Below, piece after piece: positions 1-64,000 of a stretch of 64,000 nt of DNA. Source of the stretch: Cliona cf. orientalis (Eukaryota > Porifera > Demospongiae > Clionaida > Clionaidae). Numbering within the stretch: position 1 is the stretch's first letter; each line of letters opens with the position of its first letter. Position numbers and translations under genes: made by a program. The notes below the pieces were generated by a model. The model had not been told where the DNA came from. It ran no database searches and saw only the letters and a program-made list of their open reading frames with translations. The stretch is from contig OZ005692.1 of the NCBI GenBank assembly GCA_963930775.1, positions 4,574,135 through 4,638,134 on the forward strand. The letters run 5' to 3'.

Positions 1-657
1 ACACTATCACTTGAATCAGTGAATCTCACAAGCTAATGAAACAGAGAGAGTGGGACACAGAAGGGTATTACTTTATAATCACAGTAATTCATTGGCTGCT
101 TATCTAGATAAGGATATTATGATGCAATTAATATTATTAGCATTTCAGTACGTACATTCACAAACATATACACAGAGTGCAAACACATGCATGCACACAG
201 CACACATCTACTGGTAGGTATAATTGAAACTATTAAGGTAATAGGGATTTATGAATTATTTACCTTTGGTAGTCTAAACTGCCGACACCAATGGCAAAAA
301 TGGTCCTTCCCCTGGCTTGAGCAATTAGTGCCTGCATGCACAAAGAGTATTTTTGGAGTGGGTGAAAAACCAAATTTTATAAGCTTAAAATTAATTTTGT
401 GTTATCTGAGATTCAGCGCTGATTGCATCAGTAATTCCTTCATCAGTTACGATGAGGATGATGCTTGCCAGATCCAGTGGATATCATTCTATTCACCTAT
501 AATGACAATTATTTGCCTTACAATAACCACATGACAATATGCAGTAATGACAAAATTTAACACACACCGCATGTACAATCATTGAAAAAGATGGGAGACA
601 TTGTAATTATGCTGAGTTAGATATCATTCACACTCATAATAGTTAACATTATTTTTA
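1..657. other. Non-coding 3' flank of Pmp gene 1
   Basis: No convincing exon is visible. The stretch is AT-rich and lies downstream of the stop codon of the minus-strand gene that ends at 658, so it should hold that gene's 3' UTR and polyadenylation region. The short open frames here show no domain and no conserved motif. Confidence 0.5.
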
Positions 658-2950
658 TCAGTTATAGGTAGCAGCATCAGCACTAATCTCCAACAGTAGT
701 GGTTTATTAAGGTCAATAGCAACCTCAGTAGTTGTTGGTAGAGCATGTAGCAGACTAGCCTCTACATTCCTCACTGCAGTATCATCTTTGATCACAGTAA
801 CCCCCAGAATCTTGCTAAGAAATTGCGATCTTTGAATGAAAGGAACCATGTATTCCTTCCATAAATTTGATGATTTAAATACAAGACTGATATGAAAGAG
901 TAAGATTCCAAGGAAAGTTATGAAAGCAATTCCAACAGAGATATTTGAAAGGATGAGCTGATTTTTATCATCTTGAGACTCTTCATTGAGATAAAAAGTT
1001 GCCACAGAAAATATTCCCAAGTTAAGGATATAGGATGACTCCAGAAGATCCTTCCACCTATTTTCATAGACTCTCCTTTGGATAGCAAGAAGTGCAAGAC
1101 TAACTGATGATATAGCTAAGAGATTAACACCTTCACTGCCATTTGCATTAATGGCAAAAGTGAGGAATAGACCCAGTCGAGATAATAAGAGTAGTCCAGT
1201 CCAGTATCGAGTGTGCTTCCTGTACGGAGCATGATAAGCATCCATGAATGGCTTGATCTTGTTCAGCCATGAAAGAATCCACCAGTTGGAGCAACCTTGA
1301 AGCCAGTGGCCAAAGAAGAGAAGAGAAATATATGGTAAGACAAATACTGCAATGCATAAGATGGCAAATGCTCCAAGAGCAGTATGTTTAGGTTCTATGA
1401 AATATTGTATACTGGCATCGTACAACCAAACTACACTTTGAGTCTTGTCCATTGCAGTATAGTACGTTAGAGATGTCAATGTGAGAGGAAAAATTACTGC
1501 ACCTAATATTTTACTATAGGACATGAGCAGAAGTGTTGCCAGAACTGCCACAGGATTCTGCCCAAGACGTTTAGCAAATGATCGAGAGTAACGACAGATT
1601 AAGATGATCAAACCAATAAGGATCCAGACATAGAAGGGAAATAGAAATTGAAACCACGAGTATGCATAGATGTCCATACCATCATAAAAGCAAGTTTCAA
1701 TTCCAAGATCAAGATTTAGCCACGATATGATTGTAGTGAAAATATTCATGGTTGCCCTGGGAAAAAAGGACTGGCGATTTGCTTGGATAATATTTGCATA
1801 AAAGAAGAGGCCATTCAGTGTTCCAACTGACACTGTCAATTGAAGAAGAAAAATAAGAGCCACTAGAGCTATGCCAGTCAATGCAAAGGGCACGATTAAA
1901 GTAATGTGAATATTATCACATGGAATACAATGTAGACTTCCAAGAGCTAGGCTGAAGTTTGTTTGACATTGTCCACACAACCTTCCATTCCTGTTGACGT
2001 CACACTGAACTGATGGATTACTTAGGGTCACATTCAAAGGGATACTAGTGCAGTAATCAAGAGGGCAAGGGAACTTATGAAGAATTAGTGTTTCTTTGCC
2101 TTGTTTACCAATCCAAAATTTATTCTTTATTCGTTCAACTGTTCCAGATTTGCCATCTATGTAACAGTTTTGTATACTCAGCTTTTTGAGTGCCCTAGCA
2201 CAAATACATTTAGAATCTGCTGGTGAAAGATCAAAGCCAATAGGACAAGGTAGCACACGTATACGCAAAGTCAGTCCTTCAATCAGATTTTGACATGGAT
2301 TATCAGGATACAATTTGAATTCAAAATTTTGCCACGGTAACTCTAGATTTGATGTATACAGCCAAAAAGAAACATCTGTACATGAATCATTTATCGCACT
2401 TATTGGTGGACTGAGACGATAGTCATACTTACTGTAATTCCGTAGTGGATCTGTTTTCTCCCAGAGAACTATAGTTGGTACTGTGGAGTCTGCTTGTCCA
2501 AATGCTATTAATGAAATGGTAAATTGTTGTCCTGGATACAGTGATAGTTGTGGTATATTATCTCCACAAAATATGATTTCCTTTGCTTTTGAAGATATGT
2601 TTGCTACCTCATTCTGAGTAATGTTTGATATATTCAAGAAAATTTTAAGAACCTTGTCACTATAGTTGTGAGCTTGGGAGTCACATAGATCAGACTGATT
2701 AGTAGCAGTGGCCTTGAAAAATAGCCTACACTGATCAAGTTGTCCTCCATACAGAATATCTCCTGTGATATCTGCTGAGTTGTTTATAAAATGTAATGAT
2801 ATGTTGCTTGTTGAAGTTGAAGGACCATCTATGGTCATGAAACATTCAATTGGTACAGACAATCTCAAAGAACATTGATAATCTCCAATATAGAGTGCGC
2901 CACCTTTCTCATTTGCATGGTTTGAAATGAAAAAGATTTTGAGATTTGGT
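658..2950 (-). CDS. Pmp-repeat multi-pass membrane protein, 3' half of split gene 1
   Basis: One uninterrupted frame of about 764 codons. It starts in the last Pmp-type beta-helix repeats (NEKGGALYIGDYQC), passes through a Cys-rich extracellular segment (RLCGQCQTNF, SLHCIPCDN) and ends in a domain with about seven hydrophobic helices (for example LIVPFALTGIALVALIFLLQ and YVWILIGLIILI) and a short cytoplasmic tail. The architecture suggests a cell-surface protein; ligand and function are unknown. The open frame extends to 2994, but bases beyond 2950 belong to the inverted repeat of an inserted transposon, so the true upstream exon lies at 12782-14350. This half is intact, unlike its paralogues at 18.4-31 kb and 32.3 kb. 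It probably has no functional promoter now unless the 9.8 kb insertion is spliced out. No splice signals at the element edges were convincing. Confidence 0.75.
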
Positions 2951-2952
2951 TT

Positions 2953-2982
2953 AAACCACTTACAATTACACCACGGAATTTC
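2953..2982 (+). repeat. TE1 left terminal inverted repeat
   Basis: It begins AAACCACTTACAATTACACC and matches the complement of 12748-12777 over 30 of 30 bases. Homology stops immediately inside. The first two A bases overlap the TTAA target site. Confidence 0.92.
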
Positions 2983-3213
2983 TAATGGTCTCAATTTCTT
3001 ATAAATTTGGTGACATTATGTCAAAATGTTGGCCAAATTTCATCATATTATTAGATGTGGATCAGACTTTATTTAAAGTTTGATCAGCTTGAGAAATATT
3101 ATTGGATATTTACAAAAATGACATTTTGAACTATCTTAAAGAGTGTACTTAATCTATACAAGAAAGTCCATTAGATTGCCAGAATTGAAATTGAGTAATG
3201 GAAGCTGGGAAAC

Positions 3214-6200
3214 TTAGCTTCGTAGTTCAATGTACTTAAGCTGGATCTTTTTCTTTATGCCATTAGGAAGTTTTCGTCCTTCTGCTTCACTCCATGTGAA
3301 TTTGAGTATGATTTGCCTCCTAGTAATTTCTTCTATATTTAGCTGCATGCATCCTTCAACGCTTATCATTTCCTTTGTCCACTTTCTACTGTAACTCCCA
3401 CTCCACCACTGTATCTTCACCACCTCAGACTTCACTTCGAGGATCTCCCCGATAAGCGGCTCATTCGACCAATAGTGATGAGTCACAGCAACAAATTGTC
3501 CCGGTTGAAGATCACAGTCATCAAGCAAGATCTGGTCTACTGCTTCTGGTTCATCTCCAGTGCTTGTTCTGTTCTCTCCTGTGTTACTTCCCTCTTTTTG
3601 TTTGCCACGTTGATTGTCCTTTTTGCCACTCTGTTCGTTTGTCTTGGTTCCACTTGCTCTATTCTCTCCTGTGCTACTGCTCCTATCCTTTTGTAGGCCA
3701 GTTTGTCCACCTGCATCCCTTGTGCCTTTCTGCTCATTTTGCTTTTTCTTCCTCGTTCCCTTGGCTACATGTACCTGCATAGTCATAATACAATGATCTT
3801 TGAAATTTCAAAAATTTTCACTGAAATTTCGATATTTCTATAGCTAACTGCAAATTCTTGAAATTTCAAAATTTCTATAGATAGCTAGTGGCCAAATGTT
3901 TTGAAATTTCAAAGGAACTCAAAAAGTATGCCTGGTCACCAAGTAATCTCTGATGTACCAGTAGGATCCTAGCTGCTTTGAAATTTCAAAAGTTTCACAA
4001 TAATATTATGAAGGCAAGTTAAATAGGTATCTAATGGTTTTAAAACCAATACTTTGAAATTTCAAAATTAATATCAACAAAAACATGTGTCACTGATGGT
4101 AGCAGCATACAAGGACTATAATTGTTATTTTGAAATTTCAAATTCAGAGAGCCTCCTGTCCCTATCCTTTCTTAATGTCTATGCTGGGAAGGCTTGAGGA
4201 CAAAGCTATAGCTATAGTATAAGAAAGAGCCTTAAAGGAAAGTATTGCATGCTCACTGTAAAGTGGACCTTTAGCTACCTTTAAAACGTTCAGGGTGGCG
4301 GATCCACAATTTTCAGTTGCAATAGGAGGCACTTAAATTCGTAATCTTCTTAGGAGCCTAAGCCCAGGCACCCTAGGTTCCACCCCTGGATCTACCACTG
4401 CAAATACGGTATTGTATACTCTTGTGTATACTGTGCGATTGATGAGCACAAACATTTCTATATACTTTTGGATCGATACAGCTTTGTTAAGAATAACCTG
4501 ATGTTAAATAATAAACATACCTTTCCTGGCTGCTTGGTGGAGTTGTGCAAGTGTCGTAGTCTTTCCGATGCATGCTCCACTATTGTCTCAACACGTGGAT
4601 TACTCTCCGAAATCTTCTGCAGTTCGTTAAATGGCCATGTCTCTGCTGTACTGGTATCAATGGTTGAGGAAAGGCTAGCTTCAAAGTCTTCTAAAAACTT
4701 TTGCCACCACTGCCTATCTCCCCCAGAAAGGGCCTGGAACTTGGGAATATCTTGCTTCAGTCTTGAAAGGTCCAGTTTGTCACTTTTAGGCTTCACTAGC
4801 CTTGGCACACCTTGAGGAATACCCTATTATACAATACATATTATATTAATGCAATGATAATAATAATGTACCATGATCAATATGGTTGTATGTGCATATC
4901 ACAAACAATGCAGGAAAGAAACAAACTGCTCCATATTATATCTATAGAGGATCATAACTGTGCTCCATCTAAATAGGAATACCTTTTTCTAATAGTATTA
5001 TGCCTGATAATTATTATGCAATTAGTATGTGTACGTAAAGCTATCCAAATTTATGTGTGCGGATATAGCTACATTCATGCAAGAAGCAATGCATAACTAC
5101 ACAAAATCTCAGTGGCTAAATTTAAGGACGTGCTCTCACAAAATTAATGTGCTCACTACGTATACAATATACCTCTCTTGAGCTATGTAAATCACTTTTA
5201 AAGAAATTAGTCTACTAACATTTAGCAGCGTTAGTCCTGGTTTATCCAGTTCAGGTTCCCACTCGTCTCCATGCCAGTCCTTATGCCTCATCACACAATT
5301 TCCATCAGCTCCACGTGAAAAACGAAAGATATGTGGAGTGGAATGGCCTGTGATAGTGTTGATGTATGGAATGAGCCATCCCTTGATGTCATACATCTCT
5401 TCCAGCAATAGAGTATCACGTACATTCTTGTTCGCTTGTTTGCATCCTTCCATCAAACCTGATTTCAATTTGCATTTTCCTTACAGAAGATTTAATGATA
5501 TTGCTTGTTGCTTACCTGGCAGAGTCGTAGCATCATGTCTTTGTAACCATGTTCGAACGTTACCAAACATTGCATCAACATCTTCGTGGGTGTGTCCCTT
5601 CATGAGGAATCCCAATTGGACCTATAATATTATTATTATTATTATTTGCACATACCATAATGATACTATTAGCCGGAAATTTGGTGGATTGGTGAGAACA
5701 AAATTTATTATTAATTAAGTTTGGTGGATAGCTGAGTTCATTTAGCCATGTCCCGGCATTATCGATCAAGGGGGGGGGGGGTGGCTTAATTACTAGGCAA
5801 GCAATATGTACTGCTTCCATCATCAATAGTATTATAGAGTCAAGACTAGCATGCAGCTGTGAATGAGGGTATAATAATATTGGTAGATTTAATTTGGCAG
5901 TCAGCTGATTGATCCACCAAACTATCAAATTTTCTGGCTATACAATTCATTGCACTGGAGTGCAGAACCCTCAGTGCTAGCTACATACATGGAGTAACTA
6001 CATAATTGCAGTATCCCTCCGCCAGTGAGGGTTAATTAATTTTGATGGTATGTTCTTGTTAGATCAGTTACTATTCTATAAACAAACCTCATCAAAAATT
6101 TTGAGCTGTACGAGGAGATACAAGAAAGCGAGGACATATTGATTCTTGTTTTCCCTTCCACAATTATCCATCTGGGCGTACAAGCGATTCGGAAGTCGGC

Positions 6201-7883
6201 CTTCACTTTGGGTAACCTGCTTGAACCTCTCCTATTACAAGAGGGAAAGTTAGGAACTAGTCTGGTATAGTAATACTAATTGTATAGTGTTTAGGAGGCC
6301 TCTAATAAGTATTGAGAGCTTTATGTAAGTTAGAGAGGGTTCTATAGACCAGAGGTCTTCTAAATCGGGACAGTAGGTAAAATTAATATACACGTAATTT
6401 ACCCTACAATAATATTATTCTAGCGATACTCACCAGAATTACTTGAAGTAATACATTCATTGTAAGGTTAGGATCGTGAGGCCATTGATGAAGGTCAAAG
6501 TAGGCAGCACCCCAGTGCCCGTGGACTAGTACACCTGTAAGGTGGGTTCTAAGTTGCCACAGACTTGAAGCAGACTTTTCAATTCGCTTAGAATGGGGCA
6601 CATTCGTCTTGTTCTGATCCATCCCATCGATAATCAGAGATAGAATAGATGGGTCAGTCTCTGCTTTTTCTCTAATTTCATGATATCTTTTTCTTTGATC
6701 CCTGATTAAAAGGGCATAATTAATTTTGTGTAATTGTTGTAGTTTCATATGACCCATATATACTTACATTTGCAATTTATTGTGTTCTGAGATGATTTCA
6801 TTCAACTCCTTAATCTTCTGTTCATTCATTGTCTTCTCTTTCTCCCGTTTCACCATAGTACAAATGTCACATTTTGTAAATCTGTTCTCCTATTTGTGTA
6901 TAATAATATTCATGATAGAAGAGTAGGTAACGGATAGTCTGTGCCATGAATGACAATTTTATTTCAGGGCAGGAACATGTATTCCGTAGGTATCCCACGT
7001 AAGCACCCATGACTCAGTACTTAATATTAATATAATTCAAGATAGCTAATAGCCCCAAAATTTAATGGGCACTTCCTTATGTATAGAAGTCACTGCATTG
7101 ACCCCTTGAAATGAGGTACATGGGCGCTTGCCTAGAACACTACGGTAGTAGTAATATTATTATTATAATCTGAGGGTGGGAAGAGGGAGAATATTCTCTG
7201 ACATCCCCTGAAGTATTATGATGAACAAACCTTTGGAATCGAAACGTTGCCAAATTTCTCCTCCCAAATCTTGAAAAACTGAGATTGACTAATTATGGAT
7301 GGCTTGTGACGAGCTCTCATGTCATCAACCAGTCGTTGATACACGGCCACCTTCGTTAGGTTGCTTGGCAAATGAATGCCCATTTGATGAGGCAAATGAT
7401 CTCCAATCAGGTTGAAGAAGTAAGTCATCCATGCTGTTGCTTCATTCGTTCGCTGTGAATTAGTAATCAATAATTATTCCGATGTTTACCGTGCGCTAAT
7501 GCACATTATTATTATTACCTGGAGGGGTGCCCTTTGTGCATCACTGATAGTCTTAACCTGGCCGTGCAGAAATCCTTTTCTGACGTCATAGAAGAAAGAA
7601 TGGCTTATACCAAGTGTGGCAAGCCATAGAGGCTGGCAAGTGCTTATCCCACAGATAAGGTAGGTAGTATGTGCTTCATTGGTGCCCAGATTCTTGGATG
7701 TGTGAGCATTGAAGTAATCTAGGAGCCACTGTCTCCGCCCTGGCTTTGGAATTTGAGAGAAGTAGTTGTGATACAAAAGAAGATCAGCTGGTGCCACACC
7801 ATGCTTCTTGTAAGCACACTGCTCCATACATCCATTCATCTGCCATACTGTCTGGAAGTCCCAGCCCATTATAGACATTAAAT
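3214..7883 (-). CDS. TE1 transposase-like protein (DDE type, DUF7869-like), multi-exon
   Basis: About nine exons in translation order: ~7883-7522, ~7453-7231, ~6893-6755, ~6704-6434, ~6232-6088, ~5622-5519, ~5475-5219, ~4825-4519 and ~3778-3214, with GT-AG junctions visible. The N-terminal part has a helical region (RRQWLLDYFNAHTSKN). A KCDIC motif follows, then three acidic motifs in the order of an RNase-H-fold transposase: SLIIDGMDQNKT, YAQMDNCGRENKN and GFLMKGHTHEDVDAMF. The last exon encodes a Lys/Gln-rich linker and a small beta-rich C-terminal domain (PGQFVAVTHHYW, VKIQWWSGSYSRKW). I recognise the DN..RENKN/GHTHEDVD arrangement from many uncharacterised animal proteins; the DUF7869 name is my best recollection. 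A role as the transposase of TE1 is inferred from its position between the inverted repeats. The first ATG chosen is at 7878; an additional 5' exon may exist. Confidence 0.75.
3800..4141. repeat. TE1 left subterminal palindrome cluster
   Basis: Six perfect copies of the 12-bp palindrome TTGAAATTTCAA start at 3800, 3858, 3901, 3978, 4054 and 4130, with a partial copy near 3822. They sit in the last intron of the transposase-like gene. The same palindrome clusters near the opposite end of TE1. Subterminal arrays of this kind are commonly transposase-binding sites; that role is inferred. Confidence 0.85.
5672..5943. repeat. Degenerate MITE in TE1 intron
   Basis: The left edge reads TAGCCGGAAATTTGGTGGA and the right edge contains ATCCACCAAAC followed by TTTTCTGGCTATA, forming an imperfect inverted repeat. 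It is related to the cleaner copy at 17850-18067. It includes a poly-G run near 5771 and no coding exon. Confidence 0.5.
6973..7145. repeat. Short MITE-like element in TE1 intron
   Basis: It starts with a TATCCCACGTAAGCACCC-type end and finishes with GGGCGCTTGCCTAGAACACT. It is the same family as the short elements at 21357-21421 and ~39420-39560. It sits between two exons of the transposase-like gene. Confidence 0.45.
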
Positions 7884-8889
7884 CTGAAAGAAGCAATGAT
7901 TCATCAAGGTGTTTTTCTAGTAAGGGTGTGGGATAATTAAGACCCCCTCCCCCTTCCCCACTAAAATAAGGAAGGAGAGAGAAGAAACTTTAGAGGGAGA
8001 GAAGGGGGGAGAGGGAAGAGGTATGCCAATTAATATGTGGTGCTAAGATACTATTATTATTATGAGCTCTTTAAGTCCACCTAGGTAGCTATCATACCAA
8101 AAAGCATAAAATTTAATTGGGCATGGTAGCTAGCTATATGATTCATAAGGCTAGCTGCCATGGCATCCTCACTTCCACCCAAAACCAAATGAAACGTACA
8201 GGGTTGGAGGCATGTGCATGTGGATAGGAGGCAATTTCTAATAAGTAGCTACTCCATGAGGATTTGCAAATACTCCAATAGGGTTCACAAGTATTCAATG
8301 AGGATTTACAAATACTCTATTAAGATTTACATGCTGCCTTATAAGATGGACAAATGCATATGCACACATCTAAATACTAGCTCCTATATAACTTTATAGA
8401 GGCGAAATCTTGTATAGAAGCTGGGATGGTTTACTTCTTACATTCTAAACTAACTGTTGATGTCTAGCTCCATTGTGTATGGTGTTTGGATTGCTATAGG
8501 AACTTAATAATGTGTTATCAGTCGATATAATTGTTCAGTGCCATATGCTAACATACTGTATTTATGTGATTAGACGCCGAGGGTACTATTTTTTCTTTTC
8601 GCTGAAACTAGCGGTGATTATTCAAGGGCGGCATCAAAAACTTTCCTGAACTTCACCGACATGATCGTCTACAGTAGCGCCCCTCGAAACGAGCATGTGG
8701 ACACTGTTTAAAGGCATGGCAAGAAGGCTATAAGTAGACAATTTGAGGGTAGTGACAATCAAGTTTAGATATGTGAAGCCAGCGGCAACTATTTTAATGC
8801 TGTGACTATTTGAGGGTGGCGTCTAATCAAGGAAGTACAGTATATGTATGTACACTGGCATGCAGTTTATGTGTGTTTCTGTAATGCAG
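7884..8889. promoter_or_regulatory. TE1 central divergent promoter region
   Basis: This spacer separates the 5' ends of the two divergent TE1 genes, so both promoters and any 5' exons should lie here. No clear initiating exon for the plus-strand gene was found: the first recognisable exon starts at an acceptor at 8889/8890. A purine-rich tract at 7970-8020 and a MITE at 8553-8843 occupy part of it. Confidence 0.45.
8553..8843. repeat. MITE in TE1 central spacer
   Basis: The left end has TACTGTATTTATGTGATTAG followed by ACGCC; the right end is GGCGTCTAATC followed by AAGGAAGTACAGTA. Together they make an imperfect inverted repeat of about 30 bp. TA at each edge could be the target duplication. 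It has no coding capacity. Confidence 0.6.
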
Positions 8890-11800
8890 GGCAATTTAGA
8901 ATTCCAGTGAAGTGTCTTGTGGAACCAGCAGCATCACGGCTTATACGGCAACCACATGAGCCATACATCAAAGGGTTAAAAGAGGAAATGAAGAAAAACC
9001 CTACTTGTGATGTTGCACCGATTGTTGCCATGGTGAAGTTGACGGATGGACAAAAGTTCGATGAGGCACACCCGGAAGCATTTACATACGAGACTCTAGG
9101 AGGAAACCATTCAAGAATCGCTCTCCAGGAGTTGCTGAATGAGGACAAGCAGCTGGCTACTCTTCCATACTATCGGTCACGTCTTGTCAGTGTTTATTCT
9201 GGTTTATCGGATAAGCAAGCTACACATCTTGCCCTTAGACATAATAAAGCAACTGAATATACCAGCAAGCTAACAACACAAGACAAGGTAGGAGTTTGTC
9301 TGTGTCCTATGCATTGTGAATCCTTATATAACACTAAGAACAAAATAATTATGTGCTTGTGCATATTATATTTATAGCATAATAATGTTATTATAGCGGA
9401 AGTGATCAACACTTTGATCTACCAATGTTACTCAGCATCTCCATATGCTTTCTGCTCATGCGCTCAACCTAGCATAGTAGGTATGCATACTGCTGGATGC
9501 AGTGTGCAGATAGAGGATGCACTTGCTGTTATGCAGCATGCGGGGTATGTACTCTAGAGAGCTCTAGTTTGTTGCCTGTTTGATACAGTTATGAGAATAA
9601 TGTATATTAGTATTCGTAATAAGCTACCCCCTACTATGTGGTATTATTTGCGTACTCTTGCAATGTCACTTGATCATGCACATAATATAAAGGTCCAGAT
9701 ATGTAGAATGCGGCTGTATTCTATGGCAAAGAGAAGTTACACTGACGAACCTCCAGAGAAAACATCTCAATGGAGAGACTCCTGTAGCACTACGTTGATG
9801 ATGACGGTAAGTGTACCAATTTTGTGTTAAGGATTAGCAATTAAGTTTATTCTTGTTACACTAATGCAGGCAGAATAAAAATGATTAACTACAATATCAT
9901 AATTATATTTGTTTACAGAAAAAGCAACTAGATGAGAATATGATCTTCTTTCTCGCAAGCTTGCCAAATGAGACGTACAAAGTTCTACAGGATGTTTATC
10001 AGCAGTATGAAAGTGGAAAGCTTGTAAAGGTCCCTAAATCAAAGTGCAGCACAGCAGATGTTAAGCTAGATTGTCGGGGGAGCAATTTCAAGGGGCTTCG
10101 TAACCTCGACAATAACATTGTCACAGATGTCCTCAAAAAGGTGGCGAACAAGGATATTCCTTTTACAGCCATTGGTAGCTACTGCAAAGAAATTAAGAAC
10201 ATGAGACAGCTGAAAGAAGAATTCGCTCGATTGGTTGGTGCTTCTTCATGGGAAAATGCTCAGGAGCTTTATCCGGAATTCGCCAGCGAAGCTGTTTTGG
10301 AAAGGAAATTCAAAGGCATTCCGTTTACTAAGGATATGCCAGCTATGATTAACTTTTGCCAGAAAGCTATGAGGTATGTAATTTTATGTTTAATTTTATT
10401 GATATGTTTTCTGCATCCTGGCATACAGGTGCAACACAGCCACATGTGTACCAAGGGAGATTGAAACCCTCACTAATTTCATAGCATACGATGACGAGGA
10501 ATTCAAAGCATATGCTGGATTTTTTCCTCTCACTCCAGCATCTCTATCGTATAGCGATTTGGAACGAGTAATTCCGGCTTTCCCAGGATTTTCTCTAACA
10601 CTGTTACATCTGCCACCATCATCTGGAGCTGAAGAGGTACACACATACTTGCATATGCTTAGCATAATAATATTATTATTGGACTATTGTTATTATTATT
10701 ACTCTATAGATAGAAGCCATATCTCGGATGCTAAAGGCTGTAAATACAGCTGCCAATAAAACTGGATTTTCCCTGGTTGTTACACTGAATGAAAAGCAGA
10801 TGAGTGACTGTCTTGTCCTGCTGGAGAAGGAGTACAGTGTGACAGTTGGATATGCAAAAGATAATTCACTTCGTAGTTCTGGTAAGCTGCTCCAGAGATC
10901 AGTGTAAAGTATAATAGAGCATTAACTTCTTGTGGGTGTTTTAACTTCAGTGTGATATCACTATAATATTAATTCAAGGAGAGCTTGATACAATGTGAGG
11001 GTGGGAGGAACTGGTTCAATAATATAATATATTTCTGCTCCTAACAGCAGAACTTCCAGTCTAGGTATCACCATAAGAAGGTGCTCTCTCTAACTCTGAT
11101 CCCATTAACCTACAAACCCAAGTCAATATAGTTGTATATACTGGTAATTCTCCTCAAGTTAATTATTGCATTCCAGAAGTATTTTGTAATACATAATAGT
11201 TTACTGACCTGTGCATATTACTCTCTGTACACTCTAGGTGCCACCTTTCTGCTTCCCAGTGTCAGGCCGTTCATCTTAGCTTTGCATAATCCCGAGGCTT
11301 TGCGTCCCGTACTTAATATACTAGATGGACAATCTAATCTACTCAATACTTGTGGACCAGAAGATTTTGCTGCAGAATTTTGCTTGATGACAGCTACCAA
11401 AGATGACTACATTCTCATCATCAATGGAGGAGCAGGTCAGACAGTGATGTAGAATATTGTACAAAATCCTCATCATGTTGCTATAGCTAGTCTACATGTT
11501 GTGAATTTGCAACCTGTTACTGCTAGCAGAATTGTAGCTATAGAGTAACCACAAGAATGCGTTGATACCGTGTATAGTTGACAGCCTAATGTGATCAGCG
11601 ATGAGTCAGTTGAGCTATAAGAACTATCGCTATACCTACACACTAGTCTTGAAGTGATCGCTATAATAACTGATGCTCATTGCTGCAACTCTCATATTTA
11701 TTTATATGCTAGTTTGAGCACACAGAATCGAAGAATGTTTCACCCTGCTAATGCTTTGTTTTAATGCATAATTCAAATTGTATTTTGTTTCAACTTAGAC

Positions 11801-12623
11801 AACCCCTTGACACAAGGCCACCCCTCTATAAAGGTCAAACCTGCCTTCATTCCCCAATGGTGGCCGTTATAGAGGGGATGCTTCCTGTCAATAGAAATAA
11901 CAATTGTGAGCCAGCCTGTGTCAAATTTCTTGCAGCGTAACCTCGATTATCTGGATCCATTTGTCACATGGTTTATGGTACTCAGCCTGTAAACGATTTC
12001 GATACAGTATGATCATGGCCAGCAGCATTCAGAAAGGTCACTTGTGATCAATTTTGTCCCAATCAAAGCCTGTAGATCCCATAGCTCATCACTCAACATG
12101 TAACCACACTTTATGCGCATGTGTGGTAATCTTTTCTGGTGTCAAGCTAATCTGGATAATCGAGGTTCCAGATAAATGAGGTTGCACTGAGTCAGATTCT
12201 GGGAGTTTGAAATTTCAAAACCAAGTTCTAGTCTAGACATGCATTATTATTATTTTTGAGCACGGTTAGACTTGAAATTTCAAAATCCTCATGTGGGGTT
12301 GGTTTGAAATTTCAAGATGGCAATGCAACTAACCCACTAAATTGTATAAAGTTAAGAACCAACATGTATATACCAACTATGACATTGTAGGCTATACTTG
12401 AAATTTCAAGATGAAACAACTGAGATTCTGAAATTTCAAAAGCAATTCCTTGAATTGAATATTCTCCTCCACAGATGAGATTACTGCCGCACTGATGAGA
12501 GCCAGAAATGTTGTTGTCGCTGGAAAAGAGTGCCAGAGCCTGCAAGTCAAAGCTGCCAAGCTTTTAGCGAACACAGATGACAATGATAATGATGAGGAAG
12601 AACTAAGTCTGGAGGAAGCTTGA
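8890..12623 (+). CDS. TE1 ParB-like domain protein, multi-exon
   Basis: Exons at about 8890-9287, 9700-9810, 9919-10376, 10429-10635, 10711-10880, 11239-11434 and 12474-12623, joined by GT-AG introns. The first recognised exon reads FRIPVKCLVEP, then a block with LGGNHSRIALQELL and LRHNKATEYTSKLTTQDK. This resembles the ParB/sulfiredoxin-like N-terminal fold, in which a GGNHR-type box and a following helical region bind nucleotide and DNA. The middle exons hold a helix-rich region (VTDVLKKVANKDIPFTAIG), then a segment with LLPSVRPFILALHNPEALRP. The C-terminus is acidic (DDNDNDEEELSLEEA). It is transcribed away from the transposase-like gene and ends 125 bp before the right inverted repeat. 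A role in transposition, such as end binding or NTP-dependent clamping, is only an inference. The 5' end is incomplete. Confidence 0.7.
11933..12191. repeat. Pogo/Tigger-like MITE in intron of ParB-like gene
   Basis: The left edge contains CAGCGTAACCTCGATTATCT and the right edge contains the complement GGATAATCGAGGTTCC followed by GAGGTTGCACTG. The CAGnnnAACCTCG end is characteristic of pogo/Tigger-type elements. It contains no coding region. Confidence 0.6.
12207..12439. repeat. TE1 right subterminal palindrome cluster
   Basis: Perfect TTGAAATTTCAA copies start at 12207, 12272, 12304 and 12398, and a one-mismatch copy is at 12428. They lie 340-570 bp from the right end, in the last intron of the ParB-like gene. 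They mirror the left cluster at 3800-4141. Confidence 0.85.
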
Positions 12624-12747
12624 TGTATAATACTGATTGTAGGCATTGATGTATTGACTGTTATTGTATTATTTCATCAAATAATTTTTACCTTCTGACA
12701 AGAAAGCCAACATTATTGATTATTTATCAGACACTAAAATAGAATTG

Positions 12748-12777
12748 GAAATTCCGTGGTGTAATTGTAAGTGGTTT
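12748..12777 (-). repeat. TE1 right terminal inverted repeat
   Basis: Complement of 2953-2982 with no mismatch. It lies 125 bp downstream of the stop codon of the ParB-like gene and directly abuts the severed exon of Pmp gene 1. Confidence 0.92.
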
Positions 12778-12781
12778 TTAA

Positions 12782-14350
12782 AGATCAATTTGGAATTTGT
12801 TAATGCTATTGCTCCACCATAATAATTTGCCACATTTCTTTCAAAATATGCTGTTCCTGAGAGTATTATGTTGCTACCAGCACTCATTATGGCACCACCA
12901 TAACAATATGCAGCATTGTTTCTGTAAAAACATGTAGTTCCAATGAATGCCATATTGCAGCCATATCCTTCAATTGCACTGTCATAACTTTCATTGAAAT
13001 ACATTGTTCCTATAAATGTGACAGTTGAAATTATTGAAGTATCTTCATCTCCACAATAGATGGATCCACCAATAGCTGTGTTACGCAAGAATATTATGGA
13101 ATTATTATTATATATAATGTTACATTATCAGTGGAATATTCCGTTTCAAATACTTTTGCTTTCTTCAGAGGTAGTACGTTAACATCAAAACTGTCATTAC
13201 TGCTTTCAGAATAGACACTTGAATGTCCACAAAATATGAAATTTGAACCTAAAGTCATACACAGAGCACCACCAAAAGTTGCATGGTTACTATCAAATTT
13301 AGTGTCACCATTGATAATAAAGTATCCTTCTATAACTGATAGTGCTCCACCCATAAAGGCTGAATTTTTGTTCATAAAAAGGTTACCATTAACATGTGAA
13401 CTCGTGCTTTGAATTGCCATAGCTCCACCATGATTGGTTGCTTCGTTTTCAACAAATAAAGCATTGCCTTGAATGATAAGGGCACAGGCATGTAACACCA
13501 TCGCTCCACCGTTCCATCCAGCAATGTTACCAATGAAGTTAGAAGAAGAATAAATTTCCAGATACGATTTATGACAAACTATTGCACCACCGCTACCATT
13601 CTCCAGTTCACTAAGTTTCATTTCCCTCATTAAGTTGATATCGCTACATGACAGTGATTTCCTATTCGTCGCCTCTAGAATGGAAGTATTATTCAGGAAC
13701 AGGCTAGTTCCATTGAAAGTTAATGCTGCCTCCAGAAGCTGCAGTATTATAAGCAAATACAATATTACCCCTGAAAGTAATTTTGGATGTAAACATCGTC
13801 AGTGCTGCTCCAACAAATCCATTTAGTCCAATGAACATTGAATTGATAAATTCAAGCACACTTTCTTCACTGATAATTGAGCTACAGCCATTATACCCAT
13901 TTCCATATATGGATACGTTGGACAATTGTACTAATTGTGAATGTTTAAACCTCATAATAAAAGTGAAATTTTCATGTAAAGTAAATGTAATTGAAGATAT
14001 CTCAATATTCCATGACTCATTCCAAGTGATACTCTCTGAAGAATCTACCACAATAGTGACTACCTGATCATTGTTAGGCCAGCCCAGGAATGAAAAATAA
14101 CCAAGTTTACACTGTGTTGTAGCTTATGAATTCCGGGATAAAAATAGAACCTGGTATTGTTGACAAAATGCTCATTTGAATTACTGGTATACTCATTGAG
14201 AGTGAGGCAGGGCCTTTGCACATCAGAACATGGTGATTCAGAAGCTCTCTCACTTGTAAATGGTTTAACATACTTAACTGTCATTGAAGATGATACCTTG
14301 GCAAACAATAAAATGATAATTAGATTTAACACCACTGATGGCCACTCCAT
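12782..14350 (-). pseudogene. Pmp-repeat membrane protein, 5' half of split gene 1
   Basis: The product begins MEWPSVVLNLIIILLFAKVS, a clear signal peptide. The beta-helix region follows, with repeated GGAI/GGAL and FxxN motifs (GGAIVCHKSYLEI, GGAMAIQSTSSH, GGALSVIEG) typical of polymorphic outer membrane protein repeats. The frame changes near 14050-14090 (possibly a short intron), near 13735-13760 (GGSI to LTFNGTSLF, no usable intron) and near 13090-13110. The 3' end is cut exactly at the TE1 junction, and the rest of the gene is at 658-2950. The frame breaks plus the insertion indicate a dead gene. The alternative, that some breaks are micro-introns, is possible for the first one only. Confidence 0.7.
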
Positions 14351-16190
14351 ACTAGAATATTAAAATTTAACTGTGAGAATCTTTCTTTCCGAATTAGCTA
14401 TAGTGAAGATTCTGACTTCGGTTTGTAAAATGATGAGTGACCTAGCTGTTTTATAGGTATACATTAGCTGCAGTGTTAGTTATGTTTTTCCAAGACACAT
14501 TACGTTAATGCTTGCATAAACAATGGTTAATGGCAACATGACGTGGCAGAGACCCGCAGCGAATATCTTGAGGGAAATGTACATGCGCCCGTGTGGGCCG
14601 CGCGTACCCAATTAGCTAACTCACATCAGGTCAACACACATGCGTACCCTGTAGCACAAAGAAAGCCTCTTTCAGTAAAAACAACCCCACCCTAACCCTT
14701 CCCCGGAATCCCACTCACATGCATTGGGGGAATCAACTTGCAGCTCAATGGATCTAATTTTGTAAACTACCGGTGGCACCAGTTGGCACTCGGGACTTAT
14801 GGTTGGGACTCCCATGCCAGTCCCCACGACCAGTTGGTACTCAACTTCGGTCTGGGACCCCCACGCTGGTGTAGCGAGCCCATTCCAATCATACCTTATC
14901 ATTGTACGTGCAGTCAGTATAATATGATTATAGCTAGCTACTACCCACACAACAAGGTAGCTGCAGTTGACAACCCACAGATTAGCTACATAATATGCCC
15001 AAATTTATTATTAGCCTTACACATAATATACATCCATGCTTTAAATCTATGTACATTAAAATTTCCACTTTAGGACAAGATTAATGCATATGTTTGTCAT
15101 CGAAACAGTAACTCACATATGTATTATGTATGACAATAGTGTGTATGTATACTTCTCAAGTATTAATCTTTGTATTATCCATGTTATGATTGTTGATGGT
15201 GAAGTAATGTAATTGGTGCGAAGACCGCGGCATGGGATGGCAACTAACTAATAATTATTGCGAGTATGCCTTACGCTGGCTTACCATTAATAATATAGTG
15301 GCAGGGTTTCATCCAGTGGGGGGGACAGGGGGAAGCTTCCCCCCCAAACTCCCTAGCTTCCCCCCCTAAGAATTTGACTTTAATTAAATTATTAAGCATT
15401 AAAACAGTATCACAATAAGTCACCAAATGAAACCACTAGCATTAATTTTGCTTTTACCCGAAACCATCTGGAGGAATTAAAGAAATTCTCCTATAAATAC
15501 GTCCAAAGAACTTGGTGTGCTAAATATGCCCACTCATTTATCGCGCTTCCACCCCAAATTTTTGTCGCTAGATGAAACCCTGAGTGGTCATAGCTATAAT
15601 GACATAGCATGGTTATGGACATCAATGTATGCAACAAAGTACTAGCATAGATGGAAGTCCTTAATATAGACTAGATTTTAGAAAAGATATCGATAGCTAG
15701 TCACAGATTCCACTTGACACACTTTATAAGCCCTAGGAGAGAGCCTAGTCTTGGTTTTTAGAAAACGGTAACTGCATGTTGTTGGATGAAACCACACATA
15801 GCAATGTGTGGTTTGACTTGTAATCACCAAAACAGATACTATAGATAATGGAATAAACTAGATAACTATGCAACAGTGTACTTCGGTGGTTTGTTCCAAG
15901 CACTTCAAAGTGCTAGTAACATATATGCGTTATTTGTGGAGAAAATGATTGGAGAGAGACAGCTGTCCTTGATCCCCATGGCACAGTTGGCAAACTTGTG
16001 GTATTAGCTAGCTATTGAAAACAATACTATTATTCACTTGGAAAATACAATACAGTGGAACCCCGCTTAATGGACCCCTCAACGGTGGACACCTGTGATA
16101 TAATGGACAATTCTGAATGTCCGGATTGTATTTCCATAGACTTGGCCGCGATTGTAGGAGGGGCGTGGTGAACCACTAACCAGGACGGAG
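14351..16190. other. Intergenic region with repeats
   Basis: This is upstream of Pmp gene 1 and should contain its promoter. A MITE lies at 15302-15582. At 16058-16130 there is a pogo/Tigger-like edge (CAGTGGAACCCCGCTTAATG). A stretch at 14700-14900 has low-copy sequence with no recognisable exon. No gene is supported. Confidence 0.4.
15302..15582. repeat. hAT-like-ended MITE
   Basis: The ends are CAGGGTTTCATCCAG and CTAGATGAAACCCTG, an imperfect inverted repeat. AGTGG abuts both ends (5 bp), shorter than the 8 bp expected of hAT, so the class is uncertain. A half-copy of the same end (AGGGTTTCATCCA) occurs near 27555. A C/G homopolymer-rich segment lies just inside. Confidence 0.55.
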
Positions 16191-16199
16191 GGTTGAAAA

Positions 16200-17440
16200 G
16201 TTACAATAGACTGCACCACCATAACCGTGATTCTGTTTGCCACACAGAATTTCACGTATTGCAGATTTCTCCATTAAATTTTATGGAATTGTAACAGTTA
16301 ATGAAAGAATTGGCTCCATCTTTCTGCATAATTAGGACACTACCATATTATTATAAGTAGATAGCCCCTCCATTCATTGCAGTGTTGTTTTTTAATGTGT
16401 TAGATCCAGTAAATGTGATATTACTAGATGCATTTATCATCAGTGCAGCTCCTAAACATCCATGAATTCTGATAAATTGATGTTAAGCGTGCTCGTGTTA
16501 CTCAGAATAGAACTTAGTCTACATCCATTATTGCCATTACCAAGAATAACAATATTAGATATTTTAACAGAGTGTGTACGTTCAAATACAATACTCTAGG
16601 TATACAATTATCAACAAGAGTGATAACAAGTGCATGATGTAATTTTAATATCTGAACAAGCCTCCCACAGGATATACTGGCTGCTGAGTTGAAAGTAATT
16701 TTCACCATTTCATGACTGAGTAGCTAGCTAGTCCTTGAAAAGATAAATTGTGTGTTTTGATTATCCTTGTGCTTTTTTCCAGTTTATGCAAGCTGGGAAA
16801 GAAACAAGAAGTGCTATTATTTGTGAAGTAGGTGGGTTTGTCCAAAGTCCTTGTGGAATAATTAATGTCATTATGACGTTAGGGGGAGGGGGTCTTGGTC
16901 CATGACGTTTTTACAATATTGCATTGTCAGCAGACTTTAGCTTTAGTTGTGATTATGCATTCTTGTGATTGAACAAATCTAGACACACCTCAAGCTGTGT
17001 CAAAATTTACACTTTAGTGACAACCACTAGCTACTTAGATAAAACTGTGCACGTAGCTACAGGCAAGCAAGAAACACAGGCATGCAATTAATCCATGCAG
17101 ACATAGCTAGCACTATAGAATATAAATGAATACCAAAATTAATGTGTAGGCTAAATGGAGCAAAATCGGAGTTTCAGTATTGAATCTATGCTGAAATGCT
17201 GTGACGTTAAGAGAAGGGGGGATGGGAGTAAAATATTAACGTCATAATGACGTTACAAGGACTTTGGACAATTTAGGCCCCTATAGGTACGGTATCTTGT
17301 TGATTTACATAGTCCTCAAGAGTGTGGCATGGAGCTTTATTACCAGGACACCCAGTGGCATCAGTTGGTGTGACATAATATTTACAGTAGTTGCAGCTTG
17401 AGACTGAGTACACTGGCTATGATGTTTCTTAGACTGAGAT
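16200..17440 (-). pseudogene. Relic of Pmp gene 5' half (third paralogue)
   Basis: The DNA matches 30286-31030 in pieces: the block with CTGCACCACCATAACC at 16210, the segment around 16430-16730, and 16740-16850 continuing at 17283-17400. Frames are broken throughout, and a Harbinger-like MITE occupies 16831-17282. The downstream (3') half of this copy is missing: 14.35-16.2 kb shows no membrane-domain homology. It is a degraded copy of the array unit. Confidence 0.65.
16831..17282. repeat. Harbinger-like MITE, copy 1
   Basis: The left end is GGTTTGTCCAAAGTCCTTGT and the right end contains the complement ACAAGGACTTTGGACAA. The inner AACGTCATAATGACGTT block is shared with copies at 20962-21347 and 60303-60785. 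It is inserted in the Pmp relic: the flanks GAAGTAG and GGTATCTTG are contiguous in the paralogue near 30915. Confidence 0.75.
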
Positions 17441-18411
17441 TTGAAAATTGTATAATTATTGGAATGTATACAATGCCACAATAATTATGTATTTCATACA
17501 TTCTACTACCAGCATTGTATTATCATAGTACCATGCAAACTAGTGAGATTGCTTTATACATGGTTATAGCCAATTTATTAACATGAAGGTCCCAGTAGGC
17601 TAACAGATCAGATGAGTCAGTAACAATCTTCACTTCACTGTTATCCAAATTGGCTCTAGTTACGTATTATTACAGCAATATGCATGCATGCCTATGGTTC
17701 ACATGCATTTACCATCTTTTTATCAACACATGGAGCTATTCATACTGAGTTCTATACTGATTATCAACACAGTAGATACTATCGGTGAATTTGGGCCTAG
17801 TATACAGGGAAGCTGGCAATAATATTATGTAGCAGCTACTATTATACTACCGTATAGCCGGAAATATTGGCGGGCATTAAATTTGGCGGTTGAGCCCAAA
17901 ATCGCTATTGCAGGAATATTGGCGGATTTAAATTTGGCGGTTCGGTACGGGATCGCCATACGTATATATGCGAGTAGGAAATTTTGGCGGATTTTAATTT
18001 GGCGGTTGTAATATAGACCGCCAAACCGCCAAATTTAATTCCCCGCCAAATTTTCCGGCTATACGGTATTCTGGAATCTTGTATTGGGAAATGTAGCTAT
18101 GGCTAGCCTTATCCCCAGGCCACTGCCATATTATTTTCAGTATTACCGGTACGTGCAGAAAAGCGTGTGTAAGAAAACGTAGGAATGGCCTGGAGACACA
18201 TACGAGATTTGCCATTTCTTCATTAATAAGGTTGCAACGTTATTAATATAAATTCTAAATCTATTCTGCTAGCTAGCATGACATTATGATCAATTTAAAT
18301 TGCATATTGTATGAGACTAGCATAAATAATATGTTGATAATTAGGATACTAATAATAATATGCACACACTTATAATTATAATTGTTGTGATCTCAAGAAT
18401 TTAAGAAGCAG
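17441..18411. other. Intergenic region duplicated downstream
   Basis: Segments at 17400-17640 and 18130-18250 match 31110-31330 and 32010-32110, so this is the spacer between two units of the tandem Pmp array. It contains the MITE at 17850-18067. No exon was seen. Confidence 0.5.
17850..18067. repeat. MITE with GCCGGAAA/TTTGGCGG ends
   Basis: The left end is ACCGTATAGCCGGAAATATT and the right end is the complement, finishing CCGGCTATACGGT. Internal copies of AAATTTGGCGG repeat at about 60-bp spacing in both orientations. The element would fold into a long hairpin. It is present here and absent from the otherwise similar spacer at 31.3-32.0 kb. Confidence 0.7.
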
Positions 18412-19290
18412 CTTGTGATTCAGTAATGTCTAAAAGTGGTTCACGAAGGTCAACATCAATCTCAGTAGAAGTTGGTAGAGCCTGTAGCTCAGCAGCATCC
18501 TTATCCCCTGCTCTAGTCTGGTCTTTAACTGCTAATCCTGAGAATCTTACTGAGCAGTAGAGATTTTTGGATGAAAGGGAGCATGTAATTTTTCCAGATA
18601 TTTGATGATTTAAGGACTAGGCTGATATGAAAGAGCAAAATTCCAAGGAAACTTATGAAAGCTATTCCGACAGAGATATTTGAAAGGATGAGCTGACTTT
18701 TAGCCACATCTTCAGACTTTTCAATTGCAATGAGGTAGAATGTTGCTACTGAGAAAATTCCCAAGTTGAGAATGAAGGAAGACTCTATGACATCATTGTA
18801 GAAACGCTCATACACTCTGAATCTAACTGCTAGGAGAGCAACAGTCACCGAAGCTACAGCTGCAGTATTGACACTCTCGCTGTCATTAGCAAATGAGAGA
18901 AATAAGCCGAGCCGTGTGATCAACAGGAGCCCAGTCCAGTAGCGAGTGTGCATCCTGCATGGAGCATGATAAGCATCCATGAATGGCTTGATCTTGTTCA
19001 GCCATGAAAGAATTCGCCAGTTGGAGCAACTTTGAAGCCAGTGGCCAAAGAGCAGTAGGAGGATGTATGGTAAAACAAATACTATGATACATAAGATAGC
19101 GAATAATCCAAGAGCAGTATGTCCAGGTTCTCCAAAATATGGTACACTAGCTGGCATCGTACATCCAAACTACTCTTTTAGTTTCATTTGATTTGGTGTA
19201 GTATGTTAAGTATCTCCAAGTGAGAGGAACAATTACTGCACCTAATATTTTACTATAAGACATGAGCAAAAGGGTTGCCAGAACTGCCAC
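18412..19290 (-). pseudogene. Pmp-repeat membrane protein, 3' part of split gene 2
   Basis: Encodes the second half of the multi-pass membrane domain (HTALGLFAILCIIVFVLPYI, SFILNLGIFSVATFYLIAI) and the C-terminal tail, closely matching gene 1 (658-1560) and the copy at 32275. Frame breaks occur near 19150 (after VVWMYDAS) and near 18540 (after LSKIL). Its upstream neighbour sequence is found at 28550, across TE2. It is a pseudogene: two indels in addition to the transposon. Confidence 0.75.
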
Positions 19291-19298
19291 AGGATTCT

Positions 19299-19434
19299 AC
19301 GGTGGCCCAGAAGGGCCATGTCCATTACCCATTTCATTATTTCCCATTACCAATTTCGAGTTTTCTCATTACCAACTTCCAATTTGGATATTTCTCGTTT
19401 CTTAGTTCGAGTTTTCTCATTACCTACTTCCAAT
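19299..19434 (+). repeat. TE2 left terminal inverted repeat (136 bp)
   Basis: It begins ACGGTGGCCCAGAAGGGCCA and matches the complement of 28406-28541 without mismatch. Inside and beyond it, a unit with ACTTCCAATTTGGATATTTC is repeated about four times to ~19560 as subterminal direct repeats. The perfect identity suggests a recent insertion. Confidence 0.92.
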
Positions 19435-19750
19435 CTGGATATTTCTTGTTTCTTAGATTGAGTTTTCTCATTAGCTCATGACCTAGCTACTTCCAATTTG
19501 GATATTTCTCATTAGCCGCTCAAGTTTTATTTTTCTAATGGATAGCTATTTCCTACTTCCAATATCTGAGTGGACTCGCCATAAACCTTTTACTGCTCCG
19601 TATAGTTAGTCCATGGTTAGTCTCACTGTCAGGCCCCAGCGGGGACGCGGCCGCGCGATACTAAACTCGGTAAAGATCGTCAATCCGTATGGGCTTGACC
19701 CTTATTGCGCATGCGCTAATCATTCACGCCGGTAGGTACATGTATTATAC

Positions 19751-22144
19751 ATGCATCCGACTGCTACAGCGAGCGTCATGAAATGGTATTGTCCACTTCT
19801 CAGTATTGTGATCTTCCTCTGTCTTGTGCAAATGACTTGGGGTTCAGAGAGAGAGGATCTGATTGCCATGTACTTTTCTCTTGGCTATAGTTACAGCCTG
19901 ATCGTGTGTTTTCTGTTTTTTATACACGGCATATCTATATCATTGAGACAACTGAAAAGAATATTGCGCCAGCTTGGGCTACGACGGCGACACCCTCCGA
20001 TGGACAGGAACTTGTATAATCTCACTGTTACACTCATAAGAGTAAGTTAGTAGTATGGTGGGCATTATTTGGAGGTTACATGTATGTGGGTGCATTTTGT
20101 AGAATGAGCTGCAAGGATCAGGTGGTCTGCTTGGGTACCGCTCGCTTTGGAGGCGTCTGAGAATGAATTACAACCTTCCTGTCTCCAGGTACATGTACTG
20201 GCAGGCTAGCCTGATAAATTGTGGGGTATGCCACGTAGTCGAGTACTGATACCCGATACAACTATGTGCAGGCATGTCATAATGACATTGCTGACAGTCC
20301 TAAGTCCAGTTGAGTCTGCATATAGAAGAAATGGTCGTCTCAAGAGACGAGTTTATGACAATAAGGTAATTTAATCTTAATTCAGTATTAAATTTTTGGT
20401 GTGTAATCATGATTTGCATGCAGGGACCAAATTTCGTATGGCATTGTGATGGGATGGACAAATTGAAGCCATATGGTTTTGCTATTCATGGCTGTGTTGA
20501 TGGGTATGTACATACATAATTTATATTATGTATACTTACACTGTGATGATTGCTGAATACATGATTCTACACTGAACTCCCTTAGTTTTTCCAGGAAAGT
20601 GTTGTGGCTCAAGGTTGGCACCTCCAACAACAATCCACGTATAATTGCTTGGCACTATCTGGAATGTGTGAAGGAACTGGAAGGTTAGATTAAAGAAAAG
20701 AAGTGACTACAATAATTATTTATTGTACATTGTAGGTGCTCCCAGATTATTGAGAAGTGATTGTGGGACAGAAAATACTAACTTATCTTTTATCCAACCC
20801 TTTCTTCGGCGAGGGCATGGTGACTGTTTTGCAGGCATGGATAGCTTTCGATTTGGAAGATCCGTAACCAATCAGGTAAGACCCAGTGCCCACATCCTCC
20901 CCGCTTCAAGTGAGGGATGTGATCCCATGTAGCGCATTTCAAGAGGTCAATATAACAGTGAGGGGGCTTGTCCAAAGTCCTTGTGGAAAAATTAATGCCG
21001 TTTGGGGGGGGGGGGAGGGGTCTTGGTTCATGGGGACAACTACTGCATTGTCAGCAAATTCTAACTTTAGCTGTGATTATGCATTCTTGTGGTTGAACAA
21101 GTCCAGACAATAGTGATAGCTGTGTCAAAGAAGCACAGGTATGCCATGAAGACATACATGTAGCTAGCACTAGAGAATATAGGTGAATACAGACTGTGTA
21201 GGCTATATGGAGCAGAATCAGAGTTCAGTATTGAATCTATGTTGAAATGCTGTGACGTTAAGAGAGAGAGGGGGGAGGGAGGGGGATAATAATATATTAA
21301 CATCATAATGGCGTTAATTTTTCCATAAGGACTTTGGACAAGCCCCCCAACAATAATATCCCGGGTAAGCGCCCAGGCCATGTGGCCCTCCCCCTCCCCC
21401 AGGTGGGGGCTTACCCGGGATGCTACAGTATTATTATTATTTTTTTGCTTCACTAGAGAGTAGAAGCATGGTGGTCTCAGTTAAACAAATCGTGTACTCG
21501 CTTCTGGATTAAATTTTTCAAGGTATTAGTGACATAATAATAATATTATTATTAGTATTATACTTCAATATAAAATTTTATTATGTATTGATATTCATGT
21601 AGGAGTTGGAATTGAGTGGATTATTCTGCTCTGCGAATGTGGTACACATGTAAGTGCATGGTTTATTGTTACATGTATATAACTATTTTTCATTATGACT
21701 TGTATAATATTATATCTTCGTCAGTGACTGCTTAAGATTCTGCTTTATGCACTTAATCGAAGAAGATTTGTGTAGGACAGTAATTGAGTGGAATTCTCAC
21801 AGAATTCGACCATCAGTGAACAGCAATTCTCCACCTGGACACCCGGACCAGTTGTTTTATATGCCACAGCTCATTGGTATGTTATACAATAATAATTATT
21901 ATTATGGTTGTTTATTGTTATGATATTGTACTCAGGTGTACAAGATTATATTTGCCCCATTGATCCCAGAGATGTAACTACAGCTCTACAGTATGCTGAG
22001 GAACCTGACCCCCCTTGCTCACTTGAATTTCTAGAAATGGCACGCGATGTGATGAATGCTCATCACATCTCATTTCCAAATACAATTAGTACAGCTGTTG
22101 ATCTGTATGTCACCTTGACCACAATTTTGGAAAATGCAATGTGA
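19751..22144 (+). CDS. TE2 transposase, integrase catalytic core (rve/DDE), ten exons
   Basis: Exons at about 19751-20041, 20104-20188, 20272-20365, 20424-20502, 20587-20682, 20736-20875, 21457-21520, 21605-21651, 21725-21877 and 21936-22144. GT-AG introns are clear. The core carries the three acidic residues of an integrase fold: D in NFVWHCDGMDKLKPYGFAIH, D in LLRSDCGTENTN and E in NQRVEAWWSQLNKSC, with the expected spacing. Downstream are HRIRPS and SPPGHPD blocks. This family of intron-rich integrase-core proteins is widespread in fish, cnidarians and sponges (Pfam integrase core, rva_4 as I recall). The start could be 19751 or the ATG at 19778; the N-terminus has hydrophobic stretches. 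All exons are open, so the gene looks functional. A MITE sits in the intron after exon 6. Confidence 0.85.
20962..21347. repeat. Harbinger-like MITE, copy 2
   Basis: The ends are GGGGGCTTGTCCAAAGTCCT and its complement. It contains a long G run near 21004 and a GA-rich stretch near 21260. It lies in an intron of the TE2 transposase. The flanking 3-bp duplication is not evident for this copy. Confidence 0.8.
21357..21421. repeat. Short hairpin element
   Basis: TCCCGGGTAAGCGCCC at the left pairs with GGGGGCTTACCCGGGA at the right. It is the same short family as at 6973-7145 and 39420-39560, adjacent to the Harbinger-like copy. Confidence 0.55.
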
Positions 22145-22262
22145 ACTGTCATTGATAATAAGTAATCATTATGGGTCACATCAGATCGATTCTATGAAAT
22201 TCCTTATGTAGCATGTTGGCACAGTACAAAATTGATAATGAAGTCAATGAGAAGTTGGTGAG

Positions 22263-25200
22263 TTACTGACTGCCTGAAATCACCCTCAGCAGTGACTTGA
22301 GGACAACTGTAATCATAGGCCTTTCCTTCACATCACTGAAACACATGTTGCATACAGTCTTGATGTCACCTGCCATACTATCTGTACTTGGCTTTCGATT
22401 CTCAACTGTAACTTTTTGCATTATCTGAAAGGCATTGAGGCCCGGCCACAAGACTTTTTCTGTTATAGTGATGACCATAACTCCACCAAATGCATAAACA
22501 TCACAGTGTGGTCCTATACTCTCAGAGCGTAACTGTTCTGGGGGCTGAAAGCCAGGAGATCCTGCCATCATTGTCCTAGTTCCAATAGATGTTGTCTGGG
22601 ACATGATTCTAGCAAGTCCAAAATCTGTTAGTACTGCATGAAGTGTTGCAGTATCCACCTGTAGGGAGGATCAGTATTAAGCTATTAAAATTTACATAAT
22701 ATTGTACTTGGAATGCAGAGTCCAATTAAGCGTGTGAATGAGCGATTGACGACCTTTACCAGAAAAACGAGTTTTCCAAATTTTTTATGCGTTTTATTAG
22801 GCACTACAAAATTTGATTTTTAGTGCACATAATCATCTGTACACTAAAAAACCAATTCCTGCTCAATTACAGTACTTATGATAACCTCCACTGTAATAAT
22901 ATGTACCCAAACAGTAAACATAGCCTGCTCATAATATTATAATAATACACATTGCTGTAAAAGAGTTAGCTAAGCTCCCAAGGGTATCTGGCAGCAGTTA
23001 CCATAGCAACATAATCTTCAACTCTAAATTATGGGATAGTTAGAAGTGATAGAGGGTCATTAGTATGTTAATAGTTAGATGTTTCGCAATTCTACTCCTG
23101 GCTTCGCCACTTCGTAGAATATGCGAAACCAACATCTAACTATCATAATAGTAGTCAGTGCTTATGCACATAATATACATTATCATAATTAACATTATCT
23201 TATACACTTGCCATAATATTTGCAGGCTTTACATCAAGATGAGCGAGAGGTGGGAGACTTGTATGCAGGTAGACAAGAGCTTGACAAATTTGTGACAAAA
23301 TGTAAAATTTCTCTCCCATACAAAATTCCTAAACAGAATAATAATTATAAAACTAAAATTTAATAATTTCTAACCATTTAAGTGCCTAGCTTAAAATATA
23401 TGTGACCCTCCACAATAAAACCAATCATCATATTGCACTGGATATCAATCTGAGATACAGCAATAGTTCAAAGGTTGTACATGGTAATGGTGGCCTTAAC
23501 TAAAAATCGGTTGTCAGCGCAATATGGTTGGTTTTGTCATGGAAGGTCATACAATATAGAATAACCAACCTTATCATCACTAAAAATCAAATTATGCAAA
23601 TCAGATCCATGAATGAGGGGAGAAATTATGGTCAAGCTTGTGGCTTGCTGTACTACTCCAAGTAGTGCACTTAAATGAGGATGATGCAACTTCCTGTATT
23701 TAGAAAACCACAAAATTATAATTATGACCTGCTAAGAGATAATAGACCATTAATTTTGCAATTTTTCATAAAAACTGGGTTTAATTTGATAGCTCTATGT
23801 GCGCTGAATCCAATGGTGCAAGTTGCATGAAAAAACATTGATCACAAGGACCATTTTTATGCACTCGGGTAGATACATTCGTTTTTTTGGAAAATATGCA
23901 TTAATTCTATGTGTCTGAGCAAATACTTTCATTCACAACTAAAATTCATATGTTGCAATTATATAAACATTATATTAGCAATAGGAAGCCAAAAATCTAC
24001 ATTTTCCAATAGACTAAAAAACAGAAATTGCCCCACATTCTGGCTATTATTGGAAAATGATAATGATTTTTTATTACAAAATTTTTCTCACTACAATTAT
24101 TATTCAGTCACAATTAGTGCATGAATACATACATGCATAGTACATCCCTACCTAAGAATGTCGCTCTCCTTCATACAAGCTTGCACATCCTTTTGGCTTA
24201 AGCTGATGATTTTAGCAGCAACAAGCGATCCCCGCCACGAGGCCAAATGCACTGTACCGAATCCTCCCTGCCCTATCACCTTGATTAATTTTAGCTTACT
24301 AGGTTCTGCAGAGTTAACCCAATATCACAATCACTTCACAAATTTTCTCATCCTTACCATCTGTATCAACTAATGATAGTTGACATAGCCTCTGGATCGC
24401 ATGATCCAATGTTTTGTTCTCAGTAGTGTTTTGCGCTGGGTTGCCAGCTAAACATGGTGGTGGAACTTCAACTGTCAATTCCCATGCGTTAGGTGTAGAC
24501 CCTATAGTATAAAATTGGTCAATTCTTAGATTCTTATTCTAGTCTACAAGTGACATAATATACATCGTAGTGGGCCTATCACCCACCCCCCCCCCCCCCC
24601 CCAGTAAGCACCCCTGTATGGAGTCAATGTAGAGCAACCCCATTATTCCCAATTAACTTTATTTCCAGAATAATTATTAATAACAGCATGTTATATGGCA
24701 CTTGCCCGGGATAGTATTATACATCAGGTATGAGATGGTCACTAAGTTGCCGACTCAAAAATAAAGTACTGCCAATCAATAATTTCCTCCCTTAATTACA
24801 TACAACTACAGTGTACTCCTTACATCCTACAGCAAACTTCAGGTCCACCACAATCTTAGGTTGAATGCATACACTGCACTTGTACATCCCTGGTTCAGTC
24901 ACATAAATGATTGGGAAAACTTCCTTTTCAATGACTTGCTCCTCCTGTGCCCACTGGTAAGAGGATATTCCATGGTAACCCCCAGTGACAATAGCCACCA
25001 TCACTGCTACATCTCCCTCTATAGCACCCGTCCAAAGGCCCCATTGGCTTCCTGCATAATATACCCACATCATTAATGGTGGATACATGAATATTAATCT
25101 TACCTTCATTTGGTTTTTGAAGTACTACGGTGCCGTCTGAGCGATTCATTTTTTCAACAACACTGATACCACATTCAGAACCTGCATACATGATACAAAC

Positions 25201-27854
25201 ATCATAGTACTGCAATAGGATATTATTGTTCTAATTATTAATACCTTCAATGTCTATCCCACTGAAAATGCAACCATAGTGGCAAGGATTCAGAGAAGAG
25301 AAGCCTGAATGTTGCTCCACATCATCCTTAATCTTCATATTATCACCCATGTGTCCCATAAGGGCTGATTCTTGGTCAGTGATGATGAAAGAAGCCTCAC
25401 CATTACGATAATGGCTCTTCTTAATGACGATAAACTTGGGAGTAAATAGGGCATTGTCGAATTTAGTATGAGTACCCTCAGTCTCATTCTTATCTGAAAC
25501 TGAATATTCTTTAACAGTAAAATATTTTTATTGATGCACATACGCACACACCTTCCACATGTACATGTTCATCTGCTGTACCCTCAGCACCATCTGGCTG
25601 CTCAGGACGTACCACCTCATCTGCATCCATCTGTTCATCAGAGTCACTAGTATCAACTGAGAAAATAATATAATATAGTATTGTGTCACACAATTTTATG
25701 ACATTATACAGTCATCATAACACTGAAACTTACCATTCCGTACACAAAAAAATTTGGCTTTTGAGGCATACTTGAAATGGCTATACTCGATATATTTCAT
25801 GAGAGTCCATGGAACTTTCTGCTCCTCTCCATCCTCACCATCAATCACAAGATAGTCACTTGTCCAAATTGGTACGCCTCTAGAGTCGGCTACGTAAAAT
25901 GTAGCTTTCTCCCTTTCTTCCGTGCTATATATCGAGCAGCATTTTTCCAACATCCGCTGATATGTACAATCTTTATTGAAGATGATATTTGTCGGGGTGA
26001 CTCCCCGAATATGAATGCCCCGCCCCCTTCTACCACAGTGATACATTTTCCCTATTGGCATCTATTAAATACAAGCATTATTGTAAAATACTTTGATAAC
26101 AGTGATGAGTTATTGTTACCATTATCTGGTTAGAAGCAATGTCAGTGCTTGACGTGTTTCCTTTCTCTTTCTTTGATTTCTCTTTCACCAAAGCCTCTCT
26201 CTTCTTTTTTGCTTGCTTAATGTATGCATCAATGCCTACAATAATAATTATTTACAAATTTATCAAAATGAGTATTATATAAACTCTACAGGTTCACTGA
26301 TGAGAGTGTGAACTGTTACAAAGGTGTTGCAGACTTGGTTGGGGGACTTGTGGTTCCACCTCACAATATGAATGTTTGTAGCAGAGAAGTTCAATGGCTT
26401 GAAATGACTAATTTATACTCATGTGACAAGGCACAAAGGATGTCAGTTTATATAGTGACAGTTACAGGTGCCCTCACAAAGGTTGACCTGCAGAGCAGCA
26501 GAGCCATGCCTTTTCTGACTTGTAGTTGGAAGCACACCATTTCCCCTCCCCCCCTCACTCTGTCACACAAGTGTGGTGGAGTGATCTACTAGGTTACAAG
26601 ACTATACAGTGCAACCTCAGACCTTTAGCTTGATTAGCCAGGCTTGCTTCAACCAATAACATCAGTATACACATGCTAAAAAGTAGGTACTGACTTTTGA
26701 ATCTTATCCGGATCACATTTTACTTTGTGTCAGTGATCAGATATATTATTATTATTATACGTAGCCCATGTCATGTCACTAACTGGTCACAGTGCATGCC
26801 TTACTTTGGGTTAAACATAATATTATTTTACCACACACAACATACAGTACTTAATTATTGTGAGTTTCTAGACAGTTGATAGTGTCTCTGTAGTGACCTC
26901 AAACATTCTAAAACCCACAGCTACAGCCCACAGGGGAGTAAAAATTCAATGTGACATGAAGTTGCATGATCTGGCAAAAAAATTGTGTACTGATGTCACA
27001 GGGCCAATGAGGTGAGATGTGCAAGCAGCAATAAGCAAAATGAACCCAGGGTTGAAATTACAAAATTAATTGCTTGAAAGTTGTGTCTGCAAGCAACTAA
27101 AAACTATAATAATATTATAATGCATATGCATCTCACTATATTATATTATGCACCTGGGGGAGAGAGAGAGGGTCTGGGGAATCTTGCACTTCCAGCTGGT
27201 CTCTATTTAGGAATTTCCAGGCACCAATCAGATTATAATAAGTGGCACATGACAGCTCAAGAACATCCAGAATGTAAATAATTTAATGCATTAGAGTAAC
27301 ATTCAGAGCCCAACGTGCATCGATAAAAAATATTCAATTATTGCAATGATTATGCACTGCATGTGTCATGCATTCTGTAGGGAGGGACACATCGGATGTG
27401 CATGTGCATGATTCCCCAGACCTTATCTTATGCATGCATGAAGGTGCAGAAGGGGACTGGGCATGAGATTAGCTGAAAACAAGCCACAATCATCAGAAGT
27501 GTAGTTGAGTAGAACCCTCAGATAATAAATATTATTATTACTGTGTTATTGTGTAGGGTTTCATCCATAGCCACAAAAAATTGATGGAAAACAGTGGGAG
27601 TAATAAAGTAGTTTGCCCTCTTTGCTTCTTAAAAATTAATTCCTCCACACTGATTTTGTGATCATTATGACGCTTAACGTCAAATTCTTAGGGCGTTTGT
27701 AATTCTTTAAGTATCACCAGTGATAAGCATCACGCTTACTTTTGTTCACGGAGACAGTTGCCGCGGAGCCTTCGGAAGTGGAAGCAGTGGCAGGGTCACT
27801 TTGAGTACCAGCACTGTCGCTGAGAGTCTGGGAACTGCGGTCGCTGGCCATCAT
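22263..27854 (-). CDS. TE2 cargo: Ig-like plus protein kinase protein, multi-exon
   Basis: The probable start exon is ~27854-27745 (MMASDRSSQTLSDSAG). Next comes a Lys-rich exon at ~26235-26133 (KKKREALVKEKSKKEKG) and an exon at ~26065-25735 with VTPTNIIFNKDCTYQRM and FYVADSRGVPIW. Further exons at 25.7-25.2 kb are acidic. An Ig-like region at 25.06-24.80 kb reads ISSYQWAQEE and TEPGMYKCSV. The kinase domain follows: glycine loop VIGQGGFGTVHLA and VAAKI lysine (~24.3-24.16 kb), HHPHLSALLGVV (~23.70-23.58 kb), catalytic loop HLDVKPANIM (~23.33-23.21 kb), then DFGLAR and PPEQL (~22.66-22.26 kb). All key kinase residues are present, so it may be catalytically active; the loop is HLDVKPAN rather than HRDLKPEN. 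It is probably a TKL-like Ser/Thr or Tyr kinase. The 3' end faces the transposase 3' end 119 bp away. Confidence 0.7.
23060..23150. repeat. Hairpin in kinase-gene intron
   Basis: TAGTTAGATGTTTCGCA near 23070 pairs imperfectly with TGCGAAACCAACATCTAACTA near 23115. It is a short MITE-like inverted repeat between two kinase exons. No coding role. Confidence 0.45.
26250..27740. other. Large 5' intron of the TE2 kinase gene
   Basis: No conserved exon is seen between the first exon and the Lys-rich exon. An open stretch on the plus strand at 26283-26592 (with SVNCYKGVADLVGGLVVPPH) shows no recognised domain. A half MITE (AGGGTTTCATCCA) lies near 27555. Microsatellite ATT tracts are at 26740 and 27525. 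Confidence 0.4.
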
Positions 27855-28200
27855 GGCCCGCCAGGTAGATCTGTATGTTCAGGTAGATTCTGAGAATCGG
27901 CCGGGATGGAAAACTGAAAAAAAAAAAAGAAGTTATAGCAACCATACTATCACAGCAAACAAGCCATATAGCCTACCTTGAATCGAGGGAGACTCCAAGA
28001 ACTCTGCCTCACAGCAGCGAACACAAGGTGCGATCTATGCCAGTTGTGCGCATGCGCCAAAATCAAATCAAATAGGGCGGGGATCCGGATCCACGCGGGA
28101 GTGGCTTACGAAACCTTTTTCATTCGACGACCGTTACCTAATCTACGGTGGAGATACTGCGTACATGTACAGTCTTAAGTATGGTCTCGCGCATGGTGCG
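27745..28200 (-). promoter_or_regulatory. GC/CpG-richer 5' region of the TE2 kinase gene
   Basis: Base composition is distinctly GC-richer and CpG-richer than the surroundings (for example CGCGGAGCC, GCGCATGCGCC, GGGCGGGGATCC). It overlaps the putative start exon and its upstream flank, as expected for a promoter of a broadly expressed gene. No TATA box was assigned. Confidence 0.4.
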
Positions 28201-28405
28201 TCAGTGTCACCAGGGACTATACAATATCTTTCTGAAGGATAATGTATAGCCCCTGGTGTCATGCTGCCGATGATCAGCTACAGGGTCGGCTACGCCAGAC
28301 TGCACCAGACTAGTAGCTTAGTAGGGCATTATCATAATATCACGCATACCTGTCCAACAGCGCATACGTAGATAAACGGGAAAATTCAAAATTGGAAATA
28401 TCCAA

Positions 28406-28541
28406 ATTGGAAGTAGGTAATGAGAAAACTCGAACTAAGAAACGAGAAATATCCAAATTGGAAGTTGGTAATGAGAAAACTCGAAATTGGTAATGGGAAA
28501 TAATGAAATGGGTAATGGACATGGCCCTTCTGGGCCACCGT
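28406..28541 (-). repeat. TE2 right terminal inverted repeat (136 bp)
   Basis: Complement of 19299-19434 with no mismatch. The subterminal unit is repeated here about twice (28385-28470). It directly abuts the right target duplication at 28542. Confidence 0.92.
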
Positions 28542-28549
28542 AGGATTCT

Positions 28550-30986
28550 GCCCAAGTCATTTTGCAATCGATTGAGAACAATGACAAATTATGACTAACA
28601 AACCAATAAGGAACCAGACATAGAAGGAAAACAGGAATTGAAACCACGAGTATGCGTAGATGTCCATGCCATTATAGAAGCAAGTTTCAATTCCAAGATC
28701 AAGATTTAGCCATTATGTGAAAATTGTGCTGAAATTTGTAGTTGCTCTTGGAAACTTGGCCTGGTGGTTTGCTTGGATGATGTTTGCATAAAAGAAAAGA
28801 CCGTTCAGTGTTCCGACTGACACTGTTAGCCGAAATAGAAAAATAACAGTAATAAGAGCTACACCAGCCATCATAAAGAATAGAATCAGTGCTGTGTATT
28901 TGTTATTGCATGAGATGCAGTGTAAGCTGCCAAGGGCCAGGCTGAAATTCTCTCTGCATTGTCCACATACAATTCCAGTCCTGTTGAAGTCACACTGAAC
29001 TGATGGATCACTAAGACTTATGTCTTCAGGTATGTCTTTGCAATAGTCGAGAGGGCAACGGAACTCATGAATTAATAAAACATCACGATCTTTGTGAGAG
29101 ATCCAGAAATTATTCTTTTCTCTTTTAATTTTTGCAATGGAGTTATCTATGCTACATTTCTGTGTGAATTTTAGGAGTCTTGTGTTGCAAGAACACTCAG
29201 TCTGTTGATTTTTTGAGAGCTCAAAACCAAGAGGACAAGATTTTATGGTTATTTTAAGTGTTAGACTATCAATAAGACTCTGACATGGACTCAGTGGATA
29301 TAGTTTGAAGTATCCGTGAGTGTCATTAGTACTTGAATACAGTTGAAAGGATAGGTTATGACAGGCACCAGCAATAGATTGACCAGATGGGAAAAGACAA
29401 TATTTATCAGCTTCATTCTTGTTCTTGCTAAAAATTATAGTAGGTACTGGAGAACCACTTTGATCTAATGCTACTACTGCAACATTAAATTGTTCTCCTG
29501 GATGTAGGCTGATAGATCTGTCGCTATCTATTATTATAATAACATTTCCACCTTGGCATTTATCTATGGTGTTGTTGGTTCTGTAGTACAGTCTACACTT
29601 GTTGAGTTGTCCCCCATAGAGGGTACTTCCTGTAGATCCCGCAGAATTATTCTCAAAATGTAATGATATATATTCTGCGGTAGGAACAGAACTCTGAATT
29701 GACAAAAAACATTCTAGTGGAGCAAGAGGACACTGAAATTCGTCGATATAGAGTGCACCACCTCTATACGCATCATTTTTTGTAAATGAAATGTTGAGCC
29801 TGGGTACTAAGATCAATTTGGAGGTATTAAACAAGCTCATTGCTCCACCACGATCATGTGCTGTATTTCCTTCAAAGAGCACTGACTTTGTAAATGCATG
29901 TTAGAATGCTTTTGTGACTTGCAATTGCTCCTCCATAATAATTAGCGATATTTCTTTGAAATGCTATAATGGCTGATGATGAAGTATTTTCCGTTTGATC
30001 CATATTAAATGAAATATTGGCATACTCTATGTGCAGTGCACCACCAGAGTTAGCTGTATTGTTGTCAAAAGTGATAGAGCCAAGAAGTTTTGAATTCACG
30101 TAATATTGAAGTAATATTGCCCCACCCCGAGCTATTGCTTTATTATTGTAAAATAGGGCAGAAACTTCAGTAATGAAAGTTCCATTCACTACTGCATGCT
30201 ATTGCTCCACCAGATCCATAATCTTCTGCTGCTTTATTTTCAGAAAAATTTACCATAGACTCTCCTGTCAGTAGGAGCATTGAAAAGATACTATAGACTG
30301 CACCACCATAACCAAGACGTGATTTTGTTTGCCACCCAGAAGTGCATGACATTGTGCTGCAGCTATCTTCATTAGATTTTATGGAATTGTTAATGAAAGA
30401 GTTGGCTCCATCTGCGTGCATGACTAGGACACTACCATATAAGTAGATAGCCCCTCCATTAATTGCAACGTTGTTTTTGAATGTATTAGATCCAGTAAAT
30501 GTGATGTAACTTGATGCTATTATCATCAGTGCAGCTCCTAAACATCCATGAATTCCAATAAATTGGGAATTAGTAATGTTAAGCATACTCACGTTGCTCA
30601 GAATAGAACTACATCCATTATTTCCATTACCAAGAATAACAATATTAGATATTTCAACAGAGTGTGTACGTTCAAATACAATGCTGTAAGTGAAATCATC
30701 AACAAGAGTGATAATAAGTGATGTGATTTCAATATCTGAACAATTCTCCCACAGGATACTGGCTGCTGAGTTAAAAGCAATTTTCACCATTAAAATTTTC
30801 ATTACCTGGTCCAAGTGCACCATGAAAAGACAAGTTGTGTGTATTGATTATCCTTATGCTTGCTTCCAGTTTATGCAAGCCGGGGAGGAAATAAAAATCA
30901 CTATTATTTGTGAAGTAGGTATCTTGTTGATTTACATAGTCCTCAAGAGTGTAGCTAGCAGTGAGTTTTATCACCGGGATACCCAT
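28550..30986 (-). pseudogene. Pmp-repeat membrane protein, 5' part of split gene 2
   Basis: The first part reads LTASYTLEDYVNQQDTYFTN and FYFLPGLHKLEASI. It is followed by beta-helix repeats with GGAIYLYGSVLVM, GGAVYSIFSM, GGAILLQYYV and GGALHIEYAN. Next come GGALYIDEFQC, a Cys-rich segment (GIVCGQCRENF) and the first membrane helices. Frame breaks occur near 30800, 30190 (GGAIA to NGTFITEV) and 29890 (SILT to SVLFEGNT), and an in-frame TAA sits at ~28710 where gene 1 has ISWLNL. TE2 then cuts the membrane domain at 28549. Together with 18412-19290 this is one dead gene. Confidence 0.75.
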
Positions 30987-31531
30987 GTGTTGGTGTGATA
31001 TAGTTTACAGTAGTTGCAATCTGAGGCTGAGCAAGCAATGCAATGATTATTAGCAATACAGACACACTAACAGATCTTAACTACTTCATTGTACTAAGGC
31101 AAATTCACTGGCTATGACACTTTTTAGACTGAGATTTAAATATAGATAACGATTGAAAAGTACTGTAACAGTGCCAGAATAATTATTTCCTACATTCTAA
31201 TGCCAGCTTATAATAATAATATACATAGCAAAGATAGTCCCAAAGAGCAATCTCATGCAGACTAATGAGATTGATTTATATACACGAGTATTGCCAATTT
31301 ATTAACATGAAGATCCCAGTAGGGTAACGTAATTAGAGATAATAATATTATTATTGTTTGAGTCACGTTATTATCTTCATAATAATAATAATAATTGTAA
31401 ATTATATTGTTTTGGATTGGCTTACTTATCACCATTGCCAGTACTGTTTCTTTCACGTGGAAAACTTTCAAGTATTATTCAAGTCAGCACCAATCTTCAC
31501 TTTCTGTTATCCAAATTTGCTATTGTGTTAC

Positions 31532-31562
<31 letters not shown>

Positions 31563-32274
31563 AAACAAATTTAAAGGCATTGTGTCCATACATAAGGCCT
31601 AATTGCTTCTTAATGAGCTCATTAGTTCAAAAATTCAATTAAAGTGGGCACAGGAAGTACGGGCGCGCCCAATATCACCGTATAGTCCACGGAAGTACGC
31701 GGAGATCGAACACGTGCAGCGCAGAAGACATTCGCGACGGTCGAGTTGAGAAGCCTGCAATCTTCGGTTATGGACAGCTAAAGAGTAAGAAAACTGATAA
31801 GTATAGGATCGAGAGCCCACACGATGCCTAGAAAGTCGAACGCCCAGCAGAGCGAGCCTCAGCGGGCAGATTCGAATGTACACGCGAACTTATCAGCCAT
31901 CCGCCACGCCCAGTGTTCATTTACCGCGTGGGCGCGTGCGGCTTCAATTAGCAGGCAATCAGCGCTTATAGCATGACACAATGCCTTTAATATCCAGAAC
32001 TCCATATATACACAAGTATTCAATATTACATGCAGAAAAGGGTGTTTGTAAGAAATCGTGGGAATGTCCTTGAGACGCATACGAGACTAGCCATTTCTGC
32101 ATTAATTAAAACGGCAACATTATTAACACTCGAAAGCTATTCAGAATCTGCTAATTAGCTATAGCTAGCATAATATTATATTTATTATGTGATCAATTGT
32201 TGTATGAAACTATGATATAATTTATGTAGATGGTTAGAGTACTATGCACACATTATTGTGATCTCAAGAATTTA
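30987..32274. other. Intergenic spacer of the Pmp array with one MITE
   Basis: It contains the upstream region of gene 2 and the downstream region of the next copy. It matches 17.4-18.25 kb in order. It contains ATT microsatellites near 31340-31400, a C homopolymer at ~31537-31559 and the MITE at 31575-31986. No exon is supported. Confidence 0.5.
31571..31990. repeat. TTAA-flanked MITE
   Basis: TTAA lies at 31571-31574 and 31987-31990. The ends are AGGCATTGTGTCCATAC and its near complement (GCATGACACAATGCCT). The interior (31650-31950) is much GC-richer than the neighbourhood and has no plausible ORF. The TTAA duplication fits a piggyBac/Kolobok/Sola3-type non-autonomous element. Confidence 0.7.
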
Positions 32275-32767
32275 AGGAGCAGCTTGTGATTCAGTAATCT
32301 CTAAAAGTGGTTCGCGAAGGTCAACATCGATCTCAGTAGAAGTTCGTAGAGCCTGTAGCTCAGCAGCATCCTTATCCCCTGCTCTAGTCTGGTCTTTAAC
32401 TGGGGTAATCCTGAGAATTTTACTGAAGAGTAGATATTTTTGGATAAAAGGGAGCATGTAATTTTTCCAGATGTTTGATGAGTTAAGGACTAGGCTGATA
32501 TGAAAGAGAAAGATTCCAAGGAAAGTTATGAAAGCAATTCCAACAGAGATACTTGAAAGGGTGCACTGACTTTTAGCAGCATCTTCAGCTTTCTCATTGA
32601 GGTAGAATGTCGCTACTGAGAAAATTCCCAAGTCGAGAATAAACGATGACTCTAAGATGTCATTGTAAAAATGCTCATACACTCTGAATCTTATTGCTAG
32701 GAGAGCAACAGTCACCGAAATTACAGCTGTAGTATTGACACTCTCACTACCGTTAGCAAATGAGAGA
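32275..32767 (-). pseudogene. 3' fragment of Pmp membrane protein gene 3
   Basis: Encodes the last membrane helices (SFILDLGIFSVATFYLNEKA, SVGIAFITFLGIFLFHISLV) and the tail ending PLLEITESQAAP. Here the C-terminal tail is open, whereas gene 2 is frameshifted. Homology ends abruptly at 32767 (compare 18890), where the retrotransposon begins. The 5' part was not found to the right of that element, so this is a truncated copy. Confidence 0.75.
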
Positions 32768-32768
32768 A

Positions 32769-32898
32769 GATGTCTGGATCCTCTAGTGGCATCCAAGCAG
32801 GCAGAAGCCTGCAGCAGCTTGGCCCTTGTTTTATGTGTGGAAAACATGGTCATTTGCACAAGTCTTGCCCCTTGTTGCTTGGCACAGCTAACAAATGA
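32769..32898 (+). CDS. Gag-like zinc-knuckle fragment of YR retrotransposon
   Basis: A short open frame with one CCHC knuckle, CFMCGKHGHLHKSC (C-x2-C-x4-H-x4-C), preceded by a Ser/Gly-rich start. It is the expected nucleic-acid-binding tail of a gag-like protein, heavily shortened. It ends at a stop at 32898. It begins exactly at the boundary with the Pmp gene fragment. Confidence 0.55.
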
Positions 32899-33168
32899 AC
32901 ATACTGATACTTCCTAATTATCGTCTGTAATAATAGTCATGCTTTCATTTGCTCATATTATTTTACCTATACATGTGGTGTTGAGCCATGGAAGCATGTT
33001 TCTCCTTGAATTGTAGATGTTTATGATGTATGTGATGCTGTTTTATCTTGTTGTTGGGATGTGTGTGGTGAGGATGGAAGTGAGGGGACCTCGGGCAGCG
33101 GTTTAGTGGAGCATTACCTTGAGAATAATCAAGCAGATGATACTTGCCCCAAAGATTAGCCCTTATCA

Positions 33169-34819
33169 GTGCAGGGAAGATTGCGGGAGCATTCCAGTTT
33201 TTGGGAACAGGATCTAGAGGCCTCACAATTTGTGCTGGACATAATCACCAGTGGTTATAAGCTGCCTTTCACTACATATCTGCAGCCAATGATTGCAAAG
33301 AATCATCGCTCAGTAGTTAAGCATGCTAAGTTTGTAGAAGAATCCATTGGTGATTTAGTTCATTCGCGTTGTGCACGGAAATCGATGTCCTATCCAATAG
33401 TGTGCAGTCCACTCCTTGTGGTTGAAAATGCAAAGGGGAAGCTTAGGCTGGTAATTGACCTCTGTTATATCAACCAGTTTCTGATACAGTGCAAGTTTAT
33501 AAGTATGAGGGCTTTGATCTCATTTCCTCCTTATTTAGGCAAGGTGATTTTGTTTTTTCCTTTGACCTCATGTCTGGCTACCACCATGTGGACATTCATG
33601 AGGATTCACAGCCTTACCTTGGTTTTTCCTGGGGTGAGGGTGATAGGAAGAAATTTTATCTTTTCTGTGTACTCCCTTTTGGCTTATCTACTGCTTGCTA
33701 TGTGTTTACCAAACTCCTTAGGCCTTTAGTTAAGCGTTGGAGATCAATGGGGCTACGTGCAATTGTGTACATAGATGACGGTATCCGTGCATCTGCTTCT
33801 GAATCTGAGGCTGAGAAAGCCAAAGACATTGTGGTGTCAGATCTTGATAGGGCTGGTTTTGTATTAAATATCATGAAGTCACAGATGAGTCCAGTCCAGG
33901 TTATTGATTGGCTTGGATTTACCTTAGATTTAAGAGAGGGCTGTTTTAGTGTCCCACAACTAAAAATTGATCGGCTTAAGTCAGCCATAGCACATGTTTA
34001 TATGTTGCATGCAATTACTGCCCGTATCTTAGTAAGTATTATGGGTCAAATCATTTCAATGAGTCTGGATATTGGGCCAATAGTTCGCCTACGGACTAGG
34101 GCACTTTATGGGATCATCAATCAGCGGATTTTTGGTCAGATAGGCTTGCTCTCTCTATTGAAGCCCGAGATGAGCTTAATTTTTGGCAGCATAACATTGT
34201 TCAGCTTAATGGGCGTGCTATTTGGTTCTCTCCTAGTGTAACTAGGGTTGCTTATTCTGATGCTAGCGGCACAGGTTGTGGTGGATATGTGGTTGAGCTA
34301 GGACCAGAGGTGTCTCACGGCCAGTGGTCAGTTGACCAGGCTGCTTGCAGCTCTACATGGCAAGAGCTTAGGGCGGTGGATCATGTTCTACGCTCTTTTG
34401 CTCCTAAACTCAAGGGTCACACTGTCAAATGGCTGTCTGATAATCAGAATGTTGTCCAGATCATCCAGTATGGCAGTAAAAAGCCTCATCTACAAGATGG
34501 TGCAATGAGTATTTTTGAAACATGTTTTCAGCACTCCATTAAGCTAGTGATGAACTGTGTTCCCAGGAGTGGAAATGAGGTTGCTGATTACATCAGCAAG
34601 CTTAGAGATTTTGATGATTTGAAAGTTAATCCAATAATTTTTCAGTATTTGAGCAAAGCTTGGGGTCCTTTCACTGTTGACTGTTTTGCTTCGGATTATA
34701 ACTGCCAGTTACTGCGTTTTCATAGCAAATTTTGTGTGCCTAAGACTGAAGCTGTGGACACTTTCACAGTGAATTGGTCCGGTGAAACTTGTTGGCTGGT
34801 GCTCTATATTGCATGTTGA
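33169..34819 (+). pseudogene. Reverse transcriptase-RNase H of YR retrotransposon
   Basis: RT motifs are spread over three frames: LRLVIDLCYINQF (frame 1), then FSFDLMSGYHHVDIHED, VLPFGLSTACYVFTK and the catalytic IVYIDDG box (frame 2), then an RNase H part VAYSDASGTGCGGYVVE, STWQELRAVDHVL and KWLSDNQNVV (frame 3). Frame changes fall near 33490 and 34120. Catalytic aspartates are present, but the polypeptide cannot be made in one piece. The DASGTG and WQELRA blocks are typical of DIRS-type RNase H. Confidence 0.8.
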
Positions 34820-34944
34820 GGCTTGCAAAGCAAGGGTAGCTTTAGTTGTGCCCCTTTGGAAGTTGGCAGCATTCTGGCCTCTTCTCTGTCCTGATGGGCG
34901 TCATTTGGCTCCATTTTTCATGCCTGGCAATCATTTCCAATTTT

Positions 34945-35115
34945 TGATGAATATGAGGAATGTGGACTTGTGGGTCCTGTTGTGTGTTCCTATGAGGAAT
35001 ATGGACTTGTGGGTCCAGAGTATATGTGTTCCTATGTGGAATGTGGACTTATGGGTCCAGTGTGTGTGCTCCTATGTGGGGCGGGGACTTGTGGGTCCTA
35101 TGAGTGTTCATCTGT
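34945..35115 (+). repeat. Minisatellite in YR retrotransposon
   Basis: Four imperfect tandem units of about 40-45 bp share GTGGACTTGTGGGTCC and GTGTTCCTATG. They lie between the RNase H and recombinase regions and disrupt any coding continuity there. Confidence 0.7.
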
Positions 35116-35229
35116 ACAATGTGGAGCATGACTTAATAGCTATAGGTTGTTGTATTTTGCCCTCGTACACATGAATTGCTCATTCATGTATTCCTTATTA
35201 TATGCAAATATTCACGTTCAGATGTATTC

Positions 35230-36210
35230 TCAGCTGGAGTATGGTCAGATCTCTCTTCTATCAAGGATCCGGAGCTCCAACAGCTTGCATAATCTCTGCC
35301 TAGCGTAGTGCTCCAAGGTAAAGCGGTGTCTACTGTCAAAAAGTATTCTGGTGCCTACAATCGATTGAGGAGATGGGCTAGCACAAAACCAGAGATAAAG
35401 TCAACTATACCGCCACTACCCTCCATATTTGCTTATACCTTAGTTTTTTTAGCACTAACAGCCAAGACTAGTGTAGCTACCTAGTGTTGAAGCCGTGAGC
35501 GCTTTGTCATAGGTAAACCAGATTGCAACAGTGGAGGATACCACGGCCCACCCATTGGTTATTTAGGTCCTGGCTGGTATTAAAAGAAAGTTGGCATGTC
35601 CTACGGTAAAGAAAGAGCCTATTACGCCTGAGATTCTGTCAATGCTGGTGTCCAAATTTGGCCAGCAGGATGCATCGTTGTCTGACATTCGCACTTTATG
35701 TGCCTGTCTGCTTGGTTTTGCAGGATTTTTCGATTCGATGAATTAGCTAAACTCTGTGAATCGGATATCGTCGTGCGTAAAGAGCATATCGAGATATTTA
35801 TCGAGTCTAGTAAGACTGACCAACTCAGAGATGGTGCCTGGGTAGTGATTGCGCGTACTGATTCACCACTATGCCCAGTCGCTATGTTGGAACGCTATAT
35901 GCGCATGGCTAATGTTACTGGTGCTTGTGAGAAATACCTATTCAGAGCAATAGTGAACACAAAGAATGGCCAGAAGCTCAGGGAGTCAGGTGGTGTCAGC
36001 TACACCAGAATGAGGGAATTGGTCCTCGAAAAGCTGTCTGCAATAGGCTTAGATCCCAAAAGATTTAGCCTGCACAGCCTACGCTCTGGAGGAGCCTCTG
36101 CAGCTGCAAATGCAGGAGTGCCTGACCGGATGTTCAAACGGCATGGCAGGTGGCGCAGTGAGAATGCCAAAGATGGTTATGTGAAAGATTCACTGAAAGA
36201 TTGGTTATAA
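35230..36210 (+). pseudogene. Tyrosine recombinase of YR retrotransposon
   Basis: The N-terminal part (VKKYSGAYNRLRRWA, ~35335) is out of frame with the catalytic part. From 35698 the frame is open to the stop: GFAGFFRFDE-like DNA-binding region, then SLHSLRSGGASAAANAG (the R box with HxLR) and FKRHGRWRSENAKDGYVKDS (the H/W-R and tyrosine block). Arg, His, Arg and Tyr of the active site can be placed. In the living family it resolves a circular cDNA into the genome; this copy has stops upstream. Confidence 0.75.
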
Positions 36211-36258
36211 GTATCTCAACATTAATTTTGGGCCTGTGACCAAGACACTTTCTTTGCG

Positions 36259-36349
36259 TCTCTGTCACCCAATACCCAATTATAATTGATTGTGAACATG
36301 TTGGTGAGTGGTTGCATGGGGTGCCATTCATGTAGTGGGATTAGATGAA
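36259..36349 (+). repeat. YR retrotransposon direct repeat, copy B1
   Basis: Shares CAATTATAATTGATTGTGAA and the following ~60 bp (TGTTGGTGAGTGGTTGCATG) with 37054-37144, with only a few differences. The copies are separated by about 700 bp, as in the B1-A2-B2 layout of split direct repeats. Confidence 0.75.
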
Positions 36350-37053
36350 AGATATATTTTCTGTCGTTTGAACGCAGTGAATTAGAAGGAAAATATTCTC
36401 TTCGTTTCTGTGTATGCATGCATGCATTGTGTCTGGGAGATAATTGTTTGTTGTCACTGTCAACAGTGGAGACGCTGGGTTGTTTGTCTATATTACATGC
36501 ATGGACGGTTTGGCTCAGCTGGTGGGTATTTAAAGTGGATGCTTTGAGTGATAGTCACTCTCTCGGCGACTCCTACTCGTAGTGCAGCGCAGTTTTTCCC
36601 AGGTATGTACATAGATGCTATTATAATATCAGTGCATTGACTGCCCCATGTCTGTTTGTTTGAGTATCACATGCAGCTCTAATTGCAACTTACTGACAGA
36701 ACAGAGCTGAGCAGAGATCCACCTGAGCGGACTAGATCTACACTCTAATGGACAGAACTCACCCCTTTTTTGTTACCAGGGATGTTGTAACTCTTTTTCT
36801 TTCTGGGCTTTTCCTCTCTCACAGTTTTTCCTTAATCAAAGTTTTTTTATGTGTGAGAGATTTTTTCCCATGGGTATAGTTGGCCGCATACCCTAAAACT
36901 GTGTACAATCTGGTACACAATAATGTTTTCATTGGCCTACCCCAGCTTATTCCAGTCATTTTATGTAGCTGTTAATTTGTATGTGATAGCGTGTCAATGT
37001 GGTTGTTGTATTGTTGTGTTGTTGTGTGATGGACTTTTTCTGCACTCTCTGCA

Positions 37054-37144
37054 CTCTCTGTCGCCCGATACCCAATTATAATTGATTGTGAACATGTTGG
37101 TGAGTGGTTGCATGGGGTGCCATGCATGTAGTGGGATTAGATGA
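37054..37144 (+). repeat. YR retrotransposon direct repeat, copy B2
   Basis: Second copy of the repeat at 36259-36349; similarity ends at GGGATTAGATGA, which should mark the right end of the element. Confidence 0.75.
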
Positions 37145-37702
37145 GAGGAAAAGAAACACACTGGAACTCCACATGTACAGTGACATATCTTTCTCCTTCA
37201 AATTGTAACAATAATTGTTGTTGGAATAATAACTACAACAAATAATATTATTATCTGCTGCAGCTTAGTGCCTTCAGACACTGATGGTGCGCATAATATT
37301 TATACTATACGGCTGTAGGTACGTGTGGAACTCTCGCTAATTATAGATTATGGCCAATAAAAATGGCCTGCACAATCACACTAATATTATACCATTAGCT
37401 ATATCAGATTTTGTACTTTCATAATCACAGTTGATTCTGTTCCCAAAGTTTTCATTTGTTCCGTTAGGGGTACTGAGCAGCAGCTATCAACACTATAGCT
37501 AGGCAGATAGCTGCTGTGTTCGCGGATTTCAAACCTACATACCACTGTTTATAGTCACGCTCATTGTTATAATATAATAATAATAATAGGAATAGATAAC
37601 TAATACAGCTAGCTATAGATTTGTTGATAAACTCTTACTCCCATTATGTATACATGCATGTATTATGTCAAATATATTTGGGCGTGTTCATGAAACAACT
37701 TG
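37145..37702. other. Intergenic region upstream of kinase gene
   Basis: AT-rich with ATT microsatellite tracts (37240, 37570). It should contain the promoter of the plus-strand kinase gene that starts at 37703. No exon was seen. Confidence 0.4.
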
Positions 37703-40482
37703 ATGATGGCTGAACGACAGCAGAGACAGCGTCTACGTGCTCTGCGTAATAACCACGACATCGCAAGATTTATAGTACAAGGCAGAGCCACTGGAAAACA
37801 ACTGGGCGCTGGCTCCTATGGATCAGTGGAAGAGGTACTAAAAATGAAATAATTATTACTATAGTACAAACTGAGAATTTGAGCATCATTTCAAGTTCTG
37901 ATCTCCAGGTTGAAGTGAACGGGCTGGTATGTGCTGGAAAGAAGATTCATGATATTCTCATTGATGCTGCTAATGTTGGAGTGGAAAATATTGCTGGCAA
38001 GTATGTGCAGGAATGTCAGCTGATGTCTGACCTTCGTCACCCCAATATTACCCAGTTCCTGGGTGTGTGTTTCCTCCCCGACTGCCAACTCCCTGTGCTG
38101 CTGATGGAGAGACTGGATGGGAATCTCGATGATCTGATTGAAACAGTCCTCAACATCCCTCTAGCATTGAAGCAATCCATTCTGGAGGACGTGTCCAGGG
38201 GCCTTCTCTACCTGCACAAACACACTCCTCAAATCATCCACAGGGACCTGACGGCAAAGAATGTGCTGCTGACCTCCTATTTCATGGCTAAGATCACTGA
38301 CCTGGGGAACTCTCGTATCGTGAACCTACAGCCCGGCCAGCTAGATAGGACGCTGTCTCGATTACCAGGGACACTGGTCTACATGCCTCCCGAGGCTCTT
38401 TCATCATCATCTCGCTATGGCCCCAGCCTTGACATCTTCTCGTTTGGTCATCTGGCTCTCTTTACTCTCATACAGGTACAGTGCTAATAATTTGAAGGGG
38501 AGGGGGAGTGGGGATGGCCCAGGTGAATAGGGTAGCGTGATAGCCATATCCTTTTACTCATTTCTTATAATATAATTTTGTTGCCATAATCTAGAGTGCC
38601 ACTGCTAGCCAATAACTTACTGTATTATAGTGGCCACCCTCAGCCACCACTTTGAAATTCATCTAACAATGAAAATATCCTTGTATGTACTCAGGTGTTT
38701 CCTGGTGATCTCCGCTTAGAGCACACTTTTCCTGATCCCAACAATCCTAGACAGCTTGTGGGTCGTTCTGAACGGTAGATCGCCGAGGGACCTACTTTGA
38801 GTATCTAGAGAGAGAGCTGCACAGGGGGAGTGCAGGCTATCCTTTGGTGGGTGTGGTCAAGCAGTGTCTGGAGAATATCCCAGAAGAGAGGCCCACAGCT
38901 GAGCAGCTGGTGACAGCCTTGGAGGGAATAAAGGGAGATATTGAAGGATCTTGTGGTGAGCTGACTACGATGGATGCTGCAGGTGAAGACAGCGTTGGTA
39001 TTGAAAAAGAAGAGCAAAGATAAAGTTGATGAGCTGATAGCGAAGGAGGAGGAGATACAACAACTGCAACTGCAACTAGCTGTAAGGGTTGATAATAATT
39101 ATTATTATAGTAGCTGTGTATTATTTGCTTGGTTGGTTAATTGCGAGGATTATGGTGACATTGGAGGAATATTCTTTAATGTGACTGATTTTTTCTGCTA
39201 ACACAGGAAGCTAATGAGCTACGTGAACAAGAGGCACGACAAAAGAATGATGAAATCCAGCAAAAGAGTGCTCAGTTGGAGCAGATTCAGGTACTGAACC
39301 CTATTCACACGCAAGTGTGTGTCCCACTCCCAATCCTTTTCCTCCTCCTTGTCCAACAAGACCACAGTGTGTGTATGGCTGTGGTTTACGTTGAGGTGAC
39401 CTTTTTGCAGGCACCGTATATGGTATCCCGGGTAAGCGCCCATGGGCATTTTGGTCCGCATGGGCACTAACCCAGGATGTAACTGCCATGTGTTTGTATA
39501 GAAGCTGCTACACTGGTACATGGGCACTTATATCCAGGAGTGGGCACTTGCTGAGGACACTATGATAAATACTAATTCTTAATATTTCCGCAGATATGCC
39601 CAAAAAACACAAATTTGTCAACCCTATACCATTTTGATGTATGGTTTAGTACTTGCAAAACGTTATTTAAGGCCATTATTTGTAATAATTATTACCATCA
39701 AACTCTTAAGTGCATGTGCTAAATAAAATTAGGAGGAAAATACAAGACTGCTGGCAGATCTCCAGCAGAAAGATGTGCAACTAGAGCATCATGTGACTAC
39801 AGTCCAGCAACTGACCAGTCAACTGAAGGAGAGGGAGGGTAGACTCAGACAGAGAGAGGAAGAGCTGCAGCAGAAAGACACTCAGATACTACAAAAGGAT
39901 GAAGAAATTCAACAAAAAAGTACCGACAACAGCAGACTCCAGAGAGAAATACAAAGATTGCAGGTTGGCATAAAAGTTGCTGGTTATAACATTTTCAAGT
40001 GTACAAGCTTTCCAAGGCAAAAGGCAATAAGTATTCAAAATTAGGCTGTTGTGTTTCTCTTGAAAAGTTTTGTTATTTTGAGGTCAGGGCTGGGTCAGAT
40101 TTATATTTGAGCATGCACAAATGACCTAGGATAATTATCATTTACACAAGCTGATCTGAGGTAAGGGCAGCCCGGCCAGAAACAGAAATATTAATATTAA
40201 GTTGAAGTGGCCATGGCATTATTTTCTTTATGCAATGTTTCCTTACAGGAGTCTTTGCTGAGGGCAACACAGCATTCTGGTGCTGAACAAAGACCAACAG
40301 TAAAGGTAACAGCTACATTAAAATTAACGTAATAATTGCCAGGGCTATGTTATTAATAATAATTATTACAGACATCACCGTCAGAATTGAATCTCCAACT
40401 GAAGGTGAAGTGGAGGAAGGGGAAGGACTTGCCTTTTGGAATATATTCATACCCAAACTACTACTCCACTGGGCAGGACTTA
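37703..40482 (+). pseudogene. Protein kinase-coiled coil protein (kinase/Kelch family), frameshifted
   Basis: Exon 1 (37703-37834) begins MMAERQQRQRLRALRNN and contains the glycine loop LGAGSYGSVEE. Exon 2 (37909-38475) has the lysine in CAGKKIH, HPNITQFLGVC, the catalytic loop IIHRDLTAKNVLL, KITDLGNSR (DLG in place of DFG) and MPPEAL. Exon 3 (from 38695) loses frame near 38775, and a second shift lies near 38970. Coiled-coil exons follow at ~39000-39081, 39207-39290, 39732-39963 and 40249-40305, with Glu/Gln heptads such as EEELQQKDTQILQKDEEIQQ. The last piece (~40371-40482) begins a Kelch-like strand and stops. The family normally ends in Kelch repeats on the same strand; here they are absent or inverted. 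The frame shifts make function unlikely. Confidence 0.7.
39420..39560. repeat. Short MITE-like element in coiled-coil intron
   Basis: The left end is TATCCCGGGTAAGCGCCCAT and the right end contains GTGGGCACTTGCTGAGGACA. It belongs to the short family at 6973 and 21357. It lies between two coiled-coil exons. Confidence 0.45.
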
Positions 40483-40489
40483 ACGTGAC

Positions 40490-40650
40490 CACTCTTCCTT
40501 TATGCTAGGTATACCTAGACTGCGTACTTCGTCTAGGACGACCCTTACCATTTAGCAAAGGAGGGTTGCGACGGACGGACGGACAGACGGACAAAAATCG
40601 CCAAACAATTGCAGTAACCCTCCGCCTACGCTTTGCGGCGAGGGTTAATT
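40490..40650. repeat. Repeat with GGACGGACGGACAGACGGAC tract
   Basis: A short dispersed-looking block with TAGACTGCGTACTTCGTCTA hairpin and a GACG tetramer run, ending CCTCCGCCTACGC...GCGAGGGTTA. A related end (CCCTCCGCCAGTGAGGGTTA) is at ~6016. It truncates the Kelch start of the preceding pseudogene. Confidence 0.45.
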
Positions 40651-40840
40651 ATGAACCATGCAAGTAACAGGTTAATGTTACTTGGTATATTATACATATT
40701 TGATTAATTCTTATTATTAAATGTACAATCATATTATTATGGCACACTGTGTGCATGGCTACTGTTCTGATGCTATGTCTACTCGTTGCCCACCACCAGC
40801 CACATATAAGTCCCCACTGGGGAGAACTGTACAGGTACAC

Positions 40841-41640
40841 TCATATCGTTGAATATATAGGTAGCTCCCCAGCCTTGACCCAGCTCCTGCTGCTAGGTTG
40901 ATAATGGTTAATGGCTCTGCTCCCATATCCTCCACCAACTACCAGCAGGGCTCCATTGAAGGCCAAGGCAGTGGAGTAGTTCAGTGGTGTATCAGGTAGT
41001 GACTGCCATGGTGATGGTGTGGGTGGAGCACTTGCACTAGCTGGTTGGGAAACAGCTTGAGAGATGAGGTCATCCAAACACACACTGAACACTTTCTTGG
41101 ATGGTGCAAATCCCTCAGTGTAGCCACCCAAGAGATAACACATGTTACCAATGATAGCTGGTAGTGAATCAGAAAGTGGCTGAGGTAGTGATACAGCATG
41201 GTACCATTGTGTTGAATCAGTGTCCAGGATCTCAACTATTGAGAGATGAGTATTATCACCATAACCTCCCATTACCACCAACCACCTGTTGTTGTGGGCA
41301 GTTACTGAGGGTGAGCGGCATGCTGTGGTCATTGGAGGTAAGGGGTGAGTCCATCTTTTTGACTGTTCATTCCACACCCCCAGCTTATTGGTCACCTTGC
41401 CAGTTTGTGGATCCCACCCACCGACCAGTACTAGCTGGTTGTTGACAACAGCCATGGAGAACCAGTTGCATGTATATGGAGGTAGTGTATCATAGGAGTC
41501 CTGTTTAGGATCATAGACCATCACTGTTTGTTTCTCCCTATCTGATGCATCCCCTCCTCCAATGTACACCTTCTCTTTGAACATCACTATTCTGTGCAGC
41601 TGTTGCAACTTGCCAGTCTGTGTTTACATGGCACCTACCT
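40841..41640 (-). pseudogene. Kelch beta-propeller fragment
   Basis: One open frame of about 255 codons with five to six Kelch blades: VYIGGGDASD, LVLVGGWDPQ, LVVMGGYGDN, CYLLGGYTEG and LLVVGGGYGS, each followed by the spaced aromatic and Trp residues of the blade. It lacks the N-terminal coiled coil and kinase of the family, and a stop lies just upstream at ~41623. Its orientation is opposite to the adjacent kinase-coiled coil gene, so either an inversion separated the two or it is the remains of another gene. The frame itself is intact, so it could still be expressed as a short Kelch protein. Confidence 0.65.
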
Positions 41641-42119
41641 CAACTACATGACTGATTGCCATTCTGTGCTTTGCTGGTCAGTTGTCAATGCAGTAACAGT
41701 GTAAACAGGCAGTGGCTCTCAAGTGCATAATTCTGTTGACAGAGGCTTTTAGTTTATATAGTGGCATATACTATAGCCAGATGCCTTCTCCCAACTCTTA
41801 GATCACTGACTCTAAGGAGAACAGCTAGTACCAGAACCCTGTTTAGGTGCAGGGTATGTAGTTCAGTAGTACCACAACCCTATAACAGTTCAGGTGCAGG
41901 GTATGTAGCTAGTTCAATACTCCTGGCATTGTACATGCATAGTATTATGCACAGTGAGCCATGCTATTATTATATGCATGCATGTAGCGGTGAGGGTTCT
42001 GCACTCCTGTGCATTCATTCATCTAGTACTTTTCTTCTACGGAAGCACTGTTGGCATGGAAACCACCCAGGACAAATTGAAGCAGATACCTTTGTTCTTT
42101 GATCTCTGCTGTGCTTGAA

Positions 42120-42245
42120 AATGTTCAAAAACACTGGAGAGAGAGAGTGGGGGAGAAAGAGAGAGAGAGAGATCCATGCAGAGGGAGGGAGGGAAAGAGA
42201 GATGGAGAGAGAGGGAGGGAAGGAGGGAGAGAGAGAGAGTCGAGG
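42120..42245. repeat. GA-rich microsatellite
   Basis: An almost pure purine run of GAGAG and GGGA units on the plus strand. It generates several false open frames. Similar tracts occur at 47990-48090 and 48485-48540. Confidence 0.8.
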
Positions 42246-42315
42246 GAAAAAGAATGCATGTGTGTACATGTATGTGTTGGTGGGGAGGGAGTGGTGACAT
42301 TTCCATACTAATCTT

Positions 42316-42486
42316 ACCATCCTCCAGTGTTGTCATCTTGATCCCCCAGTCCAGTATCCCAATATCCACCTTGACAGAGTCCAGCATCTCAAACAGCTCA
42401 CTCACACACAAATCATCCTTCCCAAGTTTGTAGTTACACAAATCTACAGTCACATACACAATGATCGTGTAGCTAACATGCATCAT
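42316..42486 (-). CDS. Possible exon of unknown protein
   Basis: Translates as YTIIVYVTVDLCNYKLGKDD and VKVDIGILDWGIKMTTLED, ending at a possible donor at 42316 (GGTAAGATT). The composition is coding-like and the ATG at 42486 could be a start. No family is recognised. It lies between two Kelch-family relics and may be unrelated to them. Confidence 0.3.
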
Positions 42487-43236
42487 CCTATTTTAGGAAT
42501 CCCATTCAAAAACTAAAGTTTTGGCCTATATGCATGCATAACTAAGGACTCTCATACTGACTGAATAATGCTTTCTGTCAATTTTATACCTAATCAATAT
42601 CAAGACCACCCCCTTCCCTCTCCCCTCCTCCAAGGAATGAACAATCTGAGCCCTCCGCTCCAGATACGGTCACCAAGCAAGCATACGAGGTACGAACGTA
42701 TGTACATGTAGGACACTTCAGTACTGAGGGCTCCTCCCTTTTATATCATCTTTCTTGTGTCTTTGCAGGAATCCAGCACAGCTGTCAGGATGTTGGTTCT
42801 AGAAGCCTGACTGTCCTTCGCTCGATGATGTACAGTGGAGAGCTGAGATTTGAGAAGAGAACAAGTTCCGCCATTGTAGAGGGAGGGGTACATGGACTAC
42901 ACTCGTAAGTCATGATGATGTCTTATTGTATAACATTAATCTGCTGAATGTTGATAGGTATTAGACAAAGATTATTCTAGCTAGTGGCAGCATCAAACTC
43001 AATACATGCTTTGAATAATTATTATGCAATCCTACTTCTTCTTGTATCGATAATAATAATAATAATATTATAGCTACAAATGATCAAAAAAGGACTCACA
43101 AGTGGACCGTATAACTGGTACATCAGCAATTTGTCTCCATACTCTGGCTTTGTCTTTCAAAGATGTTCTCTGAATTTTTGCTTCCAATGAACTTGGAAGA
43201 CAAGACTGGAGGAGAGCATTCACTGAACAGGTTTAG

Positions 43237-44200
43237 CTACGCTGATTTGACATAAAGACGGTCCTCAACTCCACCCACCATATAAAGTTGATCTCCACAG
43301 ACTGTTGCTGATACCCAGTACATTGGGTGAGGTAGATCAGCAGCAGTGGACCACTGGCGAGTCTCAGTATCCATCACTTTAACTGTCGATAGCGCTCTGC
43401 CATCTTCCCGTCCTCCAGCCACAACCAGTGCGGTTCCATTGCACAGTGGGGTTGTCATCCTTCTCTTTGTTGGCATGGGTGGGAATTGCTGAGTCCATCT
43501 CCTACCACTGCCTTTGCTAGTGAGGCTGAATAATTCATTGTAATAATTAGGGTAGGCACCTCCCCCAACAGTGGTCAGCCAGCCATTGATGACTGCTATT
43601 GAGCAATACTTATTAGCACAGTCTGGTAGTTGAGACCAGCTGTCACTGATAACATCATAGGAATAAATATTTACAGTATTGCTGTTTATAGCATATACTG
43701 TGTTACCATCCACAACAGTGTTAGCTACACCTTCTGTACATTCTACACGGTGCCCTCTTTCCCTCCCTCCACCGCAGTTTGAAGCTGGTCAGCTCTGTTC
43801 CTCTGCTGCTGGCTTTCGTCTTTTCCTGCTCTTTCTAAGTTGCTGTTCCAGTTCAGTGATTCGTCTCTCAAACTGAGCTAGCTACCACTTGTTCACTTGC
43901 TTCTAGCTGCTGATTTACACGTCCAAGTTGTTTCTCTTTTTCCTCTTTTAGTCGAGCATTTTGTACCTGTCTAAGTTGCTGATTCAATAGTCCAATCTGT
44001 CTCTCTCCTTCCTCTGATTGCAGTCAATCTTCTCTGTGTACACTGGTTTATCTTGAACAGCTTCTAGAGGCATGTAGACATCAGTGCCGGGACACATGGT
44101 GTTGGTGAAGCAATTTGCTTGAGGAGTCGCGAGGCCTTGCCATACCAAAGTCGGTCACTTTGGCTCTCACATTACCGATCAGCAACACATTGCACATGCA
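43237..44200 (-). pseudogene. Kinase-coiled coil-Kelch relic
   Basis: Read on the minus strand: a kinase remnant at ~44200-44030 (NVLLIGNVRAKVTDFGMARP, then frame loss within TDVYMPLEAV), a coiled-coil remnant at ~44010-43790 with KEEKEKQLGRVNQQLEA, and a Kelch piece at 43713-43237 (WLTTVGGGAYP, LVVAGGREDG, LYMVGGVEDR). The order matches the full-length kinase/coiled-coil/Kelch architecture, but the kinase N-lobe is missing and frames are broken. It is a second, more eroded copy of the family in this locus. Confidence 0.6.
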
Positions 44201-44734
44201 GCATTATTATAGGAACCACCGTAGTACCAAATATAGCAAAAAGTTTCCATATAGATTCTCTATAATAAAAGTCCGAATGAATAATTATATAAAATAACAA
44301 AAGAAGGAAAAGGAAGGGCATTAAGGGAGTGACTAAATAGCATTTAAGCTAGTAAAACATCACAAATTATTTGCTCACAAGCATAGGCATGTTTGTAGGC
44401 CATCTGTTGATGTTGTTCATTTCCTGTTTATCATTTTGATGGCAGTTGCAGGTGGTAATTATCTATCCATCACTACTCGCAATTCCCACTGTTGTTGTTT
44501 TAGTATAAGATTAGCTATAGAATAATTAGATTAACTGCCGGTAGTTGATTGTACAGGTGAAAGTGCACATAGATTCTAAAAAAAATATTAGACCATAGCT
44601 AGCTACTTATGTAATATCTAGTCCAAGCAAAATCTACAAGAGTATAAATAGCTACTAGCTTCATGTACATGATTTGAACTATTGGACAGAAAAATAGCTA
44701 CTAGCTAGCTAACAGCTACAACATTGCTCTCTAC
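44201..44734. other. Intergenic spacer
   Basis: AT-rich, with no exon or repeat recognised. It should contain the promoter of the plus-strand membrane-protein gene that starts at 44735. Confidence 0.4.
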
Positions 44735-46198
44735 ATGATCATAATGATGATTGGAATGTTCAAGCTTCTGAGCTTTGCAACACTTGCCGCTCATGTCTAC
44801 CTTACAGAGTCAGGACCTGTCAATGTTCTCACCTACAATAATCATCTCCCTACAAGTGATCATAATGCTTCTGTCCCAGAGTGTCGCTATACCTGGCAGT
44901 TTTTCAATACTTCATCTAAAAAGTGCGAATGTGGCAGTGACATACACGGAGCTATCTTGTGCAACGACACCACCAATGATATTCGCCTTCTTGGGTGCCA
45001 CTGTATGGTGCTGAACACCAATACAGGCCAGTTTGAGGCTGGAAAATGCTTCATTGGATGCACCGGTAGTTTCCGTACACTGTCGCACAAAGATAGGATA
45101 TACAATCCTGTACCCAAAGATCCTTCCAAACTAAATGAATGGATGTGTTTGAGTCTGAACATGAATGGGACAATGTGTGGAAACTGCCTGCCAGGATATA
45201 GTCGAAGAGTGTACTCCTACGATCTCAGCTGCCGCCAATGCTCTTCAAGTCGATTTCAGAACATTATGAAATTTTTGGCTGCATCATTTGGCCCACTCAC
45301 TTTGTTTTATGTGCTAGTTGTGGTTTTTAAAATCAGTGCTACGTCACCAAAACTAAGTTCCTATGTGATTTTTAGCCAATGGATAGCTGAGCCACTTAAT
45401 GTAAGGGTAGTACTTCGTGTTCTTCAAGAATATCCAAGCATTGATGTTTTGAGTCGGCTCTTAGCTACTTTCAGCCTATGGAGTATGGAACCTGGATTTT
45501 TTTTCGCACACTCTATGGACCAATATGTTTGGATGTCCCAATGCTACTAACGCTTGCGCTGGACTTTACAGCCGCCTTTTATTCACTGTTTCTGATCGTA
45601 TTGACCTACTTGCTGATTGAGCTTCACTCAAGAAATACCAAAGTTATGTCTGTCTATGGAAACTCATTGAACGCATCCTTACCTTCTTTGAGGAAAACTG
45701 GAGCATGAAAGCCTCAATGGTGGACATCTTTTCCACATTAATTTTTTCTTACTCTCATACACCAAGCTTTTTAGCATATCCTTTACCTTACTGATTCCGA
45801 CTACACTCCACGATATTCATGGCCACAAGATTGGCCTTTTTCTCTACTACGATACCAGCATACGGTACTTTGGCAGAGAGCATCTACCCTATGGAATCAC
45901 TGCTATTGTAGTTTTGTTCATATTTGTCATCACTCCCACCCTCTTTCTTGCTCTCTACCCCTTTAAGTGGTTTCACCGCTGTCTAAACTGCTGTAGAATC
46001 AGGAATCCAGCGATCCACACTTTTGCCGACTGCTACCTAGGTTGGTTTAAGGACGGAACGCAACCAGGTACTGGAGATCGTCGCTTTGTCATGAGGATGT
46101 ACTTAGGAGTACGGATATTCTTATACATCTTTTATGCTTTTGCCCTCGACCTGTATGTCTATGCATTTGGCACCGTAGCGCTGATATCTGATATATAA
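44735..46198 (+). pseudogene. Cys-rich multi-pass membrane protein related to the Pmp receptors, frameshifted
   Basis: The product begins with a hydrophobic signal (MIGMFKLLSFATLAAHVYL), then a Cys-rich ectodomain (SSKKCECGSDIHGAILC, MNGTMCGNCLPGYS) and membrane helices (FGPLTLFYVLVVVFKI, LTLALDFTAAFYSLFLIVLT, ITAIVVLFIFVITPTLFLAL). The order MCGNC - membrane domain parallels the Pmp genes at 658-2950, but no Pmp repeats precede it. The frame breaks at a T8 run (45496-45503), again near 45660 and near 45755. At least three indels argue for a pseudogene rather than homopolymer error alone. Confidence 0.7.
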
Positions 46199-47065
46199 TT
46201 CAATCATGATCGTTGACATATTCATTAGCAAAGATCTTGATATTATTATTAAATTAACAATCCAGCTGATTAGGTTCCATTATTATGTTTTCACCTTGAT
46301 TTTTGATGCTCTTGTATATAAAAAATCTGTGCACACACTATTAATATTATAAGGTTGTCATTCATACATTGTTTAACATAATCCCTATAATATTATTGTA
46401 ATGTACTCCTGATATAGCTTATTGACTCCGGAGTCCCAACTAGAATAAAAAAAACTAAATTACCCCATTGGTATGGTAGCTACACCTTATTAGCCTAAAG
46501 GGTGTCTTGCTCACATACTGGTATAATAATATTATTATTATGCCAGACCCTTCAATATGGTGTACATAGTATGCATGTGTTGGGTTGCTGGCCATGGGAG
46601 AAACACTTCTTGGATAATCTCTGTTATGATAGTCTCACTTCCGTTGGGAATCAACTCAATTGCAAACAATGATTAATATTATATTATTGGCATACAATGC
46701 ATTCATATAGCATAGACTCTGATACTAGATCTGCATAACAGTTCAGTTTACAATAATTCACTTTGATGTAGTCACGTAGGATTCACGTGCACCGCAAAAA
46801 ACCCATTAATTCAGATAGTCATGTTTATAATACTATTATACACGTGCTAGCTATACTATTAGCTAGATTAACACTCCACAAATAATTAAAATTTAGCCAC
46901 AGCTTAGATAGGAATATGTAAAAATAATTAAAGTCAGCCACAGCTTAGATAGGAATATATAAAAAAAATTTGCCTATGTGCACCTCACAATACTATGAAA
47001 AAAGGAATTACTGTAACATGTGTAGTTTCATAAAAATGTTTGATAAGGTCTCATGCACTAATGCA
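46199..47065. other. Intergenic region between convergent genes
   Basis: AT-rich and without exons. A ~45-bp unit (AAAATTTAGCCACAGCTTAG) is directly repeated at ~46886 and ~46929. It should carry the 3' UTRs of the flanking convergent genes. Confidence 0.4.
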
Positions 47066-50000
47066 CTAATGGAAAGACTCCTGTTGACCTGTGTTTAGAT
47101 GGTAGTATGCCTCCTTTAGTTCCATGAGCTGAGTGTGTGTTCCTGACTCTATGACCTGTCCCTCGTGGATGACAGCTATGACATCGGAATTGTAGATCGT
47201 CGAGAGCCGGTGAGCAATGACAATGGACGTTCGCCCCCGTCTGGCTTTGTCGAGAGCTTCTTGTACAATCTTCTCGCTCTCCGTGTCCAGGGCAGAGGTG
47301 GCTTCATCAAGAAGGAGGAGTTTTGGGTTGCGGACGAGAGCTCTTGCGATGGCAATTCTTTGCTTCTGTCCGCCACTCAGTTGGGCACCCTTGCTACCAA
47401 CATTAGTGGCATATCCCTATACAATAATACGCATAAACTTACTTCAATATTAGCATGTTTGGTATTATTTCATACTACAGTTATGATTTATCAATATTGG
47501 AAATCAATCTAGCAGATAATTTAGTTTACTTACCATGGGCAAGGATTCTATGAAATTGTGAATGTTAGCCGATTTTGCAGCGTCAATCATTTCTTCATCC
47601 GATACATCACGATGGAGAGCACCGTATCGAATATTCTCAGCAATGCTAGTATCAAACAGCACTGGCTCCTGAGGAACAATCCCAATCTGCTGACGAAGCC
47701 AACTCAAATTGAGACTCTTGACGTCTGATCCCTCCAAAGTCACATGACCACCCGCAGGGTCGTAGAAGCGCTCAACGAGTGAGACGAGGGTACTCTTGCC
47801 ACACCCACTCGGTCCAACAAGAGCTAGCGTCTGACCAGGTTGTATGGATACCGTTAGACCTTGGAGAACTTTGACCTTTGAGCGAGTGGGGTAGCTGAAG
47901 TGCACTGAATCAGCAGCGATACTTCCGTTCACCTTCTCCTGTGGATTGTGAAAATTAGGTTACTCATGCAACAAATAATATTATCATGGCAGAGAGAGAG
48001 AGATCGAGAGAGGGGGGGGGGGGGGAGAGAGAGAGAGATAGGGAGAAAGAGAGAGTTAGAGAGAGAGAAAGAACGACTTGGAGATAGTGAGAGAGAGGTT
48101 AGCTATACCAGTTTGATTCCCTTATCTCTAGAAACATCAATCTGGGGCTTCCTGTTAAGAAGAGACAAAATTCTGGAGGCTGATATTTTGGCCTTGGTCA
48201 AATCTGGAGCAATAGAGCTGACTTGACCAATGAAAGTTGCTGTGAAATAAACGGTTGATATAACCCTGCAACGGAATATGATCATAATGATTGTTTTGAC
48301 CTTTTAATTTAATGGATGCATGATTTTGCGAACCTGAAGGCTAGATCGTAAGTTATTCTTTCTTCAATTACCAAATGAGCACTGAGAGAATAGGCGGCAG
48401 AATGAATATAGAAGATAAGAGACTGACCTATACCAAGCATCAGTGCCTGTACAAATACACCCTTAATGTAGCTCCTGTGGATGGTGTGTGTGTGAGAGAG
48501 GGGGAGAGAGATAGAGAAGAGAGAGATAGAGAGAGAGAGTCTCAGAACAATTTCTTTTCCGCATTCTTGTAATAATATCCCTCCTCATCTATTAGCTCTC
48601 CAGATCATACCACTAAATAAATATAAGTTAGACACTGAAGCCAAGGGATCTACAGGATTTAGAATACTGAAGACACTAATATAAAATCCTGAAGGCGAAG
48701 CCTGAGGGTTTTATAAGTGTCTGAAGTATTCTAAAGACTGTAGATCTCATTGGCTGAAGTGTCTAACTTGTTTAGACTCTAGCATGCTGTTGCTTAGCAA
48801 CTTCTTGTATGTTGTTGCCTAAGGAACTAGCTTTCTAAGTAGAGGGATTCTAAGTAACGTAGAACCCTTGTTTTTAACCAATCAAATCACAATATTTGTG
48901 ACAACTAGAGTCTAATATAATAATAGCTAGCTCCGTGACATTAATATTACCTGAACGGTCCATTTAGAATGCCCATGTACTTGGAAGAAAAGTGTTGCTG
49001 TAGACCAAGACTGGTCACAGTATTAATCCCATCAATGGACTCCACAGCCGTATCTCCACTCTCTTCCAATTTTTTCTTGTCCTCGCGCGCTCGACTACCT
49101 AATAGGCGGATCTGGAAGTAGTTGGTCAGTGCTATCACTGGAAATGCCACAAGCAATAGTAGCGCGAGTTCCCATGTGGAGATGAAGGCGATGAGTATTC
49201 CAGCAATCAGGCTGCACAGAGCTTGGACGATGGTACCAAGGACAATACCAGTTGCCTGTGTGGGATAATAGGAGTAGACTATAGATAGCAGTGTATGGAA
49301 CTCCATCAGCATACAAATACATTTTGGTAGGCATACAAATCAGCTATGCTAATTGCAACTATTTTTGGATGACATCAATATTACCAATATTACCTGGGAG
49401 GCATAATTGCGGATTCTACGATAAATGGAATAGCTATAATATTATAGCTACTAACCCCTTTGACAGCCGCTGTATCGGAGGCCAGCCTAGTGAGTAGAGC
49501 CCCTGTGGAGTTAGCCTTCCTGTCGAACCAACCTGTCTCCTGTCTTAACATGGCCTTGAAACTGCGGTACCTCAGCCTCTTAGTTAGTCGCTCACCAGCC
49601 AAGGAGAGAGAGAAATTCTGAAAGAGTATATTATTATAAAAACTACATGATATAGTTAGCTATATATAGCCTAGGAAGACATAGTTACTGTAACAATTTA
49701 AATTATACTTGGCAAAATGCTGAAATTTCAATTGGCTGATCATAGTTCATAATAATATAGCAGTAATTCTATATAAAGGCCCAGGTGTTGGATTATGAGT
49801 TGAACTCAGGTCGTATATACTTATCCAATTAACCTTGTATGTACAGTCATGAGAACATAGTAGCTATTGGAAAGTACGTCAATTACTATAGAAGTGCTTG
49901 AATAATATGAGATATGATGTTATGATGAGCACAAACTGACTTACAGCAGCGAAGTAGAAGAAGAAGGCACCAATGGCTGCTCCGACAAATCCTCCAGACA

Positions 50001-53000
50001 CTCGAGTAATTCCACTCTCAATCGCTTCAGGATCACTCAGTCCATACAACTAAAAAAAAATGGTTCACATGGGATTTCAAATTATTGATAGACCAGGTCT
50101 AATAAAATTTACGTATTATGGGAAAATCCCAAAATGGACCAAAAACTCTATACTCAACAAGTCACCAAAATTTCCAAAAAATGTAGATTTTTCTCACAAT
50201 TTCAACTTACCCTCAGTACTTCACTCAAAGGAACCGCTATGAGTGGAAATAGGCAACCAATGAAAGCAGAGCAGACGATACCGACAAACACGAAGAGCCA
50301 ATCAGGTCGATTCAGCTTGAGAAGTTCCACAGCGAAGGCTGCACGAGACAAGGCTTTACGCTTTGAATCATCGCTGACTGATCCTCTGTCTTTGTCTTGG
50401 TGAGCGGCTTCGTCAGCAACACTTTCAGCCTCATCATCATCTCCCTATGAGAGTATAGCAAAATATTGATCATAGAACTCGATTCATTGACAATAGCATT
50501 TCAGTATGCAACTGTACTATTGAAAATCTGTAGATAATTCAGTAAAGCACTATACAACAGCCACTCTGGTTATACAAAATATTATTAATACAAGCTGCAA
50601 ATTCTCACTTCCAGGATATCCTCTTCTATTATATCACTGAGGTCATCAAAGTAAGCAGTTGGATTGCCCACCGAGCCACCTCCCAGTGTGGCTATTTCAA
50701 TTTGTGTTGACATGCGTCTAAACTGTGAACGCCTCCGGCTCGATATACCATCACCTGCACCACTGTGTTTGCGGCGCTGAGTTGGTCGACCAAATTTCTC
50801 TTTCTTGTGGTGCAGGGCCACTGATTGCTCGACAGCTTCTCTGAATCTGGCTAACATCTGCCGCCGTTGCTTGATGGACTTGTTCACAGCTTTTCTAAAT
50901 CTGGCCAGGGGTTGACCTGCCAGATATAATAATATTATTGAAGTATTCACTTTCAAGCACTAGTTAAGGTGGATAAGAAGGATTGAGCAGATTATTAAAT
51001 TTGAAAATTAAATGTCCGCAGAGCTTTGGACCATTGCACCATCAATGCTTATTTTCACCCGAAGATCTTATTTCAATCCATGTTAGGGCTTACATTAACA
51101 TGCTAATGTTTATACTTACTCAAATTTTTATCTTCCTCCTCATCGATTCTCTGAGCCATGACTAGTTCGTAATAGAGCCCCTTCCTCTCCAGCAGTTCAT
51201 GATGGCTACCGAGTTCCACAACTTTTCCTCCAGAAATCGCAACAATCACATCAGCCGTCTGAATAGTGGATAGCCTGTGTGCTATCACTATTGTGGTTCT
51301 TCCTTGCCTGGCCTTGTCCAAAGCCTCCTGAACTATCTTCTCACTCTGATTATCCAGGGCAGAGGTGGCTTCATCAAGAAGTAAGATTTTCGGATTTCGA
51401 ACGAGAGCTCGAGCGATGGCTATCCTTTGTTTCTGTCCGCCACTCAATTGGGCCCCTCTCTGGCCCACTTGAGTATCATAGCCGTCGGGCATTTTTGTGA
51501 TGAAGTCGTGAGCGTTTGAGTTTTTGGCGGCTTGTATGATATCGTCCATGGTGGCATCTTCGCGACCAAAGCCAATATTCTCGGCAATGGAGGCACTGAA
51601 GAGAACTGGCTCTTGACTCACTACTCCAATGTGTCTGCGCAGCCATTGAAGATTGTAGGATGAAATTTCTCGACCATCAATGGTTATCTTAAAGAGAAAA
51701 AAAAATGTTAACTAAGGTTATACAGTGCTATTTTAGTAGAATCAAGGGCTTATTGAAGGCACATATAGTTACTAGTTATAGTACCAAGTTAATTTTCCTT
51801 TGAAGGCATCTTAAAACATTTCTTCAAGTTCCGTGCTATAGTAACATAAAAGATAATTTTGTGCTTACCTGTCCACTTAAAGGGTTGTAGAATCGCTGAA
51901 TCAGCTGAATGGTGGTACTCTTGCCACACCCACTCGGTCCCACGAGGGCCACAGTCTGTCCTTCCTTGATCTCCAAATCAAGGCCGTTCAGAATCTATTA
52001 AGATTAAGTCACAATGATAAAGCTCATAGGAAATAGCTACATTGCGATTACCAGGTATCATGGAATTGTGTTACTAACAAACCTGAATATCTGTCGTAGT
52101 TGGATAGGCAAATTTAACATTGCTAAACTTGATGTCTCCATCTAAACGATCAGGGGTCTCCCCTTTATCAGCACTCCAATCAATCACTGGCTCCTAAAAT
52201 GCAACAAATGCACCAAGAATATGAATTTACTATGATGAAATGTAGCATTTTATTGTACCCTGTCAATTATGTCAAATACGACAGCAGCAGATCCCAGAGC
52301 TGTAGCGAATGCTTGAAGCTTTGGCAGTGCATTGCCGAGAGCAAAGCTACCTTTGATCACCGACAGGAATACAATAATGACGTCACCAGCAGATAGCTCA
52401 CAGCCCAAGATCAAGACCGACCCATACCTAATAACATAACATCATGGTTCAAATTTAATTAAGGCTTAATTAATAAAAGGCACTCATTCTTTAGCGACAC
52501 TTCAGCTTATTGAGCTCATCACAAATCTATTGAGATCATGCAGTTTGCATTTGATCCTGGCCAAAAAAATGCAGAAGTGCCAGAAACTTAAGTGATCTCA
52601 TGCTTCTGCTACGAAATTAATGTTAGTACTGACCACAGGCTGAGAGCATAAGTGGAGAAGAGGACAAAATAAAGAGCTCCTAGGACAAGATTGGAAAGGA
52701 AACTTTTCTTGTATCCTTCATTTCTAGTAAGTTTCAGCTGCTCGCCATATCTGCATTATGTATAATAATATCAAGTGAAAATTCAATTTTTAATCTGTGT
52801 ATGATTCCACTGAGAACTTAAATTTGCTGTGGGTACGCTAGTGGCACACTAAATAGGCAAACTATGTAGCTAGGTAAACTACAGAAAATTAAATCATGCT
52901 CTCTACAGATGTCATGATCAAAAGGAATGCCAATGAGTGGATACTGGCTATCAATTACTTCGTCACCATGGTAGCTCCCCAATCTCTTCGAAGCATGCAA

Positions 53001-56000
53001 AAAAATGTTCAATCTGAGGGAGGGGCTGATAACGATAGCTCCCTTCACTCTTGTGTGAACTATAATATTATTAGATTATTGTTCATACCTTTCAGCCTCT
53101 CTCTCCTCTCCTCCGAACGCTACAACCGTTCTGATACCTGATAGCACTTCTTCGGCGATGCCGCCTGCTGATGCGTACGCCCTCTGCTCACGAACCGTAA
53201 ACAATGCTATGATCTGTAAGAGAGCACATCTTCATTTTAGAATAATATTATGTTCAATAGAGATGGTACTAGAGTTATCTCTTTATGGGTCGATTCAGGC
53301 TGTAGCTGGTATTATTAATTCCGGAGTTAATATTATGTAGTATAGACTTCACTGTAGCCTCATCCCAAAGCATGGGCCCATCGATATTATTAAAAACAAA
53401 GAGAAGCTTGGATAATCTTGGATTCGGACAAGGCTAGGGCTCATGCACTTAGTTAATGCATTCCTTAACTATGGTCATAAAATTTAATACCTTTGTCAGC
53501 AGTATTCCCATCAAGACGAGAAGTGGCAGAGCAATAGACACAACGAGAACAAGTTTCCCGTTAGTGATAAAAGCGATCACAAAGCTTGCAATGAAGGTCG
53601 TAAGAAACTGTAGAAAGATGGCAACTTTATCTCCTATTCCAGAATGAATCTTTTCCACATCACTAAAGGAAGCAAAAAAAGGCTTATAATAATCAGCATG
53701 GACAGTTTAAGTAGCTAGTATTCAGTGTAGATAGCTATGAAAGATGTGATATGTATATTATTAACAGGCATGTACATTCCATTAATTTGGTCCTCGAGCC
53801 CTTACTTATAACACTGGGTGGTAGCTATTAATTCCCACGTGTAATTATCACTTTGCATAGTCAATCACTAATTAAGTCATGGCAATGCAGGAATCTCACT
53901 GCTTTGAGCCATGCAACAAAACCAGCTGTGTAGTAAATTGATCTGAGTAGACAGCATTATCTAGTGTTGTGGCTAATGATTAGGCCAAATAAAAGTTAGT
54001 TTCTCATCCCCGGCCCGCCTCTAGTTTTTCCTCCGCCTGACCACATTTTAATTAATATCATTAAAACTATCATTAAAAAATGCACGAGACATTACGTCAT
54101 AGACACGCCAATTTTACCGCAAGGCCACGTGAGTAGCTGTTTGCCAGCTGTTAGTCGTCCTTCAACCATTCGAGCTCGATCTATCATGGTTCTTGTGGTC
54201 CTCAGAATTCGAGATGGGGCCAAGACATTGAAAGAATGGTATGCTTGTGGCGTTCCTGAAACGACCACACTTATCGACGTGTATCTCGAATTCAGCTCAG
54301 GCTTCCTCGATAATTCGCTTCCACTAGCAGACGAGTATCGAACATCGGTGGAGGTGAGCATCGGCAGAACATTGTGGTTATTTTTAATGAAATCCATGAT
54401 GACATTTAATGATATTCATGACAAAAAATAAAATAAAAAGCCACCCTCCCGCCTGGGGAAATTCCTGAACATAGGATGAGAAACTAATAATCAATTTTGC
54501 TTGGCCTTAGCGCCAGCTACTAATTAAATTTTAGTTATTTAATTATAGTAAAGCATTCTTAGAAGTTGTTAGTGGCTGGCACCAAATTAAAAAGCTAAAC
54601 ATACCAGCTCAATTAAACTGCACATGTCACTATAATAGAATCACAGTGGTCAATAAAGAACCATGGTTACTCTTGTGGCAGAATTATCTTTAATTAGAAG
54701 CAAGGCTTTCCAGGAGTTATGGGATCACGTATATACTGCACGTCACCACAGATTCTGAACCACAGTGGTCAATGAAGAATCATGCATGGCTACTGTTGTA
54801 GTCCCAGATCCTTCAAGCCCTCTATATCTTCAATTGGAAGCAAGGCTTTCCATGAATTAATGGCAGAGGTACATTGCTACCTTGGAAAAAAATTTGTTTG
54901 TTGCAACTCCTAAATTTTTCCATTTTCATATGATTTATTATTATTATTATATATATACAACGAAAAATACTTTTCAGAGCGACAATTTTCTTATATAGTC
55001 CGTATCATTACATGAGGGCATGGATACGCGTCTTGGGAGCGCCCGGTTGCTATGAACGCGCAGCGTGGGCGGAGAGAAAGTCCGCACTACAAAGCTCAGG
55101 ATTGGTCAGAACTGTAGGGCCGTGTGCACAAAGAAGAGTGGCCTTAATGCCTCGGGCAAGAGCTACAGCTAGAGACGCATTTTGTCGATCGAACGATCAG
55201 CGCAAAAGCGCCGCACGTTTCGAGAGGCCGGCTTGCTGAGCAGGCGCTGGCGCTAGCCACAGAGCCTCAAGTGAAGCGAGAGGCAAGGTCTGTTCTTTGT
55301 CATACCTGTTAGTAGTCCGGTAACAACGTTAGAGCAGAGCGAGAACGTCGGGTCGTGGTGAAAATTACGTAAAATGGAAGAAAATCCCATGAGTCACTCA
55401 TGGGAAGGATTTACGTCTCTCTTGAATGGCGTAAATTCCCCGAAGGATAATCTTTTAAAGTTTATATACATGGGAATGATTTACGTACTTTTCTTTAAAG
55501 AGTAAAACCCTATCTGACTGGCATTTAACGAGAAATGCGTAAATCCTCCCCATGTATAGACACACATCTAACAAATTATTAAGGAAGGATTTACGCTGTG
55601 AGGTGCCCCTGTAATTAGGTGAATTTGACGTAATTCATTCCCATGTGTATAACAAAGGACCAAGGATTTCCAAGCATATGCATAGTAACTTCCACAATAA
55701 GAAGTGCGTAAATCCTCCCCATGTATAGACACACACCAAGCAGTTTATTAAGGAGGATTCACACAATGAGGAGCCCCTGTAATTAGGTAAAGTTGACGTA
55801 ATTCATTCCCATGTATCATCACAAAGGAGCAAGGATTTACAGGATACAACATTTTAGTATGCACAGAAAGCACATTAAACTAATACAATCATTATGGAGA
55901 TCGCCAATTAATTATAGATTGAATTAGATAAGCATAATTATTACATTATGACAGGTTTGCTTAATAACATTGTATGGCTTAGTCTGGTGAGCAGGAGAAA

Positions 56001-59000
56001 AGAGAGAATGGTCGAGTTAATCATGCATGTACGCCCGTATACTGGGGAATTTTTGGGGGGTCCAATTTTCGTGGCTTTCATGGGTATTATGTTATTAGTC
56101 CAATGAAAAATTATGTACAGTATAGAATGGATATGATTGCATGTACCTGTGAACATTATACCGTAAATTTGACCCCATTAAAAATTTTCACTGTAGTGTA
56201 CATACAACCATTTATCCAATGGCTTGTATCCAATATAGCTAAGCGTAAAAACCTGAGAATAAAATAAACAGGATTTTTTCGACTAGCTAGCTATATTGTG
56301 CACCTGGCTATTATCACTGATCTGTGCACTCAAAAAGCAAGCATATAGGGATGTATAGTGGATGTACATACAACCATTTGTCCAATGGCTTGTATGCAAC
56401 ATAAGCGTAAAAAACTGAGAACAAAATAAACAGGATTTTTATCGACTATAATAATTGTGCACCTAGCTATTATCACTGATCCGTGTGTCGACTCATACTC
56501 AAAAAGCAAGCATAGGGATGTATAATGGATGATTATCCCTACAAATATTTTTTGTGTACTTTTTGGCACTTTTATCTGGTACCACAGTAGCGATGTGGTC
56601 TGTAACGATAAATTCTAATAGACCCCCGCTTTTTTGTCCCCCCCCTCCCCCCCCCCCCCCACTTGCAATTGTCCATATAATTATTTGAAATATTTGGATC
56701 CCCGGCCCTTATAATAATATTATGGACCTTCCATGCATATTATCAACTATAGCAAAGATTCAGAAGGGTCAGAGGCTGGGTTCTGTGTATGAGTGGTTAG
56801 CAGGGTTAGTTTCTAGGGTCTATATGGCTACTAGGGTTAGTCTTCAGGATCTGCAAGGGGGGGGGGGGGATCCGAATATTTCGGGGGTCCAAATATCATG
56901 TGACAGGTCACCATCTGTAACTTTTTCAAACAGTTCATGAAAGGCCAGGCCAAACACTTCTTGAGACAGAGAAATAAATGCAAGACCGACTTTATTCTCT
57001 GATTTTTACACCTATATTATTGCATACAAACCCTGGGACATACAGTTAGATAATAATAAACACATGCATGGTTGTACATGTAGCTATGTGCATCGCAAAA
57101 ATTTTAGTGGAATCAAATTTTCATAGAAAGCCTATCATCAATTTTCACAGTATAATGTTCATGTGTGCAGGCAATCATGCCCATTTTACACTATACAAAA
57201 TTTTCGTGGGCTCGGATAATACCTATGAAAACCACGAAATTGGATCCCCAAGAATTTTCCTCTATACGGACATACATGCATGCATAGGAACATTAACTTG
57301 ACCATTCTCTCTTTTCTCCTGCTCACCAGACTAAGCCATACAATGTTATTAAGCAAACCTGTCATAATGTAATAATTATGCTTATCTAATTCAATCTATA
57401 ATTAATTGGCGATCTCCATAATGATTGTATTAGTTTAATGTGCTTTCTGTGCATACTAATGTTGTATCCTGTAAATCCTTGCTCCTTTGTGATGATACAT
57501 GGGAATGAATTACGTCAACTTTACCTAATTACAGGGGCTCCTCATTGCATAAATCCTTCCTTAATAAACTGCTTGGTGTGTGTCTATACATGGGAAGGAT
57601 TTACGCACTTCTTATTGTGAAAGTTACTATGCATATGCTTGGAAATCCTTGGTCCTTTGTTATACACATGGGAATGAATTACGTCAAATTCACCTAATTA
57701 CAGGGGCACCTCATGGCGTAAATCCTTCCTTAATAATTTGTTAGATATGTGTCTATACATGGGAAGGATTTACGCATTTCTCGTTAAATACCAGTCAGAT
57801 AGGGTTTTACTCTTTAATGAAAAGTACGCAAATCATTCCCATGTATATTAAAGTTTATCTTTCGGGGAATTTACGCCATTCAAGAGAGTCATAAATCCTT
57901 CCCATGAGTGACTCATGGGAAAAGTGACGTAAATCAATCCCATGAGTCACTCATGGGTTTGGTGACGTAAATCCTTCCCATGAGTCACTCATGGGATTTT
58001 CTTCCATTTTACGTAATTTTCTATCTGACCAGAACGTCGCCATTGCACACTTAGTTGGAGGGGTGTGGCCTCTGCAACCGCTTCCATTTGCGAATGCGCA
58101 CGGTACTAATGGGCTATTTTTGTGAGCATGTACTGTTATTAAATGCATAATCATGCATGCTAGCCACATTAGGCCAAGCAAAATTGATTATTAGTTTCTC
58201 ATCCTATGTTCCCCAGGTGGGAGGGTGGCTTTTTTTGTCATGAATATCATTAAATGTCATCATGAATTTCATTAAAAAAATCACAATGTTCTGCCGATGC
58301 TCGCCTCCACCGATGTTGTTCGATACTCGTCTGCTAGTGGAAGTGAATTATCGAGGAAGCCTGAGCTTAATTCGAGATACACGTCGATAAGTGTGGTCGT
58401 TTCAGGAATCGTCACTCTTTCTTCATAGATGTTATCCCTACATGGAATTCCCTATCTTCATTTGTGGTCAACAGCCCCTCTCCTAATATTTTCAAGAGTC
58501 GCCTTTCCCTTGCCTAATCTCCTTCATTCTCCCCTCCTATGCACATTTTGTGTCTTTTTTTGTCCTGTTTTGTCTACCCTTTGTGTTCCGTGGGAGGACT
58601 TCAATACTAGCCTCAGGCTAACCGTCCAACCACTATGCAATGCATTAAAATTTCATAGAGGAAAAAAAAACAAAAAACGCCACAAGCATACCATTCTTTC
58701 AATATCTTGGCCCCATCTCGAATTCTGAGGACCACAAGAACCATGATAGATCGAGCTCGAACGGTTGAAGGACGACAAATAGCTGGAAAACAGCTACCCA
58801 CGTGGCCTTGCGGTAAAATTGGCGCGTCTATGATGTAATGCCTCGTGCATTTTTTAATGATAGTTGTGATGATATTCATGAATTAAAATGTGGTCAGGCG
58901 AGGAAAAACTAGAGGCGGGCGGGGATGAGAAATTAATATTCAATTTTATTTGGCCTTATCCCATGATTGTGACATTAAACATACTTGTATATATACAACG

Positions 59001-61078
59001 AACAATATTAAATTTTTTCAGAGCGACAATTTTCTTATATAGTCCGTGTCATTTATACATGAGGGCATGGATACGCGTCCCGGAAGCGCCCGGTTGCTAT
59101 GAACGCGCGGCGCGGGCGGAGAGAAAGTCCGCTCTACAAGGCTCAGGATTGGTCAGAACTGTAGGGCCGTGTGCACAAAGAAGAGTGGCCTTAATGCCTC
59201 GGCCCATAGCTACAGCTAGAGACGCACTTTGTTGATCGAACGATCGGCGTGAAAGCGCCGCGCGTTTCGAGAGGCCGGCTCGCTAAGCAGGCGCTGGCGC
59301 TAGCCACAGAGCCTCGAGCGAAGCGAGAGGCAAGGTCTATTCTTTGTCATACCTGTCAGTAGTCCGGTAACGACGTTCGAGCAGAGCGAGAACGTCGCCA
59401 TTGCACACTTAGTTGGAGGGGTGTGGCCTCTGCAACCGCTTCCATCTGCGCATGCGCACGGTACTAATGTGTGAGCATGTACTGTTATTAAATACATGAT
59501 CATGCATGCTAGCCACATTATCCCAATTCTCCTTAGACTAAAATTATGTCTTTTGGCACACGTAATTGGTATGATCACTAGTGTAACAACTGAAAAGCTA
59601 GGAGGAGGGCCTGGGTACCAGTGATGCTATGATAAATATTTTCATCCACTTACTCCACTAGCCTAGTGCTGAGCACGCCAGTTTCGACAGAGTCAAACCA
59701 CTCAATCTCCTGTCGAAGGATGGAGTGATACAGAGCCCTTCGCAGTCGCTGAATCTGACGATATGCACTCAAATTCCAAAACGTTGTTGCCAGGAATACA
59801 GTAATTAGCATGCCTGTTGCTAGAGCCACGTAGTAGAGAGAAAATACACCAATACGCCACCTAAGCGTGCCATCGGTATCACAAACGTAGTCCAGAAAAT
59901 CACTCGTGGCATCAGGTGATCCAGAACTTGAGTTGGAGCAAAAGTATCCGGTCTGGGAGCTTGTGGGAGTGCCAGCTGATGATGATGATGACAATCCTTG
60001 ATTGATGGTATCAGTCAAAAACTGAGGATTATTGCGCAGCTGTGCTTGATATGATGTACATGTCTCGTTAGGAGGTAGCGAGTCGGTCGTGGTGATGACC
60101 AAATTGTTGGAAATGGCCAAACTATGAGATACGAACTGGTTAAGGATGGTGCCCCCGAGAATGATGTGTCCAGGAATACCGAGGCCAGCTGCTACTGCCA
60201 TCAGAGTGCCAGCGAAGATCATCAGAATGTCCCAGATATTGGCATACTGAAACTGCAAGATAAAAGTATACCCCGAAAAGTACATAACATAGTAGCAAGT
60301 AAGGGGGCTTGTCCAAAGTCCTTGTGGAAAAATTAACGTCATTATGACGTTGGGGGGGGGGGGGGGGGGGGGGGGAGGGGGTCTTGGCCCATGACGTTTT
60401 ACAACTGCACTGTCAGCAGACTTCAGACTTGAGCTTTAGTTGTGATTATGCATTCTTGTGATTGAATAAGTCTAGACACACCTCCAGCAGTGTCAAAATT
60501 TGCATTTTAGTGACAGCTGAGTCAAGCACTATGTAGCTAAAAGTGTACCTGTAGCTACAGGCAAGCAAGAAACTGTCAAAGAAGCACAGGTATGCAATGA
60601 ATCCAAAAAGACATAGCTAGCACTGTAGAATACAAGACAAATGTGTAGGCTAAATGGAGCAGAATCAGAGTTTCAGTGTTAAATCTATGCTGAAATACTG
60701 TGACGTTAAGAGAGGGGGGGAGGGGGGTAAAAAGTTAACGTCATAATGACGTTAATTTTTCCACAAGGACTTTGGACAAGCCCCCTAAGCCATGTGGGCA
60801 TTTATGATTTAGCAAATTTGATCATGAAACTAGACTAGTCAGAAACTAAGCTATTCAGTGGCCCATGTACTTACTAGTCTCCAGACTGGCACACTTGTCT
60901 TTTCCTTCTTTTTGCCTTTTACCATACTTCCATGATGAGTATCACAGTCTATAGGTTCAGCTTCCAAGTTATTGCTCTCTGGCACTGACTGACCATTTTG
61001 GTTTATCTTCTCTAGATGCAATTTCTCATCCTGATCAGCTGTGGTTGAGTTTTGATGCTGAGTGTGGTCGTTGTCCAT
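47066..61078 (-). CDS. ABCB-type full ABC transporter (P-glycoprotein-like)
   Basis: About 18 exons: 61078-60875, 60252-59654, 53662-53491, ~53213-53087, ~52751-52637, ~52427-52256, ~52194-52082, ~51995-51869, ~51688-51119, ~50917-50609, ~50444-50211, ~50050-49945, ~49619-49458, ~49259-48958, ~48448-48332, ~48266-48108, 47938-47534 and 47416-47066. Layout is TMD1-NBD1-linker-TMD2-NBD2. Both NBDs show Walker A ([11 protein letters not shown]), signature ([16 protein letters not shown]), Walker B ([11 protein letters not shown]) and H-loop (IVIAHRLST). TMD1 has a Ser-rich extracellular loop with Cys and NxS/T sites. The linker (~50.9-50.6 kb) is basic with [10 protein letters not shown], a likely PKA/PKC site. 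In this family the protein exports hydrophobic drugs or lipids across the plasma membrane using ATP. All exons read without frame breaks, so the gene appears functional despite a 6-kb intron full of transposons. Orthology within ABCB is not resolved. Confidence 0.9.
47990..48092. repeat. GA-rich microsatellite in ABCB intron
   Basis: GAGAGA/GGGG purine tract on the plus strand between the NBD2 exon and the preceding exon. No coding role. Confidence 0.8.
48485..48542. repeat. GA-rich microsatellite in ABCB intron
   Basis: A short GTGTG then GAGAGATAGA tract in the intron upstream of the exon at 48332-48448. Confidence 0.7.
48625..48768. repeat. Hairpin element in ABCB intron
   Basis: GTTAGACACTGAAGCCAAGG at the left pairs with the imperfect complement TGGCTGAAGTGTCTAAC at the right, and TTTAGAATACTGAAGACAC pairs with GTGTCTGAAGTATTCTAAA. 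Nearly the whole ~144 bp folds back on itself. It is a small MITE-like element. Confidence 0.65.
54000..54500 (+). repeat. Intronic repeat block X, forward copy
   Basis: About 500 bp matching the complement of 58185-58960. It contains an open stretch ([39 protein letters not shown]) that looks exon-like but has no recognised family. The inverted copy carries an extra ~260 bp insertion. Confidence 0.7.
54978..55350 (+). repeat. Intronic repeat block Y, copy 1
   Basis: GC- and CpG-rich block starting GAGCGACAATTTTCTTATAT, ~90% or more identical by eye to 59021-59400 in the same orientation. Its continuation (CCATTGCACACTTAGTTGGA) is displaced to 58040 by the foldback element. Function unknown. 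Confidence 0.8.
55342..58039. mobile_element. TE3: foldback element with 9-bp target duplication
   Basis: AGAACGTCG lies at 55342-55350 and 58031-58039, and the element is 55351-58030. The uninterrupted site is seen in block Y copy 2 near 59392. Ends read GGTC..., then GAAAATTACGTAAAATGGAA as long inverted arms of about 700 bp (55360-56060 and 57290-58020). The middle (56.06-57.29 kb) has partial inverted structure, C and G homopolymers and no transposase. A 9-bp duplication with long inverted repeats fits a Mutator-like non-autonomous element; this assignment is inferred. Confidence 0.85.
55386..55404. repeat. Palindrome CCCATGAGTCACTCATGGG, left arm of TE3
   Basis: A 19-bp palindrome centred on an AP-1-like TGAGTCA core. 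In the right arm it occurs three times (57901-57919 with a TGAGTGA core, 57939-57957 and 57977-57995), alternating with CGTAAATC motifs. Confidence 0.75.
58031..58184 (+). repeat. Block Y copy 1, displaced right part
   Basis: Continues block Y after the TE3 insertion: CCATTGCACACTTAGTTGGA and CGCTTCCAT match 59399-59520. The junction AGAACGTCG is the duplicated target. Confidence 0.75.
58185..58960 (-). repeat. Intronic repeat block X, inverted copy with insertion
   Basis: Complement of 54000-54500, interrupted at about 58412-58676 by ~260 bp that end in an A-rich tract (GAGGAAAAAAAAACAAAAAA), as expected for a retroposed LINE or SINE tail. No ORF was identified in the insertion. Confidence 0.7.
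59021..59520 (+). repeat. Intronic repeat block Y, copy 2
   Basis: Uninterrupted copy of the block split by TE3. It shows the empty target site as GAGAACGTCGCCATTGCACA. It is CpG-rich and AT-flanked, with no coding domain. Confidence 0.8.
60303..60785. repeat. Harbinger-like MITE, copy 3
   Basis: The ends GGGGGCTTGTCCAAAGTCCT and their complement are perfect over about 45 bp, interrupted by a long G run (60351-60375). TAA flanks both ends (60300-60302 and 60786-60788), the TWA target duplication of PIF/Harbinger. It sits in the first intron of the ABCB gene. Confidence 0.85.
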
Positions 61079-61495
61079 AGTGCAGTGAGCTAGCGCATTG
61101 CTCTGACAGCCACAGCGAACATGATCTATTTATAGAAGCAGGAGCACTATGCGGAAATTGTTACTGAACGGAAGTGCATGGTTCAATTTCTTATTGCGCA
61201 TGCGCATTCGTGATCACGCTTGACACTGGATCCGGACAACTTTACATTACTACAGTCTATTAAATGTTTGTCACACACAGTGCTATGTCAGGTATAGCTA
61301 TAATATTATAGTTATAATGCAGCTATCTATAGGTAAGCTACTGTAATAGTTTATAAATGTGCTGTCAGTTTATATCCCCTTAGGCTTTGGAGGGACGGCA
61401 GGAGGAGCAGTTTCCATGGGAGCAACACTGAATTTGGGAGGAGCAGTGCTTGATTTCAGTATCAACGCTTGGTATTCACTATTTTCATCGCCCAA
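61079..61495 (-). promoter_or_regulatory. Upstream region of ABCB gene
   Basis: Immediately 5' of the start codon at 61078. It contains a CpG-bearing motif TTGCGCATGCGCATTCGT (61195-61212), a half-palindromic NRF1-like site (GCGCATGCGC). The same motif type is common in sponge promoters. The exact transcription start is unknown. Confidence 0.4.
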
Positions 61496-61499
61496 CACT

Positions 61500-61748
61500 A
61501 CTGGACAAGAATAGTCTTAAAAGTAACTTGATAGTGTCTTATATGTATCTTAAAATGTGTCTATAAAATTGATCTCACTGAAAAGCATCTGAAAAGTGTA
61601 TGAAGGTCTCTGACTGGGACTCTAAGAAGAATCTTAAAATTCTAGATGGTCTCAAGTTACTTAAGATAGAGTCTTAAAAGAGTATTAGCAATCTGAAAAA
61701 GTCTGAAGTTGAAATGGTAGTTTAAGATGTAATCTTAAGAGTCTTATA
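61500..61748 (+). repeat. Degenerate tandem array, left part
   Basis: Loosely repeated units with AGTCTTAAAAGAGT and AGCAATCTGAAAAAGTCTGA. It continues at 63037-63260 on the other side of an inserted element, so it was one array before the insertion. Confidence 0.7.
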
Positions 61749-61909
61749 CACTGCAAAAAATGAATCATTATTTTAACCATAATAGGTGGTTATCTCAGTT
61801 TCATGCCTTGTTTCAAGATCATTAGCTAATCATTAGCATAAGGAAATCTCATGGTCTGAATATTCCAGATTTCAAACTATAAACAACTTAATGAGCTCTG
61901 GAATATTAG

Positions 61910-62734
61910 TTAACATAGGCGACGGAACCGTAGCGGCTGGAGCGGCCAGAGCCGCTCCACTTTTTTCGTGTGCACCTTCGATTTGCAATCGCCATTACAT
62001 GCATTAGCAGACATAAAATGCCCCGTTACCCCGCCCACCAACAGTCAGCATTTTTGCAACGCGCTTTCTAAACAACGCACACCACACGTGCCTACTGTGA
62101 GTACAGTTGCAGTACAATTTAGCTAGCTAGTACTATTTTAGTCTCGTCCCCAGACCCCGCCCCAAAAAGAAGGGGAAAGGGTCTGGGGACTGGCGAGCGT
62201 TTTCTTGGTTGTGCATCATCAGCAGTTTTGTTTTCAGGTAAACCAATCAGATCACAGCTTTGGCACGGTCATATGACTCACTGCCCGCAGGAATGTAACA
62301 GTAGAGCCTACTAACCAATCAGATTCGAGGTTTGTTTGAGCGCTGGCGGTGTCGGCGCGCGCACCCAAAGCCGGCCAAACCCAGCAAACGCTCGCCAGTC
62401 CCCAGACCCTTCTCCTTCTTTTTGGGGCGGGGTCTGGGAACGAGACTAGTACTATTTGCGCTAAAGTGAACTATTTTGGCTACTATCAACCCTGACGATA
62501 CACTGGACGTCCCAGACAATTAAGCCACATCAACCTCAGTGAAGACCAAATTATGATGAACACATTTGTGTCAAAATGCGCTTAGAATTTGATTTCAGAA
62601 GGTCTAAATGTAAAAATTTTCCTGGGGGAGCATGCCCCCAGACCCCGCTAGTTTGGAGCACGCTTATGCATGCTCAGTCACATTGCCTTACCCAGCCTCT
62701 ACACATTATAAAAGCTTCCGTCGCCCCTGGTTAA
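61910..62734. mobile_element. TTAA-flanked element nested in TE4
   Basis: TTAA at 61910-61913 and 62731-62734 flank ends with GGCGACGGAA and its complement TTCCGTCGCC. It is ~817 bp, non-coding, and itself carries a further insertion at 62139-62446. The class is probably piggyBac/Kolobok/Sola3-type by target site. Confidence 0.7.
62128..62457. mobile_element. Innermost element with GTCTCGTCCCCAGACCCC ends
   Basis: Inverted repeats of about 60 bp (GTCTCGTCCCCAGACCCCGC at 62141 and its near complement to 62446). TAGTACTATTT (11 bp) is duplicated at 62128-62138 and 62447-62457. It has no ORF. The 11-bp duplication is unusual for a DNA transposon. Confidence 0.75.
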
Positions 62735-63036
62735 TGCAGAGGAGTCAAAGTCGTGTACCCAATTAATGCATGATTTTGTATATACTAGCATCAAATAATT
62801 CAACGGGTCATTAGGAATAATTCACCCTCGAGCTCCTCTGTATTTGCCATGGTTACTGGAACAGATCATTAGAGTGTAAGCTAGACAGCATGCATGCAGT
62901 AACCATGGCGAATACAGAGGAGGGTGAATTTTTTCTAATGACCCATTGAATGCTTATGATTAATGATCTAGAAACAAGGCATGAAACTGAGATAATCACC
63001 TGTTATGGTTAAAATAATGATTCATTTTTTGCAGTG

Positions 63037-63260
63037 TAGCGATCTGAAAAAGTCTGAAGTTGAAAATGGTACTTTAAGATGTAGTCTTAAAAGAGTCTTA
63101 GCAATCTGAAAAAAAGCTTGAATTTGAAAAAGGGTATAGAAAATCATAGCAATCTGAAAAAGGCCTGAAGTTGTTAAAATTTAATGCTAATTTAAGATAT
63201 AGTCTTAAAAGAGTCTTAGCATTGATGCTATCTGAAGAAATCTGAATGGCAAGCATCTGA
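63037..63260 (+). repeat. Degenerate tandem array, right part
   Basis: Same AAGAGTCTTAGCAATCTGAA units as 61500-61748. Confidence 0.7.
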
Positions 63261-64000
63261 AAAGTATCCGAGTACGAGTGCGCGCGGCGCGGCGCCTGTA
63301 TCACGTGAGGAGGGAACTTTTGAATTTGAACGCCGTATACCGTATGCAGTTGGGGTACAGGTGATAGATGGCTGTTTGAAGAAGGCTGTGAAGAAATGAT
63401 AAATAAAGAAGGCTAATAGGCGTCAAGAGGGATCATGTAGGATATACGGCACCTGGTCTTAAACACGGGGAAATCGCTTCACGAGGTTGCCTCTTTCGTC
63501 TAATTCCTTCGTCAGCCGCAATACTAGCCACGCCCACCCTCGTTAGCTATACGCGTATAATATTGTAAGTGTACGGCGAATATGCGCACGCAGCTCTTTT
63601 CTTTTATAGTTAAGTAACCATTAATTATAGTAAATTACTATTAATGGCTGTTTTGGCGGGTAATTTGAGCGGTCAGCTACTTGGACCTTCAGAGACATGA
63701 GTTTGTTGGATGTAGGAGTGGTTGCCTTTGGAGGGATAGATAAGATCATTACTTTTCTACGCTCCCAACGTGTCCTTGCTAGGAGTTGCAACTGCTCCAG
63801 GTACCCGATTAACCTAATATAGGCGCCTCCCTAATTTAGGCGCCCTTTGGGACCTGCGCAATTTTTTCGGTTCTAATTTAAGGCGCCTTTCCGGACATCA
63901 ATTATTTTTAGGCGGCGCCTATTTAATTGGAACGTATTGCCACGTGCAATATGGCAATACCTCGGTACCGTACCATACCGTCGATTGATCTATCGAGCTA
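63261..64000. other. Right-end region, mostly non-coding
   Basis: A CpG-rich patch (GCGCGCGGCGCGGCGCC at 63278) is followed by AT-rich sequence. A possible start exon is at 63697. A GGCGCC-containing repeat with inverted parts lies at 63815-63925. Nothing else is supported. Confidence 0.4.
63697..63796 (+). CDS. Possible first exon of unknown gene
   Basis: ATG at 63697 opens MSLLDVGVVAFGGIDKIITF, followed by LRSQRVLARSCNCSR and a plausible GT donor at 63799. The ending (LRSQRVLARSCNCS) weakly recalls the N-terminal zinc-binding start of ISXO2/Merlin-like transposases. The remainder would lie beyond the window. Weak evidence. Confidence 0.25.

Follow-up and report, generated by a model that had tools for sequence, protein, structure and literature searches.

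A sponge transposon pairing a probable DUF7869 transposase with a distant ParB-domain protein and candidate ParB sites inside its ends

Introduction

Bacterial ParB proteins recruit SMC complexes, their CTP-binding boxes have the canonical forms GERR and ENxQR, and the parS site is 16 bp long. ParB-like domains also occur in transposons. In its accessible description, Sola1-1_Ec32 from Ectocarpus is a large DNA transposon with an opposite-strand gene encoding ParB-like and N4/N6 methyltransferase domains, and algal ParB-methyltransferase transposon accessories are cited there to Iyer et al. 2011 and Petroll et al. (PMC12477816).

Here we describe an element located in a 64,000-nucleotide stretch of the genome of Cliona cf. 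orientalis (contig OZ005692.1), hereafter the window. As in the accessible account of Sola1-1_Ec32, a transposase gene is accompanied by an opposite-strand ParB-domain accessory gene within a large DNA transposon. The sponge element differs in its animal host, its apparently degenerate methyltransferase half and its DUF7869 transposase, the two transposases being compared by description only, and its subterminal palindrome arrays have no counterpart mentioned in the accessible portion of that description (PMC12477816). Because algal transposons with ParB-plus-methyltransferase accessories have already been reported (Sola1-1_Ec32), the pairing is a new animal variant of this type of transposon.

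Boundaries and target site of the element

The transposon spans 9,823 bp, from 2954 to 12776 of the window. Its 34-nt inverted ends (2953-2986 and 12744-12777) are 97% complementary, and joining the flanks without the element yields a single open minus-strand frame (...NYYGGAIALTNSKLIFKPNLKIFFISNHANEKGGALYIGD...), as the initial annotation had claimed in stating that removal restores an exon. With inverted ends, a 4-bp target duplication and a host exon that is regained on removal, the element is a real transposon. Terminal inverted repeats combined with a target site duplication, the criterion for cut-and-paste transposition, are found both in the window element and in a related family (c1_2/c1_8).

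2950-2953, no strand assigned, target site duplication, left copy (TTTA, register-ambiguous with TTAA at 2951-2954; register by analogy with the c1_2/c1_8 family)
2954-2986, plus strand, left terminal inverted repeat, beginning AACCACTTACAATTACACCACGGAATTTC (arms 2953-2986/12744-12777, 97%)
12744-12776, minus strand, right terminal inverted repeat (same arm comparison, 97%)
12777-12780, no strand assigned, target site duplication, right copy (TTTA; register by analogy with the c1_2/c1_8 family)

The c1_2/c1_8 family has 43-bp identical inverted ends that begin with AAC, and clean 4-bp duplications are present at two of its insertions, reading TTAA at one and ACTA at the other, copy c1_8. Because of these ends and duplications, the duplication of the window element is best read, by analogy, as TTTA (2950-2953 and 12777-12780). 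The perfect 30-bp inverted repeat bounded by TTAA that had been proposed earlier survives as inverted ends of 34 nt and 97%, but not as a TTAA-specific target, given ACTA in c1_8 and TTTA as the better reading here.

The target resembles TTAA at first sight, as in piggyBac, from which the element is set apart by ACTA in one sister copy, by TTTA as the best reading here and by the absence of a piggyBac match in a Pfam scan of the window element. The available part of the Kolobok/KolobokP description likewise presents animal DNA transposons with accessory proteins and 4-bp duplications; however, Kolobok is TTAA-specific and has the motif C/DxxH together with a final E, whereas an ACTA duplication and a third D are found here (PMC9587614). 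Identification as piggyBac or Kolobok on the basis of TTAA was ruled out by the c1_8 duplication and by D as the third acidic residue.

The transposase gene

As the initial annotation had stated, the element carries two divergent genes, with the transposase gene running on the minus strand from 7881 to 3217 and the ParB-like gene on the plus strand from 8889 to 12620.

3214-7881, minus strand, probable DUF7869 transposase gene (nine exon stretches, stop at 3214-3216, PF25273 match)
7519-7881, 7231-7452, 6767-6889, 6434-6706 and 6088-6231, minus strand, transposase exon stretches, each open, edges approximate
5517-5621, 5220-5459, 4521-4823 and 3217-3774, minus strand, further transposase exon stretches, each open, edges approximate

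The match to PF25273 (DUF7869) reaches 233.6 bits (E 1.9e-69), which exceeds the curated cut-off of 26 bits, and the motifs DGMDQ, DNCGRENKN and GHTHEDVD noticed earlier are found in this gene. It was compared with 43 animal and metagenome DUF7869 relatives. The protein searches scored the best 7996 and the best 7994 candidates. The first D of a D/D/D triad is present in 43 of 43 relatives, the second and third in 41 of 41 (two rows are gapped), and the D-x41-D spacing is found in at least 35 of the 43. We infer that these three residues are catalytic and that the minus-strand product is probably a DDD transposase with an invariant triad, so the DDE-like label of the initial annotation holds, at the level of sequence, as a DDE/D-type reading.

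The C-terminal domain of the transposase is related to the C-terminus of NIPBL, the cohesin loader, and through this shared domain the transposase family is linked to that loader. For the catalytic part, no credible relative emerged from a PDB sequence search. Literature searches found no paper on DUF7869, an unnamed domain to which the present reading, if true, would assign a function.

The ParB-like accessory gene

8889-12623, plus strand, ParB-like accessory gene (seven exon stretches, stop at 12621-12623, ParB profile match)
8889-9287 (ParB-like domain), 9693-9806, 9919-10374 and 10430-10636, plus strand, ParB-like gene exon stretches, each open, edges approximate
10710-10883, 11240-11434 and 12474-12620, plus strand, further ParB-like gene exon stretches, each open, edges approximate

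Searches of the window found neither the first exon of this gene nor the N-terminal exon or exons of the transposase gene; the missing first exons of both should fall between 7882 and 8888. With edges set by hand, gt or ag lies exactly at 18 of the 30 internal exon ends of the two genes, and at the remaining 12 the edge has to be moved by a few bases.

In hhalign, a profile of the transposon ParB-like proteins matched 13 ParB domains with a score of 33.1 (P 4.1e-5), compared with maxima of 18.6 for 200 column shuffles and 17.7 for 15 decoy slices. Taken singly, each of the 13 reference ParBs scored just 8.6-22.2 against the transposon profile. Judged by this profile-profile match to ParB N-terminal domains, which bears out the ParB/sulfiredoxin-like block of the initial annotation, the plus-strand product is a distant ParB-domain protein. 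Pfam hmmscan gave a ParB match in 0 of 42 members of the accessory-protein family, and a PDB sequence search with the ParB-like protein returned nothing credible. Searches of Pfam, NCBIfam and PHROGs with single sequences or a typed consensus likewise returned no ParB family; weak matches to DndB (E 0.12) and DUF6551 (E 0.069) were not used. The accessory proteins have GGNHSR-type and HN boxes where ParB has GERR and ENxQR, and nucleotide binding cannot be inferred from these boxes.

In a Dysidea relative of the ParB-like protein, the C-terminal part is similar to N4/N6 DNA methyltransferases of the phage type. Residues 590-665 of P0002 match phrog_18293 (E 4.4e-4), and the P0002 C-terminus scores 32.0 (P 9e-4) against eight phage methyltransferases (a ninth, L095, yielded no translation and was left out), the shuffle control applying to a three-sequence profile only. 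That C-terminal profile scored 19.6 (P 0.062) against phage methyltransferases, and 100 shuffles had a mean of 12.1 and a maximum of 16.6. The window protein's own C-terminus gave no signal in this comparison (score 12.3, P 0.52), and a methyltransferase-like region is suggested for it through P0002. As judged by eye, the catalytic DPPY motif is replaced in the accessory proteins by LHLPP, FHLSP or LDFTG at the expected place, and the methyltransferase-like region of the Dysidea relative is apparently catalytically dead.

A search for phage relatives of P0002 returned none. The same order of a ParB domain followed by an N4/N6 methyltransferase is present within one polypeptide, the phage protein L076 of Latilactobacillus phage TMW 1.2272 P1, which keeps the DPPY motif that, by eye, is replaced in the animal proteins. 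The ParB likeness of the partner proposed earlier is thus retained, but rather than a partition ParB it seems, from the P0002 C-terminus, to be a ParB-methyltransferase derivative. An intact ParB or N4/N6 methyltransferase was also sought elsewhere in the genome: PF02195 matched nothing, and PF01555 gave one weak match (E 0.004), which appears to be a host tRNA methyltransferase gene.

Palindrome arrays inside the ends

3800-4141, no strand assigned, left palindrome array, six copies of TTGAAATTTCAA, inside the final transposase intron
12207-12439, no strand assigned, right palindrome array, four exact copies of TTGAAATTTCAA and a fifth that differs at one base, inside the final intron of the ParB-like gene

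Allowing one mismatch, TTGAAATTTCAA occurs 13 times in the window compared with 0.58 expected (the largest of 100 shuffles gave 3), and 11 of these matches fall in the two arrays. Six or more of the ParB-carrying families or loci have palindrome arrays, in both ends wherever both were read. The palindromes are 12-18 bp long, cluster about 0.3-1.2 kb inside each end, and are family-specific, with a common AAATTT core and differing arms (TTGAAATTTCAA, TACCTAAATTTAGGTA, GATCAGAAATTTCTGATC). Controls in which palindromes were read backward gave 0 occurrences genome-wide. Twenty of 25 CCTAAATTTAGG arrays sit inside a matching end at a distance of at most 4 kb, where random placement gave a mean of 0.03 and a maximum of 2; for the other five, no such end lies that close. 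For TTGAAATTTCAA, 17 of 27 arrays are more than 16 kb from any ParB-like match. The random placements used assumed lengths for contigs C6, C9 and C17 with TTGAAATTTCAA and for contigs C9 and C17 with CCTAAATTTAGG arrays. In the c7 element, whose boundaries are swamped by local repeats, a palindrome array was looked for and none was seen.

In form, the arrays look parS-like, and they are candidate ParB sites to which the ParB-like protein may bind. Shared with bacterial ParB-parS are the distant ParB-domain homology and the clustering of perfect palindromes, which are 16 bp long in one family; the differences are the GGNHSR and HN boxes and the location in a transposon rather than a replicon. 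No partner ATPase was seen in the element. Since palindrome clusters near the ends resemble ParB sites, a bacterial-style DNA-binding system may be reused by an animal transposon.

Pairing of the two genes in the genome

The pairing of ParB-like and DUF7869 genes is systematic in the genome of Cliona cf. orientalis. A DUF7869 match lies near 21 of 32 ParB-like loci, and the nearest is divergent in 19 of these 21, whereas 2000 random placements, with assumed lengths for contigs C6, C9 and C19, gave means of 2.4 near (maximum 9) and 0.64 divergent (maximum 5). This test drew on 150 listed DUF7869 matches, out of at least 165, with the best 150 of 266 candidates scored; among the matches listed, none lies within 30 kb of the other 11 ParB-like loci. 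The ParB exons of the paired families are about 33-77% identical to those in the window.

The initial annotation had counted ends without genes, or the two genes occurring apart and never between inverted repeats, against its proposal. Ends without genes do occur in a related family, but as non-autonomous derivatives of a two-gene family. A DUF7869 gene without a ParB-like gene also exists between inverted repeats, in a 2.6-kb element. The pairing itself recurs in this genome. A target duplication was looked for in this DUF7869-only element and not found.

Proposed mechanism and alternatives

Inverted ends, a 4-bp duplication, divergent genes, near-identical sisters in different flanks and arrays inside both ends are seen directly. 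The reading that we favour, and consider somewhat probable, is an autonomous cut-and-paste transposon in which the DUF7869 protein cuts while an accessory derived from a ParB-methyltransferase binds the palindromes, marks the element and helps to pair its ends. The DUF7869 protein would use its D/D/D triad to cut at ends beginning with AAC and would insert the element by a 4-bp staggered cut. Its partner, the accessory protein, would derive from a phage- or bacterial-type protein with a ParB domain and an N4/N6 methyltransferase, the latter half having lost its catalytic motif, and would bind its own family's 12-18-bp palindromes inside each end. Once bound, and perhaps spreading like ParB, it may mark the element and help to pair the two ends for the transposase. 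A bolder form of this reading, which we think unlikely, is a eukaryotic ParB-parS-like system in which each family's ParB-derived protein is matched to its own palindrome and, loaded at the arrays near both ends, clamps and pairs them. The element may then exploit SMC/cohesin machinery for ends 10-17 kb apart, a use suggested because ParB recruits SMC and the transposase carries a NIPBL C-terminal domain.

The palindromes could instead be ordinary subterminal repeats, which many DNA transposases use, bound by the transposase itself while the ParB-like protein does something else. This is possible, if improbable on balance: two gene-less derivatives retain both ends and a palindrome array, as they would for any site needed in cis for transposition, but the DUF7869-only element, examined end to end, lacks repeated palindromes of the kind seen in six or more ParB-carrying families or loci, and arrays of perfect palindromes would fit a protein that binds as a helix-turn-helix dimer or in the manner of ParB. 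Transposon-encoded anti-silencing factors are known in the VANC proteins of plant VANDAL elements. By analogy, the accessory protein might bind the element's motifs and counter host methylation, its dead methyltransferase half reading or competing for methylation sites. The arrays do lie in non-coding parts, the last introns of both genes, and the accessible text on Ectocarpus proposes that a ParB-methyltransferase protein binds the transposon encoding it and modifies that DNA (PMC12477816); however, the arrays are near both ends and not in the interval that separates the two gene starts, and we regard this role as doubtful.

We are similarly sceptical that the element is a known Sola superfamily member with a captured cargo gene that has no role in transposition. 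Sola elements, compared by the available part of their description, share a DDD transposase, 4-bp duplications, variable inverted repeats and lengths that can exceed 15 kb (PMC10741241), and the Ectocarpus Sola1 element, in its accessible account, has an opposite-strand ParB-methyltransferase gene (PMC12477816). In contrast, the TTTA, TTAA and ACTA found here do not match the AWWT given for Sola2 in the accessible text (PMC3627910), and divergent pairing maintained across families whose ParB exons have diverged this far argues against idle cargo. A composite or artefact, in which unrelated genes chance to sit within a repeat, could draw on the 11 ParB-like loci lacking a nearby DUF7869 match among those listed. 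We consider it very improbable against 19 divergent pairs with a random mean of 0.64, the inverted ends and the restored exon.

If the favoured cut-and-paste reading is true, the element would offer a simple, testable system of two proteins and two sites in which to study how a large transposon brings its distant ends together or marks itself. The diverged palindromes and matching proteins within one genome would be ready material for the study of protein-site coevolution.

Copies in the genome

With up to three mismatches, a 26-bp end of the window element occurs twice in the 216.8-Mb genome, both times inside the element, and its exact family therefore looks single-copy. Evidence of mobility in the window is the restored exon; anything further comes from related families. 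The element belongs to a recently active transposon group. Sister copies a and b, in which no left inverted repeat was recognisable when their ends were examined, consist of pieces that are 99.1-99.8% identical over 12.6 kb of alignment within a span of 13.4 kb, and they have different flanks.

Boundaries and mobility of the element

When the flanks of the window element are joined, the reading frame of a repeat-rich host protein runs open across the junction, as expected from the initial annotation, which held that removal of the element restores an exon. The inverted ends are also present, over 34 nt at 97%.

2953-2986 and 12744-12777: terminal inverted repeats of the window element, 34 nt, 97%

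The junctions read GG-TTTA-AACCAC...GTGGTT-TTTA-AAGATC, which permits either TTAA or TTTA as the target duplication with a one-base shift. A second family provides a way to choose. Its copy c1_2 (C1:2892483-2905426) has inverted ends identical over 43 bp with TTAA on either side (47 bp with TTAA), and copy c1_8 has the same ends with ACTA on either side. Both begin with AAC, as does the window element. The duplication is therefore 4 bp of no fixed sequence, A/T-rich in all three cases, and the TTAA originally proposed is better read as TTTA, giving an element of 9,823 bp at 2954-12776.

In a third copy of the c1_2 family, matching ends at C1:23115660 and 23128735 enclose both genes. Copies a (C1) and b (C2), from a family near that of the window element, share segments at 99.1-99.8% identity, with 12.6 kb aligning across 13.4 kb, and sit in different flanks, a sign that the sequence recently moved or was duplicated. 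The right end of both copies (AACCAGTTCTTATTACAGTGCGGAATTTCC) is similar to that of the window element, and a search for their left inverted repeat did not find one.

The probable DUF7869 transposase

Nine minus-strand exon stretches encode a protein with DUF7869 as its sole strong match in Pfam (E 1.9e-69). Its alignment covers 43 relatives, drawn from sponges, corals, molluscs, echinoderms, hemichordates, amphioxus, nemerteans and metagenomes. All 43 have the D of IIDGMDQ. The DNC motif keeps its D, and GHTHEDVD its last D, in 41/41, two further rows being gapped; in at least 35 of the 43 rows, 41 residues lie between these two positions. An intronless DUF7869-only relative in the same genome keeps all three D residues (by eye) and lacks the E of HTHED, and thus the triad is read as D/D/D.

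This relative is a small single-gene repeat of about 2.6 kb, with perfect inverted ends of 36-37 bp in two of three copies examined. The first of six near-identical copies is 98-99.9% identical to the five others over 2.4 kb. No ParB partner lies within the element, and no target duplication was found when looked for.

C10:3523104, C12:1152776, C12:3968323, C14:6120840, C14:7343911, C13:6627689: DUF7869-only copies L025-L029 and L031

In the PDB, the DUF7869 profile also finds Nipped-B-like protein (NIPBL), matching its C-terminus (6wge, 6wg3; E 1.5e-11).

3217-3500, minus strand: transposase C-terminal domain (NIPBL comparison, alignment A3)

A C-terminal profile slice (29 of the 43 sequences) aligned by hhalign with the NIPBL segment at probability 98.4, P 7.4e-15 and score 78.5, the highest of 60 shuffles being 16.7; the window's own domain alone gave a weak match (E 0.24). 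The profile evidence indicates homology between the C-terminal domain of these transposases and the C-terminal end of NIPBL, the cohesin loader, a connection for which a limited literature search found no publication.

The ParB-like accessory protein

The accessory gene comprises seven plus-strand exon stretches, and its product has no credible Pfam match. A profile built from 33 of 36 relatives gave an in-register alignment of 83 columns with 13 ParB domains, 12 of them from phage records and one typed Spo0J, at a score of 33.1 (P 4.1e-5). This exceeds all controls (maxima of 18.6 for 200 column shuffles and 17.7 for 15 decoy slices; 9.4 for the reversed profile) and bears out the ParB-like block reported initially. 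Single reference sequences scored 8.6-22.2, which makes the relation a distant one; GGNHSR and HN stand in place of the GERR and EN boxes of ParB. The only named relatives among the matches listed, in Ephydatia and Dysidea, are from sponges, so the host is probably a sponge; the other matches are fragments.

The Dysidea avara relative P0002 is 33% identical to the accessory protein over 418 aligned positions. Its C-terminus matches a phage methyltransferase family (E 4.4e-4) and a set of eight phage N4/N6 methyltransferases (P 9e-4). The window protein alone gave no signal against the N4/N6 enzymes, and a three-sequence accessory profile scored weakly (19.6, P 0.062; 100 shuffles, at most 16.6); the putative methyltransferase assignment of the window protein depends on its alignment with P0002. 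At the DPPY position, three accessory proteins have LHLPP, FHLSP and LDFTG (by eye). If the alignment is right, the methyltransferase half would be a dead enzyme.

In L076, a protein of Latilactobacillus phage TMW 1.2272 P1 (1465-2619) annotated as a DNA modification methylase, an N-terminal ParB domain precedes an N4/N6 methyltransferase domain, the same order as in P0002. A phage protein of this type is a plausible ancestor type for the accessory protein.

Pairing of the two genes

The 72 ParB-like matches in the genome were grouped into 32 loci and compared with 150 listed DUF7869 matches (at least 165 in all). A DUF7869 match lies within 30 kb of 21 loci, the nearest being divergent in 19, convergent in one and same-strand in one. 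In 2000 random placements, the mean was 2.4 near (maximum 9) and 0.64 divergent (maximum 5). The proposed co-occurrence of the two genes therefore holds in this genome. The 11 loci with no listed DUF7869 match within 30 kb are possibly old fragments, or reflect undetected diverged exons or unlisted matches. Most of the 150 listed matches fall in the second half of C1 (mostly 16-38 Mb), possibly a repeat-rich or special chromosome.

Palindrome arrays and a candidate binding protein

The window element contains ten perfect copies of TTGAAATTTCAA and one with one mismatch.

3800-4141: left TTGAAATTTCAA array, six copies, last intron of the transposase gene
12207-12439: right TTGAAATTTCAA array, five copies, last intron of the ParB-like gene

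Shuffles predict 0.58 occurrences in the entire window, and the remaining 54 kb has two sites, each with one mismatch. Copies a and b retain TTGAAATTTCAA on both sides, and arrays of it occur just past ParB-like exons at C1:1998k, C11:2919k, C1:29796k and C1:2316k. The word differs in c1_2 (16-bp TACCTAAATTTAGGTA, three copies left and two right) and at C1:4117k (GATCAGAAATTTCTGATC variants, two perfect in the 12-bp core and eight with at most one mismatch). An AAATTT core is common to the palindromes, with arms that vary by family. In 300 simulations of the window element and 300 of c1_2, no 12-bp palindrome exceeded two copies. No array was found in the DUF7869-only element or in the element c7, whose boundaries are obscured by local repeats.

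The data are most simply read as a cut-and-paste transposon with a second, ParB-like protein that would recognise the palindromes. Alternatively, the binder may be the transposase or a host factor. We favour the ParB-like protein because the palindromes are of ParB type and the protein has ParB-domain homology, because the sites diverge family by family, and because one single-gene DUF7869 element is without palindromes.

The nearest published case found is Sola1-1_Ec32 of Ectocarpus (PMC12477816), a large DNA transposon with an opposite-strand gene that encodes a ParB-like domain and an N4/N6 DNA methyltransferase domain. The window element matches the Sola description in its 4-bp duplication and D/D/D triad (PMC10741241), whereas the AWWT duplication of Sola2 (PMC3627910) does not fit those of the window element and c1_2/c1_8. 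As this comparison uses published descriptions rather than transposase sequence, we do not file the element in Sola.

Genome-wide distribution of the arrays

Paired palindrome sites, typed by arms, number 24 and 27 for TTG (two spacing ranges), 27 for CCT and 4 for CAG; backward-read controls gave 0 each. Arrays at most 16 kb from a ParB-like locus comprise 10/27 merged TTG (random mean 0.27, maximum 3), 4/25 CCT (0.18, maximum 3) and 1/3 CAG (0.02, maximum 1). Terminal repeats largely account for the CCT arrays distant from genes: 20 of 25 CCT arrays lie inward of a matching terminal repeat, at most 4 kb from it (random mean 0.03, maximum 2).

Two CCT arrays (CCTAAATTTAGG) lie between paired ends at C17:2520639-2524204 (3,566 bp) and C5:9808291-9811145 (2,855 bp), with no ParB-like or DUF7869 match among those listed. 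These are apparent gene-less derivatives that keep both ends and the array, so the palindromes stay with the terminal repeats when the genes are lost. Further CCTAAATTTAGG arrays and ends are scattered through the genome (the best 40 of 63 candidates for an end match were scored). At C1:6469320-6472743, C2:2764535-2772104 and C9:8745914-8751770, two TTGAAATTTCAA arrays are spaced 3-7 kb from each other and have no gene match among those listed; these may be non-autonomous elements related to that of the window.
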